DNA of 52,159 nt from Methanobrevibacter sp. GTDB lineage: Archaea; Methanobacteriota; Methanobacteria; Methanobacteriales; Methanobacteriaceae. Below, piece by piece: positions 1-52,159 of this stretch; position 1 is the first letter of the stretch; each line of letters begins with the position of its first letter. Location of the stretch: NCBI RefSeq assembly GCF_030539875.1, contig NZ_JAUNXI010000014.1:1-52159 (forward strand). The letters run 5' to 3'. The notes below the pieces were generated by a model. The model was given only the letters and a program-made list of their open reading frames with translations. It searched no databases and was not told the origin of the DNA. The translations under genes were made by a program, and so were the position numbers.

Positions 1-78
1 ACAATATTTTAATTAAAAATCAACTGGTCTGCCAAAAACTAATTTTGGCGGACACTCATCAAACGGGATTCTTAAAAA

Positions 79-324
79 TCATTTACAGATTTTATGGGCA
101 GTTATAATTGTAAAGCTGCTTGTATTGATTGTTATTCTGCAATCGTCAATTTCAACATAATAGTTTTTACCTTCTTTTTTAACTCGAGATTCTTCCTTCT
201 TAAGTTTTGAAATGCAATAGCTGACAGGTTCGGCACTGATTTCTAAATTTTTCGCTATTCTTCCAACGCCCATTTTAGTCGTATGGATTTTATCAACATT
301 GTCTAAAAGAACTTTCTTATGCAT
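79..324 (-). CDS. DUF3781 family small protein
   Basis: An 81-residue protein of unknown function. I assign DUF3781 from memory of its pattern: an N-terminal LLDNVDKIHTTKMGVGRI block and a C-terminal stretch ending in TIITAHK, with a GKNYYVEIDDC segment between. The length fits these short single-domain proteins. The start at 324 is supported by an AGGTG ribosome site eight bases upstream. It stands alone: the next leftward sequence lies outside the window, and upstream is decayed transporter sequence. There is no signal peptide or membrane segment. The family call is moderate and no function can be inferred. Confidence 0.7.
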   Translation of the reverse strand: MHKKVLLDNVDKIHTTKMGVGRIAKNLEISAEPVSYCISKLKKEESRVKKEGKNYYVEIDDCRITINTSSFTIITAHKICK

Positions 325-419
325 TTTAACACCTATTTTTTACAATCAATAATTTATTTATATGGCCTTTATTTATTTAGTATTTTTATTTTTAAAATTT
401 ATTCTTAAATCCACAGAAG

Positions 420-783
420 AAGAACAGCGTAATTCCAGCAATTATGGGATTGCTATTGGTACAATCACTGAAGGTTGGGGCAATGCTTGAAGATATGGGT
501 CATGCAGGAGTTGCTGATTTTCAAATTTCGGATAATAAACCTGCCGGAATGTCTTGTTGGTGTCATGGCAGCTATTGCAGCATCATCAAACCATCATAAT
601 ATTGGATGGCGAATCAATATGATTGTCTGATTTCAAAACAAGTTGCAGAATCTTAAGCAATTAATCAATTTGCATGAAGATAAATGTGAATCCATTATTA
701 TTGTAACTCATGATATGAGGGTTATTGAAGTTTCGGACATTGAAGTAATTTCTGCCGGTGATGATTTCATTAATAAACGGTAA
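420..783 (+). pseudogene. Remnant of an ABC transporter (permease scrap plus ATPase C-terminus)
   Basis: No intact reading frame spans this stretch, but two protein-like pieces remain. From about 424, one frame reads KNSVIPAIMGLLLVQSL and continues for roughly 60 residues to a stop, which looks permease- or transporter-like. From 634 to 783, another frame reads about 49 residues including ESIIIVTHDMRVIEVSD. This matches the end of an ABC ATPase, with the switch histidine of the H-loop and the following beta-strand ending in a stop. Walker A, the signature motif and most of the transporter are gone. This is inferred as a deletion- and frameshift-ridden remnant. The exact subfamily cannot be told. 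Confidence 0.55.
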
Positions 784-792
784 AATTGATGT

Positions 793-1035
793 TTAAATGA
801 GTCCATGAATCATTCTTAAAGCATCCAATAATCCGTGACTGTATTCGATACAACCGAATGCAGTTCTCATGTCTTTCTTTTCTAAATAATACTTGGAATC
901 ATTCCAATAATCAATAGCTCTGTCGTATACTTCTTTTTCTTTTCCTTCAAAAGTAATATGGGCCACCTGATTCAGGTTTCTTTCTAATTTTGCAATGTCT
1001 TTTGCTATCTTTTCGGGACTTTCAAGTTCAGTCAT
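793..1035 (-). CDS. DUF357 family protein
   Basis: An 80-residue helical protein matching DUF357, an archaeal family of unknown function. The tell-tale part is the C-terminal half, with a TAFGCIEYSHGLLDALR segment after a charged helix. The start at 1035 has a strong GGAGGAG ribosome site that lies inside the end of the upstream gene. The two genes overlap by eight bases, so it is translationally coupled to the archaetidylinositol phosphate synthase gene. It is likely cytoplasmic, with no membrane segments. The partnership with lipid synthesis is positional only. Confidence 0.85.
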   Translation of the reverse strand: MTELESPEKIAKDIAKLERNLNQVAHITFEGKEKEVYDRAIDYWNDSKYYLEKKDMRTAFGCIEYSHGLLDALRMIHGLI

Positions 1036-1597
1036 TTAATCTCCTCCAAACATGCCACACTCTCTGAGCAACTGTAAAGTATGATAATGCCACTAAAATG
1101 TAAATTATGTATGTGAAGTAAATATCGCCTGCAAAGTATGCTGTGATTGCTCCTGCCATTAAAATAATCATGCGGACTGCACGTTCGGCTATTCCAATGT
1201 TGCAGTCAACGCCTTGAGATTCCGCTCTTGCCCTTACATAACTGACGCAGATTGCAGAGTGAACTGCTAAAATGCCAACAAACCAGTTGCAGTATCCTCC
1301 AAATATTATTCCAATGTAGATTATTGCATCTGCAAATCTGTCCATTGTGGAGTCAAGAAATGCACCGAATCTGGATGATCTGTCATGATATCTTGCAACA
1401 GCACCATCAATAACATCTAATAGTCCGGAAAGTAAAATGGCTACTGTTCCTAAAATCAGTAATTTGTTCGCAAATCCATAAGCTGCAAGAACCGCAACGA
1501 ATGGGGAAATTATCGTAACAATATTCGGATTGATATTTAATCTTTTAGCGATAGGATTCAATATTTTTGTCAGTAAGGGTCGTAAACTTTGAAGCAT
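1028..1597 (-). CDS. CDP-alcohol phosphatidyltransferase, probable archaetidylinositol phosphate synthase
   Basis: A 189-residue integral membrane enzyme of the CDP-alcohol phosphatidyltransferase family. The catalytic signature D-x2-D-G-x2-A-R-x8-G-x3-D-x3-D is complete, at about residues 61-87 (LDVIDGAVARYHD, then FGAFLDSTMD). Several hydrophobic segments follow. In Methanobacteriales this size class is the enzyme that joins CDP-archaeol to inositol 1-phosphate in membrane lipid synthesis; that specificity is inferred from the family. It overlaps DUF357 downstream by eight bases and is divergent from sua5. The start ATG abuts an AT-rich TATA-like tract, so the transcript may be leaderless. 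Confidence 0.85.
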   Translation of the reverse strand: MLQSLRPLLTKILNPIAKRLNINPNIVTIISPFVAVLAAYGFANKLLILGTVAILLSGLLDVIDGAVARYHDRSSRFGAFLDSTMDRFADAIIYIGIIFGGYCNWFVGILAVHSAICVSYVRARAESQGVDCNIGIAERAVRMIILMAGAITAYFAGDIYFTYIIYILVALSYFTVAQRVWHVWRRLND

Positions 1598-1600
1598 AAT

Positions 1601-1613
1601 TTATATATATAAA
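1601..1613 (+). promoter_or_regulatory. TATA box, probable sua5 promoter
   Basis: TTATATATATAAA lies about 34 bases before the sua5 ATG, with a plausible start of transcription near 1635. The whole divergent intergenic region is only 49 bases, so the same tract may also serve the leftward lipid-synthase gene. This is a prediction from spacing only. Confidence 0.5.
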
Positions 1614-1646
1614 GATTTTATCTAATATAATTGTTAGGTAGATTAA

Positions 1647-2228
1647 ATGAAAATAATAAAAACAAGTATTGATGGTGTTGATGAAAAAATAATAGCTGAG
1701 GCAGTTCAGGTATTGGCTGGGGGAGGAGTTGTGCTGTATCCGACCGACACGGTCTATGGGCTGGGAGCCAATATTTTTGACAATAAGGCAGTTAAAAAAA
1801 TTTTCGCAATTAAAAAAAGAAGTTTGTTAAAACCCTTATCTATACTTGTTCATGACATTGACGCAATAGAATTGGTTGCTAAGGTCACACCTGATCATAA
1901 AAAGATTTTCAATAAGTATCTGCCAGGTCCATATACATTTATTTTAAATAAAAACAGAATAGTCCCGAGAGCAGTCACAGGAGGATTGAGCAATGTTGGA
2001 GTAAGGGTTCCTGACTGTAAACTCGCCTGCAGTTTAGCCAGGATTTTTCCAATTACCACAACTAGCGCCAATATTTCCGATGATGAAGTTCTGGCCAGTC
2101 CCGGAGAAATTTTAGAACAGCTTGATTGTGAAATCGATTTTGTAATTGATGTTGGAGATTTAAACTCACAGAATCCCTCTTCCATTATTGATTTATCAGG
2201 CATTAAACCAAAAATCATAAGAAAATAA
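1647..2228 (+). CDS. sua5: Threonylcarbamoyl-AMP synthase (Sua5/YrdC/YciO family)
   Basis: This enzyme makes threonylcarbamoyl-AMP from threonine, bicarbonate and ATP, the first step to the t6A modification at position 37 of ANN-decoding tRNAs. The YrdC core is visible as YPTDTVYGLGANIF near residues 32-45, KKRSLLKPLSILV, and the late TTTSANISD and PSSIIDLSG motifs. At 193 residues it is the short form without the C-terminal Sua5 domain. An AGGT ribosome site precedes ATG 1647. It is divergent from the lipid synthase gene, with radB 58 bases downstream in the same direction. Confidence 0.93.
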   Translation: MKIIKTSIDGVDEKIIAEAVQVLAGGGVVLYPTDTVYGLGANIFDNKAVKKIFAIKKRSLLKPLSILVHDIDAIELVAKVTPDHKKIFNKYLPGPYTFILNKNRIVPRAVTGGLSNVGVRVPDCKLACSLARIFPITTTSANISDDEVLASPGEILEQLDCEIDFVIDVGDLNSQNPSSIIDLSGIKPKIIRK

Positions 2229-2253
2229 ATGGGATTTCATTTATTGTTCTTAA

Positions 2254-2268
2254 ATTATATATTTTATA
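2254..2268 (+). promoter_or_regulatory. TATA-like element for radB
   Basis: An ATTATATATTTTATA tract ends about 20 bases before the radB ATG at 2287. No ribosome-binding site lies before that ATG, so radB is predicted to be leaderless. This rests on spacing alone. Confidence 0.45.
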
Positions 2269-2286
2269 AAAAACTAATATCTTATT

Positions 2287-2991
2287 ATGAAGGTATTGGC
2301 TAAATTCGAAGATAATCACAAAATTCCATCTGATTCATCTCTTGATGTCATGTTGGGCGGAGGATTTGAAAAAGGCATAATCACCCAGATTTTTGGCCCT
2401 CCAAGTTCAGGTAAAAGTAATATAACTTTATCAATAGCTGTCAATGTTGCCAAAAACGGTAAAAAAGTGATTTATGTAGATACTGAAGGTGGAATTTCAA
2501 TAGACAGGATTAAACAGATTTCCGGCATTGATTTTCCTATTGTGGCTAATAACATTATGGTTTTCGAACCGACTAACTTTTCAGAACAAAAAGATGCCGT
2601 TAAGTCAATAGATATCTGGCTTAGAAAAAACCATAGGGATGTTGACTTGATTGTTCTGGATTCTGCTGTGGCACTGTATAGGGTGGATGATATGAAATCC
2701 TCCATATTAAATAAGGAACTGGGCAGGCAGATGGGTATTTTATCCAAAATTGCAAGACAATATGATATTGCAGTAATTTTGACAAATCAGATTTATAGTT
2801 CCTTTGATGATGAAGGAAACAATGATATTAAGGCTGTTGGGGGAACTATTCTGCAGTACTGGAGTAAAGCTATAATTCAGCTTGAGAGAGGAGACGAAAT
2901 CAACCAAAGAATTGCAACACTAAAGCGCCATAGAAGTATTCCTGAAGGAAAACAGACAGTTTTTTCAATTACTTCAAAAGGCATTGTTTAG
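2287..2991 (+). CDS. radB: DNA repair and recombination protein RadB
   Basis: A 234-residue RecA/RadA-family ATPase, the short archaeal RadA paralogue that lacks the N-terminal helix-hairpin-helix domain. Walker A is GPPSSGKSN near residue 38 and Walker B is VDLIVLDSAVAL near residue 117. The LGRQMGILSKIARQYDIAVILTNQ region matches the family's loop 2 neighbourhood. RadB helps RadA in homologous recombination. No ribosome site precedes ATG 2287, but a TATA box sits at a distance expected for a leaderless message. The aminotransferase gene follows 55 bases downstream with its own ribosome site. Confidence 0.93.
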   Translation: MKVLAKFEDNHKIPSDSSLDVMLGGGFEKGIITQIFGPPSSGKSNITLSIAVNVAKNGKKVIYVDTEGGISIDRIKQISGIDFPIVANNIMVFEPTNFSEQKDAVKSIDIWLRKNHRDVDLIVLDSAVALYRVDDMKSSILNKELGRQMGILSKIARQYDIAVILTNQIYSSFDDEGNNDIKAVGGTILQYWSKAIIQLERGDEINQRIATLKRHRSIPEGKQTVFSITSKGIV

Positions 2992-3046
2992 GTAATTTTA
3001 TTAATAATTAAAAATATATATCTATTTTAAATCGTTGAGTGATATT

Positions 3047-4216
3047 ATGAGGACTAAGTTTGATATTAAAAACCCAAGAAAAAAGTTTAAAAAAACTGAA
3101 AGGGTGCCTCCAAAAGGTTATGATAATGCAAATGACTTTTTTGAAGACATGTATATGGATGAAGACATGATTTGGATGGGTCAAAATACTAACCATTTAC
3201 ATGATGATACAATAGCCGACGCAATGGTTGAGGCTATTCGTAAAAAAACTTATTGCAGATATCCTGCTCCAGAAGGATTTTCAGAACTCAAAAAATTAAT
3301 ATTGGACGATTTAGGTTTTGAAGATTTGGAAGTTCTATTAACCTCCGGCGCAACCGAATCATTGTACTTATGTATGCAGGCTCTTTTATCACCTGAAGAC
3401 AATGTTGTTCTATCAGACCCGGGATACTTTATTATCGGGGACTTTGCAAATAGGTTTGCAAATGAGGTAAGGTATGTGCCGATTTATGATGAAAAATACG
3501 GATATAAATTAACTCCTGACCTTTTAAGAGAAAATATGGATGAGAATACTCGTATGGTCATTTTAATTGATCCTTTAAATCCTTTAGGTTCCTCATATGA
3601 TGAAGATGAATTAAAAGAATTTGCAAAAATCGCAAAGGAAAATGATTTGTACATTTTACATGATATTACTTACAAAGATTTTGCAAGAGAGCATTTTTTA
3701 GTTGAAAATTATGCTCCCGGCCAAACTCTGACCATTTACAGTTTTTCAAAAATATATGGAATGGCAGGACTGAGGATTGGAGGAGTGGTCTCTTCAAAAC
3801 CAATAATTGATGTTATTAAAAATGCTGTTGTCAATGACTTGGGAGTAAATATTATTTCTCAATATGGGGCTATTGCAGGGCTCAAATCAAAACAGGACTG
3901 GTTTGAAGATATGAGAGCAACCTGTTTTGAAAATCAAAGATTAATCAAAGAAATGGTTGATACAGTAGATGGCATATTTTTGCCGGTTTATCCGTCTGAT
4001 GCGAATATGATGGTTATTGATTTATATGATGCTGGAATCGATCCAAAAGTCATGTCAAATTATCTAATTAAAAAAGGACTTTTCACAAGGGAAGGGGAAT
4101 ATACCTCCAATGATTTTGGAGATAGATATTTGCGTATTAGTTTTTCCATTCCGACAGAAGAAATTAAGGTATTCTGTGAAGAGTTCCCTAAAGCTGTTGA
4201 AGCTTTAAGAAAATGA
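3047..4216 (+). CDS. PLP-dependent class I/II aminotransferase
   Basis: A fold-type I aminotransferase of about 389 residues. Visible features are the glycine-rich SGATESLYLCMQALL cofactor loop, a DPLNPLGSSYDEDEL segment in the place of the usual NPxNPTG, the HDITYKDF segment, and YSFSKIYGMAGLRIGG holding the PLP lysine (SFSK). A C-terminal LRISFS carries the substrate-carboxylate arginine. A longer frame opens at TTG 3035, but GAGTGAT immediately before ATG 3047 is the likely ribosome site, so I place the start there. The next gene overlaps by four bases, suggesting coupling. Substrate is not deducible; aspartate or an aromatic amino acid are family possibilities. Confidence 0.85.
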   Translation: MRTKFDIKNPRKKFKKTERVPPKGYDNANDFFEDMYMDEDMIWMGQNTNHLHDDTIADAMVEAIRKKTYCRYPAPEGFSELKKLILDDLGFEDLEVLLTSGATESLYLCMQALLSPEDNVVLSDPGYFIIGDFANRFANEVRYVPIYDEKYGYKLTPDLLRENMDENTRMVILIDPLNPLGSSYDEDELKEFAKIAKENDLYILHDITYKDFAREHFLVENYAPGQTLTIYSFSKIYGMAGLRIGGVVSSKPIIDVIKNAVVNDLGVNIISQYGAIAGLKSKQDWFEDMRATCFENQRLIKEMVDTVDGIFLPVYPSDANMMVIDLYDAGIDPKVMSNYLIKKGLFTREGEYTSNDFGDRYLRISFSIPTEEIKVFCEEFPKAVEALRK

Positions 4217-4950
4217 TTAATCCGGATTTTGAGGGGTTTCGATATCACAAACCTCTTCCTAATTTTTATAAGACAGATAATCCTGCAAATCCCAAAAGGG
4301 AAATTTCAGATGAATTGCTTTTGAAATTAAACAGACTGGCTAGAAAATACAATTTCACTGGAATCACCTATTCCAAATTGTCTGATGATTTTAAAAAGGA
4401 ATTTAACATTGTATTCGATAATGTGCTTATTTTTAAATTTCTCATGGGAGATGACATATTGCAGATGGAACGGTCTTTTGAGAAATGTAAATTAATGGAT
4501 GAGGAATTTCAGGAGTATGGCATTCATATTTATGAATTTGCAGATTTTCTAAGGGAAAATGGGTTTCAGGCAGATTTGTTACACCCTTTAGATGATGGCT
4601 TAAGTTTAAGAGCAATTGCCATGCAGTCCAGGGATTGTATAATTACTAGAAGCAACATATGTTTATTTAAAGACGGACTGCATAACGGATTTTTTATAAT
4701 CCACACGTCAATTGATAACTTGCCTGTGAAAACCGAAAATGAAATGTTGTGGGTTGAAGATTTCTGCTCAACCTGCGGAGTTTGTATTGATGCGTGTCCT
4801 GAAGATGCATTTGATGATAACGGAAAAATTTTAAGAAAGGTCTGCACAGCCCACAGGGAAGGTTGCAACGAGTGTATTTTAAGATGCCCGTTCTTTAAAA
4901 GAGGTTATGATAAAGTTAAAAAAAGATACGAAAGAATGAAAAAAAGGTGA
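4213..4950 (+). CDS. 4Fe-4S cluster-binding protein
   Basis: A 245-residue cytoplasmic protein with a ferredoxin-like C-terminus. The cysteines are in CSTCGVCIDACP near residue 188 and a second set CTAHREGCNECILRCPF about 30 residues on, enough for two clusters. The second set has unusual first spacing. The N-terminal 170 residues have no motif I recognise. The arrangement resembles the C-terminal part of reductase-type proteins such as epoxyqueuosine reductase relatives, but that is only a loose likeness. It overlaps the aminotransferase gene by four bases, and the DGC-like gene follows within five bases. The three probably work together. Confidence 0.75.
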   Translation: MINPDFEGFRYHKPLPNFYKTDNPANPKREISDELLLKLNRLARKYNFTGITYSKLSDDFKKEFNIVFDNVLIFKFLMGDDILQMERSFEKCKLMDEEFQEYGIHIYEFADFLRENGFQADLLHPLDDGLSLRAIAMQSRDCIITRSNICLFKDGLHNGFFIIHTSIDNLPVKTENEMLWVEDFCSTCGVCIDACPEDAFDDNGKILRKVCTAHREGCNECILRCPFFKRGYDKVKKRYERMKKR

Positions 4951-4954
4951 GAAA

Positions 4955-5332
4955 ATGTGTGATAAAATAGCTTTGGTTTCATGTAGCGGATTAAGTCCAC
5001 TGGGGTTGGTTGTAAGAGCGGCTACTGTAGAATTGGCTTTGGAAAATGAGAATATTGTTGCTGCATGCATTTCCGAATATTCTGCACAGCCAAACAATTG
5101 CTCTGCAATATTGGATGATGCAAAAGTTGTTACAATAACCGGATGTGGAGATGATTGCGCTTCTGTTATTTTAAATGAAAAGGATATAGAAACAGTTAAA
5201 AACATTTCTGCAGATTTGGTTGTAAAAACTTATGATTTAAATCCTTTGGATGCAGTTCGTTTAGATGATGACGGTGAAAAAGCAGTAAGCGTTTTGAAAA
5301 AATACATCTTAAAGGAACTTGAAAATATCTAA
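4955..5332 (+). CDS. Putative zinc-binding protein, DGC-like
   Basis: A 125-residue protein with four well-spaced cysteine regions: VSCSGLSPLGLVVRAA near the N-terminus, a Cys near residue 32, PNNCS near 49, and ITGCGDDCAS near 67. The start resembles the DGC-domain proteins, which are thought to bind zinc through conserved cysteines. The family has no firm function. A GGTGAG ribosome site precedes ATG 4955, four bases after the Fe-S gene, so it belongs to the aminotransferase operon. DGC membership is my recall of pattern and is moderate. Confidence 0.6.
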   Translation: MCDKIALVSCSGLSPLGLVVRAATVELALENENIVAACISEYSAQPNNCSAILDDAKVVTITGCGDDCASVILNEKDIETVKNISADLVVKTYDLNPLDAVRLDDDGEKAVSVLKKYILKELENI

Positions 5333-5344
5333 TTTTAAAAAAAT

Positions 5345-5364
5345 AAATAATGAGGAGATTATTT
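5345..5364. terminator. Convergent hairpin between DGC-like gene and ABCE1
   Basis: AAATAAT (5345-5351) and ATTATTT (5358-5364) form a seven-pair stem with a six-base loop in the 30-base gap between two convergent stops. It is weak because it is all A-T. A two-way terminator is plausible. Confidence 0.35.
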
Positions 5365-7141
5365 AATCGGACAGATAATAATATTCTCCTTTCTCTTTTT
5401 GTTCACGGTCTTTATAACTGTCAAGTTTATTTACTCTTGGCCTTTTTGTTTCTTTGTCTCTTCTGAATGTAATGCTTAGGTTTCCTAAAAATTCGTTCAT
5501 TGCATTTCTTAAATCAGTAGGTTTTGATGCATGGCCGTTTAAACCCGGAGTTCCGTTAAACACCATCGCCCTATCAGAGATATAATCGATAAATACAATA
5601 TCGTGATCAACGATAAGTGAGGCAGCATTTCTGCTTTCAACCATTTTGCGAATCACTCTTGCAGCTATTAATCTCTGTTCCACATCTAAAAATGCTGTAG
5701 GCTCGTCAAAAAGATAAATTTCAGCATCTTTTGATAGTGTTGCTGCAATAGCCAATCTTTGAAGTTCCCCTCCACTTAAACCGTTAACAGGTTTGTCCAA
5801 CATATCATCTAATGTTAGGGGTTTCATAATTTCGCTTTCAAAGATTTTGCTTCCGAAGCTTGGAGCGTTCATGTATAAAAAGTCGCTTACGGTTCCTTCA
5901 AAGTTAGAAACGATGTACTGTGGCTTGTATGCAATTGAAACCTCTTCGTCAACTTCGCCCTCTGTCGGATTTTCGACTCCTGCAAGTATTTTGGCAAATG
6001 TTGTTTTACCAATACCGTTTGAACCAAATGCGGTTACGATTTCATCATAGAAAATCTCTCCTGCATCTGCAGATAAGCAAAATCCGTCATATTCTTTATT
6101 CAAATCAGAATAGCTTGCAAGTGCATCTCCTTCATCTTCGGGAGTTGGAGGCCTGATTGTAAATTCAATTGGATTTTTTCTAATTCTCACATTCTCTTCT
6201 GCTAAAAATCCATTGATATATGCATTTATTCCTAAACGAACTCCTTTTCTTCCAGATACAACACCGTATCCTCCTGGTTGTCCATATAATATATGGATGT
6301 TGTCTGATAAAGCGTCTAAAGTAGCAAGGTCGTGCTCAATAACAAGTACGCTTTTGCCTTCTTCAGCAAGTGAGCGAATTACTTTAACGGCGTTCAGCCT
6401 TTGAGATACGTCAAGCCAGGAAGTAGGTTCGTCAAAGTAATAGAAATCCCCTTCTCTTAAAACGGTTGCAGCTATTGCAACTCTTTGAAGTTCCCCTCCG
6501 CTCAGGTTTTCCATTTTTCTGTCCAATACATTTTCAAGCTGCAATTCCTTTGTAACATATTCAAGCTGATTTCTCTCATTTACATTGGTGAGCAAATCTC
6601 TGACTTTTCCTTTTACAACTTTTGGAAGCTGGTCAACCATTTGCGGCTTTAAGACAGTTTTAATTTTACCTTCAGATAAGTCTTTGAAGTATTTTTGAAG
6701 AGATGATCCTTTATAGTATTCGATTACATTGTCCCAATTTTCAGGCTTATTTTCAAAGTCTCCAAAGTTCGGGATTAAATTTCCTGATAGAATATTCATG
6801 ATTGTGGATTTACCAATACCGTTCTGACCTAAAAGACCCAGAACAGTTCCCTCTTCTAAGGTTGGAAGTCCAAATAATTCAAACTGGTTTTGCCCGAATC
6901 TATGAATAGGCTCTCCTGCAGCTTCTGGCAGGTTAATGATTGTAATGGCATCAAAAGGACATCTATTTGTACAAATACCGCATCCTTCACATAATTCTTC
7001 AGATATCAACGGTTTTTTAGTATCTTCATCAATTATGATAGTGTCCTCATCCATTCTAACACCCGGACAGTAATTGATACATAGATAATCGCATTTTTTT
7101 GGCTGACATCTGTCTTTATCTAAAATTGAAATACGAGTCAT
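5363..7141 (-). CDS. ABCE1/Rli1 ribosome-recycling ATPase
   Basis: A twin-cassette ABC protein that splits ribosomes after termination and takes part in initiation. In order: an N-terminal 2x[4Fe-4S] domain ([12 protein letters not shown], then [16 protein letters not shown]), cassette 1 with Walker [10 protein letters not shown] and signature [12 protein letters not shown], and cassette 2 with GSNGIGKTT and a second [12 protein letters not shown]. Both have DEPT Walker B ends. A longer frame reaches 7168, but GTGATAATA before ATG 7141 and the conserved TRISILDKD start argue for 7141, giving about 592 residues. It stands alone as a single-gene unit. It is essential and highly conserved in archaea. 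Confidence 0.96.
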
Positions 7142-7777
7142 TATTATCACATAAAAAAATATAATCATATATAATTTTGTTTATTCTATTTAATTAAATT
7201 ATGGTTATTTTATTCATTTATGTGTCTTTTGATGGCGCCATCTAAGATTTTATCTTCCTTTATGATTTGATTTATATTTTTTTTTAAGAGTGGTGTGAGG
7301 TATTATTAAGTTGTTTTATGCTGATATGTCATATATTTATCAGATATGATTTTTTATATCCAAATCAGCATTTTCCAGCTTTAATATCTAATTAATGAGT
7401 GCTGATGTAAATTGATATTTGTGATAAGGTATGTTTGGATGCATTTTTAAATAACTTAATCTGTTCAGTTGCACATATCTTTTTTTGAATAATTATTCTA
7501 GTGTAATAATATTTTATAATCTATTTGATGAATTTTATCATTCATTGGTTTTTGTAAAGAAAATCTTATTTTTCATTTTGCTAGTTCTTATTATTATAAA
7601 TATAGTTAATTTTATTAACTTATATAATAAAAATAATATTATTGTTATGATTTTTATATATTATTTTGATGCTGTAAATAAAATGAGTTGTTATTAAGCT
7701 TGTTTTATTTTAGTTATTCTTTTAGGAGTAACTATTTTATAAAGTTAAGAGATTTTATATGGAAAAAGCAATATTAT
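7142..7777. other. Long AT-rich intergenic region
   Basis: I find no convincing gene here. It must contain the leftward ABCE1 promoter and possibly the old promoter of the broken Ser-rich gene. It holds a perfect 12-base palindrome, GATGGCGCCATC, at 7231-7242, the only GC-rich spot. It also holds inverted TGCTGAT (7318-7324) and ATCAGCA (7365-7371) arms about 40 bases apart. Reading frames in it are low-complexity and have no ribosome site. Confidence 0.5.
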
Positions 7778-8268
7778 ATGTTTGATATGGTAGTATTGAT
7801 GCAAGGTTCCTCAGCACATATCGTATTTGCTCATCGAAGGTATTCTGGTGACGAGGTGCTGAAGAAATCACTACTTCTGATGTATCCGGTTCTTCTTCTG
7901 GAGGATCTTCACAAAGTTCATTTTCCGATAATTCCGGAGATTTTTCTGATAGTGAAAGCAGCGGTTCTGGTTCAAGTTCAGGCAGTTCCAGTTCTGGTTC
8001 CAGTTCAGGCAGTTCAAGCTATTCAACCGGCCACAAATCAACTGGTTCAAAAGTTAATTCTCAAAAAAGTCAAGTTGAAAGTGGTGCTGCTTCAGAGGTG
8101 AATGCTGATAATCGGACTAATGCTACTAATGACACAAACAGTTCTAATGACACTAATGTTTCTGCTCCTGAAACACCGCAAGACAACAATAATCTGTTAA
8201 TTGTCGGATTATTGATTGTGGTTATTGTTGCAGTTATATTGTTCTTAAAATTTAAAATGGGTGGATAA
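7778..8268 (+). pseudogene. Frameshifted Ser-rich membrane-anchored surface protein
   Basis: No single frame is complete. One frame from ATG 7778 gives MVVLMQGSSAHIVFAHRRYSG, which looks like the end of a signal peptide with an SxA-type cleavage site and a His-containing mature N-terminus. About positions 7850-7858 the sense switches to another frame, which runs to TAA 8266. It comprises AEEITTSDVSGSSSGG, a long Ser/Gly repeat, an Asn/Thr/Asp-rich part and a C-terminal membrane anchor (LLIVGLLIVVIVAVILFLKF) with a short basic tail. The downstream frame lacks a usable start after its TGA at 7849. It abuts cbiM with no gap, so it was once the first gene of that operon. Programmed frameshift or sequencing error remain possible. 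Confidence 0.65.
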
Positions 8269-8892
8269 ATGCATATTCCAGATGGCTTATTACCTGTTGA
8301 ACAGGGAATTATTTATTTAGTTATTAGTCTTGTTATTGTTGGCATTTCATTTTATTATGTCTCAAAAAAGACAGATATGGAAAAACGTTTGGTGTTGTCA
8401 GGTGTTTTGACTGCCATTGTAGTGGTTGCCACATCTCTTACAATACCTTCTCCAATGGGCATTCCGATGCATTTCTTTATAATTCCATTAGTTGTACTTA
8501 TTTTAGGCCCATTCAATGCTTCATTAGTTTCCTTTTTAGCACTTTTAGTTCAAGCTCTTGCATTTGGTGAGGGAGGTGTTACCACTTTCGGAGCTAATGT
8601 TTTTGATATGGGAATTATCTTAAGTTTTGTCGTATATGGTGTTTATAAACTATTTTCCAACATCAATGAACGTTTCGCAATTTTTATCTCAACCTTAATG
8701 GGTATTCTTGCAGCCACTTTTGCTCAAATTTTTATTTTAGCTGTTGCAGGCGCATCTAGTTTGAATGTATTGGTTGGAAGTTTATTGCCTTATTATTTGA
8801 TGATTGGAATTATGGAAGGTCTGCTTACTGTTGTTATTTTGGAATTTATTTCAAGAACTAATAATACTATTTTAGAAATTGAGAAGGTTTGA
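8269..8892 (+). CDS. cbiM: CbiM-type S component of a cobalt/nickel ECF transporter (orphan copy)
   Basis: A 207-residue membrane protein that starts with the diagnostic MHIPDG. In CbiM/NikM the free N-terminus and the second-position histidine bind the metal. It has about six to seven hydrophobic segments and conserved ALAFGEGGVTTFGANVFDMG. The family works with CbiQ and CbiO, none of which is next to this copy; a full cbiMNQO set lies at 21.2-23.9 kb and could supply them. Its start follows the stop of the frameshifted Ser-rich gene directly, and it overlaps the next small membrane gene's leader. Cobalt versus nickel cannot be told from sequence here. Confidence 0.9.
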   Translation: MHIPDGLLPVEQGIIYLVISLVIVGISFYYVSKKTDMEKRLVLSGVLTAIVVVATSLTIPSPMGIPMHFFIIPLVVLILGPFNASLVSFLALLVQALAFGEGGVTTFGANVFDMGIILSFVVYGVYKLFSNINERFAIFISTLMGILAATFAQIFILAVAGASSLNVLVGSLLPYYLMIGIMEGLLTVVILEFISRTNNTILEIEKV

Positions 8893-8894
8893 TT

Positions 8895-9386
8895 ATGAAT
8901 GTGAAAATTTATGGGTTGTTAATATTTAGTTTAATATTATTTGTAGGAATTTCCTCGGTCAGTGCACATGGTGCTGATTTGACTGAGGATACGATGATTA
9001 TAGCAAATGATTCAAACGGAATTATAGCCAAGTCCATTGTTGATGATTTGGGATTGGAAGAGATTAAAGTGTATAAATATGTTTCTGATGGTGATGTTGA
9101 ACATCAACTGGAACATGCTTTATCTAATCCAAATAAGAGGATATTGGCTATTTCATATCAGGATACTGTAAACGAGTTTTTAAATAAACATCCTGATTTA
9201 AAAAACAGAATTATTATTAGTGATGATGACAATAATTCCATTGCAGATAATGCTAAAAAATTAGTTGCTATCGATGTTAATTCCAATGATTCAGGTGATT
9301 TTACCACTCCATTAATTGTTGGTCTGATTATTGGAGTATTAATTGGTTTGACTGCCGGAGTTTTCTTAATGAAATACAAAAATTAA
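8895..9386 (+). CDS. Secreted single-anchor membrane protein linked to CbiM
   Basis: A 163-residue protein with an N-terminal signal segment (ending near SSVSAHGAD), an acidic extracellular domain of about 100 residues, and a C-terminal anchor (PLIVGLIIGVLIGLTAGVFLM) with a short basic end. I recognise no family. ATG 8895 is preferred over TTG 8889 because AAGGT lies before it inside the end of cbiM. Topologically it resembles the two-helix CbiN partners of CbiM proteins, with one helix at each end and an outside domain, so it may be a divergent CbiN-like component. That is inference from topology and position. Confidence 0.7.
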   Translation: MNVKIYGLLIFSLILFVGISSVSAHGADLTEDTMIIANDSNGIIAKSIVDDLGLEEIKVYKYVSDGDVEHQLEHALSNPNKRILAISYQDTVNEFLNKHPDLKNRIIISDDDNNSIADNAKKLVAIDVNSNDSGDFTTPLIVGLIIGVLIGLTAGVFLMKYKN

Positions 9387-9406
9387 CTTTTAAGAAAACT
9401 CTCTCC

Positions 9407-9418
9407 TTTTTTTTTTTT
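9407..9418 (+). terminator. Oligo-T terminator
   Basis: A run of twelve T preceded by CTCTCTCC lies 20 bases after the stop of the CbiM-partner gene. Archaeal RNA polymerase terminates on such T-tracts without needing a hairpin. Confidence 0.55.
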
Positions 9419-9564
9419 AAAAATGGGCGTATCTTCCAAAAGCAATTTATTCACATTTTCTTTATTATTGTGTATTTTCAAAAATTAATTTTTGAGTTAT
9501 GGCATTGTTATTTTTTTTCAAAAAATTTTTAAATTTATAAGTTAATAATTATATACTGATTAAG

Positions 9565-9903
9565 ATGAAGCAAGTGATGATTGTTAGAACTGATTTAAAA
9601 ATGGGTAAGGGAAAAATAGCTGCTCAGTGCTGTCATGGGGCTATAGGTTCTTATAAAAAAACCTCTCCTGATAAAATTAAGAAATGGGAAAATGAGGCTT
9701 ATGCTAAGGTTGTTTTAAAGGTTAGCACTTTAGATGAGTTAACAGAGCTTAAAAAATTAGCTGATATAAATGGAATTTCTAATTATTTGGTAGTTGATGC
9801 CGGAAGAACGCAAATACCTACATCAACCGTTACAGTTTTGGCACTCGGTCCTGATGAAGATGAAATACTTGATAGAATCACCGGCGAGTTGAAACTTTTA
9901 TAG
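9565..9903 (+). CDS. pth2: Peptidyl-tRNA hydrolase, Pth2 type
   Basis: A 112-residue archaeal/eukaryal-type peptidyl-tRNA hydrolase, which releases peptides from drop-off peptidyl-tRNAs. The family marks are present: an early MIVRTDLKMGKGKIAAQCCH block, and the C-terminal AGRTQIPTSTVTVLALGP block. The length is typical. The ATG at 9565 has no ribosome site but a TATA-like tract (around 9535-9552) lies just upstream, so the message is probably leaderless. mfnE follows in the same direction after 50 bases. Confidence 0.95.
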   Translation: MKQVMIVRTDLKMGKGKIAAQCCHGAIGSYKKTSPDKIKKWENEAYAKVVLKVSTLDELTELKKLADINGISNYLVVDAGRTQIPTSTVTVLALGPDEDEILDRITGELKLL

Positions 9904-9953
9904 GTAACTGCCGGTTTAATCGAAGCTATTTTTAATTTAATGTGGTTGAAATC

Positions 9954-10616
9954 ATGAGCATAAAACAAGTTGTTAAAATCGGAGGAAGCTTATTTCCAAA
10001 TCATGCAATAAATTTGGCAAAAAAACTTAAAAACACTAATTCACTTATTGTTTTAGGCGGCGGAGAATTTGCTAACTTAATAAGAAGATATGATGGCGAG
10101 ATGGGTTTTTCAGATGAAACCAATCACTGGTGCGCAATTGACTGTATGGATATAATTGCTAAGCTTGTAAATGATAAAGTGGAGTCTGTGAAATTGGCAT
10201 ATTCTATCGAAGATGCAAATGAAATTTCAAATAAGGGTTTTACACCGATATTTGTGGTTTCAGAATTTTTAAGAAGTGAAGATCCATTTGAATGTTCATG
10301 GGATGTTACTTCAGATTCAATTGCAGTTTATATTTCTCATCTTCTAAATGCAAACCTTTTAATAGTAACAAATGTAAATGGAATATATACCCAAGAACCT
10401 AAAGAGCCAGGTTCAACATTCATTAGTAAAATTGATGCAAAAACTTTACTAACTTTTCAGGAGTCATCGATTGATGTGATGTTGCCGTCTCTTTTATTAA
10501 AGTTCGGGACTAATTGTTATGTTGTGAATGGGAAGTACCCTGAAAGGGTTTTATCTTTAATAGATGATAATATAAAGGATTATAACTTCGATTACACACA
10601 AATAATAGGTGATTAA
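9954..10616 (+). CDS. mfnE: MfnE, [5-(aminomethyl)furan-3-yl]methyl phosphate kinase
   Basis: An amino-acid-kinase-fold enzyme of about 220 residues. It phosphorylates the aminomethylfuran phosphate to the diphosphate in methanofuran biosynthesis. The N-terminal VVKIGGSLF and [12 protein letters not shown] are the nucleotide-binding glycine motifs; ITNVNGIYT-like [12 protein letters not shown] is the second-half motif; [12 protein letters not shown] near the end matches the M. jannaschii MJ0458 enzyme as I recall it. Order is also conserved with M. jannaschii, where this gene adjoins aEF1B. GTG 9942 could open the frame, but ATG 9954 fits the homologue start. A generic uridylate-kinase-like function is the alternative. 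Confidence 0.85.
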
Positions 10617-10618
10617 AA

Positions 10619-10780
10619 ATGAGATCTATAGAATGTATTTCATGTAAACAAGAAATTCCATTAACAGGTACATTTGTTGAATTCGAATGTCCTATTTGTG
10701 GAGCAAAAATTGCAAGATGTGAAAAATGCCGTACCTTTGGTCACGGATACAAATGTGAATGTGGTTTTGAAGGACCATAG
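10619..10780 (+). CDS. Small zinc-ribbon protein (53 aa)
   Basis: A 53-residue protein not longer than a double zinc ribbon. Cysteines are arranged as CISC, CPIC, CEKC and CEC, with the last pair just before the end (KCECGFEGP). These short zinc-finger proteins precede the elongation factor 1-beta gene in several methanogens and look like a shrunken RNA-polymerase/translation zinc ribbon. Function is unknown; nucleic-acid or ribosome contact is likely. It begins two bases after mfnE's stop and is followed 22 bases later by aEF1B, so the three are an operon. The stop of mfnE lies within GGTGATTAAAA, which doubles as ribosome site. Confidence 0.88.
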
Positions 10781-10802
10781 ATTTTAAAATGGGGGAATTA
10801 GA

Positions 10803-11072
10803 ATGGGTGAAGTATTAACCACTATGAAAATTATGCCTGAGAGTCCTGATGTGGATTTGGAAGCTATTAAATCCACTATTGAAAATTCAATGCCTGAAGG
10901 TGCTAAACTCCACGATATTGCTGAAGAACCAATTGCATTTGGTTTAGTGGCTATTATTTTAAACTTCATCACTGAAGATGGTGAAGGTGGATCTGAAGCT
11001 GTTGAAGAAATGGTTCAGGATATTGAAGGCGTTGCAAGTATTGAAATTACTGGCGTAGGAAGATTAATGTAG
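10803..11072 (+). CDS. ef1b: Translation elongation factor 1-beta (aEF1B)
   Basis: An 89-residue guanine-nucleotide exchange factor for aEF1A. It has the full short archaeal form: VLTTMKIMPESPDVDLEAI, then the EEPIAFGLVAIILNF strand-helix, and the EEMVQDIEGVASIEITGVGRLM C-terminus. A GGGGGAATTAGA ribosome site precedes ATG 10803. It is last in the pth2-mfnE-zinc ribbon-aEF1B series and is followed by a hairpin terminator. Confidence 0.96.
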   Translation: MGEVLTTMKIMPESPDVDLEAIKSTIENSMPEGAKLHDIAEEPIAFGLVAIILNFITEDGEGGSEAVEEMVQDIEGVASIEITGVGRLM

Positions 11073-11138
11073 TGACCAAATAGTAGGGGGAAGATTAGTT
11101 TCATATTCTTTCTTCACTAGATTTTATCTAAAATTTGA

Positions 11139-11158
11139 GGTTATTTTTTCAAATAACT
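11139..11158 (+). terminator. Hairpin terminator after aEF1B
   Basis: GGTTATTT (11139-11146) pairs with AAATAACT (11151-11158), with one G-T pair, around a TTTC loop. A T-rich run follows from about 11169. The place, 67 bases after the stop of aEF1B, suits a terminator. Confidence 0.5.
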
Positions 11159-11384
11159 CTCATTGCTTATTTTTTTTAATTATTTTACTTTTTATATTAA
11201 TTTTTTGATTCATTTTTTTAAGTATTATAATACTTTATTCAATTTGTCCGCTGCAGATTTAAGGTTTTCATTAGTGCGATATCATTTTTTGATTTCTTAT
11301 TTACTTTTCATTCAACTGAAAACATTATCTATTTTTAAGCATTGCCTTCATTTAACTGAAAAATATTTTAGGTGTCTGAATTTT

Positions 11385-12344
11385 TTAGTTATCAGATAAT
11401 TGGGTTATGGCTGTTTTTGAGTAAAATCCTTGTGATATGATTAGTGATTCTAGGAATACATTTATGCTGTTTTTTTTAACTGATTTTGGCGTATACTTGT
11501 GTATTTTTCTCATGTTGGGTCCTTGTTTGAGTAATTTGAAAAAATCTTCTATTTTTCCTAGAATCGGTTTGAATTTCTTCCAGTTGTCTATTTTTTTGAA
11601 TAATTCATGTTTTAGATTGTTGTAGAATAGTTTTTACGTTATTATTTTCTTTGTTTGGTTAAATACTTGTAGTGGGTAGGATGATTGGTCATCAAGCTTT
11701 GTTCTGTTGAAATTTTCTTTTGGAAAAATAAAATGAACAATTTTGTATTTGCTGATTCATAATTGGTAGTTTTTATAGCTGCAATAACATTTGTCGAAAA
11801 TTATTGTGTCTCCTTTTTGGATTATTCGTCTTTTTTGTTGAGTTTCCATAATTTCGTCAAAGTTTGGCATCGTTTGGGCTCAGGAGTGGATTAAAATGCA
11901 AACAGGATTCATACTATCAAAATCAATGACAACTGTTGCTTTAAATCAAATATAAAATCCTTTGAAGGATTAATAACTTCATTTTAAATTCAATTATTTG
12001 GGATGTTCTTTTCTCTTTTTATTTCTGTGAAAATTAAAATCCAAGTTCGCTGGTGTTGTATCGACAATAAAAATCTTTTTTTCTCTTCTTTTCACACGAT
12101 TTCTTGAATTTAAAATACTCACGAAGCTTTTCTTTTGATTCAAGCTCACTCAATATGATGGAATGTCCAAACCAAATAACATGTGGATAAATATGATTTT
12201 AAAAACAAATACTTGATTATCCAAATTTTTAAATCCAAATGAAGCTAAAATTTTAAAAGTTTATCCGGAATTCATAATTTTAAATATTTCTTTCAACAAA
12301 GTATAATTTGGGTCTCTAATATCTAAATCTGATATATGTTTCAT
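11385..12344 (-). pseudogene. Decayed DDE-type transposase (insertion sequence remnant)
   Basis: Reading leftward from ATG 12344, the protein starts MKHISDLDIRDPNYTLLKEI. It then meets at least five stops and frameshifts, yet protein sense can be followed nearly to a stop at 11385. A mid-region KIFIVDTTPANLDFNF resembles the first catalytic aspartate region of DDE transposases, and FKATVVIDFDSMNPVCILIHS the second. An end piece reads NVFLESLIISQGFYS. Full length would be about 310 residues. M. smithii carries an element called ISM1, a candidate family, but I cannot confirm identity. I could not find its terminal repeats. The gene is clearly inactive. Confidence 0.75.
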
Positions 12345-12551
12345 TTTTATACCTAAATAAATAAATGTATTGCATAATATTTAAATTTACATATATTGAG
12401 GTATTTTTTAATAAAATTAAATCAAATTACACGGTATTTTTACAAATCACCACGAATCAGTAAGAAAAATAAAACATATTGTGCCGAATTTTAACCAGAA
12501 TAATTCAGGCTCCTAATGGCTATTGATTATTATAAATTGATTATAAATTTT

Positions 12552-12575
12552 TTAGGTTAACCAAAATATTTATAT
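12552..12575 (+). promoter_or_regulatory. Iron-box-like half palindrome overlapping TATA box of the microprotein gene
   Basis: TTAGGTTAACCAAA (12552-12565) contains the perfect core GGTTAACC and runs into the TATA-like AATATTTATAT at 12565-12575. The left half equals that of the TTAGG-N4-CCTAA sites seen at feoB. Overlap with the factor-B/TATA region fits repression. DtxR-family control is inferred from similarity to known iron boxes. Confidence 0.5.
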
Positions 12576-12611
12576 GTCTGTTGATGTAATATAAGAAATA
12601 GCGATAAAAAA

Positions 12612-12625
12612 TTAGGCAAACCTAA
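12612..12625 (+). promoter_or_regulatory. TTAGG-N4-CCTAA palindrome, candidate iron-regulator operator
   Basis: TTAGGCAAACCTAA sits about 37 bases after the TATA box and 147 bases before the microprotein start. It has the same arms and spacing as TTAGGTTTACCTAA at feoB. DtxR/IdeR/SirR-type iron repressors bind sites of this form. Confidence 0.55.
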
Positions 12626-12700
12626 AAATCTAATTTATTATTGCTGTTGTTAAATTAGTGTAAAATGTTCTAATTTGATGTATAATATGACTACTCTCAA

Positions 12701-12731
12701 GAAATTAAATATGATTTTCATATTTAATTTC
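12701..12731 (+). promoter_or_regulatory. Perfect 14-bp hairpin in the microprotein leader
   Basis: GAAATTAAATATGA (12701-12714) and TCATATTTAATTTC (12718-12731) are exact inverted copies with a TTT loop. It lies in the predicted 5' untranslated region, 40 bases before the start codon. It could be a leader stem, an attenuator or a protein-binding site. No T-run follows closely, so it is not a clear terminator. Confidence 0.55.
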
Positions 12732-12771
12732 AAAAATTTAAAGATTATATTTCATAATGGAGGATAAGAAA

Positions 12772-12870
12772 ATGTCAAATAAACCAAAATGTTGTTCAAC
12801 TGATACAAAGAAGAAAAAAAGCATTTTAAAAAAAATATGGTGCTTATTTTTCGGATGTAACTGTCATTAA
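12772..12870 (+). CDS. 32-residue Cys-rich microprotein, candidate iron regulon member
   Basis: A very short protein, MSNKPKCCSTDTKKKK at the start and WCLFFGCNCH at the end, 32 residues. A strong GGAGGA ribosome site lies eight bases before ATG 12772, which argues that it is translated. It has a CC pair near the start, then five lysines out of six residues in a basic middle, then a hydrophobic turn and a C-terminal CxCH that could bind metal. Its promoter holds the same palindromes as feoB. I recognise no family. Known FeoB-associated Cys-rich small proteins have an N-terminal helix and differ. Function in iron handling is inferred from regulation only. Confidence 0.6.
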   Translation: MSNKPKCCSTDTKKKKSILKKIWCLFFGCNCH

Positions 12871-12888
12871 ATACAAATTATCTTTTTT

Positions 12889-13800
12889 TTAGATTTTCGG
12901 CTCTAATTTTTTAATGAACACTCCCATAAAAATCACGACTGACGGGAAAAACAGCCCATAAATTATGAGCAATAAATCTGATGAAATTACATCTCCCATA
13001 ACTGTTGAGCCTGCCATTAGCATTATTAAACTAATCACCGGTGTTAGGATTGCAATAAATGTGTAAATTAAAATAAATGAGTTTAATTTCTGAGAATATT
13101 CTTTTAATTTAATCTGCATATCAAAAGAAATATCGCTGGCTATTATATCTAGGCTGTTGGAAAGGTTTCCGCCTACTCTTAATGTGCTGACAATCTGATG
13201 TATTGCTCTTGTAAGTCCTTCGGATTTGACTCTGCCGGACATTTCAAGCAATGAATCCTCAGTGGATTTGCCAAATTTAATTTCTTCTAAAACTCTATTG
13301 AATTCTCTTGAAAGGGATCCATAATCTGCATTTTTAATTGTTGCTAATGTATCGTGAAGACCTTTTCCGGATTTCAGTTCAATCCCAATGTGCCTTAATG
13401 CATAAGGCAGTTCCTGGTTTAAATCAGAATAACTTTGCTGCTGTCGGATTTGGGGATAATAAAAAACTAAAATATAAAGCATCAGCATTAGTGTGAAAAA
13501 TATTCCGGATAGTTCCCAACTTGCAAATAACGGTAATAATAGAGATATTATAATTATTGTTCCAATAAGTTTCTTATTTAGCAAATATGGAATTAGGAAT
13601 TCTCTTATCCTATTAATCTGATCGTCTTCGTTTTGGGACAATTTTATATCTCTTTGCAGATTTAGTTTTTCGGATATTCCTGAATTAATTTCAGGTGCTT
13701 CAAGTTCAATTTGCCTAAATGATATGTTTTTTAAAAAACTGATAAGGTTGATTGTCAGTTCTCCCACAGCTATGAAAAGTTCTTTTAAAATGGGAATCAC
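12889..13800 (-). CDS. Type II secretion F / TadC-like membrane platform protein
   Basis: A 303-residue membrane protein of the T2SF/TadC family, the inner-membrane platform that works with a secretion ATPase to build type IV-like pili. Hydrophobic pairs lie near residues 76-110 and 240-295. The conserved cytoplasmic loop has LRHIGIELKSGKGLHDTLA, and the later EGLTRAIHQIVSTLRVGGNLSNSLD. It begins with GTG exactly at the end of the ATPase gene (stop 13801-13803), so translation is coupled. No pilin or prepilin peptidase gene is adjacent. The substrate is unknown. Confidence 0.85.
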   Translation of the reverse strand: MIPILKELFIAVGELTINLISFLKNISFRQIELEAPEINSGISEKLNLQRDIKLSQNEDDQINRIREFLIPYLLNKKLIGTIIIISLLLPLFASWELSGIFFTLMLMLYILVFYYPQIRQQQSYSDLNQELPYALRHIGIELKSGKGLHDTLATIKNADYGSLSREFNRVLEEIKFGKSTEDSLLEMSGRVKSEGLTRAIHQIVSTLRVGGNLSNSLDIIASDISFDMQIKLKEYSQKLNSFILIYTFIAILTPVISLIMLMAGSTVMGDVISSDLLLIIYGLFFPSVVIFMGVFIKKLEPKI

Positions 13801-15207
13801 CTATCGGATAATTTTATTTAGAACTTTTTCAGGGTCTTTATAATAAAGTTCTAAAATTGCATTAACCTCTTTAACAGAACGGATATTAAAGTTTATCATG
13901 TGTTTTAAAACTAATTCCCGCTTTTCCACTTCACGGTATAGCTCATTAATTGAAATTCCGCTTAGATTTGCAATTTGGGATAATGTTTTACTGCTTATGC
14001 CGACATTGTCGATTGTATCTGTTTCGGGATTCCACTGAAATATTTTGTTTAATTGAATTACTCCCTCTTCAATTCCAACTACTTCTGCCACTTCGCTAAT
14101 CCTCCTATAGGATACTCCGGAGGGGGTGTAAATTCTATTTTGCATTATTATAAAGTCGATGGCCTGTATCATTATTTCCGGAACGGACATCGGTTCATTT
14201 GTAAGTCTTGTTATTGTCTCTCTCGCATCATTGGAGTGTAGGGTTCCAAATCCTGAATGGCCGGTATTCAGTGCAGTAAATAATGTTATGGCTTCTTCTG
14301 CTCTTACTTCTCCTACAATTATTCTGTCCGGGCGCTGCCTTAGAGAATTTTTAACAAGGTCGTTCATTGTTAATTCCCCTTTATTTTCTACATTTGCCGG
14401 ACGTGTTTCCATTCTGATTACATGTTCATGGGGGATTTGAAGTTCCAATGTGTCTTCTATCGTTATTATTCTTTCTTTTGGGTTGATGAAGGCTGAAAGA
14501 GCATTGAGTGTTGTTGTTTTTCCTGAACTTGTTCCTCCGGATATGATTGCATTTGCAGATTTAATGCCGAGCCCGTCAATGCATAACCAGAAGAATGCCG
14601 CAAGCTCAATTGAAATCGTCTTTGAATTTATCAAATCAATTATTGTAAGGGGATCCTTTCTAAATTTTCTTATGGTAAGTGATGGGCCGTCGGCTGAAAT
14701 GGGTGGTATTGTGGCGTTTATTCTTGACCCGTCAATTAACCTTCCATCTAAAATCGGAGACTCCTTGTCGATTCTTCTATTGATCTGTCTTGCAATGGAA
14801 TCTATTAGATTCATAAGTTCTTGTTCGTTGTTAAATTGGATGTTTGTCTTCATCATTCCGTATTTTCTGTGATAAACATATACAGGTTTTTTTATCCCGA
14901 TTATCATAATCTCTTCTAAATCATCATCTTGGATTAATGGGTCGATTTCTCCGTATCCGATAATGTCTCTAAGCAACTTTCGCGATAGGTTGTCTAAATA
15001 TTTTTTAGTAGTGTTTTGAGTGTCTAATCTTTCAAATAAAAAGTTTTTGATGTTGTTTAATATTTTCTCTTCACTTACCTGAAAGTTTTCTCCGGAGGAT
15101 ATTGCCAAATCGACTAGGTTTTCTCTAATTTCGCTCAGGATAACTTTTTCTTCGGATGTGTAATTTTGTTTAGTGATGTCATATTGAGGTATTATTTCCT
15201 TGTTCAT
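13801..15207 (-). CDS. tadA: Tad/CpaF-type secretion or pilus ATPase
   Basis: A 468-residue GspE-superfamily ATPase. An N-terminal domain (about 1-110) is followed by the CpaF core: [12 protein letters not shown], Walker [17 protein letters not shown] near residue 220, an Asp box IEDTLEL, Walker [12 protein letters not shown], and the His box [12 protein letters not shown]. This powers assembly of type IV-like pili or secretion. The C-terminal 60 residues look like a short helical add-on. GGTGG precedes ATG 15207. It pairs with a single TadC-like gene rather than the bacterial TadB/TadC pair. Its upstream region holds an AGTAWTACT palindrome between TATA and start. Confidence 0.9.
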
Positions 15208-15245
15208 TTTTCCACCGAGGGGGATTTTTAATTACACTTAGAGTT

Positions 15246-15256
15246 TAGTAATACTA
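15246..15256 (-). promoter_or_regulatory. TAGTAATACTA element at the Tad-like operon
   Basis: TAGTAATACTA lies 39 bases before the ATPase start. The leftward TATA box (ACTATATAAGT on the minus strand, about 15258-15268) is directly beside it, so the element sits between TATA and the expected start of transcription. The same nonamer occurs at cbiM and hmd. A shared regulator is inferred. Confidence 0.45.
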
Positions 15257-15339
15257 ACTTATATAGTTTTTATTACTTATCCCATCACAATTATTATTAT
15301 AATCCAATTATAAAAGTTTACATAATTATGGTGTTTTTT

Positions 15340-16236
15340 ATGATAGATTTGGATGAAAAAATTAAACAGTTAAACGAGTGTGAAAAATGCAGAGATGTTC
15401 AGATAAAAAAATTTTCTCCTTTAAAGGATTTAATAGACTTTGATGCGCTTGACGGAGAGTATATGAAATGTGAATGTGGAAAAAGACCTCTTGATATTGT
15501 CATGAGCCATATCCTAAAAATAATGATTGAGGAAGGGATTGCTCCACAAAAAGCCACATTAAGGCGCAATTCTCCGGTGCCTCTGTCTAATTTTTATTAT
15601 AGCGGCCTAAATCCTCAGTTCATTGGGGAAGATGCATTAATACTTCTCCACTCTGATTTTACAAAAATGGTTGCTTCAAGACTGTTTAATGAAGTTCCCG
15701 AAGTTGTCTGCGTTTTAAAGGGAAGTCCCCAAACTCCTGTTGGGCAATTTGACAAAGATTCCAAAATCAATCATTTTGAAATTCTTGTAGGCAGAGACGA
15801 GCAAATAAACGTCATGAGGACATTGCTGGAGGATAAAATTGCTTTAGTAAAAAATCAGTCTAAACACCATATAGAAGTGGCGATGACCACAGAGGAAAAA
15901 CTACTGAGGCTGCACAACTATCTGGATAATAATAAAATTAACAGGGGAATAGCTATTGATGCAATGTGCGGTTTGGGAGCTCTTGGAATTTATTTGCTTA
16001 AATGGGGTTTTAAAAAGGTAATTTTTAATGATGTTAATCCTGAAATGATTGAAAACCTCAAGAAAAATCTTGAATTAAATAATATCACTGAAGGATATGA
16101 AATATTCAACGAATCTTTTGAAGATTTGAAAGCGGAACATGCTGATTTGTGCATAATAGATGCATTTCCTGGTGCAGATACTTCAGATATTCTTGAAAAG
16201 GCAGAAAAAATTGCAGACAATGTAATCATTATCTAA
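15340..16236 (+). CDS. SAM-dependent methyltransferase, archaeal type
   Basis: A protein of about 298 residues with an unusual N-terminus and a C-terminal class I methyltransferase fold. The N-terminal part has two CxxC-like sets (CEKC near residue 13, then CECG near residue 47), possibly zinc-binding. Motif I is IAIDAMCGLGALGIYLL at about residue 210, followed by VIFNDVNPEMIENLKKN and CIIDAFPG. This looks like RNA-type methyltransferases, but the acceptor is unknown. GGTG before ATG 15340 supports that start over 15328. Its stop shares the bases CTAA with the convergent TctA-like gene. Confidence 0.75.
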   Translation: MIDLDEKIKQLNECEKCRDVQIKKFSPLKDLIDFDALDGEYMKCECGKRPLDIVMSHILKIMIEEGIAPQKATLRRNSPVPLSNFYYSGLNPQFIGEDALILLHSDFTKMVASRLFNEVPEVVCVLKGSPQTPVGQFDKDSKINHFEILVGRDEQINVMRTLLEDKIALVKNQSKHHIEVAMTTEEKLLRLHNYLDNNKINRGIAIDAMCGLGALGIYLLKWGFKKVIFNDVNPEMIENLKKNLELNNITEGYEIFNESFEDLKAEHADLCIIDAFPGADTSDILEKAEKIADNVIII

Positions 16237-17486
16237 ATAAACATTTTCATATAGATTACAATGGAGGGGATTATCAAAATGCCCATTAGATGGGATTTGC
16301 CCACTCCAATATAGTGGGGCAGCATTCCAAGAGCAATTGATGTAATCAGGACTAAAGCCATATAACCTGCAGGGGCAGCATAATAAAAGACAAAGATGAA
16401 AAATATTGCAATTTGGAGGATAATAACTCCTATTGACAGCTTCTTATAATCAACCATTCTCATTAATCTGGAGAAGGAATCTCCTATTTTTAGAGAAAGT
16501 GCAAGTGAAACTGATACTGCAAGCAGTGATGCAAATATAAATATTATCAAATGATTCGGATTCATCTCCGAAATCAGATATGACATATAAACTGCAATTC
16601 CGCTTCTGGGATTTCCAATAATATAGATGGCCATTAGGGAAAATAAACAGTCGGAAATATTAAGTCCTGATGTTGCAAGCAAGAAATTAACTGTATCTTC
16701 GCTGTCATTATCATTGGTGCCGCTTACTGCTTGGGCTATTACAGTTCCTTGTGCAGGTCCGAAACCCGGAAGAAAACCTAAAATTGCCCCTGTTATTCCT
16801 CCTGCAAATATGCTTTTAAACTTGTCATAATCGATGTTTAATTCATAAAAGGGGTTTTGAGGGGGAAGACTAGATGATTCATTTAAACTAAATAAAATTG
16901 TACTTATTCCAAAAAGCCCGCAAAAAGCGCCCATTAATGTCACTCCAGATGAGATTGGGGTCTGGAATATGGTCCAACCCAGAATTCCGGATAATATGAA
17001 TAAGAGCAGTGACCATAAAAAATCTCTAAAAGTTGATGTTAAGCTATAAATTAAATAGACTGATGCAACAAGAAGAATTATCCAGGTATAAGGCTTTGAG
17101 ATATCATGTAGAGCCGGCAGGACTATTGAAAAAATCGGAAGCATCAAAATTGTAATTAATATTGCTCCAAAACCTCCCACAGATACGATTCTTATAACTT
17201 CTTTTGATCTGCCTTCCAGCACCATTCTATGGCCTGGAAGTATTGATGTTGCTGTTCCTTCCTGTGGAACTCCCAAAAGCATGGATGGGACAAACTCTAT
17301 AAGTGCATGTGCAATGGACATGGAAACCATTAATACGCACAGGAACTCGGCCGATACTTGATTCAATAAGAAATTCGATGAAGCAAACAGTATTGCTCCT
17401 GCTGTGTTAACATGTATTCCTGGGACTGTTCCTGTTATCGTTCCGATTAATATGCCTATAAAACAGGCAATTATTAATTCTATCAT
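16233..17486 (-). CDS. TctA-family permease (PF01970-like)
   Basis: A 417-residue integral membrane protein with about ten or more helices. The two halves carry matching motifs, GTVPGIHVNTAG near residue 20 and GFLPGFGPAQGTVIAQA near residue 240, typical of the large subunit of tripartite tricarboxylate transporters. The bacterial systems also need a small membrane TctB and a periplasmic TctC, absent here. Archaeal homologues are usually solitary, so the mechanism and substrate are uncertain. Only the stop codon region overlaps the neighbouring methyltransferase gene. No clear ribosome site precedes ATG 17486. Confidence 0.8.
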   Translation of the reverse strand: MIELIIACFIGILIGTITGTVPGIHVNTAGAILFASSNFLLNQVSAEFLCVLMVSMSIAHALIEFVPSMLLGVPQEGTATSILPGHRMVLEGRSKEVIRIVSVGGFGAILITILMLPIFSIVLPALHDISKPYTWIILLVASVYLIYSLTSTFRDFLWSLLLFILSGILGWTIFQTPISSGVTLMGAFCGLFGISTILFSLNESSSLPPQNPFYELNIDYDKFKSIFAGGITGAILGFLPGFGPAQGTVIAQAVSGTNDNDSEDTVNFLLATSGLNISDCLFSLMAIYIIGNPRSGIAVYMSYLISEMNPNHLIIFIFASLLAVSVSLALSLKIGDSFSRLMRMVDYKKLSIGVIILQIAIFFIFVFYYAAPAGYMALVLITSIALGMLPHYIGVGKSHLMGILIIPSIVIYMKMFI

Positions 17487-17633
17487 AGCTATTGATTAAC
17501 TGAAATATAATTTAAACTTTGTTTAAGCCATTCGGTTAAATTGTTTTCATTTGGTGTGGTGGAGATAGATTTCACTTAAAATTTAAATACCATTTATAAC
17601 AAATTATACACAAGGAATGCTTGTGGGGATATC

Positions 17634-18125
17634 ATGAATAAGAAACAACTTATATTAATTTTAGGAATTTTAAGTGTTTGTTTTATATTGGCAGGTCCTG
17701 TTTTTGCAAAGGAGGCAGTTAAAGTAAAGATTGATACGGACCACTCTCCTTTTTTTAATAATGGCCTTATTGTGATTACTCTTGTGGACAGTCATGGCAA
17801 ACCTATTAAAAGTGACGGAACTATTCACTATAATATTACTGATGAATTTGGAAATTATAAATGGAAATACGGGCCTTATAAGAGCAAAGTCATATTAAAA
17901 TATCCTGTCGGCAAATACAAGGTTAAGGTTAAATTTGATGGGGATTCCCATTACAAAAAAGCTAAAAAAACCCAATATGTCGCTGTAGAAATGTTTGATC
18001 CTTATACTTATTATGATAACCATAACTGGGGATTAAACCAAAAAATAGATGATTATTTTGACTATACTTATTGGGATGAAGATATTTATGATGATCCATA
18101 CACTTATGATGGTGAAGGACCTTAA
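17634..18125 (+). CDS. Secreted Ig-like-fold protein
   Basis: A 163-residue exported protein. A signal peptide (KKQLILILGILSVCFILAG, cleavage near VFAK) is followed by one beta-sandwich domain, DTDHSPFFNNGLIVITL through YPVGKYKVKVKFDGDS, of the type repeated in Methanobrevibacter adhesin-like proteins. The C-terminal 40 residues are unusual: very rich in Tyr and Asp, with no anchor. It could be released or held by other means. GGGGATATC precedes ATG 17634. A hairpin terminator follows. It stands alone. Confidence 0.75.
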   Translation: MNKKQLILILGILSVCFILAGPVFAKEAVKVKIDTDHSPFFNNGLIVITLVDSHGKPIKSDGTIHYNITDEFGNYKWKYGPYKSKVILKYPVGKYKVKVKFDGDSHYKKAKKTQYVAVEMFDPYTYYDNHNWGLNQKIDDYFDYTYWDEDIYDDPYTYDGEGP

Positions 18126-18136
18126 AAAAGAGAGAT

Positions 18137-18162
18137 TTGGTGTTTGTGGTACTAAACACCAA
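18137..18162 (+). terminator. Hairpin after the secreted-protein gene
   Basis: TTGGTGTTT (18137-18145) and AAACACCAA (18154-18162) form a perfect nine-pair stem with an eight-base loop, followed by TTGACTTTTTT. It is placed 11 bases past the stop. Confidence 0.6.
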
Positions 18163-18311
18163 TTGACTTTTTTGGGAAATTATTTGGCAGATAAATTTCC
18201 TTTTTTTTTATCAAATTAGAAAAATTGTGAAAATCTAATTCAATAAGATAGTTTTTTTTTTGGAGATTATATTATTATTGGCTAATAATAATATTTGTGA
18301 CATAAGTGAAA

Positions 18312-18331
18312 AATTTAGGCATGCCTAAATT
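18312..18331 (+). promoter_or_regulatory. Perfect 20-bp palindrome, iron-box-like, upstream of feoB
   Basis: AATTTAGGCATGCCTAAATT is a full 20-base palindrome with TTAGG/CCTAA arms, about 237 bases before feoB. This is the best site in the window for a dimeric DtxR-family repressor. The region 18126-18567 otherwise holds only a terminator and promoter elements, no gene. Confidence 0.6.
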
Positions 18332-18502
18332 CTTTCTCACCAATATTGAAGTTTGTTTTCATCATATATAAATGTTTTTGAATTTTCAGATGGTTTGGTG
18401 TTATATGTCTGTACTTAACAATTGTTATTTTTTTATATTTATGTCTTTTTATTTTGGTATGACTAAATATTTAAATATGATAAAGGTAAAATAATAAAAT
18501 AT

Positions 18503-18516
18503 TTAGGTTTACCTAA
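18503..18516 (+). promoter_or_regulatory. Proximal iron-box-like palindrome of feoB
   Basis: TTAGGTTTACCTAA lies 51 bases before the feoB ATG. Upstream, ACTAAATATTTAAATATG at about 18462-18479 is the likely TATA region with a degenerate half-site before it. The palindrome is therefore near the start of transcription. Confidence 0.6.
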
Positions 18517-18567
18517 GTTTTTATAAAAAAATATATTTATTTAATCTATTGAACAAGGAGGATATTA

Positions 18568-20586
18568 ATGAAAAAATTAATTGTAGGATTAGCAGGAAAC
18601 CCCAATGTGGGTAAAACTACTGTATTCAATCAATTAACTGGTATGCATCAGCATGTGGGTAATTGGCCAGGTAAAACTGTTGAAAAAGCAGAAGGTCATT
18701 TTAAACATGGGGATTATGAGTATAATCTTATTGATTTGCCGGGTAATTATGCATTAAGCGCTCACTCTATGGAGGAAATTATTTCCAGAGATTTTATTGT
18801 AGATGATGATTCTGATGTAATTGTTAATGTGGTTGACGCCACTAACTTGGAGCGTAATTTATATTTAACTATTCAAATGATGGAGTTGGGCGCTAATCTG
18901 GTCTTGGCACTTAACATGAATGACTTTGCAAGAAAAAGGGAACATATCATTGATATTGATTTAATGAATGAACTTTTGGGTTTTCCGGTTGTTGAGATTA
19001 ATGCAAAAACAGCTGACGGATTTGAGGAATTATTAACAACTGTTGAAAAAGCCGCTGAAAATCCAAGAGACTGTGCCGCCAAGTTGTCTTATGGTAATGA
19101 ATTAAAAGAACATTTGGGAGATCTTCAAAAATTAATTGAAGAAGATGAGGAGTTACTGGACGTTCCGTCTATTTGGACTGCAATCAAATTATTGGAAAAG
19201 GATTCGATTGTAATACAAAAAGTACAGCAGTCTTCTAATTCTTCCAAAATCATGACTGAAACCGATAAGGTGGCTGGCCATCTTCACACTATATTTAATG
19301 AAGGCGCCGAAGAAGTTGTTGCAAATGCAAGGTATGCATTTATCGACGGTTTAATGGCTGAAGCTGTTGAAATGCCTGCTGTTGAAAAAGAAACTGTAAC
19401 TGATAAGATTGATAAGATTGTTACAAACAGAATTTTGGCTCCGTTCATATTTGTAATTATAATGTGGGTGATGTTTCAATTAACATTTACAATAAGTGCT
19501 CCTTTTCAAACTCTTATTGAAGAAGGATTTGGAGCATTAAGCGGATTTGCCTCCTCTTTTATTGCCAATGAATATTTGTCTTCATTTGTCAGTGACGGTA
19601 TTATCGGAGGGGTAGGTGGTGTGCTTACTTTCCTGCCGGTCATTATTCTGATGTTTTTATTCTTAAGCATATTGGAAGACTGCGGTTATCTTGCAAGAGC
19701 GGCATTTACTTTGGATAAGCTCATGCATAAATTAGTTGGTCTTCACGGAAAAGCATTTATTCCAATGATTTTAGGATTTGGCTGTGGTGTGCCTGCGATA
19801 ATGGCTACTAGAACCATGGAAAATGAAGGGGACCGTATGCTTGCAATGATGCTTGTTCCGTTCATGTCATGTACTGCCAGACTGCCGATTTATGCTGTTT
19901 TTGTTGCTGCATTCTTTTCGGATATGGGAGGAAACATACTGCTTGTAATCTACTTGTTAGGTATTTTTGTTGCTCTTGTTGTTGCAGCTATTCTTAAAAG
20001 AACCATGTTTAAAGGATTGTCCACTCCTTTTGTAATGGAATTGCCAACTTATAAGGTGCCGTCTCTTAAAGGGGTAATATTGCACACCTGGGAAAAAGTA
20101 AAAGGATTCCTGAAAAAAGCAGGTACTATTATTCTCGGATGTTCCATTGTATTGTGGGCGCTATGTACTTTCCCATTAGGTGTAGAATATGGTTCTGCTG
20201 ATAGTTTACTTGGTATGATAGGTAATGTTATTGCCCCAATCTTTGCTCCGTTAGGATTCGGAACTTGGCAGGCTGCTGTTGCAATTATTGCCGGATTGGC
20301 TGCTAAAGAGGTTGTGATTTCAACATTCGGTACTCTTTCAGGTTTGGATGAAGACGATGAAAATGGTGTTGTCAGTTTAATACATGACACATTTACTCCA
20401 CTGTCTGCATTTTCATTCATGGCATTTGTATTGTTGTACGTTCCATGTTTTGCAGCTATTGGTACAATCAAGCAAGAAACAAACAGTTATAAATGGCCTT
20501 TAACTATGTGTGTTATTACCATAGTAACTGCTTATGTTGTCGCATTTTTAATTTATAATGTCGGATTTTTAATGGGATTTAGATAG
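18568..20586 (+). CDS. feoB: Ferrous iron transporter FeoB
   Basis: A 672-residue Fe(II) transporter of the cell membrane. The N-terminal G domain has G1 [17 protein letters not shown], the [13 protein letters not shown]2 region, G3 DLPGNYAL and G4 LNMNDFA. A helical insert domain (about 160-280) is followed by the membrane core with two gate repeats; [15 protein letters not shown] is well kept. Size is at the low end of normal. GGAGGATATTA before ATG 18568 is a strong ribosome site. feoA follows 142 bases later with its own promoter. Two palindromes upstream point to iron control. Confidence 0.96.
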
Positions 20587-20650
20587 GTGATTTGATGAGG
20601 AGTAAAAGCGGAATTAAAGGTTAATTAGCTATATTTAAAATTTTTAAATT

Positions 20651-20666
20651 TTTAGTCATAACTAAA
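20651..20666 (+). promoter_or_regulatory. Palindrome overlapping the feoA promoter
   Basis: TTTAGTCATAACTAAA has perfect six-base arms around CATA and abuts the TATA-like AAATATTTATATAA. The arms are a variant of TTAGG/CCTAA with T for G. It gives feoA its own regulated promoter. Confidence 0.5.
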
Positions 20667-20691
20667 TATTTATATAATAGTTTGAATAAAG

Positions 20692-20705
20692 TTAAGTATA
20701 CCTAA
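20692..20705 (+). promoter_or_regulatory. Second, imperfect iron-box-like element at feoA
   Basis: TTAAGTATACCTAA keeps the CCTAA right arm and has one mismatch in the left. It is 23 bases before the feoA start, downstream of the TATA box, as at feoB and the microprotein gene. Confidence 0.45.
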
Positions 20706-20728
20706 AAATTTATGATTCATGTGATACT

Positions 20729-20956
20729 ATGAAAACTTTAAAAGATGTAAAACCTGGTGAAACAGTAAAAATAAAAAAGTTCCATGAAACTGGAGACATT
20801 GATTTAAGAAGACATCTGTTAAGTATGGGTTTCGTTAAAGGGAGTGAAATAACTATTAAAAAAGTAGCTACTTTAGGCGATCCAATCAAAATGAATATTA
20901 AAGGATACGAGGTTTGTCTTCGCAAAGAAGAAGCTGAAAACATTGAGGTTGAATAA
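20729..20956 (+). CDS. feoA: FeoA, SH3-like iron transport accessory protein
   Basis: A 75-residue FeoA-domain protein, an SH3-like small beta-barrel that assists FeoB. TLKDVKPGETVKIKKF, then DIDLRRHLLSMGFVKGSEITI and a final GYEVCLRKEEAENIEV are all standard. GTGATACT precedes ATG 20729. It lies after feoB but has its own TATA box and palindromes, so it can be made separately. A zinc-ribbon gene follows 52 bases later. Confidence 0.95.
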   Translation: MKTLKDVKPGETVKIKKFHETGDIDLRRHLLSMGFVKGSEITIKKVATLGDPIKMNIKGYEVCLRKEEAENIEVE

Positions 20957-21008
20957 ACTTCAATTTTTTCATTTTATTTTTTTTAACTAATTTTTTTTGG
21001 GTGTTATT

Positions 21009-21206
21009 ATGAAATGCCGTATGTGTGGTTTTGAGTTTGATGAAAATAGATTGGAAAATCGTGGTTGTGCTAGTTGCGGCAAGCACAGCAACTGTAATCT
21101 AATTCATTGTCCTGAGTGTGGATTTGCAAATTCTCCGCAATTGGATCAGGAATTTGATTTTATAATCAAACTTAAAGATAAATTTGGAAGAAAATCAAAA
21201 AGTTAA
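21009..21206 (+). CDS. Zinc-ribbon protein associated with feoAB
   Basis: A 65-residue protein with four Cys pairs or singles: [12 protein letters not shown], then [13 protein letters not shown], then [11 protein letters not shown]. This can hold two zinc (or other metal) sites. Position next to feoB-feoA suggests a role in ferrous iron uptake, perhaps as a metal sensor or chaperone, but that is inference. TTG 20997 opens a longer frame; GGTG before ATG 21009 supports the shorter one. Its stop shares four bases (TTAA) with the convergent cbiO stop. Confidence 0.8.
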
Positions 21207-22042
21207 TCTTTTGATGCTTTCAGTATTTCTTCAACCGTTTCATTAACGGTTATTTTTTCGGTATCTACATCTAATCCATTTTCTTTTAATTTATACAATA
21301 TTTCGGTAGTTACCGGTTCTTTTAAACAGGCTTTTTTTAATAATTTCTTGTCTGAAAATATCTGGTGTTTGTCGCCATGTGCAATTATTTCTCCGGAATA
21401 TAAAACAAATATCTTATCTGCAAACTGATTTACCATTTCTATATCGTGTGATGAAATTATGATGCTTATTCCTTCGTCATTGAGCCTGTTTAAAATAGCC
21501 AATACTTTATCAACACCTTCAGGGTCAAGACCTGCAGTTGGTTCATCAAGAATCATTATTTCAGGTCTCATTGCAATAATGCCTGCAATGGCCACTCTTT
21601 TTTGCTGACCTCCACTGAGGTGATGAGGTGTTTTATCTTCAAATCCTCTCATGCCGACCATTTCCAATGATTCGACGATTCTTTTTTTAACTTCATCATA
21701 ATCAAGGCCCAGATTCATGGGTCCAAAAGCAACATCCTCTTTAACGGTTGGTGCAAATAACTGGTCATTAGGATCCTGAAACACAATTCCTACTTTTTGT
21801 CTTACTTTAAGCAGCTCGTCACGGTTATAAATTATCTCTTCACCATCAACTTCAATGTGTCCTGAGGTAGGTTCTGTTAAACCGTTTAAATGTGAAAAGA
21901 GTGTTGATTTTCCTGCTCCGTTAGGACCTACAATTGCAATCTTCTCTCCTTTTTTAATTTTGAGATTTATGTTTTTTAAAGCTTGAGTTCCATCAGGATA
22001 TGTGAAAGATAAATTTTTTGTCTCTAAATGAATTTGTTCCAT
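21203..22042 (-). CDS. cbiO: CbiO-type ATPase of cobalt/nickel ECF transporter
   Basis: A 279-residue ABC ATPase driving the Ni/Co ECF transporter. Walker [10 protein letters not shown] near residue 39, Q-loop [14 protein letters not shown], signature [13 protein letters not shown], Walker [14 protein letters not shown] and switch ISSHD are all intact. The PNDQLF after the Q-loop is typical of ECF ATPases. It is the last gene of cbiMNQO, eight bases after cbiQ, with GGTGG before ATG 22042. It could also serve the orphan CbiM at 8.3 kb. Confidence 0.93.
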
Positions 22043-22050
22043 ATTGCCAC

Positions 22051-22881
22051 CTAATTGATTGATAGATTTTGACCGATGTATCCCAGTTGCCCGGAATATT
22101 TGAATATGATTATTTCAAATATTATAACTATTATTATAATTGAAATTATGTATATATAATCAGTTTTTTCAGGAGATTTTTTTTCATCAAACATCTCTGA
22201 TGCATCAGAAAATCCCCGGCTTACCATACTTTTGTGAACACGTTCTCCCTGCTCATAGGCCTTTAAAAACATCATGCCTATTGTGTAGCCCACCTGTTTA
22301 ACTCTCCATTTATAACTTGTTTTATTGGAATGGATGTCAAAGTTTCTTGATTTCTGGGATTTTCGTATAGCTGCAAGTTCATCAACAAACAAGAATAAAA
22401 ATCTCACCATGATTGATAAAATCATTGCCAGGTCTCTTGGCATTTTCAATTTTCTAAAGGAACTTGCCATTTCCTGTAACGGGGTTGTTGATGAGTAAAT
22501 TATGATTGCAGTTAATGTTGCAATAATACGCGCTAAAAGCAAAATTGCCCAATTGAGGCCACCATCGGTAACTGTTAACCATGAATAACTCCAAAGAACG
22601 TTTCCAGGTTGTATAAATGGTTGAAATATTATTATTGCTCCACCAAATGGAAGCAACAGCAACAGTCTTTTAAATGAATCAATATATGATAAATCAGCTA
22701 TTTTTAATATAGTCAATAGCATTATTTCAATTATGATTGGTATAAAAAGCTCTTTTGAGGTAACACAAACAATAATTATTAATATTGTTGAAATTAATTT
22801 GATTCTTCCTTCCAAATCATGAATCGGACTGCTTTTTGAAGATAGTTCGTCAAATCTGATTATTTGTGTTATGTCCGCCAT
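22051..22881 (-). CDS. cbiQ: CbiQ-type transmembrane T component
   Basis: The coupling membrane protein of the ECF transporter, about 276 residues. An N-terminal [13 protein letters not shown] motif, several helices, and the cytoplasmic coupling region with [13 protein letters not shown] and [18 protein letters not shown] (the Ala-Arg-Gly-type coupling helices) are present. GTG 22890 opens the frame, but ATG 22881 with a GTGA site before it is more likely. It is co-directional with cbiO eight bases on, and 86 bases from the CbiN-like gene. Confidence 0.9.
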
Positions 22882-22976
22882 ACAATTCACTGGTATAATA
22901 TTGAAAATTAGTAATATATATAAATTTTATCTGATTTAATCAGTTTAAAAAGAAAAAAGGAGAAAATTAAAAAATT

Positions 22977-23282
22977 TTAAATCCTGTTTTTAACGATTTC
23001 TGCAACTGCATACCCTAATCCTAGGGTTATAATTACTCCGATAATCAAGGCTACAACTTGTAATGCTTGATCATCAGGATTGTCTGCAAATGCATAATCT
23101 GGGAAAATCGCTTCTGGAATTCCATTTATTTCTTCAATCTGGAAATCTTCAGCTAACCCTGAATCTTCTGCAGATTTTTCAAGTCCGTCTGGATCACCTG
23201 ATGCGATGTATGGTGAAAGACAACTGACTATAATACAGATGACTACTGCAACAACAATTAGATACTGATCTTTTTTATCCAT
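22977..23282 (-). CDS. cbiN: CbiN-like PDGLE-domain protein
   Basis: A two-helix membrane protein of about 101 residues: one helix after DKKDQYLIVVAVVICII, an outside domain starting GDPDGLEKSAEDSG, and a second helix (VVALIIGVIITLGLGYAV). The PDGLE motif gives the domain its name and occurs in the small partners of CbiM. Start ATG 23282 is preferred because GGAGAT lies before it inside the end of cbiM; upstream ATGs in the frame lie within cbiM. CbiN helps CbiM load metal. Confidence 0.9.
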   Translation of the reverse strand: MDKKDQYLIVVAVVICIIVSCLSPYIASGDPDGLEKSAEDSGLAEDFQIEEINGIPEAIFPDYAFADNPDDQALQVVALIIGVIITLGLGYAVAEIVKNRI

Positions 23283-23283
23283 A

Positions 23284-23916
23284 CTATGCATCTCCTTTAT
23301 TCCATGCAAGTAAATCTGGTCTAAATTTATCTAATGCTACAAGAACAATCACGGTTAATACTGCTTCGATTATTCCAATAAATACGTGATATAAAACCAT
23401 TGATGGAATACCTATGTTTATTGGGAAAGTTCCAGCAATACCCATTTCAATAGCGGCTGCTAATGCTGCAATTACTGTAGCTAACCATGCTGCGACTCCT
23501 GCAGCAGGGTATTTTCCTATAAATTCTTTTAATCCTTTAAAGGAGTATAAACCTATTGCTCCTCCAATGATTCCCATGTTCAATACATTAGCTCCTAATG
23601 CAGTAATTCCTCCGTCTCCAAAGATTAATGCTTGGATAAGTAAAACCACTGTAAATACTAAAACAGCAGCTTCAGGAGCAAGGAATACAATAGCTACTAA
23701 TGCTCCTCCAACCATGTGTCCACTTGTACCAAATGGAATTGGCATGTTCATGGACATGATTGCGAAGATACCAGCGGCAAGTACTGCTAAAAGAGGTATA
23801 CGTTTTTCATCTAAGTTTGATCTAGCCCATTTCACAGAGAAGTACAATGCAACAATTAATATTACATAGTATATGATACATTGTGTAATAGGTATAAATC
23901 CGTCTGGTATATGCAA
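23284..23916 (-). CDS. cbiM: CbiM-type S component of cobalt/nickel ECF transporter
   Basis: A 210-residue metal-binding membrane subunit with the diagnostic MHIPDG start and [22 protein letters not shown]. It is first of a full cbiMNQO operon. GGAGG at 23921-23925 on the minus strand gives a strong ribosome site. The family imports cobalt or nickel; in a methanogen both are needed (cobamides, F430, Ni hydrogenases). The promoter is bracketed by AGTAWTACT elements shared with hmd. It has a second, orphan homologue at 8.3 kb, whose sequence is clearly different (for example MHIPDGLL against MHIPDGFI). Confidence 0.94.
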
Positions 23917-23937
23917 ATTTATTCCTCCATTTTAGAA

Positions 23938-23991
23938 TAGTAATACTTTTCCCAATTTATTTATATATTGAGTATTACTATGATAGTATTA
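23938..23991 (-). promoter_or_regulatory. cbiMNQO promoter bracketed by inverted AGTAWTACT elements
   Basis: TAGTAATACT (23938-23947) and its exact inverse AGTATTACTA (23971-23980) flank the leftward TATA box (CAATATATAAATAAATT on the minus strand). TAGTATTA (23984-23991) adds a third partial copy. Two sites on either side of TATA fit a repressor. Nickel-responsive control (NikR-like) is inferred from the genes and the shared element at hmd. Confidence 0.55.
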
Positions 23992-24009
23992 TTTTTATTT
24001 TTTTTACAA

Positions 24010-24076
24010 ATGTCAAGTTATTTGCATGTTTTATAGAAAACTATTTATTATATAGCTCCCTTTTTCAACTTGACAT
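24010..24076. repeat. Long-spaced inverted repeat in the cbiM upstream region
   Basis: ATGTCAAGTT (24010-24019) and AACTTGACAT (24067-24076) are exact inverse copies, 47 bases apart. The interval is AT-rich with GCATG and AGCTCCC islands. It may be a structured RNA or a looped protein-binding site. No riboswitch consensus is visible. Confidence 0.4.
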
Positions 24077-24117
24077 AAATATTTAAGGTTAATTTATATA
24101 TATAAATGTTATTAAAG

Positions 24118-24155
24118 TAATACAAATTTGTATTATTCGCTATTTTAGTAATACT
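24118..24155. promoter_or_regulatory. 18-bp palindrome with a further AGTAATACT
   Basis: TAATACAAATTTGTATTA (24118-24135) is a perfect palindrome, and TAGTAATACT follows at 24146-24155, just past the stop of the polymerase-like gene. This looks like an upstream cluster of the same operator family as at cbiM. It might also act on a transcript from the TATA-like tract at 24092-24108. Confidence 0.4.
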
Positions 24156-24171
24156 TTTTTTAAAAAATAGT

Positions 24172-25452
24172 TCAGGATTCTGATTTTATGATGTTTGTTA
24201 AATAGATTAAAATGGCGGCTGTAAAGTAAAATAAAACCTGAATGTCTAAAATTCCAGTTTCAATTCCGAGAATTGAGTATGTTAAAATTAAGCTGTAAAG
24301 CCCAATATAAAAATAATCTTTAGTTTTTTGCATTATTTTAAATCCAACACCTAAAATAAATCCTAAAATGCACATTTCCACAAACACTCCAACTTTTCCA
24401 AAATCAATTACCATTTGTCCAATAAGTGTTGGAGTAATTGTAACTTCGCTTCTCCATGCAATTAATTTTCCAACCATCATTCTTGGCCCTAATTCACTTC
24501 CTGGAATTGAACTTGCTAAAAGCTGACCGTGGGCTATACCAAAGTTTCCGCTGATAAAATCAAGTAAATTTAAAACATGCAATGTAAAATCCGCTCTTGA
24601 TTGCAGGGAATACAATGGGCTGGTTGAGGAAGTTATTGTCATTTCGCCCAGTGAACGAAAATAACCTATTCCAACTATTGCACATACACCAATTGCCGCA
24701 CCAATAACGACTTCCCACGCTGAAATGATATTTCCATAGAAACCTATCACAATTATTATGAGAAATGCTGCAAGTAGTGGTGTCCTATAACCTAAAAGCA
24801 ATAAAAATCCACAAGCAAGAATGAGTAAAAATGCGAATCTGAATCTGGCTTGTGAACGGGTTATGATGTTGTCCTGATAATCTTTTAGATATGAAGATGC
24901 AACTAAACATATTCCGGGTATAATTAAAAATACAGGCATTGTAAGTATAGGCTTTAATAAATATCTAATTGAGGGTTTTAAGAGAGGGATTCCTCCAACA
25001 GATGCAACACTTACAAAGAAAAATACAATGCTCACCAGAATTAAACAAAATCCGATAGAATAAATGTCTCTTTTTTCGAATTTTAAAATATTCTGATTAG
25101 CTGCATTGAAAAAATATTTTGGAAATATTGAAGATCCAATAAAAAACGCCATAAATCCCAAAAGTAATGTAATAACCAAACTTGATGATGGGGAATTTAG
25201 GGATAGCAGTAGAAATGCTGCAAACAAAAGCAAAACGATTAGCGGATTAAAAAGATGATGTTTTACAATCTGATTTTTATTTAAAAATTTTAAAAAGTCC
25301 TCATCAGGATATAACTTTTTAAAATAGCTGTTAACCCATTGATTTTCTATAAATTCTAAAATAGAAAAGATTATTGTAAATAAAAAGGATTTGTGAAATT
25401 CATCACTAATCCTGTTTATTATTGCAGTTAACTTGGAATAAATAATGCTCAT
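24172..25452 (-). CDS. Oligosaccharide repeat unit polymerase-like membrane protein
   Basis: A 426-residue protein with about ten to twelve helices and a large loop with PGSELGPRMMVGKLIAWRSE, the form of Wzy/O-antigen polymerase-like proteins of archaea. It probably joins repeat units of a surface glycan. The frame opens at TTG 25464, but ATG 25452 is the likely start. It follows the DUF4330 gene by a few bases, so the two are an operon. Exact glycan unknown. Family assignment rests on length, topology and loop. Confidence 0.65.
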   Translation of the reverse strand: MSIIYSKLTAIINRISDEFHKSFLFTIIFSILEFIENQWVNSYFKKLYPDEDFLKFLNKNQIVKHHLFNPLIVLLLFAAFLLLSLNSPSSSLVITLLLGFMAFFIGSSIFPKYFFNAANQNILKFEKRDIYSIGFCLILVSIVFFFVSVASVGGIPLLKPSIRYLLKPILTMPVFLIIPGICLVASSYLKDYQDNIITRSQARFRFAFLLILACGFLLLLGYRTPLLAAFLIIIVIGFYGNIISAWEVVIGAAIGVCAIVGIGYFRSLGEMTITSSTSPLYSLQSRADFTLHVLNLLDFISGNFGIAHGQLLASSIPGSELGPRMMVGKLIAWRSEVTITPTLIGQMVIDFGKVGVFVEMCILGFILGVGFKIMQKTKDYFYIGLYSLILTYSILGIETGILDIQVLFYFTAAILIYLTNIIKSES

Positions 25453-25465
25453 ACATTTACACAAC

Positions 25466-26239
25466 TTAGAATTTTCTTATATTAATAACGTCGTAGTTAT
25501 TTTTAATCTGATCCAGCTGACTGTCGCTGCAATTGTAGACTCTGATTGTGATCTCGTCGGTAAGTCCGTTGATGTTGCCTAAAACGGAATTGGCATAGTC
25601 AAGTGTTTGTCCATTTGCGTTTTCAAGTATTATGCTATTGCCCAATCCACTGTTTGGTGTTTTGATAGCTAATCTTTTATCATTTGAATTGATTATATTT
25701 GTTATTTCCTGAATTTCCATTAAATCAAAAGAATCAAGTGTAACTGTTGTAGATATCTCAAAGTCGGCACCGGATAAGTTTTTATTCAGGTCATTTATTG
25801 TTTGGATTTTTTCCGGGCTGGCTTTAACCTCTACTAAGTTTTCATATTTGCTTCCATCGGTTTCAAGTGAAATTTTATCCACATAAACGTCTGCTTCAGG
25901 AATGCTTTTGTATAATCCAACTAAATAGCTTGTCTTATTGTCTTCAATAAGTATCTTAACGTCGGTTCCACCATTATTTCCAATCCATTTTACAGTACCG
26001 TTTACTGTCACTTTCTCTCCATCGCTTGCATTAAAACCGTCAACGACTGCTTTTACAATATATCCGTCTTTATAATAATTTGAATAAGTGTCTGGGATTT
26101 TATTGATTGTAGATGCATCGAATGCTGTTTTTTGGATTTCTGATGATTCGTCTGTTGTAATATGTATAAATGCAAAAGCTATTGCACCTATAACTAAAAT
26201 GATTAATATATAATCAATTATGGTAAATTTTTCCTTCAT
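25466..26239 (-). CDS. DUF4330-like membrane-anchored protein
   Basis: A 257-residue protein with one N-terminal anchor (FTIIDYILIILVIGAIAFAF) preceded by a short basic start, and an extracellular part of about 220 residues. The start resembles DUF4330 proteins, which begin with an IIDxLxxL-type helix. The domain is mainly beta and contains a repeated pattern. No cysteine cluster or enzyme motif is seen apart from one late Cys. It is upstream of, and probably co-transcribed with, the polysaccharide polymerase-like gene, so a role in surface glycan assembly is plausible. Confidence 0.6.
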   Translation of the reverse strand: MKEKFTIIDYILIILVIGAIAFAFIHITTDESSEIQKTAFDASTINKIPDTYSNYYKDGYIVKAVVDGFNASDGEKVTVNGTVKWIGNNGGTDVKILIEDNKTSYLVGLYKSIPEADVYVDKISLETDGSKYENLVEVKASPEKIQTINDLNKNLSGADFEISTTVTLDSFDLMEIQEITNIINSNDKRLAIKTPNSGLGNSIILENANGQTLDYANSVLGNINGLTDEITIRVYNCSDSQLDQIKNNYDVINIRKF

Positions 26240-26247
26240 GTTAAAAC

Positions 26248-26415
26248 CTAATCTTCATAAATAGCGCCGACCGGACAAACATCAACACATTCGCCGCAGT
26301 TATCGCATTTTTCAGCATCAATAATTACTGTGTAAGCTTTTCTTTCAATTGCTTCTTCTACACATACATCGATGCAATCTTCACAAACTCCACATTCTTC
26401 CATATCGATTTTCAA
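26248..26415 (-). CDS. 2[4Fe-4S] ferredoxin
   Basis: A 55-residue clostridial-type ferredoxin. Both cluster motifs are complete: CGVCEDCIDVCVE and CDNCGECVDVCPVGAI. In the first, the usual Pro after the fourth Cys is Val. The start is TTG 26415, with a GGTG site nine bases before it; ATG 26403 is possible but would remove four residues and lacks a ribosome site. Ferredoxins of this sort carry electrons for Por and hydrogenases. It begins the leftward series with DUF4330, eight bases upstream of that gene. Confidence 0.85.
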   Translation of the reverse strand: MKIDMEECGVCEDCIDVCVEEAIERKAYTVIIDAEKCDNCGECVDVCPVGAIYED

Positions 26416-26534
26416 TTAATACACCATTTTTATTATTTTAAAAATATATTTATATTATATATTTAAATAGTTTGTTACTCAATAGTATTTTGTAGTTTTA
26501 ATATTTTCATAGTAACTTGTCAAAAAAGGTAAGA

Positions 26535-26543
26535 TTTATATAC
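26535..26543 (+). promoter_or_regulatory. TATA box of the tRNA-Leu gene
   Basis: TTTATATAC ends 27 bases before the mature 5' end of tRNA-Leu, the usual archaeal distance. Confidence 0.65.
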
Positions 26544-26569
26544 TATGAAGATAAACATTATTATTGTAT

Positions 26570-26652
<83 letters not shown>

Positions 26653-26693
26653 CTATTTTACAATTTTTAGAATTTTTACTGATTCCTGACAGC

Positions 26694-26766
26694 GCCTTAG
26701 TGGCTCAGCCGGTAGAGCGCCACCTTGGTAAGGTGGAAGTCGGGGGTTCGAATCCCCCCTAAGGCT
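26694..26766 (+). tRNA. tRNA-Thr (anticodon GGT)
   Basis: A 73-base tRNA. The acceptor GCCTTAG (26694-26700) pairs with CTAAGGC (26759-26765), with discriminator T. The anticodon stem CCACC/GGTGG encloses TTGGTAA, anticodon GGT. The T arm is GGGGGTTCGAATCCCCC. CCA is not encoded. It is 41 bases after tRNA-Leu and probably co-transcribed with it; its end lies close to the convergent hcgF stop. Confidence 0.96.
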
Positions 26767-26773
26767 TTCTAAA

Positions 26774-27334
26774 CTATTTTTTTATAATTTCAACATTTTC
26801 TAAAGAGTTTATTTTGTCAAAATTATTGTTTAAAAGAAGTAATGTTATTTCTAAGGCTTTTTTAATTCCTGCTTCTGACCGCTTATAGAGATGTCTGCTG
26901 TTTAATTCATTTAAATCTGCATAAATGTCGGTGGTGGTTATTATTTCATATTCATTATTAATAATTGCTATTGCTCCATGGCCAACACCTGCTGTGGTTC
27001 CAATAGCTATATCACAATCGCTTAAGTTTTTAACGGCTTCCGCCATAATTTTGCTGACTTTTTTATCTCCAGTTTCGTCATAAACCTTTATTCCCTTAAT
27101 TAAATTGTCAGGTTCGGGGGGGTTTCTCACATTTAATATTTTCTCAACGGCTTCAATTGTTGGAATAAATAAACTGCAGGTCACGCTAAGTTCACCATAA
27201 TCAAAATCTCCATATTCTTTTGGGTCTTTAATATACTCCCTTCCGAAATAGCCCTTATAATTTTGAGCTAATGCATGCAGTTCCCTTCCGATTTTTCCCT
27301 GAGTAAAACATTCGGCTGTAGCTATTTTAATCAT
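26774..27334 (-). CDS. hcgF: HcgF, FeGP-cofactor biosynthesis protein
   Basis: A 186-residue protein that forms a thioester with the activated guanylylpyridinol carboxylate in FeGP cofactor synthesis. The start IKIATAECFTQGKIGRE places a cysteine at residue 9, the thioester residue described for the M. jannaschii enzyme. It is the last gene of the leftward hcg series, overlapping hcgE by eight bases. The C-terminus ends near the two convergent tRNA genes. Confidence 0.88.
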   Translation of the reverse strand: MIKIATAECFTQGKIGRELHALAQNYKGYFGREYIKDPKEYGDFDYGELSVTCSLFIPTIEAVEKILNVRNPPEPDNLIKGIKVYDETGDKKVSKIMAEAVKNLSDCDIAIGTTAGVGHGAIAIINNEYEIITTTDIYADLNELNSRHLYKRSEAGIKKALEITLLLLNNNFDKINSLENVEIIKK

Positions 27335-27977
27335 TTTTATCTCTTAATAATTTTAGTGAACTTATTGTAATTATTTTTGCAACTTCATCTAATGTATATG
27401 GTGTTACAGGTTCGCCATCTCTGATTAATTTGTTTGTTGTTAAAATTAAATGGTCTTTTGTAATTCCCTGAGCTCTCAGCTCTTCAACTGCAGGGTTATT
27501 ATTGTCGTATTGGGAAATATCTTTTATTACAATATCTTCATTTCCAAATCCGAATATTCCTGCTGTACCTATTGTTTTTGCACCTCTTTTTTGTGCATGT
27601 TTAATTATTTTGGCCGCAGTAGGTATTGTGTTGCCTCCTGCAATAACAATAATCACAACATCCCCTTTAATCAAATCTAAATTTTCGCTGCCAATATACT
27701 CGTTGTGACTTTCTATTTTTCGGTATTCCTCGTCATGTGTGCATAGTCTCTTTATGAAATCCGGTTTTCCCTCATCAATTTCAGCCCCGTAAAGTGTAAA
27801 AAGCACATCTCCTCCGGATATCTTCTGTCCATCAAATGCACCTATTATTTTCGGACCTCCTCTATGAACCTGCATCAGGTTAATAGCTATCCGTAATCCT
27901 AATCTTCCACATCCAATTAAGTCTATCCTGCCTTGGGGAACCTGTTTATCTTCCATTTTTTGTATTGCGTCTGCCAT
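27327..27977 (-). CDS. hcgE: HcgE, ThiF/E1-like adenylyltransferase of the FeGP pathway
   Basis: An E1/ThiF-like ATP-binding enzyme of about 216 residues. It adenylates the carboxy group of guanylylpyridinol for HcgF. The N-terminal IDLIGCGRLGLRIAINLM is the Rossmann ATP-binding loop, and DVVIIVIAGGNTIPTAAKII lies in mid-domain. It lacks the C-terminal zinc Cys pairs common in ThiF. GTG 27986 is part of the GTGATAAAA ribosome site, so ATG 27977 is the start. It lies between hcgD and hcgF, without gaps. Confidence 0.88.
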   Translation of the reverse strand: MADAIQKMEDKQVPQGRIDLIGCGRLGLRIAINLMQVHRGGPKIIGAFDGQKISGGDVLFTLYGAEIDEGKPDFIKRLCTHDEEYRKIESHNEYIGSENLDLIKGDVVIIVIAGGNTIPTAAKIIKHAQKRGAKTIGTAGIFGFGNEDIVIKDISQYDNNNPAVEELRAQGITKDHLILTTNKLIRDGEPVTPYTLDEVAKIITISSLKLLRDKND

Positions 27978-27986
27978 TTTTATCAC

Positions 27987-28682
27987 TTATATTTGTTCAA
28001 TCGGCCTTTTATCAATAACCTCAACATTGATGTCAAGCTCTTCTAAAAGTTCGGATAATTGGTATAATCCAGGAATTTCACTTTCGTGATGGCCTAAATC
28101 AATTAAAGGGATTTTCAGATTTTTTGCAAGAATTGCAGTTTCATGTGTTAAATCGCCTGAAATTAACAAATCCAATTCTTTTTCTTTAGCCAGTCTGATG
28201 TAATCCGGATTTTTAAGGCCAAATCCTGATATGACTCCAATTTTATTTAGCTGCATATTGTCATTTAATTTATTTACAGTCCGGACATTTTCAAAATTAT
28301 CTGAAACTATTTCCTTCAACTGTCTGAATGTAAAATTTGTTTTACAAATTCTTCCGATATTTGTTTGCTTATCAAATATATCAACGACATCTAATTTCAA
28401 TTTTTTTGCCAGAGCATCATTTGCCCCTCCATCAACAATGTCCCAGTTTGAATGAATTGTGTAAGTGGATGTTTTGGGAGCAAATAATGGGGGGTGATGT
28501 GTAATGACTAAAGTGCCTGTGCTGTAAGTGTCATCTTCAGGCAGCAGGTCCATGTAAATTTTAATGGAGCCAACATCTTGATTTGCATCATATTCTCCTG
28601 CAAAACCAATGTTGTCATGAGGCAATGCGAAAGTTTCGGGTATTTTTTTGTTTAAAAAACAGGCTATATCTTTAAGTCTCAT
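27987..28682 (-). CDS. hcgD: HcgD, Nif3-like dinuclear iron protein
   Basis: A 231-residue Nif3/NGG1p-interacting-factor-like protein. The metal-binding residues typical of the family appear as TLVITHHPPLF (adjacent histidines) and near the end GHHESEIPG. HcgD of methanogens binds two iron atoms and is proposed to supply iron for the FeGP cofactor. It starts directly after the stop of hcgC and ends directly before hcgE, so the genes are tightly coupled. Confidence 0.9.
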   Translation of the reverse strand: MRLKDIACFLNKKIPETFALPHDNIGFAGEYDANQDVGSIKIYMDLLPEDDTYSTGTLVITHHPPLFAPKTSTYTIHSNWDIVDGGANDALAKKLKLDVVDIFDKQTNIGRICKTNFTFRQLKEIVSDNFENVRTVNKLNDNMQLNKIGVISGFGLKNPDYIRLAKEKELDLLISGDLTHETAILAKNLKIPLIDLGHHESEIPGLYQLSELLEELDINVEVIDKRPIEQI

Positions 28683-29468
28683 TTAAATCATTTCAGATTT
28701 TATTCTATCCAGTTCATAATAAATAAGCTCGTCACAGTCAAAAGGATTGATTGTAGATACTTTAAATGCGGATTTATCTGTTAGTTTTACAAACTTATTA
28801 ATATTTTTCTCTTTAAAAATAACTTCTTCAAAAAATCCCATTTCACAGGCACTATACAAAATTCCTTCTTTGTTGAAGCAGCTGTTCAGCACATTATTTA
28901 AAATACCTATTGTTAAGGTCATTGTTCCTGAAGTTTTTGTATTAATTCCTTTTGTTTTTATAATGGCTTTGTGTATTGCATTTGCTGCATTCAACCGTTC
29001 ATGAATGTTATTCTTATCTTTTAATAATTTATCATTGTCTTCAGCTATCGGATCTTCGATTATGAAAGTATTTACATTAAATTTTGATGATTGCTCAGCA
29101 GTAATGCCTCCAAATCCTGTTGTGTCAATAACAACTTCTCCAGTGTAAATCAGATTCAAATCCGATGAAAAATTAACTTTATTTTTAAGTTTTCCTCCGA
29201 TAGAAGTATACAATAACTGTTCTAAATGAGGATAAATATCAACTAATAAAATATTATTATATTTTTCACTTAATTTTTTAACTATCCCCACGCCTGTAAA
29301 ATATGTTCCGATAACTATTATTTTGGTGTCATTGTCAAGATTCAACTTTTCTAAATAGCTATATACGGCTTGTGATTTTTCACATATTATTTCATTAAAA
29401 ATATCTATTAATCTTGTTTTGGATTTGAGCGTAAGCACTTCAGAAGTAATTCCCACATCAACATTCAT
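28683..29468 (-). CDS. hcgC: HcgC, pyridinol C3-methyltransferase
   Basis: A 261-residue Rossmann-fold protein. HcgC transfers the methyl from SAM to C3 of the pyridinol ring of the FeGP precursor. The start VDVGITSEVLTLKSKTRLID and TKIIVIGTYFTGVGIVKKLS (a nucleotide-fold glycine loop) fit the family, with VIDTTGFGG in mid-sequence. Four bases separate it from hcgB. Function is by family and cluster membership; there is no classical methyltransferase motif that I could recognise alone. Confidence 0.87.
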   Translation of the reverse strand: MNVDVGITSEVLTLKSKTRLIDIFNEIICEKSQAVYSYLEKLNLDNDTKIIVIGTYFTGVGIVKKLSEKYNNILLVDIYPHLEQLLYTSIGGKLKNKVNFSSDLNLIYTGEVVIDTTGFGGITAEQSSKFNVNTFIIEDPIAEDNDKLLKDKNNIHERLNAANAIHKAIIKTKGINTKTSGTMTLTIGILNNVLNSCFNKEGILYSACEMGFFEEVIFKEKNINKFVKLTDKSAFKVSTINPFDCDELIYYELDRIKSEMI

Positions 29469-29471
29469 TTT

Positions 29472-29951
29472 TTAGCCTTCTTTATTGAATCCAATTTTTT
29501 CCAATGCTTCACATGCCTCTCTGTAAACTGCCTGTTCTATTGTTTTTTTATGAATCAGATGTGAAGGTGATGTTCCGCAGGTTAAAATTCTTCCTTTATT
29601 GTCTATAAAAATAAGTAGTGATCCGGAACCCGGTATGCCTAATCTGCCTCTTGCAATTATTAAATCTGCATCACTTTGGTCTAATGCCATGTATGCCTTT
29701 GCAAGAGCAGGAATTCTGCTTGTATCTGCAGAATTTGTATTGATTTGAAGTATTTTTGCTTGAGGTAGGTTATATTCATTTAAAACTTTGTTTAACACTT
29801 CAACTTTGATTCCATTTTTATTTGGGATATATACTTTCTTAGCATTTTTTATATAGTCTTGAATCTCCCGTATTTCTTCAAGGGTATCTCCAAATCTGGA
29901 GTTATTTCTAGATTCTTCAAATGCATTATGTATCATCTTTTCAAATGCCAT
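29472..29951 (-). CDS. hcgB: HcgB, pyridinol guanylyltransferase
   Basis: A protein of about 159 residues. HcgB attaches GMP from GTP to the pyridinol hydroxyl, making guanylylpyridinol. The conserved GDTLEEIREIQDYIKNAKKV and ARGRLGIPGSGSLL with the glycine-rich loop are family hallmarks. The frame opens at TTG 29966, but ATG 29951 with TGATATT before it is the likely start. It is between hcgA (nine-base gap or less) and hcgC. Confidence 0.9.
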   Translation of the reverse strand: MAFEKMIHNAFEESRNNSRFGDTLEEIREIQDYIKNAKKVYIPNKNGIKVEVLNKVLNEYNLPQAKILQINTNSADTSRIPALAKAYMALDQSDADLIIARGRLGIPGSGSLLIFIDNKGRILTCGTSPSHLIHKKTIEQAVYREACEALEKIGFNKEG

Positions 29952-29975
29952 AATATCATATCTCAAATATGATGA

Positions 29976-30974
29976 TTAAATAGTTTGAGGTATCAGTCCC
30001 AGTTTTTCAATCACATTAACTACTTTATTGTAATTTCCGTATTCCGGTGCACCAACGCCTTTCACTTCATGGGGGTAGTTGTCTGCAATGACGGTGGCTA
30101 AATTATTCGCACCTGCTTTTAGTGAAAACTCCACATTTTCAGGACCAACAGTTGGAGTGGGCATTGTAATTCTAATGTTTGGATACATTATGCGGGTAAC
30201 TGCAACGATTTTCAGCTGCTCTTTTAATGGGAATGGTTTTTCATTTGCCATAGGAGTGTCCTCATATGGATTAAAACCCATAATCGGAATTTCCTCTAGG
30301 GTTTTAAAGTTACTTAAATAACGCAGGTGTTTTAATCTGTCTTCAACGCTTTCCCCAATTCCTAAAAGCAATCCTGAAGACAATCCTATTCCTGCATCGC
30401 TTATGCGTTTACAAGTTAAAATTCGATGATTTAGTGAATCACCAGGTTTTCTTTTAGAAAATACCTCTTCGTTAATTGTTTCTAAGTTACAACAAATGGT
30501 ATCTACGCCTAATTCTCCTAATTCATTTATGGATTTTTTAGTTAAATCTCCACCAACATTAACCAGAATTTCCAAATTGGAGTTGCTTTTAACTATTTTG
30601 CATGCATTAACTACCTGCTTGCCTTTATAACCGTATCCTCCGGAGCAGCTTACACGGGGAATGCGTGCTTCTTTTATGGATTCAACAGCATTAAGAATTT
30701 CTTCGTTTGATTTATAAAAAGCATTATAATATCCTTTTTTGGATGTTTTCTCTGCAAATCCGCAATATTCGCATCTAGGTTGTATCTGACATTTGTTTGT
30801 GACATGTATTGTGGATGTTAATTTAATTGTTTTTGATTCCTGGCTTCTTATTTTTGCAGCTGTATCAAATAACTTTTGCATGTCTTCGTCATTATTTATA
30901 TTTAATAACTCTAAAAATTCATCATCAGTTAAATTTTTTCCCTGTTCTGCTTTTATTAAAATTTCATCAATCAT
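29976..30974 (-). CDS. hcgA: HcgA, radical SAM enzyme of FeGP cofactor synthesis
   Basis: A BioB-like radical SAM enzyme of about 332 residues. The cluster motif is CQIQPRCEYCGF, i.e. CX5CX2C, the unusual spacing reported for HcgA instead of CX3CX2C. SCSGGYGYKG and the EVFSKRKPGDSLNHR region follow, and the fold ends with TMPTPTVGPENVEFSL. GAGGG lies six bases before ATG 30974, which I prefer to ATG 30980. It is first of hcgABCDEF, 119 bases after hmd and beyond a terminator-like hairpin, so part of its expression may come by read-through from hmd. Confidence 0.92.
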   Translation of the reverse strand: MIDEILIKAEQGKNLTDDEFLELLNINNDEDMQKLFDTAAKIRSQESKTIKLTSTIHVTNKCQIQPRCEYCGFAEKTSKKGYYNAFYKSNEEILNAVESIKEARIPRVSCSGGYGYKGKQVVNACKIVKSNSNLEILVNVGGDLTKKSINELGELGVDTICCNLETINEEVFSKRKPGDSLNHRILTCKRISDAGIGLSSGLLLGIGESVEDRLKHLRYLSNFKTLEEIPIMGFNPYEDTPMANEKPFPLKEQLKIVAVTRIMYPNIRITMPTPTVGPENVEFSLKAGANNLATVIADNYPHEVKGVGAPEYGNYNKVVNVIEKLGLIPQTI

Positions 30975-31064
30975 ACACATCCCTCTTTATTATTCGCTTT
31001 AAAAATAGGATTTAACTTATTTTTTAATAGTTGATTTCGCAGCGATTAAGAAATAAGTTAAAAA

Positions 31065-31088
31065 AATTGTTGGAATTAACCAACAATT
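31065..31088 (-). terminator. Hairpin terminator downstream of hmd
   Basis: On the minus strand AATTGTTGG (31080-31088 inverse) pairs with CCAACAATT (31065-31073 inverse) around TTAATT, nine perfect pairs, followed by TTTTTT. It is placed 12 bases after the hmd stop. It probably raises hmd mRNA relative to hcgA. Confidence 0.65.
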
Positions 31089-31099
31089 AGTTAACTTGT

Positions 31100-32113
31100 T
31101 TATTTGTCTTTACCTAAGTAATCTAATACGGTTGGGACAATTTCGGATAATGAACCGAAGTTCATTGAGTCAGCAGTACCTAATAATGCTGCTGGGTTTA
31201 AAGCATCATCCATTTTGTCAATACCTTCATCTTGCATTAATGCAGTTACTTGGGTTAAAGCTTCGTTAGCCATCATTTGTGCAAATCCTGCAGGTGCTCC
31301 TAAAATTTGAGTTACGGTGTCTCTGTAAGCTAAAATACCTGCATAGGTAATTGCAGTTACTGCAGAACACATGTCACATACTGGACCTACCATGTTTGCA
31401 GGTAATGTGAATGCGGATCCTCTTGCTTTTTGACCTAAGTCCATTAATGTGTCAATGGATGCTTGGTCAGCAAAACCTTCTGCGATGTAAACTTGTCCTT
31501 TCATTTCAGGTACAGCACCGGGGTGGTAGGAAGCTACATTTACATTGGTTCCTAAGTCCTCGAAGATTTTGTTTAATCCGGTAGTTGGAATGGTACATGC
31601 ATGAGTTACGATTGCGCCTTCTTTAATGTTGTCAGCAAATTTTTCGATAATGGCCGGTTGCATTCCACCTTCTGGTAACCAGGTCATTACCCAGTCAGCA
31701 TCTGCAACAGCTTCACAATCATCAGTAGTAATTTTCATTCCTAAATCTTCAGGGTGAGTAAAGTGAATAGCTCCTTTGGATGGTTTAGGAACAGTTTCAG
31801 CTAATTCTGCTACTTTTGCTCTAATTGCAGGCATTACTTCTTCAGGGTTTCCAGCTTTGTGTGCAGCAATTACTTCAGAGTAATCGAAGTCATCTACAAC
31901 TGTGAAATCTCCGTCAAAAGTTGGATCAGATACGACAATTTCATCTACTCCAGCTAATTCTAATAACTCAGCACCCATTTCGATGGTTGAGTGAGTCATT
32001 GAAATGTTTTCTTTTCCGGTAAGTTCTGCAACTTCACAAGCTCTTGAGAAGTTTGTAATTCCTGCTGCTGCATGAGTTCTGTAACATCCTGCACCTAAAA
32101 TTGCTACTTTCAT
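31100..32113 (-). CDS. hmd: Hmd, [Fe]-hydrogenase (H2-forming methylene-H4MPT dehydrogenase)
   Basis: A 337-residue iron-only hydrogenase. It converts methenyl-H4MPT and H2 to methylene-H4MPT in CO2 reduction to methane and needs no nickel. The N-terminal VAILGAGCYRTHAAAG includes the conserved His14. The iron ligand is the Cys in VTHACTIPTTG, residue 173 here (Cys176 in M. jannaschii numbering). MNFGSLSEIVPTVLD closes the chain. GGAGAT precedes ATG 32113. Codon use is that of a highly expressed gene. It is divergent from hcgG; three AGTAWTACT elements lie between. Confidence 0.97.
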   Translation of the reverse strand: MKVAILGAGCYRTHAAAGITNFSRACEVAELTGKENISMTHSTIEMGAELLELAGVDEIVVSDPTFDGDFTVVDDFDYSEVIAAHKAGNPEEVMPAIRAKVAELAETVPKPSKGAIHFTHPEDLGMKITTDDCEAVADADWVMTWLPEGGMQPAIIEKFADNIKEGAIVTHACTIPTTGLNKIFEDLGTNVNVASYHPGAVPEMKGQVYIAEGFADQASIDTLMDLGQKARGSAFTLPANMVGPVCDMCSAVTAITYAGILAYRDTVTQILGAPAGFAQMMANEALTQVTALMQDEGIDKMDDALNPAALLGTADSMNFGSLSEIVPTVLDYLGKDK

Positions 32114-32489
32114 TTTTTTATCTCCTTTATTTTAAATATTCTTTTTCTAATTTCTATTTTTCTGAAAGATTCTTACTACAATGCTTTTTAAGGGTATGTA
32201 TTTTTTTGTTGTTTTGACCTATTTTCTATAGTTGTTAAAACATGTAGTAATATTTTTTATTAAATTTGTGCTACTATTTAAATCTTTATATTTGTCTTTA
32301 AACTAGTATTACTTTTTTTATCATATCTGTTTTTTAGTAATACTTGTATTAACTTTTTCTTTATATGAATAAAATAGTATTACTTTTGCTTTTTCTATTT
32401 AATCGGATTTAAACTAATATAAATCAAAAAGTTTTTATCTGATAATTTTACTTAAATATATTTAGAATTTGATGTGGAGGATTCTTTTC
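32114..32489. promoter_or_regulatory. Divergent hmd/hcgG control region with three AGTAWTACT elements
   Basis: The elements are TAGTATTACT (32304-32313), TAGTAATACT (32335-32344, followed by TGTATTAA) and TAGTATTACT (32375-32384). A weaker TAGTAATATT is at 32245. A leftward TATA region for hmd (inverse of CTATTTAAATCTTTATATTTG, about 32273-32293) is beside the first; a rightward TATA for hcgG (AATATAAAT at 32416-32424) follows the third. A long hmd leader of over 100 bases is implied. There is no gene in this stretch. Confidence 0.55.
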
Positions 32490-33986
32490 ATGTACGATTT
32501 AATTAAAGATGCAGTTCACGATGATGCTGCTGCAGTTGAAATATCAAAAATGGATAAAGATGTGGGTTCTGTTGTTGATGCAATATCTGAACTTTCATTG
32601 GAAGAGACTATGAAATTGGGGATGCGTTTTAAAAGGTTTCCTTTGGGATGCGATTTAACAGAAGTTGTTGTTGGAACCTGCGCATCTGATTTGGAATTGG
32701 TTGATTTATTGGGTAACTGCCGATTGGCCGACATGATTGGTGCACCTATTCATATTTGCGCTTACGCTTTTTCAGACATTGGCGAAAAATTTGGAATGAC
32801 TGGTCTTGAAGTAATGAAAAAGGTTCATGAAATTGTCGATGTTCCTCTTGACTTGGATCATTTTGGTGAAAATGGTGCTATGAGACTTCCAAAAAACATC
32901 ACAGGATGTGGTGGGGAATGCTATAATAAAGGTCCAGTATTTACAGAATGCCCTCGCGGGAGAATTCATGAACGTTTAATCAACAAAGAACTGGAACAGA
33001 AAATGGATAAGAATGATTGGGTTAAATTATCTTCTTCAGTTGCGGTTAATGTTTCATCAGAACAGACAGGTGAAGCTCATGCAGCTCCATTAAGAGAGGC
33101 TAAAGATATTGCGGATTTGGCTAAAGAATACGGTAAAGGTTTAGAGTCAATCATGTTTGTTGGAGATGGATATGAAGAAGTAATAGTCGGCTTTGAGAAA
33201 TCCATTGAACTTGGTGCTGATGTTATTGTTGTTGAAGGAGGACCGTTCAACAGATGCGAAAACGCTACTGAAGGATATGCAAAAACAATCGCCGCTGCAA
33301 GAATACTGTCTCCGGGCAAAGTTGTTGCAACCAACGGAGCTTATGAAAATGAAGTTAGGGCAGGTCTTAGAACAGGTTTAAATATGGTCATAACAGGATT
33401 TCCTAAAAATCATCACGGGTATATGTGTGGTTATGAACCTGGAACTGCAAGAAGAGGAAAATTTGGCCTTCCCCGTGTAATTCAGATAATTAATGAGGAG
33501 TTTCCAAACAGGGGGCTTCCTGCCCAGAAACATGATTTGCTTGCAATAGCCACTGCTGTAAAATTTGCAGGTTCAGATAACATTTATCCTAATAAGATAG
33601 GATCATATCATGTAGGTGATGCTCATTGGGCAACATTGGTTAATTCAAGAATGTATCAGAATATTGAATTAAAACACACCTTAAACGATGTTGTCAACTT
33701 AACTGAAGGAAATACTGTTTCCTTACATGGCGGAAGATTTATTTCATGGGTGCTTGCCAAAGAATTAGACAAGCATGTCGATGAAATTATTATTTCTGAT
33801 GTGGATAAATGGGTATTGGACAATACTGTTAACAATCTGCAGGATGAACTAAATGCTACAATCATTCCTGAAAGTGATGATAAGGTCGCATCGAGCCAGG
33901 CTGATTTTTCCATAGCATCATCAACCATGATTCCGGTTAAAGAGAATATTTTGAAAAAAGTACCTAATGCCCTGACTATTGTTTAA
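32490..33986 (+). CDS. hcgG: HcgG, FeGP-cofactor biosynthesis protein
   Basis: A protein of about 498 residues, the largest of the hmd-co-occurring gene products. It is recognised by its place opposite hmd and by the segment GCGGECYNKGPVFTECPRGRIHE, a Cys-rich loop that may hold metal or a cofactor. Also visible are GGPFNRCENATEGYAK and MVITGFPKNHHGYMCGYEPG. TTG 32469 opens the frame, but GGAGG before ATG 32490 shows the start. Its exact reaction in making the pyridinol or the iron-acyl-carbonyl unit is not certain. Confidence 0.88.
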   Translation: MYDLIKDAVHDDAAAVEISKMDKDVGSVVDAISELSLEETMKLGMRFKRFPLGCDLTEVVVGTCASDLELVDLLGNCRLADMIGAPIHICAYAFSDIGEKFGMTGLEVMKKVHEIVDVPLDLDHFGENGAMRLPKNITGCGGECYNKGPVFTECPRGRIHERLINKELEQKMDKNDWVKLSSSVAVNVSSEQTGEAHAAPLREAKDIADLAKEYGKGLESIMFVGDGYEEVIVGFEKSIELGADVIVVEGGPFNRCENATEGYAKTIAAARILSPGKVVATNGAYENEVRAGLRTGLNMVITGFPKNHHGYMCGYEPGTARRGKFGLPRVIQIINEEFPNRGLPAQKHDLLAIATAVKFAGSDNIYPNKIGSYHVGDAHWATLVNSRMYQNIELKHTLNDVVNLTEGNTVSLHGGRFISWVLAKELDKHVDEIIISDVDKWVLDNTVNNLQDELNATIIPESDDKVASSQADFSIASSTMIPVKENILKKVPNALTIV

Positions 33987-34069
33987 ATTTTCCTTAAAGT
34001 TTAAATTTATTAAAAATAAATAATATTATGATATTGTTTATTTTTTAATTAAATTTTTTAAGGTGAATT

Positions 34070-34939
34070 ATGAACTATAAAAAAATTGTATTGGTCGGTT
34101 GTATTTCAGCATTTGTTGCTATTCTAACCTCAATTATGGGTGTTGCTGGTACAATTATTGGTTCGGTTATTTCTTCTGTTCTTTATAATATGCTTACTGA
34201 GGCATTGGAAGCTCCAATTGGACAAGCAACATTCAGCAGAAACTTTGAATGGGAAATTGCATACATATTTCCAATTGTTGTAATTGCATTAATTCAGCTG
34301 CTTTTGATTGCCGCTTTATTATCTGAAGTGGGCATATTGCCTTACACTTTTTTAAATGCATTTTTATCACTCCAACACTTTGCGGATAATAATTTATACA
34401 GGGTTTTAGGATTGGCATTAATTGTTATGAGCGTTTATCCATTGGTGTTAAAACCGGATATTATTAAAAAATCAAATGGTGCGGTTATTGCATTTGTTGG
34501 TTTGATATTTTTAGCAAGAGGATTTGTTGATCTTCAAAACAGCATTACACAAATCTATGATGGAATATTTTCATTGTTTGATTTGCCGATAGCTATTCTT
34601 GCTTTTCTATTGTTATGTGTGGTAATAGGCAGTATAGTTGTTTCAGCAAGAAACGCTGAGAAAGAATATAAAGTGATTAAACACAATATCAACAGGGAAG
34701 ATTTTAAGAGATCCAATGTTGGAAAAACATATCATTCCAAAAAGCACAGTGATTTCGATTATGCTGATAAAAGGAATAGTGTAAGACGAACACATCAAAA
34801 AATCAACAAGTCTAAGAAAAACATTGAAAATGATTCCGAGATTAAATTTAAAAGCAGTGTTGGTAATAAATCAAGGATAAACAAATCTTCCGACAGCATT
34901 CATTTTGAATCTAATGATTTATTGGACGATTATAAATGA
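34070..34939 (+). CDS. Membrane protein with a basic cytoplasmic tail
   Basis: A 289-residue protein. About five helices lie in residues 1-195: an N-terminal one, a pair near 60-95, and others near 110-195. The last 95 residues are hydrophilic, rich in Lys, Ser and Asn, with RTHQKINKSKKN and a DLLDDYK end; this part looks disordered. I recognise no family. GGTGAATT precedes ATG 34070. It ends ten bases before the PhoU-like gene, so the two are probably co-expressed. A role with phosphate or ion transport is positional only. Confidence 0.65.
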   Translation: MNYKKIVLVGCISAFVAILTSIMGVAGTIIGSVISSVLYNMLTEALEAPIGQATFSRNFEWEIAYIFPIVVIALIQLLLIAALLSEVGILPYTFLNAFLSLQHFADNNLYRVLGLALIVMSVYPLVLKPDIIKKSNGAVIAFVGLIFLARGFVDLQNSITQIYDGIFSLFDLPIAILAFLLLCVVIGSIVVSARNAEKEYKVIKHNINREDFKRSNVGKTYHSKKHSDFDYADKRNSVRRTHQKINKSKKNIENDSEIKFKSSVGNKSRINKSSDSIHFESNDLLDDYK

Positions 34940-34948
34940 TGGGATACA

Positions 34949-35833
34949 ATGAGTAAAAAAGATAAAACGTTGAAGGGGATTTTGGATATTATTTTGTATG
35001 AAAATCCTTCAACTCAGGATGAAATCGCAGAGAAGTTAGGAATAACTCGCCGTTATGTTACTCAATTGCTGCAACCTCTTGTAAAGGAAGGAACTGTAAA
35101 AAGAGCTTATATGATAGATTTAAAAAGCTATGAGAAAATTGCAGAATCTCTAAGCGATTATGTCAGTTTTCATGAAACAAAAGGTAATGTGATTGTTACA
35201 GACATGATTTCAAACATGGCAAAACATGTCCACTCCCAGCTTGAAGTTTCATTTGATGCTGTTTTGGAACATGACATGGAAAAAGCAAACAAGGCTTTGG
35301 AAATGGATTTTGCCACTAATAATATGGTTGAAAAAATCAGAACTTCCGTTGAAACAATTGTCAGTATGAACAAACATTCTGAAATTGCCAAATCCATGCT
35401 TTATAATGAAGTTGCTTATGATTTGGAACGTATTGGCGATTACTGTGGCCATATTGCAAAATTTGTAATTAATGATGTTTATGAAATTGAGGAAAATGCA
35501 TTAAAAAAATTAAAAAATATGTATAATTTAGCTCAAAAAATGATTAATCTGGCGGTCATGGCTTTCATTGAAGGAAGAACTGATTTAAAAGATGATCTGA
35601 TGGAATTGCAAGAGGCCATTCATATTATTCAAACTAAAGCCATTAATCTAATTGCCGAACAGATGGCTGAAAATTCATTTGATGAAAAAGAGCGTTCAAA
35701 TTACTTTATTTATTTATTCAGAGTAATCAAAGCGTTTAAAAGAATGGGGGATATTTCTGTTGAAATCATGGATGTTTCAATCGAGTTCCATAATAACATT
35801 CCTAGATCCACCACTCCGAGAACCTTTAGATAA
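34949..35833 (+). CDS. PhoU-like regulator with N-terminal winged helix
   Basis: A 294-residue protein. Residues 1-70 are a winged-helix DNA-binding domain (STQDEIAEKLGITRRYVTQLLQPLVKEG). The rest is a PhoU-type helical repeat with the metal-contact pattern LERIGDYCGHIA in the first half and FKRMGDISVEI in the second. PhoU proteins adjust phosphate transport; the HTH fusion is common in archaea and suggests a transcriptional role as well. Pst transporter genes are not in the window. A hairpin follows that may end both this gene and the convergent fumarase. Confidence 0.85.
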   Translation: MSKKDKTLKGILDIILYENPSTQDEIAEKLGITRRYVTQLLQPLVKEGTVKRAYMIDLKSYEKIAESLSDYVSFHETKGNVIVTDMISNMAKHVHSQLEVSFDAVLEHDMEKANKALEMDFATNNMVEKIRTSVETIVSMNKHSEIAKSMLYNEVAYDLERIGDYCGHIAKFVINDVYEIEENALKKLKNMYNLAQKMINLAVMAFIEGRTDLKDDLMELQEAIHIIQTKAINLIAEQMAENSFDEKERSNYFIYLFRVIKAFKRMGDISVEIMDVSIEFHNNIPRSTTPRTFR

Positions 35834-35837
35834 AAAG

Positions 35838-35863
35838 CAATTAGATTTGAGATAATCTAATTG
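35838..35863. terminator. Two-way hairpin between PhoU-like gene and fumarase
   Basis: CAATTAGAT (35838-35846) and ATCTAATTG (35855-35863) form nine perfect pairs with an eight-base loop. It begins five bases after the PhoU-like stop and overlaps the stop codon of the convergent fumarase gene. Confidence 0.55.
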
Positions 35864-36699
35864 TCATGTATTCTTGTTGTTGCATGTCTGTCGGCCCAAC
35901 ATTGCACGCAAACACCAATAGGTAATCCTGCAGTATGTGTGTGGGCTTTTAATATTTTTACATCCAGGCAGGTTGTTTTTCCACCAAGACCCATCGGTCC
36001 AATTCCAGAATTGTTGATTTCTGTTAGAATTTCCTCTTCAAGTTCAGCTATTTTCGGGTCGGGATTTCTCTCACCAACTTTGCCGAGCAATGCCTTTTTA
36101 CCAAGTTTTAAACATAAATCTGATGTTCCTCCAATTCCGACGCCAATAACTGTTGGAGGGCATGGTTTTCCTTTAGCTTTAAGAACAGATTCAACTACAA
36201 ATTCCTTAATGCCGTCAATTCCTTCAGCCGGAAGAGCCATTTTCAATGCGTTGTTGTTTTCAGAACCGAACCCTTTTGGCAATATTGTTATTTCAAGGTA
36301 ATCTTCGTCAATTAGTTCAATATCAATCGGAGGAATGTAATCTCCAATGTTGATTTTTGTATTTTCTCTTGTTAGCGGATCAACAATATTTGGCCTAATC
36401 GGAATTTCTTCAGTTGCTTTTTTAATTCCTTCTTCAATTCCTTTGCGCAGATTTTCAACTTCCACATTACCTAATTTTACAAAAACCACCGGCAGTCCTG
36501 TATCCTGGCACATTGGAATTTGTTTTTCTTCAGCAAGCTCGGTATTTTTTAAAATAGCTTCAATATTTAGCTTTGCAAGTTCATGTTCTTCGCTTTTAAG
36601 AGCATTTTCAAGTGCTTTTTTTACATCATTTCCCAAAACGATAGCTGCTTTTTTGTAAAGTTCATAAACAGCATCTTTAATAACATCTTCAGTAATCAA
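35857..36699 (-). CDS. Class I fumarate hydratase, alpha subunit
   Basis: A 280-residue alpha subunit of the two-subunit, 4Fe-4S fumarase (or tartrate dehydratase family). Cluster cysteines are in [14 protein letters not shown] (near residue 60), in ISLKC-like [11 protein letters not shown] (near 195) and in the later [11 protein letters not shown] region. [15 protein letters not shown] is a family hallmark. The start is TTG 36699, inferred from GGGTTTTA just before it. The beta subunit is not in the window. It follows the por operon and may be part of the same incomplete reductive citric acid pathway. Confidence 0.88.
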
Positions 36700-36748
36700 A
36701 ATAAAACCCTATAAAAGTTAATTAATCTTATTTTTGATTTTAAGATAT

Positions 36749-36988
36749 TTAAATTTTAATTACATTAATCGGGCAAACTTCAACACAATCCCTGCATTTT
36801 GTGCATTTTTCTCTATTGACTGTTATGGCACCACCCAAAACCTCGATTGCGTCTTCCCTACAAGCTATCAAACATGGTGCATTTGATGGTTGGCAATGCA
36901 TACAAAATAAGACGGGAGTGTCAACGGTTGGTGTTTGTTGACAACTTCCGCATGTTGTACAATTAGTACAGTTTCCTAATTCATACAT
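36749..36988 (-). CDS. porF: PorF, ferredoxin-like protein of the por operon
   Basis: A 79-residue Fe-S protein. The first Cys group is CTNCTTCGSC and later C-x2-C pairs, and the C-terminal cluster is CTKCRDCVEVCPIN. In the related M. thermautotrophicus operon, two such ferredoxin-like genes (porE, porF) are co-transcribed after porB. The start ATG 36988 lies nine bases after porE. It probably passes electrons from the enzyme. Confidence 0.8.
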   Translation of the reverse strand: MYELGNCTNCTTCGSCQQTPTVDTPVLFCMHCQPSNAPCLIACREDAIEVLGGAITVNREKCTKCRDCVEVCPINVIKI

Positions 36989-36997
36989 AATTCTTTA

Positions 36998-37498
36998 TTA
37001 TTCGTCTAAAACAAGTCTTGCCCTTGCCTGACTTGTTATCACGTGGACAAAACCGCCCTTATTGCTGGCAGGTTCATATAATCCGGACATCTTAGCAAGG
37101 TATTTTTCCTGATTTTTAGCCCGAACTTTTTCCGGATCAGCAACACTGATGGCTCTTTTAGTACATGCTTTTATACATGCAGGTCCTTCTTCTCTATCAG
37201 CACAGAGGTCGCATTTTTCAGCAACTTTGGATTTGAAAGTCATTGCACCAAATGGACAAACCATTACACATAATCCGCAACCAATACATTTTTCAGCATT
37301 AACTCCTTCATCGGTAATCGCTTCTGTTGGACAGATTTTTATACAAGGCGCACTTTCACAATGTTGACATACAATGGAATAAAAGGTAGAATCATGTTCT
37401 ATAATTTTTATCCTACTAGCATTATGTATTGATGCACACATGTTTTCACAATTAAGGCATCCATCACATGTATTGCTATTTACAAGAATACTTTCCAT
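36998..37498 (-). CDS. porE: PorE, polyferredoxin-like protein of the por operon
   Basis: A 166-residue protein with four cluster motifs: CDGCLNCENMCA, CQHCESAPCIKICP, CIGCGLCVMVCPFGAM and CDLCADREEGPACIKAC. This is the HycB/HydN-like four-cluster electron-transfer type. It follows porB by eleven bases with GGAGG before ATG 37498. Known por operons of Methanobacteriales include it, and it is likely an electron acceptor of pyruvate oxidoreductase. Confidence 0.82.
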   Translation of the reverse strand: MESILVNSNTCDGCLNCENMCASIHNASRIKIIEHDSTFYSIVCQHCESAPCIKICPTEAITDEGVNAEKCIGCGLCVMVCPFGAMTFKSKVAEKCDLCADREEGPACIKACTKRAISVADPEKVRAKNQEKYLAKMSGLYEPASNKGGFVHVITSQARARLVLDE

Positions 37499-37509
37499 TG
37501 GTTTTCCTC

Positions 37510-38376
37510 CTATAATCCTAATTCTTTACACTCTGCGTCTACAAATTTTTGGATTTTTTCAATGTTTTCATCATCTAGGTGTTTGAATCTTTTTTGTACT
37601 GACAAATACTCTTTTACAGGTTTTCTCTCTTCAGGCCTGTATGTGATTTCGAAGTTTCCATGGTCAATTTCATATAAAATCCATGATCCGGTTTCCACTG
37701 CCAATCTTCCAACTTCAATGGTTTTTTCAGATGGGAATCCCCAACCAGTAGTACATGGTTGTTGTAAGTGTATGTATGCAGCTCCTTTAGTTTCTGCTGC
37801 TTTTTTAACTTTTTTAACAAAGTCTTCAGGATATGCAATAGATGCAGTAGCTACATATGGAATTCCATGAGCCGCCATAATCATTGGCATATTTTTCTTA
37901 GGTCTGTCTTCTCCAAAACTCGCATTTCCTTTTGGTGAAGTGGTGGTACTTGCACCGAACGGTGTAGCTCCACTTCTTTGGATACCTGTGTTCATGTATG
38001 CTTCATTATCATAACAAATGTAGAGCATATTGTGTCCTCTTTCCATAGCTCCGGATAATGATTGTAAACCTATGTCTACAGTTCCTCCGTCCCCACCGAA
38101 AGCAACCACATTAACATCCTCTTTTCCTTGGATTCTCAATGCACTTTCCACACCTGATGCTACAGCTCCAGAGTTTTCAAATGCAACGTGCATGAATGGA
38201 ATTTCCCATGAAGTTTCAGGGTATGGGGTGGTCATAACTTCAAGACAACCAGTAGCAGAAATAGCTACAGTATTTTTGCCTAATGTATTAAGAGCTAATT
38301 TTACACCAATTGATGCTCCACAGCCTGCACAGCCTCTGTGTCCCGGTGCTAATAAATCTTTATCTGGTATATCCAT
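37510..38376 (-). CDS. porB: Pyruvate:ferredoxin oxidoreductase, beta subunit
   Basis: A 288-residue thiamine-diphosphate-binding subunit. [16 protein letters not shown] near the start holds the cysteines for the proximal cluster. [21 protein letters not shown], with the downstream [14 protein letters not shown], is the thiamine-diphosphate/Mg site. The fourth Cys is in QPCTTGW. Por makes pyruvate from acetyl-CoA and CO2 in methanogens. GGAGGAATAGAC precedes ATG 38376, and it follows porA directly. Confidence 0.95.
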
Positions 38377-38378
38377 GT

Positions 38379-39524
38379 CTATTCCTCCTTAAGTCCAATC
38401 CATGTAACCTCTTGTTCAGGTGATTTGGTTTTCTCATAAATTTCCAAGATATAATCTGGAGTTATGTCTCTTCCACCTAAACCTGCAATGAATCCATAGA
38501 TTTCTTTATCAATTTTAACTTTCAAATCAGCATAGAGAGCTCCGCCAATTCCAAATGTGAAGTTTTTATCAATGACTGCTAGTTTTTCACAATCTTTAAC
38601 AGCTTCTTTAATTTCTTCAACAGGGAATGGTCTGTATGCTCTAATTTTAAGCAAACCTACTTTTTCGCCTTTTTCTCTTAATTCATCCACCATTACTCTA
38701 AGAGTACTGCAAAGTGAACCCATTGCAACAAAGATAATTTCTGCATCTTCGGTTTTGTATGTTTCAATAAGACCATATTCTCTTCCGAAGATTTCTGCAA
38801 ATTCATCACAAGTTTTCTGAATTACTTCAACTGAGTTATTCATTGCAATTTCCATGTCATGTCTTGCTTCGGTATAGTACTGAGGATCAGCAAAGTTACC
38901 TATTGACATTGGTTCATTCGGATCAATGAAGCAGTGTTCTGGAACATATTTAGGTAAAAATTTATCCACACTTTCTTGATCCGGAATTTCTACAGGCTCT
39001 ACGGTGTGAGTTAAAATAAATCCGTCTAAACATATCATTGATGGAAGTAAAACATCAGAATTTTCTGATATCTTATAAGCCATTAAAGTAGCATCTAATG
39101 CTTCCTGAGCATTTTCAACATAAATTTGCAACCATCCTGCATCTCTTTGTGCAATGGAATCTTGCTGGTCGTTCCAAATGTTTAATGGTGCGGAAATTGC
39201 TCTGTTTGCATTAGCTAAAACTATAGGAGTTCTCATACCTGCAGCAGCATATAAAATTTCATGCATTAACATTAATCCTTGTGAAGATGTTGCTGTAAAT
39301 ACTCTTACTCCAGCACCACTAGCTCCAACAGCAGCACTTATTGCGCTGTGTTCAGATTCTACTTTAACATATTTAGCATCAATTTTTTCATCAGCAACAT
39401 ATTGTGCTAAGTACTCAGAAATTGTAGTTTGCGGAGTAATTGGATAAACGGGAATAACTTGTGGTTTAGCTAATCTTACAGCTTCTGCAACTGCTTTGTT
39501 TGCTGTCATTACTTCTTTTATCAT
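38379..39524 (-). CDS. porA: Pyruvate:ferredoxin oxidoreductase, alpha subunit
   Basis: A 381-residue subunit. [16 protein letters not shown] is near the start, followed by [29 protein letters not shown], the pyrimidine-binding side of the thiamine site with its catalytic Glu. [17 protein letters not shown] is the typical substrate-side loop. It sits between porD and porB, with start ATG 39524 and a GAGTGATTTA site. Confidence 0.95.
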
Positions 39525-39537
39525 TAAATCACTCTCT

Positions 39538-39780
39538 TTATTCTTTTACCATTTCAATTGCATCGGAAGGACATTCGTATGCGCAAATTCCACATCCTTT
39601 GCAGTAATCGTAATCTATATCATGTTGTTTATTTACACTGGAATCTGGACAGAATATAATACAGTTGTCACAATCAATACATTTTTCTTTATCTAAAATC
39701 GGTTTGAATGTTCTCCAACTTCCAGTTTTGTTATTTCTACTATTACCGGGGGTTTTAATTACACAGCCTATACTTACCAT
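39538..39780 (-). CDS. porD: Pyruvate:ferredoxin oxidoreductase, delta (ferredoxin) subunit
   Basis: An 80-residue 2[4Fe-4S] subunit. A lead segment ([20 protein letters not shown]) precedes [14 protein letters not shown] and [22 protein letters not shown] 39789 opens the frame, but GGGTGAATATA before ATG 39780 sets the start. It lies between porC and porA, the classical archaeal order. Confidence 0.93.
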
Positions 39781-39794
39781 TATATTCACCCTTT

Positions 39795-40316
39795 TTATCC
39801 CATATCATAAGCTTTTTTAGTAGCTTCCACGTTTAATTCTCCAACTTTTCCAGGGAAGGTTTCTCTAATCACTTCAAGTAATGATTCAATACTTACGACT
39901 TGGGTTTTTTTAGCAAAATATCCTAAAATGATAGTGTTTACTATATTGCGTCCCAACATGTCTAATGCAATTTTGGTTGCATCAATATTGTGTACGTCAT
40001 GTTTTCCACTACCTTCAAAACTTTCAGTATTAATTATAACTTCCGCTTCATCTTTAATTCCTGAAAAAACATCTGCTACATTTAATAATCCATCATCCAA
40101 CACTAACACATAGTCAGGATTGTAGATTTGATATCTCAATGAGATTGGTTCATCATCAATTCTTGTAAACGCCATAACTGGAGCTCCTCTACGTTCAACT
40201 CCAAAGAATGGAAAAGCTTGAGAATATTTGCCGTCTTTGAATGCTGCCTTTGCTAAAATTTCAGCAGCGGTTACAGCTCCCTGTCCTCCTCTTCCATGGA
40301 AACGAATTTCAATCAT
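39795..40316 (-). CDS. porC: Pyruvate:ferredoxin oxidoreductase, gamma subunit
   Basis: A 173-residue subunit with the diagnostic [18 protein letters not shown] near the start and [20 protein letters not shown] next. It is first of the por operon. The frame reaches 40331, but that region holds the ATGGAGGAAAAATTA ribosome site of ATG 40316. A leftward TATA tract (about 40365-40380) lies upstream. Confidence 0.94.
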
Positions 40317-40603
40317 TAATTTTTCCTCCATTTATTTATCATGTATAATCATTATAAATTCTAAAATATATAAATTTTATGTTAACTTTCATTGAATCTG
40401 TTCCTTTTAAATTTATTTATTTTCTATTGTTCATTATTTTAAATTTTTATTATAATTTTTCTCATGTTTGATTCATTTTATTATATAATTTTTAAATATT
40501 TAATTATTTGTTGGACTTAATTAATTTATAATTCATTAAAAGAATTAATATAATAATAATTATTAAATAATATAATATATTGAGAGGTCAGTTGGGATTT
40601 ATC
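40317..40603. other. Divergent AT-rich promoter region, por operon and DHPS-like gene
   Basis: It contains no gene. The leftward TATA-like AAATATATAAATT at 40363-40375 probably drives por. Rightward TATA-like tracts (TATAATATAT near 40570) are near the DHPS-like gene. No strong palindrome was found. Confidence 0.5.
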
Positions 40604-42208
40604 ATGAAAGTTTTGATTATCACTGGAGAATTAGCATATCCTTTAATTAAAGAAGTTGTTTCAAAATCAAAAGAAGATATAATTGTACATGTTGCAGACA
40701 ATACTCAAGTTGCTGCATTTTTAACTCCTAGACAAATTATTAAGGAAATAAAAACTTGCTTTTCAAATCAATTAGATGAAATTGATATGATTCTGGTTCC
40801 GGGATTGATTAAAAAAGGGACAAAAGAAATTACAAAAGAAATTGGAATTCCAACTTTTAAAGGTTCTACCGACGGCGCTGATCTTGCAATGGTTTTGAAT
40901 TTAATAGGTTCTATAGAATTGTCTGAAGATAAACCTGCCGATAAATTAATAGAGGAAGAAAAACGAAAAGAAGCGATTAAATTTATTGAGGAATTTGAAA
41001 ATGATAAAGAAAATATCGAAAAGCTTCTCAAAAAACCGAATAACATTTTAATTAAAAATCTCCCAGTGGGTGAAGACTTTCCAATGAGAGTATTGTCTGA
41101 AATTGCTAATGCCCCATTTTTATCTAAGGAGGCATTGATTAACAAATGCCAGTATTTTGTTGATTCGGGAGCGGACATGATTGATATTGGAATGGCTGCC
41201 GGGGAGGACTTTTCAGATAAAATTCCGGAATTGATAGAAACCCTGCGTCCGATTGTTGGAGATAGGCCCTTAAGTATTGATACACTGAACTCCAAGGAAA
41301 TAAAAGTTGCGGCTGAAAATGGAATTGATTTTGTTTTGAGTTTGGATTTGGGAAACAATTCCGAAGTTAAGGAAATACTAAAAGAAAAGGGTATTCCTGC
41401 TGTTTTGCTCCCAACTAATTTTTCACAAGGTAAATCTCCGAAATCTCCTGATGAGCGGGTTGAGGCAATGCATCAACTAATAAAAGACACTGAAGGTTTA
41501 AAATATGTTGCAGATTTAATTTTGGATCCGGTTAACAGTTCAAGCATTGTTGAATCGATTATTGCATGTCATGAATTTCATAAAGTCAATCCTGCGCCAA
41601 TGTTTTTCGGTGTTGGAAATGTTACTGAGTTAATGGATGCCGATTCTGGAGGTGTGAATGTTCTTTTAGCAGGTATTGGTATGGAACTTGGTGTCAGCAT
41701 ATTGTTCACTCCAGAAGAAAGCGGAAAAACAAGAGGCAGCGTTTATGAGTTAGCTACTGCATCTAAAATGATGTTTCTTGCAAAACACAGAAAATCTATT
41801 CCAAAAGATTTGGGCATTAACTTGGTCGCTTTTAAGGACAAACATAAAAGAAATGATATTATATTAAATGAACTTGATGGAATTCCTGAAACAATACAGG
41901 ATAAACCGATGAAATTCATTAAAGACAGGGCGGGCAGTTTTAAAATCAATGTTGAGTATGGAACCACTGTTGGCGATAGCAGAATTACTGCCACTCATTT
42001 TAAGAAAAACAAACCCGAACTTGTAATTGCAGGAAGCTGCGCTCGCGAAATATATGAAGAAATAATTACTCAAAATTTGGTTAGCAGGATGGAACACGCT
42101 GCATATTTGGGGTCTGAACTAAAAAAAGCAGAAATCGCAATGATTACTGGAAAAGAATATGTTCAGGATTTTGAATTATTCAAAAATCCTGACGAGTTTA
42201 AAGAATAG
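40604..42208 (+). CDS. Dihydropteroate synthase-like protein, archaeal type
   Basis: A 534-residue archaeal protein. The N-terminal 150 residues are an extra domain. The middle is a TIM barrel of the pterin-binding family: [44 protein letters not shown] and [16 protein letters not shown]-terminal domain of about 150 residues follows. Such proteins in methanogens may act in methanopterin synthesis, but classical folate DHPS activity is doubtful. TTG 40580 opens the frame; ATG 40604 (MKVLIITGE) is more natural. It stands alone. Confidence 0.82.
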
Positions 42209-42210
42209 AT

Positions 42211-42615
42211 TTATTCAAAATCAGCAGGGTCACCTGGAGTGTCCTGGCCAGCTCCTGGATTGGATGGTTCCGGTTCTGGAGTTGGTTCCGGGCTTGGTTG
42301 TGGTTCAACACTGCCTCCGCCTTGACCTGATCCTCCGCTTCCACTTGATCCGCCACTGCTGATACTGCTACCTCTACTGGATCCGCTACTATAATCACCG
42401 CTAGAACTGGAACCTACAATACCAGTATCATGGGTCGAGCCTGAATCAGTTGATGTATCATTAGCTGTGAGATTAGTAGTATTGTTTAAAGTAGTATTGT
42501 TGGTTTCATTTGCAGTATTAAATGAAATTCCATTACTGCTAATTACAAAAGCAATAGCGCCTGCAATTATAATCAATATCACTAATGCAATGATGATCAC
42601 ATTTTCAGTTTCCAT
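42211..42615 (-). CDS. Ser/Gly-rich single-pass membrane protein
   Basis: A 134-residue protein with an N-terminal helix (NVIIIALVILIIIAGAIAFVI) and a long disordered outside part: Asn/Thr-rich, then Ser/Gly repeats, then Pro/Glu repeats (PSPEPTPEPEP) ending in DFE. AGGAGGT before ATG 42615 is strong. It resembles the broken Ser-rich protein at 7.8-8.3 kb in composition but with the anchor at the other end. It may span the pseudomurein wall. No enzyme domain is seen. Its end is three bases from the convergent DHPS-like gene. Confidence 0.7.
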   Translation of the reverse strand: METENVIIIALVILIIIAGAIAFVISSNGISFNTANETNNTTLNNTTNLTANDTSTDSGSTHDTGIVGSSSSGDYSSGSSRGSSISSGGSSGSGGSGQGGGSVEPQPSPEPTPEPEPSNPGAGQDTPGDPADFE

Positions 42616-42734
42616 ATTTTACCTCCTTATTAAATATATTATAAAACTATTAATACTTATATTATTACACAAACTTTAAATAAATTTAGATTAAATCATA
42701 TTTTATAATAAATAAATTTCAGAAGGTTTAAGAA

Positions 42735-43589
42735 TTGCAAGTTGAAAATATTAGTATTAAAGATATTGATAAAAGTCTTTTAGATGCGAATTATGTTTCA
42801 AATAATGAAATTTCAACTACATTATACTTGTCTTTTTTACTTGGAAAGCCAATGCTTATCGAAGGACCGCCAGGTGTTGGAAAAACAGAATTTGCAAAAG
42901 TAGTTGCAAAAACTTTTGAAAGAGACTTTTTCAGGATTCAATGTTATGAAGGAATTACTTTTGAACAAATTGTCGGTGAATGGAATTATCAAAAACAATT
43001 GCTTCATCTGGAAGCTGCTAGAAATGATTCAAACCGTGAAGAGAAATTATTTGATGAAGAATTTTTCATAAGAAGACCTTTGCTTAATGCTTTTTTAAAT
43101 GAAAAGGCATCCGTATTATTAATAGATGAAATTGATAAGGCTGATGAGGAAGTGGAAAGTTTTTTACTTCAGGCATTGGGAGAACAGGAAATAACCATCA
43201 ATGATTTGGGCACTTTCCATTTACAGAATGACTTGATAGTAATTTTAACCTCTAATTCTCAGAGGTCTTTACTTGATGAAACAAAAGACAGATGTTTATT
43301 TTTATACATTCCATACCCTACAATCGAACGTGAAATCGAAATTGTCAAGTCAAAGTTGCCTCATGCAGATGATAATATCATATCTCATATAGTCAAATTG
43401 GTCCATGAGATACGCAATCTCAATTTAATGAAAAAACCGTCTGTTAGGGGTACTGTTGACTGGGTTCAGTCTGTTACTAATTTGGGAACTAAAAATCTTG
43501 ACAAGTCTCTCGAAGACAGTATCGGTGTAGCTATTAAAAACGAAAGTGATAAAAAAAGAGTTGTAAAAGACATTTTTAATAAAAGATAA
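42735..43589 (+). CDS. MoxR-family AAA+ ATPase
   Basis: A 284-residue AAA+ protein. Walker [15 protein letters not shown] is near residue 43, Walker [13 protein letters not shown] near 130, sensor 1 LTSNSQRS near 180, and the arginine-finger region is [11 protein letters not shown]. MoxR ATPases pair with VWA proteins to mature or load metal into enzymes. The start is TTG 42735, seven bases after AGAAGGT; no in-frame ATG is suitable. The VWA gene begins two bases after its stop. Confidence 0.88.
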
Positions 43590-43590
43590 G

Positions 43591-44745
43591 ATGATTACTA
43601 AAATTGCAACCTTGTCATCACAGCTAAGAGAAAAAGGACTGTCAGTAAGTGTTAGAAGCACTCAGGCCGCTGTGAGAATTTATGAGGAATTTGGTGAAGA
43701 AGATAGGAATTTACTTAAAACCGCATTAATGGCAGTTTATGTCAAAGACAGATTTCAGATTCCCGATTTCAATAAAGTTTTTGATGAAGTTTTTTCCATC
43801 CGGCCAAAGTTAGAAACTCCTGATGAACTTAAAAAAAGCAAAGCATATCTGGGGTCTGGACCTAAATCAAATAAATATGTTATTAAAAAACAGGGGAGCA
43901 TGGCTCAAAAAGTCCAAAAAGAAAAGATTACCAATGATAAATTGAGAATGCTTTCAGGCCAGCCCCTGCTCGATGAGGTTAAAAAACTGGAACGGGATGG
44001 GGAGCTAATGAATAAAGATTTGACAAAACTTAATCGTTTTGACCCCCGCATGCTTGAAATTTGCCAGAGATTAGGTAAAAGAATAGCCAATAAACGTTCA
44101 AGAAGAAAAGCTAAAACAAGTCATAATAATATAGATATCAGAAGAACTATTAGAGCCAATTTAAAATATGGTGGAGTTCCCTTTGAACTTGTAAAGGCAA
44201 AACCGAGGCCCCATAAAAATGAACATTTATTCTTAAATGATATTAGTGGGTCATGCGAATGGATCAGCAGCTGGTTTTTCATGCTTATGTTTTCAGCTCA
44301 AACAGCATTTAAAAGATCAAGAACTTTTGAGTTTGATAATAAAGTGATTGAAACCACCGATGCTTTAAAAGAGGAATATCTCATTGATTCATTTATTAAA
44401 GTTAAAGATTTGCGAGTTAAGAATTTAATGGTTCACGGCACTTCCGATATGTATTCGGCATTTAAAAGTTTCCAGGAAAAAGCCAATATTAACAATAAAT
44501 CTTATGTGATTATCTTATCAGACTGTCGTGACTGGGCAGGACCAAAGGTAAATGGTGTTCCGGCCAGTGTAGACATTATAGAAGAAATGGCAAGGGATTG
44601 CAAAAAACTTATAATTTTAAACCCTGAAGATAGAAATAAGTGGGACATAGTTGACAGCTGTGTTTCATTATATGAAGAAGCAGGAGCGCAGGTATTTGAA
44701 GTTAATACTCTAAACCAGCTTGCACATTTTGTAGAACAGATGTAG
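43591..44745 (+). CDS. CoxE-like VWA domain protein
   Basis: A 384-residue protein with a C-terminal von Willebrand A domain. The metal-ion-dependent adhesion motif is seen as [10 protein letters not shown] (DxSxS form) near residue 210, and [10 protein letters not shown] and ILSDCRDW are later parts. The N-terminal 200 residues are helical and basic. CoxE-like proteins act with MoxR-type ATPases in maturation of metal enzymes. What it acts on here is unknown. The gene is coupled to moxR and followed by the TtuA-like gene nine bases on. Confidence 0.85.
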
Positions 44746-44753
44746 GTAGTAAT

Positions 44754-45671
44754 ATGCAGTGTAGTAAATGCGGTAATCCGAAAGTTATTATTAAAAAAGA
44801 ACAATCCGGTCAGCTATTATGTAAAGATTGTTTTATTGAATCAATTGAAAAAAAAGCCATCAAAACAATTAGAAAAGAAAAATTGTTGGATAAGGGAGAT
44901 AAAGTCTTAGTGGCCCTTTCCGGAGGCAAGGATAGTGTAACGGCACTTGAGATATTAAATTCGTTTCGCATGATGAACATCATAGACCTCTGTGCCGTAA
45001 CCATTGACGAAGGAATTGATAATTACAGACAGGAAGGTATTGACATCGCCATCAGACATGCTGAAAGATTAAATATTGAACATAAGGTAGTTTCACTAAA
45101 AGAGGAATTTGGAATAACTCTTGATGAAATAATGCAAAAAGAAAATCATAAGGGATCCTGCACTTACTGCGGAGTGTTTAGAAGAACTCTCATCAATAAG
45201 GCGGCTCGTGAAATGGGTGCAACAAAAATAGTCACCGGACATAACCTGGATGATGAAGTTCAGGGAATCATAATGAACTATCTTGAAGGCAATGTCAATA
45301 ATTTAACCAAATTAGGTGCAAAAACAGAATCTAAAGCAAAAGAATTCACTGTTAAAATAAAACCTCTGCGCGAAATACCTGAACGCGAAATAGGATTATA
45401 TGTTGTTGCAAAAGAATTGGAAGTTCACTTTGACAGCTGTCCTTATGCAATGCAATCATTCAGGGGAGAGGTTTCTGAAGTTATAAACCAATTGGCAGAA
45501 AATCACCCTACAATTAAATATTCTACACTTAGAGGATATGATAAAATCAAAAACATATTAAAAGATGAATTTTCAAAGGAATTTAATCATGGAAGATGCG
45601 CGAGATGTGGTGAACCTTCATCTAATGAATTATGTAAGGCATGTTCATTTTTAGAAGAATTAGGTTTGTGA
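44754..45671 (+). CDS. TtuA/Ncs6-family tRNA thiolation enzyme
   Basis: A 305-residue PP-loop ATPase of the TtuA/Ncs6 group, which puts sulfur on tRNA uridines. An N-terminal zinc finger (CSKCGNPK, then CKDC), the PP-loop [16 protein letters not shown] near residue 55, the catalytic CTYCGVFRR, the [10 protein letters not shown] motif, and a C-terminal zinc finger ([16 protein letters not shown]) are all present. A ubiquitin-like carrier gene follows within six bases, as expected for sulfur donation. Whether U54 (TtuA) or wobble U34 (Ncs6) is the target is not clear. Confidence 0.9.
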
Positions 45672-45676
45672 TATAA

Positions 45677-45877
45677 ATGCAATTTACGTTAAAATACAAA
45701 TCCATCAACGAAAAAAGAGAATTACCTGAAAATTACACAATTAAAGATTTGCTTAATGAACTGGAATTATCTGCTCAAACTGTCGTATCAAAACAAAACG
45801 GCGAACTTGTAATCGAAGAAACCGTAATTGAAGATGGTGATGAAATTCAATTAGTTCAAATAATTTACGGAGGGTAA
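45677..45877 (+). CDS. Ubiquitin-like sulfur-carrier protein (MoaD/ThiS/SAMP type)
   Basis: A 66-residue beta-grasp protein ending in IIYGG, the Gly-Gly tail needed for thiocarboxylation. Also visible: TIKDLLNELELSAQTVVSKQNGE and VIEDGDEIQLVQ. It lies between the thiolation enzyme and DUF89. It is likely to supply sulfur for tRNA thiolation and may also act as a protein modifier. An activating E1-like enzyme is not adjacent. Confidence 0.9.
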   Translation: MQFTLKYKSINEKRELPENYTIKDLLNELELSAQTVVSKQNGELVIEETVIEDGDEIQLVQIIYGG

Positions 45878-45879
45878 TT

Positions 45880-46743
45880 TTGAAAATTAGTTACGAGTGC
45901 GGCCCATGTTTTTTAAGGCAGGCAAGAGAAGCTTTGGATTTATCAACTGATGATGAAACTCTTAAAATGGAAGTTATGGAAGAAATTTTCAAATATTTAG
46001 GCGAAAATTTTAAATCAGGAGCTAATTCAAATAGCACCGGTTCTACAATCCATAAATTAATCAAACAAAAAACATGCTGCAGTGATCCTTATTATAAAGA
46101 AAAACTTGAAGGCAACAAAATAGCCCTTAAATATCTGCCGGAAGTTAATAAAATTTTAAATGAAAACGATAGTTTGGAAAATCACGTTAAAATAGCCATT
46201 CTCGGCAATATTTTAGACTTCGGAGCATTCACATTAGATGATGATGTTGAAAGCGTAATTAAAAGCTCACTTAAAAAAGATCTGGCAATTAAAGACATTG
46301 AAGAATTTGAAAACTCACTAAAAACTCATGATAAGGTCTTATATTTGGTGGATAATACTGGAGAGATAGTATTTGACAAATTGCTTTTAGCCAAGATTAA
46401 AGAATATGGTCTGGATATTACAATTGCTGTTAAATCGGAACCTATCCTAAATGATGCTTGCAGGGCAGATGCGCTGGATGTTGGGCTTGATGAATTTGGC
46501 AGAATTGTTGATATTGGTGCAGGAACTGTCGGATATGTGGATAGTGAAATTTCAGACGAGTTTAGAGAAATTTTTGACAGTCATGAATTTGTAATTTCAA
46601 AGGGCATGGGAAATTATGAAGGATTAACCGAAATAGACATATCAAAAAAAGAAGTTTACTTTTTATTATGTGTAAAATGCAATACAATTTCAAGAGATAT
46701 TGGCGCGAACTTGCATGACATGCTTCTTTTTAAAAACAAGTAG
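45880..46743 (+). CDS. DUF89 (ARMT1-like) damage-control phosphatase
   Basis: A 287-residue protein of the DUF89 family, metal-dependent phosphatases proposed to clear harmful phosphometabolites. CGPCFLRQAREAL at the start is the short archaeal type, followed by DNTGEIVFDKLLLAKI and KGMGNYEGL, conserved near the active site. The start is TTG 45880, after GGAGGGTAATT. It is three bases after the ubiquitin-like gene, so the series from moxR to the dehydrogenase-like gene is likely one operon. Confidence 0.88.
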   Translation: MKISYECGPCFLRQAREALDLSTDDETLKMEVMEEIFKYLGENFKSGANSNSTGSTIHKLIKQKTCCSDPYYKEKLEGNKIALKYLPEVNKILNENDSLENHVKIAILGNILDFGAFTLDDDVESVIKSSLKKDLAIKDIEEFENSLKTHDKVLYLVDNTGEIVFDKLLLAKIKEYGLDITIAVKSEPILNDACRADALDVGLDEFGRIVDIGAGTVGYVDSEISDEFREIFDSHEFVISKGMGNYEGLTEIDISKKEVYFLLCVKCNTISRDIGANLHDMLLFKNK

Positions 46744-46747
46744 TGAT

Positions 46748-47494
46748 ATGATGATAATCGGATTGATAGGATTTGGAAAAGTTTCTCAAAACATTGTAGA
46801 CTTGATTAAATCAGATGACATAGAATTTATAACCTCTCTTGAAAACAGGTCTTCCAAAACGACTGAAGCAATTGAAAAACGCAAAATCAAAGCTTTGGAT
46901 ACATTCAAGGAAGTTGCTGCTGCATCAGATATTTTAATTTCGGCCAATTCTCCAAAAAATGCACTTGAAGTTGCAAAAAGTTACGGAAAATATTGCAACG
47001 GAATTTATTTGGATTTGAATAATATTTCTCCTGAAACCACGTTTAAAATAAATGAATATGTTGGAGATTTGGTTGATGGAGCCATAATTGGAAAAATTGA
47101 TTCTGATAATCCCACAATATACCTTTCAGGTAAAAAATCCGGTGAATTATTATTTTTAGATGAGTTTGTCAATACATTTAAAATCAGTGATGAAATTGGG
47201 GATGCAGCTATCCTAAAATTACTTAGAAGCACCTATACAAAAACATTATCTGCTCTTTTAATCGAATCTGTTGAAGTTGCAAAAGAATATGATTTGGAAA
47301 ATGAATTCTTTGAGGTTTTATCATTAACGGAAGGTGAAAATTTTAGAGAAAAATCAATTTCACGAATCAATAACACTTTGTCCAATTCTAAAAGAAAATC
47401 CGAAGAACTTGATGAGATTATAAATTACTTCATCAAAAACGACCTGGTCATGGTTAAAGCGGCACTGGAAAAACTCAGCCGATTTCAACCTTAA
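46748..47494 (+). CDS. NAD(P)-binding dehydrogenase-like protein (DUF1932-like)
   Basis: A 249-residue protein. The N-terminal Rossmann loop IGLIGFGKVSQNIVDLI suits NAD(P) binding. LISANSPKNALEV is mid-domain, and the helical C-terminal domain has AAILKLLRSTYTKTLSALLIE with the catalytic-region Lys typical of beta-hydroxyacid dehydrogenases. The C-terminal half resembles DUF1932. Substrate is unknown. AGTGAT precedes ATG 46748; a longer frame to 46700 overlaps DUF89. Its last 20 bases overlap the convergent nucleotidyltransferase gene. Confidence 0.72.
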   Translation: MMIIGLIGFGKVSQNIVDLIKSDDIEFITSLENRSSKTTEAIEKRKIKALDTFKEVAAASDILISANSPKNALEVAKSYGKYCNGIYLDLNNISPETTFKINEYVGDLVDGAIIGKIDSDNPTIYLSGKKSGELLFLDEFVNTFKISDEIGDAAILKLLRSTYTKTLSALLIESVEVAKEYDLENEFFEVLSLTEGENFREKSISRINNTLSNSKRKSEELDEIINYFIKNDLVMVKAALEKLSRFQP

Positions 47495-48734
47495 CCTTAA
47501 ATCCTTTTTTAGCTTTTGTTATGCTTCCCTTAACAGGAATAAAATGGGAGTCCATAATGTATCTTAAATAAGTAACTTCATTTGCAGGAAGTCTTAAGTT
47601 TGTTTTGATTTTTTTGCCTTCGCTTTTAAACTGAACTGAAAGTCTGCCGTTTTTATCTACATACAAGTCAGTTTTCAGACCTTCTTTAGTAATCTTTGTT
47701 TCAAATTTAGTTAGATTCAGCCCAGCATCCACAGTTAATGGAGCATCAACTTCAATCATTTCACTTCTGAATTTGTCATTGGCTTTGCGAGCATCTAAGG
47801 TGCTGTTTGCTACATACCATGCTCTGTCAATAACCCTCTGGACTTTTTGATTGTCGGGAATAACTTCCTGGGATTCATAACTTCTAATTAAATTCATCAC
47901 TTCCTCTTTGGTAACATTCATCTCAAGAGCGCTGACTGCTAATCTGGTCATTACTGGACCATACTCAGACCTTCTAAAAACTGCCCAAATAGATTCGGGA
48001 TTTCTGTAAACTCTTCTTTTAATAATTTCATTTATAGTATTTCCATTAAGGTAAGCTATTTTTTCAAGATTGCCTCTTGAATAAGTGTTCATTCTTTTAT
48101 AAATCTCATCCCAGTTTCTATCGCCCGGAACTCTGCCTGCATCTATTTCCCGCTGAAGAATTTCAACAGTGGCTTTTGGAAGTAATTTTTTAACGTCGTC
48201 GGTTATATTCATGTCGTTGCCGATTATTGATTGCCTAATCAGTCTGCCGGAATATTTTTCTTTATTAAGCTCTTTTACTACATGGAATTTAAGTTTGGCT
48301 CCAAGAAACTGGTTTATTGCATACCATCTTATTTCATTCCTATTTGTATATCCTTTCGGCATTCCGACAAAGTTTCCCTGAGCAATGAACTTTTTGGATT
48401 TGGATTTGATTTCATCAAGTGAAATGCTTGCAGATGTAATATAATCAGTCACCCCATCATCAATCATTTGCTTAAGTCTAATGGGCACACTATAGGATAA
48501 GACCAATCTGTGATGGATTCCTTCAAATGATTTAACTTCATCAGCACCTAAAGCTAATGCCATTTCACGACGCGCATCAAAATTAACGAAAAAAGGAGCA
48601 TGGTTTGCACTAAAACCCTTATTTAAATAAACAACAACTTTTTTATTTTCCCTATCAGCTATTTTTCTGGCTTCTCTAATCAACTTTTCATGCCCTTTAT
48701 GAATAGGGTCAAAATCCGCACTTATTCCAATCAA
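47475..48734 (-). CDS. Nucleotidyltransferase-family protein, TmcAL-like
   Basis: A protein of about 419 residues whose N-terminal half is a HIGH-motif nucleotidyltransferase fold: GISADFDPIHKGHEKLI at the start and TSASISLDEIKSKSKKF later. The C-terminal half has helical and beta parts I do not recognise. The shape resembles tRNA(Met) cytidine acetate ligase relatives and other unusual adenylyltransferases. The frame opens at 48746, but GGTG then six bases to TTG 48734 marks the likely start. The C-terminal part overlaps the convergent gene by 20 bases. The substrate is unknown. Confidence 0.65.
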   Translation of the reverse strand: MIGISADFDPIHKGHEKLIREARKIADRENKKVVVYLNKGFSANHAPFFVNFDARREMALALGADEVKSFEGIHHRLVLSYSVPIRLKQMIDDGVTDYITSASISLDEIKSKSKKFIAQGNFVGMPKGYTNRNEIRWYAINQFLGAKLKFHVVKELNKEKYSGRLIRQSIIGNDMNITDDVKKLLPKATVEILQREIDAGRVPGDRNWDEIYKRMNTYSRGNLEKIAYLNGNTINEIIKRRVYRNPESIWAVFRRSEYGPVMTRLAVSALEMNVTKEEVMNLIRSYESQEVIPDNQKVQRVIDRAWYVANSTLDARKANDKFRSEMIEVDAPLTVDAGLNLTKFETKITKEGLKTDLYVDKNGRLSVQFKSEGKKIKTNLRLPANEVTYLRYIMDSHFIPVKGSITKAKKGFKVKVEIG

Positions 48735-48767
48735 TATAAACACCAAAAAAAAGAAATTCAGGATAGA

Positions 48768-49250
48768 TTATCTATCCATTAACTTTAATATACCGCTTAT
48801 CACTAACCATATTCCAATTAATGAACCAAGAATAATTGGGTCTGCAAGATAAGTTCCAATAATTATATACAATACACCAAGCACAATTCCGGATATTCCA
48901 ATATAAAATCCATATCTGGTATCGCGATTATTAATTAATGAAGCAACTGCAACAATAATTAACATTATTCCTGCAAGATAAAGGGTGATTTCAGTTAAAA
49001 ACCCAAGTGTTGCAGGATTGAATATCAAACAGATACTTAATAACAATAGCAAAATTCCTAAAAACAAATCAAGTATTGCTCCACTGGTCTTATAGTCTAT
49101 TATTGTCACTCCCACAACAAGCAAATAAATAGACATTAATAATACAGATAAACCAATTAATGAACTAACTCCAATAATTCCAATCACCGGAAAAATAATG
49201 ATTATTAATCCTAGAATTATGGATAGTAAACTAATAAATTTAGTTTTCAT
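48768..49250 (-). CDS. HdeD/DUF308-like membrane protein
   Basis: A 160-residue protein with six hydrophobic helices in pairs, with IIFPVIGIIGVSSLIGLSVLLMSIYLLVVG-type repeats. This internal repeat of small hydrophobic residues fits the DUF308/HdeD family. Function is unknown. AGGAGGAAATT before ATG 49250 is strong. It is 33 bases upstream of the nucleotidyltransferase start, in the same direction. Confidence 0.75.
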   Translation of the reverse strand: MKTKFISLLSIILGLIIIIFPVIGIIGVSSLIGLSVLLMSIYLLVVGVTIIDYKTSGAILDLFLGILLLLLSICLIFNPATLGFLTEITLYLAGIMLIIVAVASLINNRDTRYGFYIGISGIVLGVLYIIIGTYLADPIILGSLIGIWLVISGILKLMDR

Positions 49251-49289
49251 AATTTCCTCCTACTAATAAATTAATATCTTTATATTATA

Positions 49290-50375
49290 TTAATATAATG
49301 GGATATGCTTAATCTCAACAGTTGAGCTGTTCATATCGGAATTGCTGATTTCGGCTAACCACTCATTTTTGCATTCGCAGTCATATTCAATTTTGCTTTG
49401 AGTTAAATTGTTAGCTATTATTATATGTTTTAAATCCTTGTTGCATTTTTTACAGTTGTATGGGCCGCGCCTTGATCCAAATCCTGAGGTGTCTAAAAGT
49501 GCAGGTATGTTTAATTCATCACGAACAGTGTTTATAATTTCAATACATGACCAAATCCATGGGGGCTGATAAGCTCCTTTTCTCCAGAATCTTTCAATTA
49601 CAGTTCCTCCATGTATTGTTGCAGGGCAAAATGAAAGCCTGTCCACATTAATGGAATCGCAATATCTTGCAGTTTCAACCGCTTCGGATATTGCCTGTTT
49701 TTCAGATACAAGAATGGGCTTTACAAAGATATACGCTTTTGTCTTTAAATTGTATCCTTTGGAATCCCTTAGATTTTGCATTAATTTTACGGCATTTTCA
49801 AAATCGCTACGGGTAAACCCTTTATTTATTTTTTTAAGTCGAGTGTAATCATTTGATGTTTCAAGACCGATACTCACCTCAAATAATGTGTCTTCGATTA
49901 TTTCAAATATTTCATCCAGATATTCCTCTTTTACATATTCTGGTCTTGACTCAACAATAATCTCTCTTACATTGCCTAATTTCATTAATGTGTGAAGTAT
50001 TTCATCACGGGCATCTTTTGGAAGTTCATGGGGGTTTAAAAAACTTCCGGAAGCAAATAACTTAACGGAAATTTTTTCTTCGCTGTCAATCGGATGTCTT
50101 GATAAATGTTCGCGGAATATTCTGAGAATAGTTTCAGTGTCAATTGGTTCTAATGTGCAATCTGAAACATAACTGCACATTGTGCATCCTCCACTGTCTC
50201 CAAGTGCCCATGAACATCCTGGTGTGGGTAATATTATAAATAAGGTTTTTGAAACTCCGTCATAAGTTAAATCATCATTATACCAACTTGCTCCAACCTG
50301 TTCTGGAGTTTTCGGATCTTTTCGTTCAAATGCTTTTAATCTAATTTCTTTTGTTAAATTTTCAATTTCCATCAT
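49290..50375 (-). CDS. RaSEA, archaeosine synthase radical SAM subunit
   Basis: An Elp3-like radical SAM protein of about 361 residues. The cluster cysteines are in CSWALGDSGGCTMC, CX9CX2C spacing, unusual for radical SAM enzymes and typical of this family. Other parts are VESRPEYV, SIGLETSND and the later zinc-like CKKCNKDL with CEC near the end. RaSEA works with ArcS to form archaeosine at G15 of archaeal tRNA. AGGTATT before ATG 50375 is preferred over ATG 50390. arcS is not in the window. Confidence 0.88.
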   Translation of the reverse strand: MMEIENLTKEIRLKAFERKDPKTPEQVGASWYNDDLTYDGVSKTLFIILPTPGCSWALGDSGGCTMCSYVSDCTLEPIDTETILRIFREHLSRHPIDSEEKISVKLFASGSFLNPHELPKDARDEILHTLMKLGNVREIIVESRPEYVKEEYLDEIFEIIEDTLFEVSIGLETSNDYTRLKKINKGFTRSDFENAVKLMQNLRDSKGYNLKTKAYIFVKPILVSEKQAISEAVETARYCDSINVDRLSFCPATIHGGTVIERFWRKGAYQPPWIWSCIEIINTVRDELNIPALLDTSGFGSRRGPYNCKKCNKDLKHIIIANNLTQSKIEYDCECKNEWLAEISNSDMNSSTVEIKHIPLY

Positions 50376-50513
50376 AATACCTGCAATCATGTTACTGTAA
50401 TTATTATATTATATGGTGTTTTATATAATTAAAAATTTGTTGTTAAAAGAAGTCTGGTAATAAGTTGTGCATATGGCGGTTAAAAAAATAAAAAAGAGAA
50501 AAAGTAATCAAGT

Positions 50514-51476
<963 letters not shown>

Positions 51477-51501
51477 TTATCACCGATTATAGTTATGGTT
51501 T

Positions 51502-51513
51502 GTAATATATAAA
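51502..51513 (-). promoter_or_regulatory. TATA box of mer
   Basis: TAATATATAAAG (plus strand) reads CTTTATATATTA on the minus strand and ends about 29 bases before the mer ATG. The leader is therefore short, just long enough for the GGTGA ribosome site. Confidence 0.55.
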
Positions 51514-51586
51514 GTAATTTTTATTTGAATTAGATAGAAAACTTTATATACAAATACATTGTTTTTCATTTGGGGATTATATTAAA

Positions 51587-51643
51587 ATGACTTATATTAA
51601 AAAATTTATTTTTTCTATTATTTTATTATTGGATTTCAGTTGA
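51587..51643 (+). other. Possible 18-codon micro-ORF or signal-peptide remnant
   Basis: ATG 51587 opens TYIKKFIFSIILLLDFS, which has a basic then hydrophobic profile like a signal peptide, ending at TGA 51641. GGGGAT lies nine bases before it and TTTATATAC (51543-51551) could be its TATA box. It may be a fragment of a lost surface-protein gene. Translation is unproven. Confidence 0.3.
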
Positions 51644-52114
51644 TAATAATTTACAATAAATTATTTTTTTAATTTATTTTGTTATTGTATTTTATCTAAT
51701 ATGGGGAGTTTATTATTCTTATTTTTTTATAATTCCTACTTTTATAAATTATTTCTAATTTAAAATTATTTTTGCAATATTTTTTAATTGATTTTGTTTA
51801 TATAATTTCTCCCTATATTAGATGTGCTATGTGTTTTATGGCGATGACCTAAGTATTATTGTATGGAACAATTTCTACTATGATGGTTGCATTCCGCATG
51901 TAGCTATAAATTATCATATTTATTGTATTAATTTAATTATTAATCTCTTGAATATGCTTCGTGAGTACCTGAGTTTTTCGGGTATGATGTAAGTTTTGTA
52001 GATGTGGTGAAATTTGATTATAGAAACTTTTTTATCAAATTTTGTGTATTAATACTCGTCTATAATTTTTTTATGTGTACTTCAAATTTACAATAGTACT
52101 CTGTTATGTGTTCA
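51644..52114 (+). promoter_or_regulatory. 16S rRNA upstream and leader region
   Basis: No gene is seen. TTTATATAA at 51797-51805 is the best TATA box, giving a leader of about 285 bases. Within it is a hairpin, TACCTGA (51967-51973) with TCGGGTA (51979-51985), one G-T pair. The palindrome GTATTAATAC is at 52046-52055. The processing stem around 16S cannot be drawn because the gene is cut by the window. Confidence 0.5.
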
Positions 52115-52159
52115 ATTCTGTTTGATCCTGGCAGATGCTACTGCTATTGGGATTCGATT
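52115..52159 (+). rRNA. 16S ribosomal RNA, 5' end only
   Basis: From 52115 the sequence ATTCTGTTTGATCCTGGCAG continues to CTGCTATTGGGATTCGATT at the window edge. This is the archaeal 16S 5' end in the Methanobrevibacter form (other archaea have ATTCCGGTTGATCC). Only 45 bases are present; the rest of the rRNA operon is beyond the window. Confidence 0.96.

Follow-up and report, generated by a model that had tools for sequence, protein, structure and literature searches.

The 32-residue microprotein encoded at positions 12772-12870 of the window (the whole 52,159-nucleotide stretch of Methanobrevibacter sp. DNA analysed here) probably belongs to a DtxR-type iron-box regulon whose other products include trans-acting small RNAs (sRNAs) with an iron-sparing role. 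From its sequence, the gene is well supported as conserved, protein-coding and located behind the same boxes as the ferrous iron transporter gene feoB. Since several species retain the RNAs and lack the microprotein, the latter appears to be an accessory part of the predicted iron regulon rather than its core. The initial annotation of this DNA had proposed that a microprotein with candidate metal ligands, sharing an operator with feoB, was an undescribed part of iron homeostasis. An undescribed part of a predicted iron homeostasis is indeed well supported, but the microprotein is accessory to it and the RNAs are more widely kept. That annotation had overlooked that the leader of the microprotein is itself a more conserved RNA, that the same operator also occurs at small RNAs, one of them beside feoB in the window, and that there is a further exact box at 18315. 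The microprotein locus comprises the following features:

12552-12565, no strand assigned: upstream operator of the microprotein, TTAGGTTAACCAAA, with 1 mismatch, just 5' of the TATA box, its position conserved across loci.
12569-12576, plus strand: TATA box TTTATATG of the microprotein transcript, recognized from sequence (transcript start at ~12598, inferred).
12598-12756, plus strand: predicted transcribed leader RNA, with an inferred 5' end (z = -3.4 when folded together with the ORF).
12612-12625, no strand assigned: downstream operator of the microprotein, TTAGGCAAACCTAA, exact in the box scan.
12635-12731, plus strand: conserved leader RNA element, model R2 (E=6.6e-9 / 7e-10; covariation).
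About 12650-12680, plus strand: hairpin of the leader element, with covariation.
12688-12700, plus strand: near-invariant leader linker ATGACTACTCTCA (model R2).
12701-12731, plus strand: 13-bp hairpin of the leader element, hardly changing (model R2).
12760-12765, plus strand: Shine-Dalgarno sequence GGAGGA, 6 bases 5' of the ATG.
12772-12870, plus strand: 32-aa Cys-rich basic microprotein (homologues, profile, substitution counts).
12883-12891, plus strand: T run, likely a terminator, recognized from sequence.

The short frame and its strong GGAGGA site are as first described, and the translation, MSNKPKCCSTDTKKKKSILKKIWCLFFGCNCH, reads as announced, with CC near the N-terminus, a basic middle containing the Lys cluster and an FFFGCNCH end. 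Conservation in close relatives and a preference for synonymous changes, the two properties on which the initial annotation had made this gene depend, are both found. A profile built from 20 members has strong matches (E<1e-9) in 37 Methanobrevibacter genomes, and close pairs differ mostly at third codon positions (e.g. [1,0,10] for L016/L038), with pN/pS values of 0-0.15. Clear homologues are confined to the genus in a search of 61 relatives. Profile matches in other genera, at E about 1e-3, were left out of the member count, and those in genus g23 sit downstream of operator pairs. One g23 genome also contains, at ~1684-1780 of L139, a 32-residue basic CGICG frame with a TTG start, GRTKCGICGKKQIKPTKRERKRDPKVVSFRK, behind an operator pair; this CGICGK frame has no counterpart in the other fetched g23 loci. 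The common pattern of the family consists of CC near the start, a basic middle and then [IL]W[CT]FFFGCNC[HSK], which the M. smithii-like group replaces with the ending VFNFFFGCCKNKK; across the 37 genomes the C-terminal ends are FFGCNC[HSK] or FFGCCKNKK.

We found no Pfam, NCBIfam or PDB relative of the microprotein, and AlphaFold produced a weak model (pLDDT 62) with one short helix at residues 17-27. Our guess, made on composition, is that it may be a small basic partner of RNA or of the membrane with a putative four-cysteine metal site. A role as obligatory RNA chaperone was dropped, because in several species the RNAs persist although the ORF is missing. The microprotein might also act on iron traffic independently of the RNAs, as a metallothionein-like buffer or a FeoB partner. 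Its CC...GCNC cysteines are conserved in most members and four species keep it under the operator without the leader element, but none of the 20 members matches a Pfam family at E<=1 and several species with feoB-type boxes and sRNAs lack the microprotein, so that we consider this reading rather doubtful. FeoC and the FeoB-associated Cys-rich membrane protein are likewise small, Cys-containing and linked to feoB, whereas the microprotein has no Pfam match and its AlphaFold model predicts no helix of transmembrane length.

The operator has the consensus TTAGG-N4-CCTAA and usually occurs as a pair ~70 bp apart around the TATA box. Both microprotein boxes lie where the initial annotation had placed them, except that the upstream one ends 3 nt before the TATA box instead of overlapping it, and the box that it had reported at feoB, TTAGGTTTACCTAA, was found at 18503. 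Within the window, boxes are only weakly above chance (5 at <=1 mismatch compared with 1.9 expected, with 5 of 100 shuffles reaching 5); comparative evidence settles the matter. The paired-box pattern occurs in 95 of the 139 family genomes and its reversed control in none of the 139. Nearly all the fetched microprotein loci have boxes with <=1 mismatch upstream, mostly paired, and some have extra pairs further upstream, including several tandem pairs in G010 and G033. The 1.82-Mb genome contains nine exact boxes, among them those of feoB, the microprotein, the window sRNA and a second sRNA locus. At L026, L027, and L028 (G000:C4), exact boxes lie near a ferredoxin-like gene adjoining a P-type ATPase, near an ABC exporter preceded by an AraC-type regulator, and 3' of the gene for an ECF-type transporter ATPase; the genes near these boxes are likely other members of the regulon. 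Upstream of the microprotein in L012, L014, L015, and L016 there is a triple-box arrangement with TTAGGCAYRCCAAA. In L012 and L014 it precedes a short unit resembling an RNA, with CTCC, CCTC and a terminator hairpin, which may represent another type of sRNA.

The region between the microprotein and feoB carries a second unit under the same operator:

18124-18340, minus strand: predicted small RNA divergent from feoB, with hairpins, including one of terminator type that precedes a T run (covariance model R1, fold; 5' end inferred).
18257-18273, minus strand: unpaired sRNA seed AATATAATCTCCAAAAA, the complement of ribosome-binding sites at fdhA and fwdF (fold, target scan).
18315-18328, no strand assigned: operator of the sRNA, TTAGGCATGCCTAA, exact in the box scan.
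18364-18372, minus strand: TATA box of the sRNA, recognized from sequence.
18503-18516, no strand assigned: operator of feoB, TTAGGTTTACCTAA (box scan).
18568-20586, plus strand: feoB, ferrous iron transporter (TIGR00437, 668 bits, cut-off 316).

This unannotated sRNA family came from conserved non-coding DNA between tandem operator pairs. Covariance model R1, built from the sequences of seven relatives, detects it in 62 of 67 genomes of the genus and in none of 72 genomes of other genera; the copy in the window matches at 18127-18287 on the minus strand (E=3.7e-14), a second copy is present on C4 of the same genome, and copies often occur in tandem. The helices covary, with 36 double-change cells, a value that none of 500 shuffles attained and that also exceeded the slid controls. 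The operator boxes, which lie outside the model, place the sRNA promoter under predicted iron-repressor control. They form a pair 68-73 bp apart at 38 of the 42 hits, with a TATA box between them in all 38 units, and only 5 of 774 background windows contain even one exact box. The window sRNA has a single good box, the second, ~70 bp upstream, being degenerate; feoB, too, has one operator instead of a pair. It folds with z = -5.3, leaving the AAUCUCCAAA stretch unpaired between two hairpins, and covariation and fold together identify it as a conserved structured RNA with an intrinsic-terminator-like end. The stand-alone family contains no ORF, and an Rfam scan of six loci yielded only two chance-level miRNA/snoRNA matches, below the gathering score. 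In M. smithii-type sRNAs the seed variants ACTCC or GGTCTCC allow shorter pairing. Genus g23 carries the same seed in a different scaffold behind operator pairs. Its units (L123, L125, L126, L127, L129, L134, L136, L140, and L141), with seed GCAATCTCCAAA or ACAATCTCCAAA and a hairpin and terminator that differ from those of the genus sRNA, are a diverged or parallel sRNA family.

The unpaired C-rich seed of the sRNA is complementary to Shine-Dalgarno sites of iron-using enzymes. AAUCUCCAAA matches the ribosome-binding sites of fdhA over 14 bp, its predicted partner in the fdhA leader being UUUGGAGAUU, and of fwdF over 12 bp. The two genes are identified as formate dehydrogenase alpha (TIGR01591, 701 bits) and FwdF polyferredoxin (NF042909, 433 bits), both above cut-off. 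The seed complement TTTGGAGATT occurs before an ATG eight times in the genome (reversed control, 1+1), and the real gene starts among these sites are fdhA, fwdF, and one membrane protein gene. We ranked 739 starts from about 815 kb of the 1.82-Mb genome, the target contig being included on purpose. fdhA comes first both by duplex energy (-17.2; mean -6.2, sd 2.5) and by perfect match length (14 nt), fwdF fourth by energy and second by match length, and a FwdD-like gene, which scores 115 bits and thus below its cut-off, fifth by energy. Across species, TTTGGAGATT is kept at 28 of 30 fdhA and 27 of 28 fwdF starts; G004 keeps the sRNA and has lost the fdhA site (L224). We think it unlikely that this word owes its conservation just to selection for translation as a strong ribosome-binding site, its complementarity to the sRNA being a coincidence. 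It does contain GGAG at normal spacing, and part of the conserved DNA upstream of fwdF overlaps the preceding gene, but GGAG and GGTG are found in 149 and 181 of the 739 sampled starts, respectively, and the whole word in only 2; moreover, the bases further upstream of fdhA drift freely across species while the word stays.

Two other kinds of loci share the fdhA-type site. A conserved membrane protein of ~250 aa and unassigned function has an sRNA-complementary ribosome site at L184 (G000:C26:16269), L185, and L187, in the own genome, G033, and G010. A conserved intergenic element (L179, at G000:C7:61921, L190, L186, and L188) reproduces the exact fdhA ribosome site plus start, TTTTGGAGATTATAAAATG, followed by a frame that stops after 3-7 codons; it is a candidate target-mimic (sponge) for the sRNA, or may encode a leader peptide.

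The leader RNA of the microprotein is better conserved than the microprotein itself. Model R2, from which the own sequence was left out, detects the leader element in 55 genomes, and in most species the ORF follows it directly; none of 500 shuffles showed covariation as high, and across relatives the near-invariant linker reads CATATAACTACTCTCA and is CU-rich. The RNA and the microprotein are separable, since each occurs without the other in some loci. The ORF is missing, but the leader RNA and both boxes remain, in G007, G013, G017, G036, G105, G124, and G125, and the loci with the element and no ORF are L151, L156, L158, L161, L169, L175, and L176, the one in G105 (L169) retaining a decayed remnant of the ORF. 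Conversely, the ORF stands behind one box with no leader element in L010, L011, and L013. The leader RNA thus outlives the microprotein in several lineages and, because its invariant CU-rich linker survives the loss of the ORF, it probably also acts in trans. In the DNA sampled, the linker complement TGAGAGTAGTTATATG matched only the antisense strand of the element itself, and the linker had no convincing target among the 739 sampled gene starts. The location of the element just before the ORF in the majority of species would suit a riboswitch or attenuator acting in cis on the microprotein only, with no trans-acting sRNA at this locus. Nevertheless, we regard this as quite improbable: at least seven loci retain the element with its operator pair in the absence of the ORF, the linker and last (3') hairpin are joined directly to the sRNA, with no ORF, in L100, L103, and L110, and a stand-alone sRNA family without ORF exists. 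In L151, L161, L175, and L176, from species devoid of the microprotein, the leader RNA lies ~70-180 nt upstream of the gene for an unrelated membrane-anchored protein (MNRTKRLIVAI...CAIDEGEDRPGMGACDMAF).

A single DtxR-family gene is present in the genome (PF02742, 94 bits), and its product scores 103 bits with the MntR model and 76 bits with the DtxR model, both below cut-off. These scores do not separate MntR from DtxR; iron is favored as the regulated metal by the presence of feoB under the operator together with predicted targets that are iron-sulfur or iron-sulfur-linked enzymes. The higher MntR score might suggest a regulon that responds through an MntR-like repressor to manganese or to metals in general, but these same two observations, and the half-sites, which resemble IdeR/DtxR boxes, make this very unlikely.

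In the iron-sparing regulon that we propose, the single DtxR-family repressor would leave its boxes when iron is scarce and the sRNA and leader RNAs would accumulate. By pairing, the unpaired AAUCUCCAAA seed would then cover the Shine-Dalgarno sites of two genes, fdhA for formate dehydrogenase and fwdF for the formylmethanofuran dehydrogenase polyferredoxin, so that less protein rich in iron-sulfur clusters would be made at the same time as FeoB brings in iron. The archaeon would thereby spare iron, and the microprotein would be an accessory product of this response. We infer the transcription of these units, iron as their signal and the repression of the targets from the sequence. A fuller picture, with DtxR-controlled and often tandem sRNAs that would silence both formate and formylmethanofuran dehydrogenases, a dual-function RNA that also codes for the microprotein, and possibly a non-coding sponge with the fdhA-like site, is more tentative, and we give it somewhat less than even weight.

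Several known systems offer functional parallels. In Staphylococcus aureus, IsrR has two Fur boxes and C-rich stretches that pair with the Shine-Dalgarno sites of Fe-S targets including fdhA (PMC9410917). The archaeal sRNA similarly combines two predicted iron-repressor boxes at its promoter, several stem-loops plus a terminator, and an unpaired C-rich seed matching Shine-Dalgarno sites of Fe-S enzymes, again including fdhA. By contrast, its promoter is archaeal, its boxes are of DtxR type instead of Fur, it often occurs in tandem copies, it shares its operator with a microprotein and, according to the Rfam scan, it has no detectable homology to IsrR. In Bacillus subtilis, the iron-repressed sRNA FsrA has a C-rich motif that binds Shine-Dalgarno sites and is co-regulated with the small proteins FbpA/B/C (PMC9410917), a combination also predicted here; unlike these proteins, the archaeal microprotein is Cys-rich and has no Pfam match, and since some species possess the sRNA but lack the microprotein, an obligatory chaperone role is unlikely. 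By analogy, the sRNA may work like IsrR and FsrA, a likeness of function and not homology. MrsI of Mycobacterium tuberculosis, from a different domain of life, is likewise an iron sRNA predicted to be under a DtxR-family repressor, IdeR (PMC9410917), and we found no sequence relation between the two. Trans-acting sRNAs are known in methanogens from sRNA162 of Methanosarcina mazei, a member of a different order (PMC3510493); it has not been described as iron-regulated. Our literature search, mostly among papers available without subscription, turned up neither an iron-responsive sRNA in archaea nor any description of the microprotein, and the main text of a 2021 survey of methanogen iron pathways contains neither 'DtxR' nor 'small RNA' (PMC8351635).

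The analysis provides a concrete seed and site, together with a conserved RNA family to annotate, and illustrates how evolution can join an overlooked 32-residue protein to an RNA gene and separate the two. If the proposed regulon is correct, the main methanogens of the rumen and the human gut would use RNA to attune the entry steps into methanogenesis to iron, and fdhA would be a target reached convergently in archaea and bacteria.
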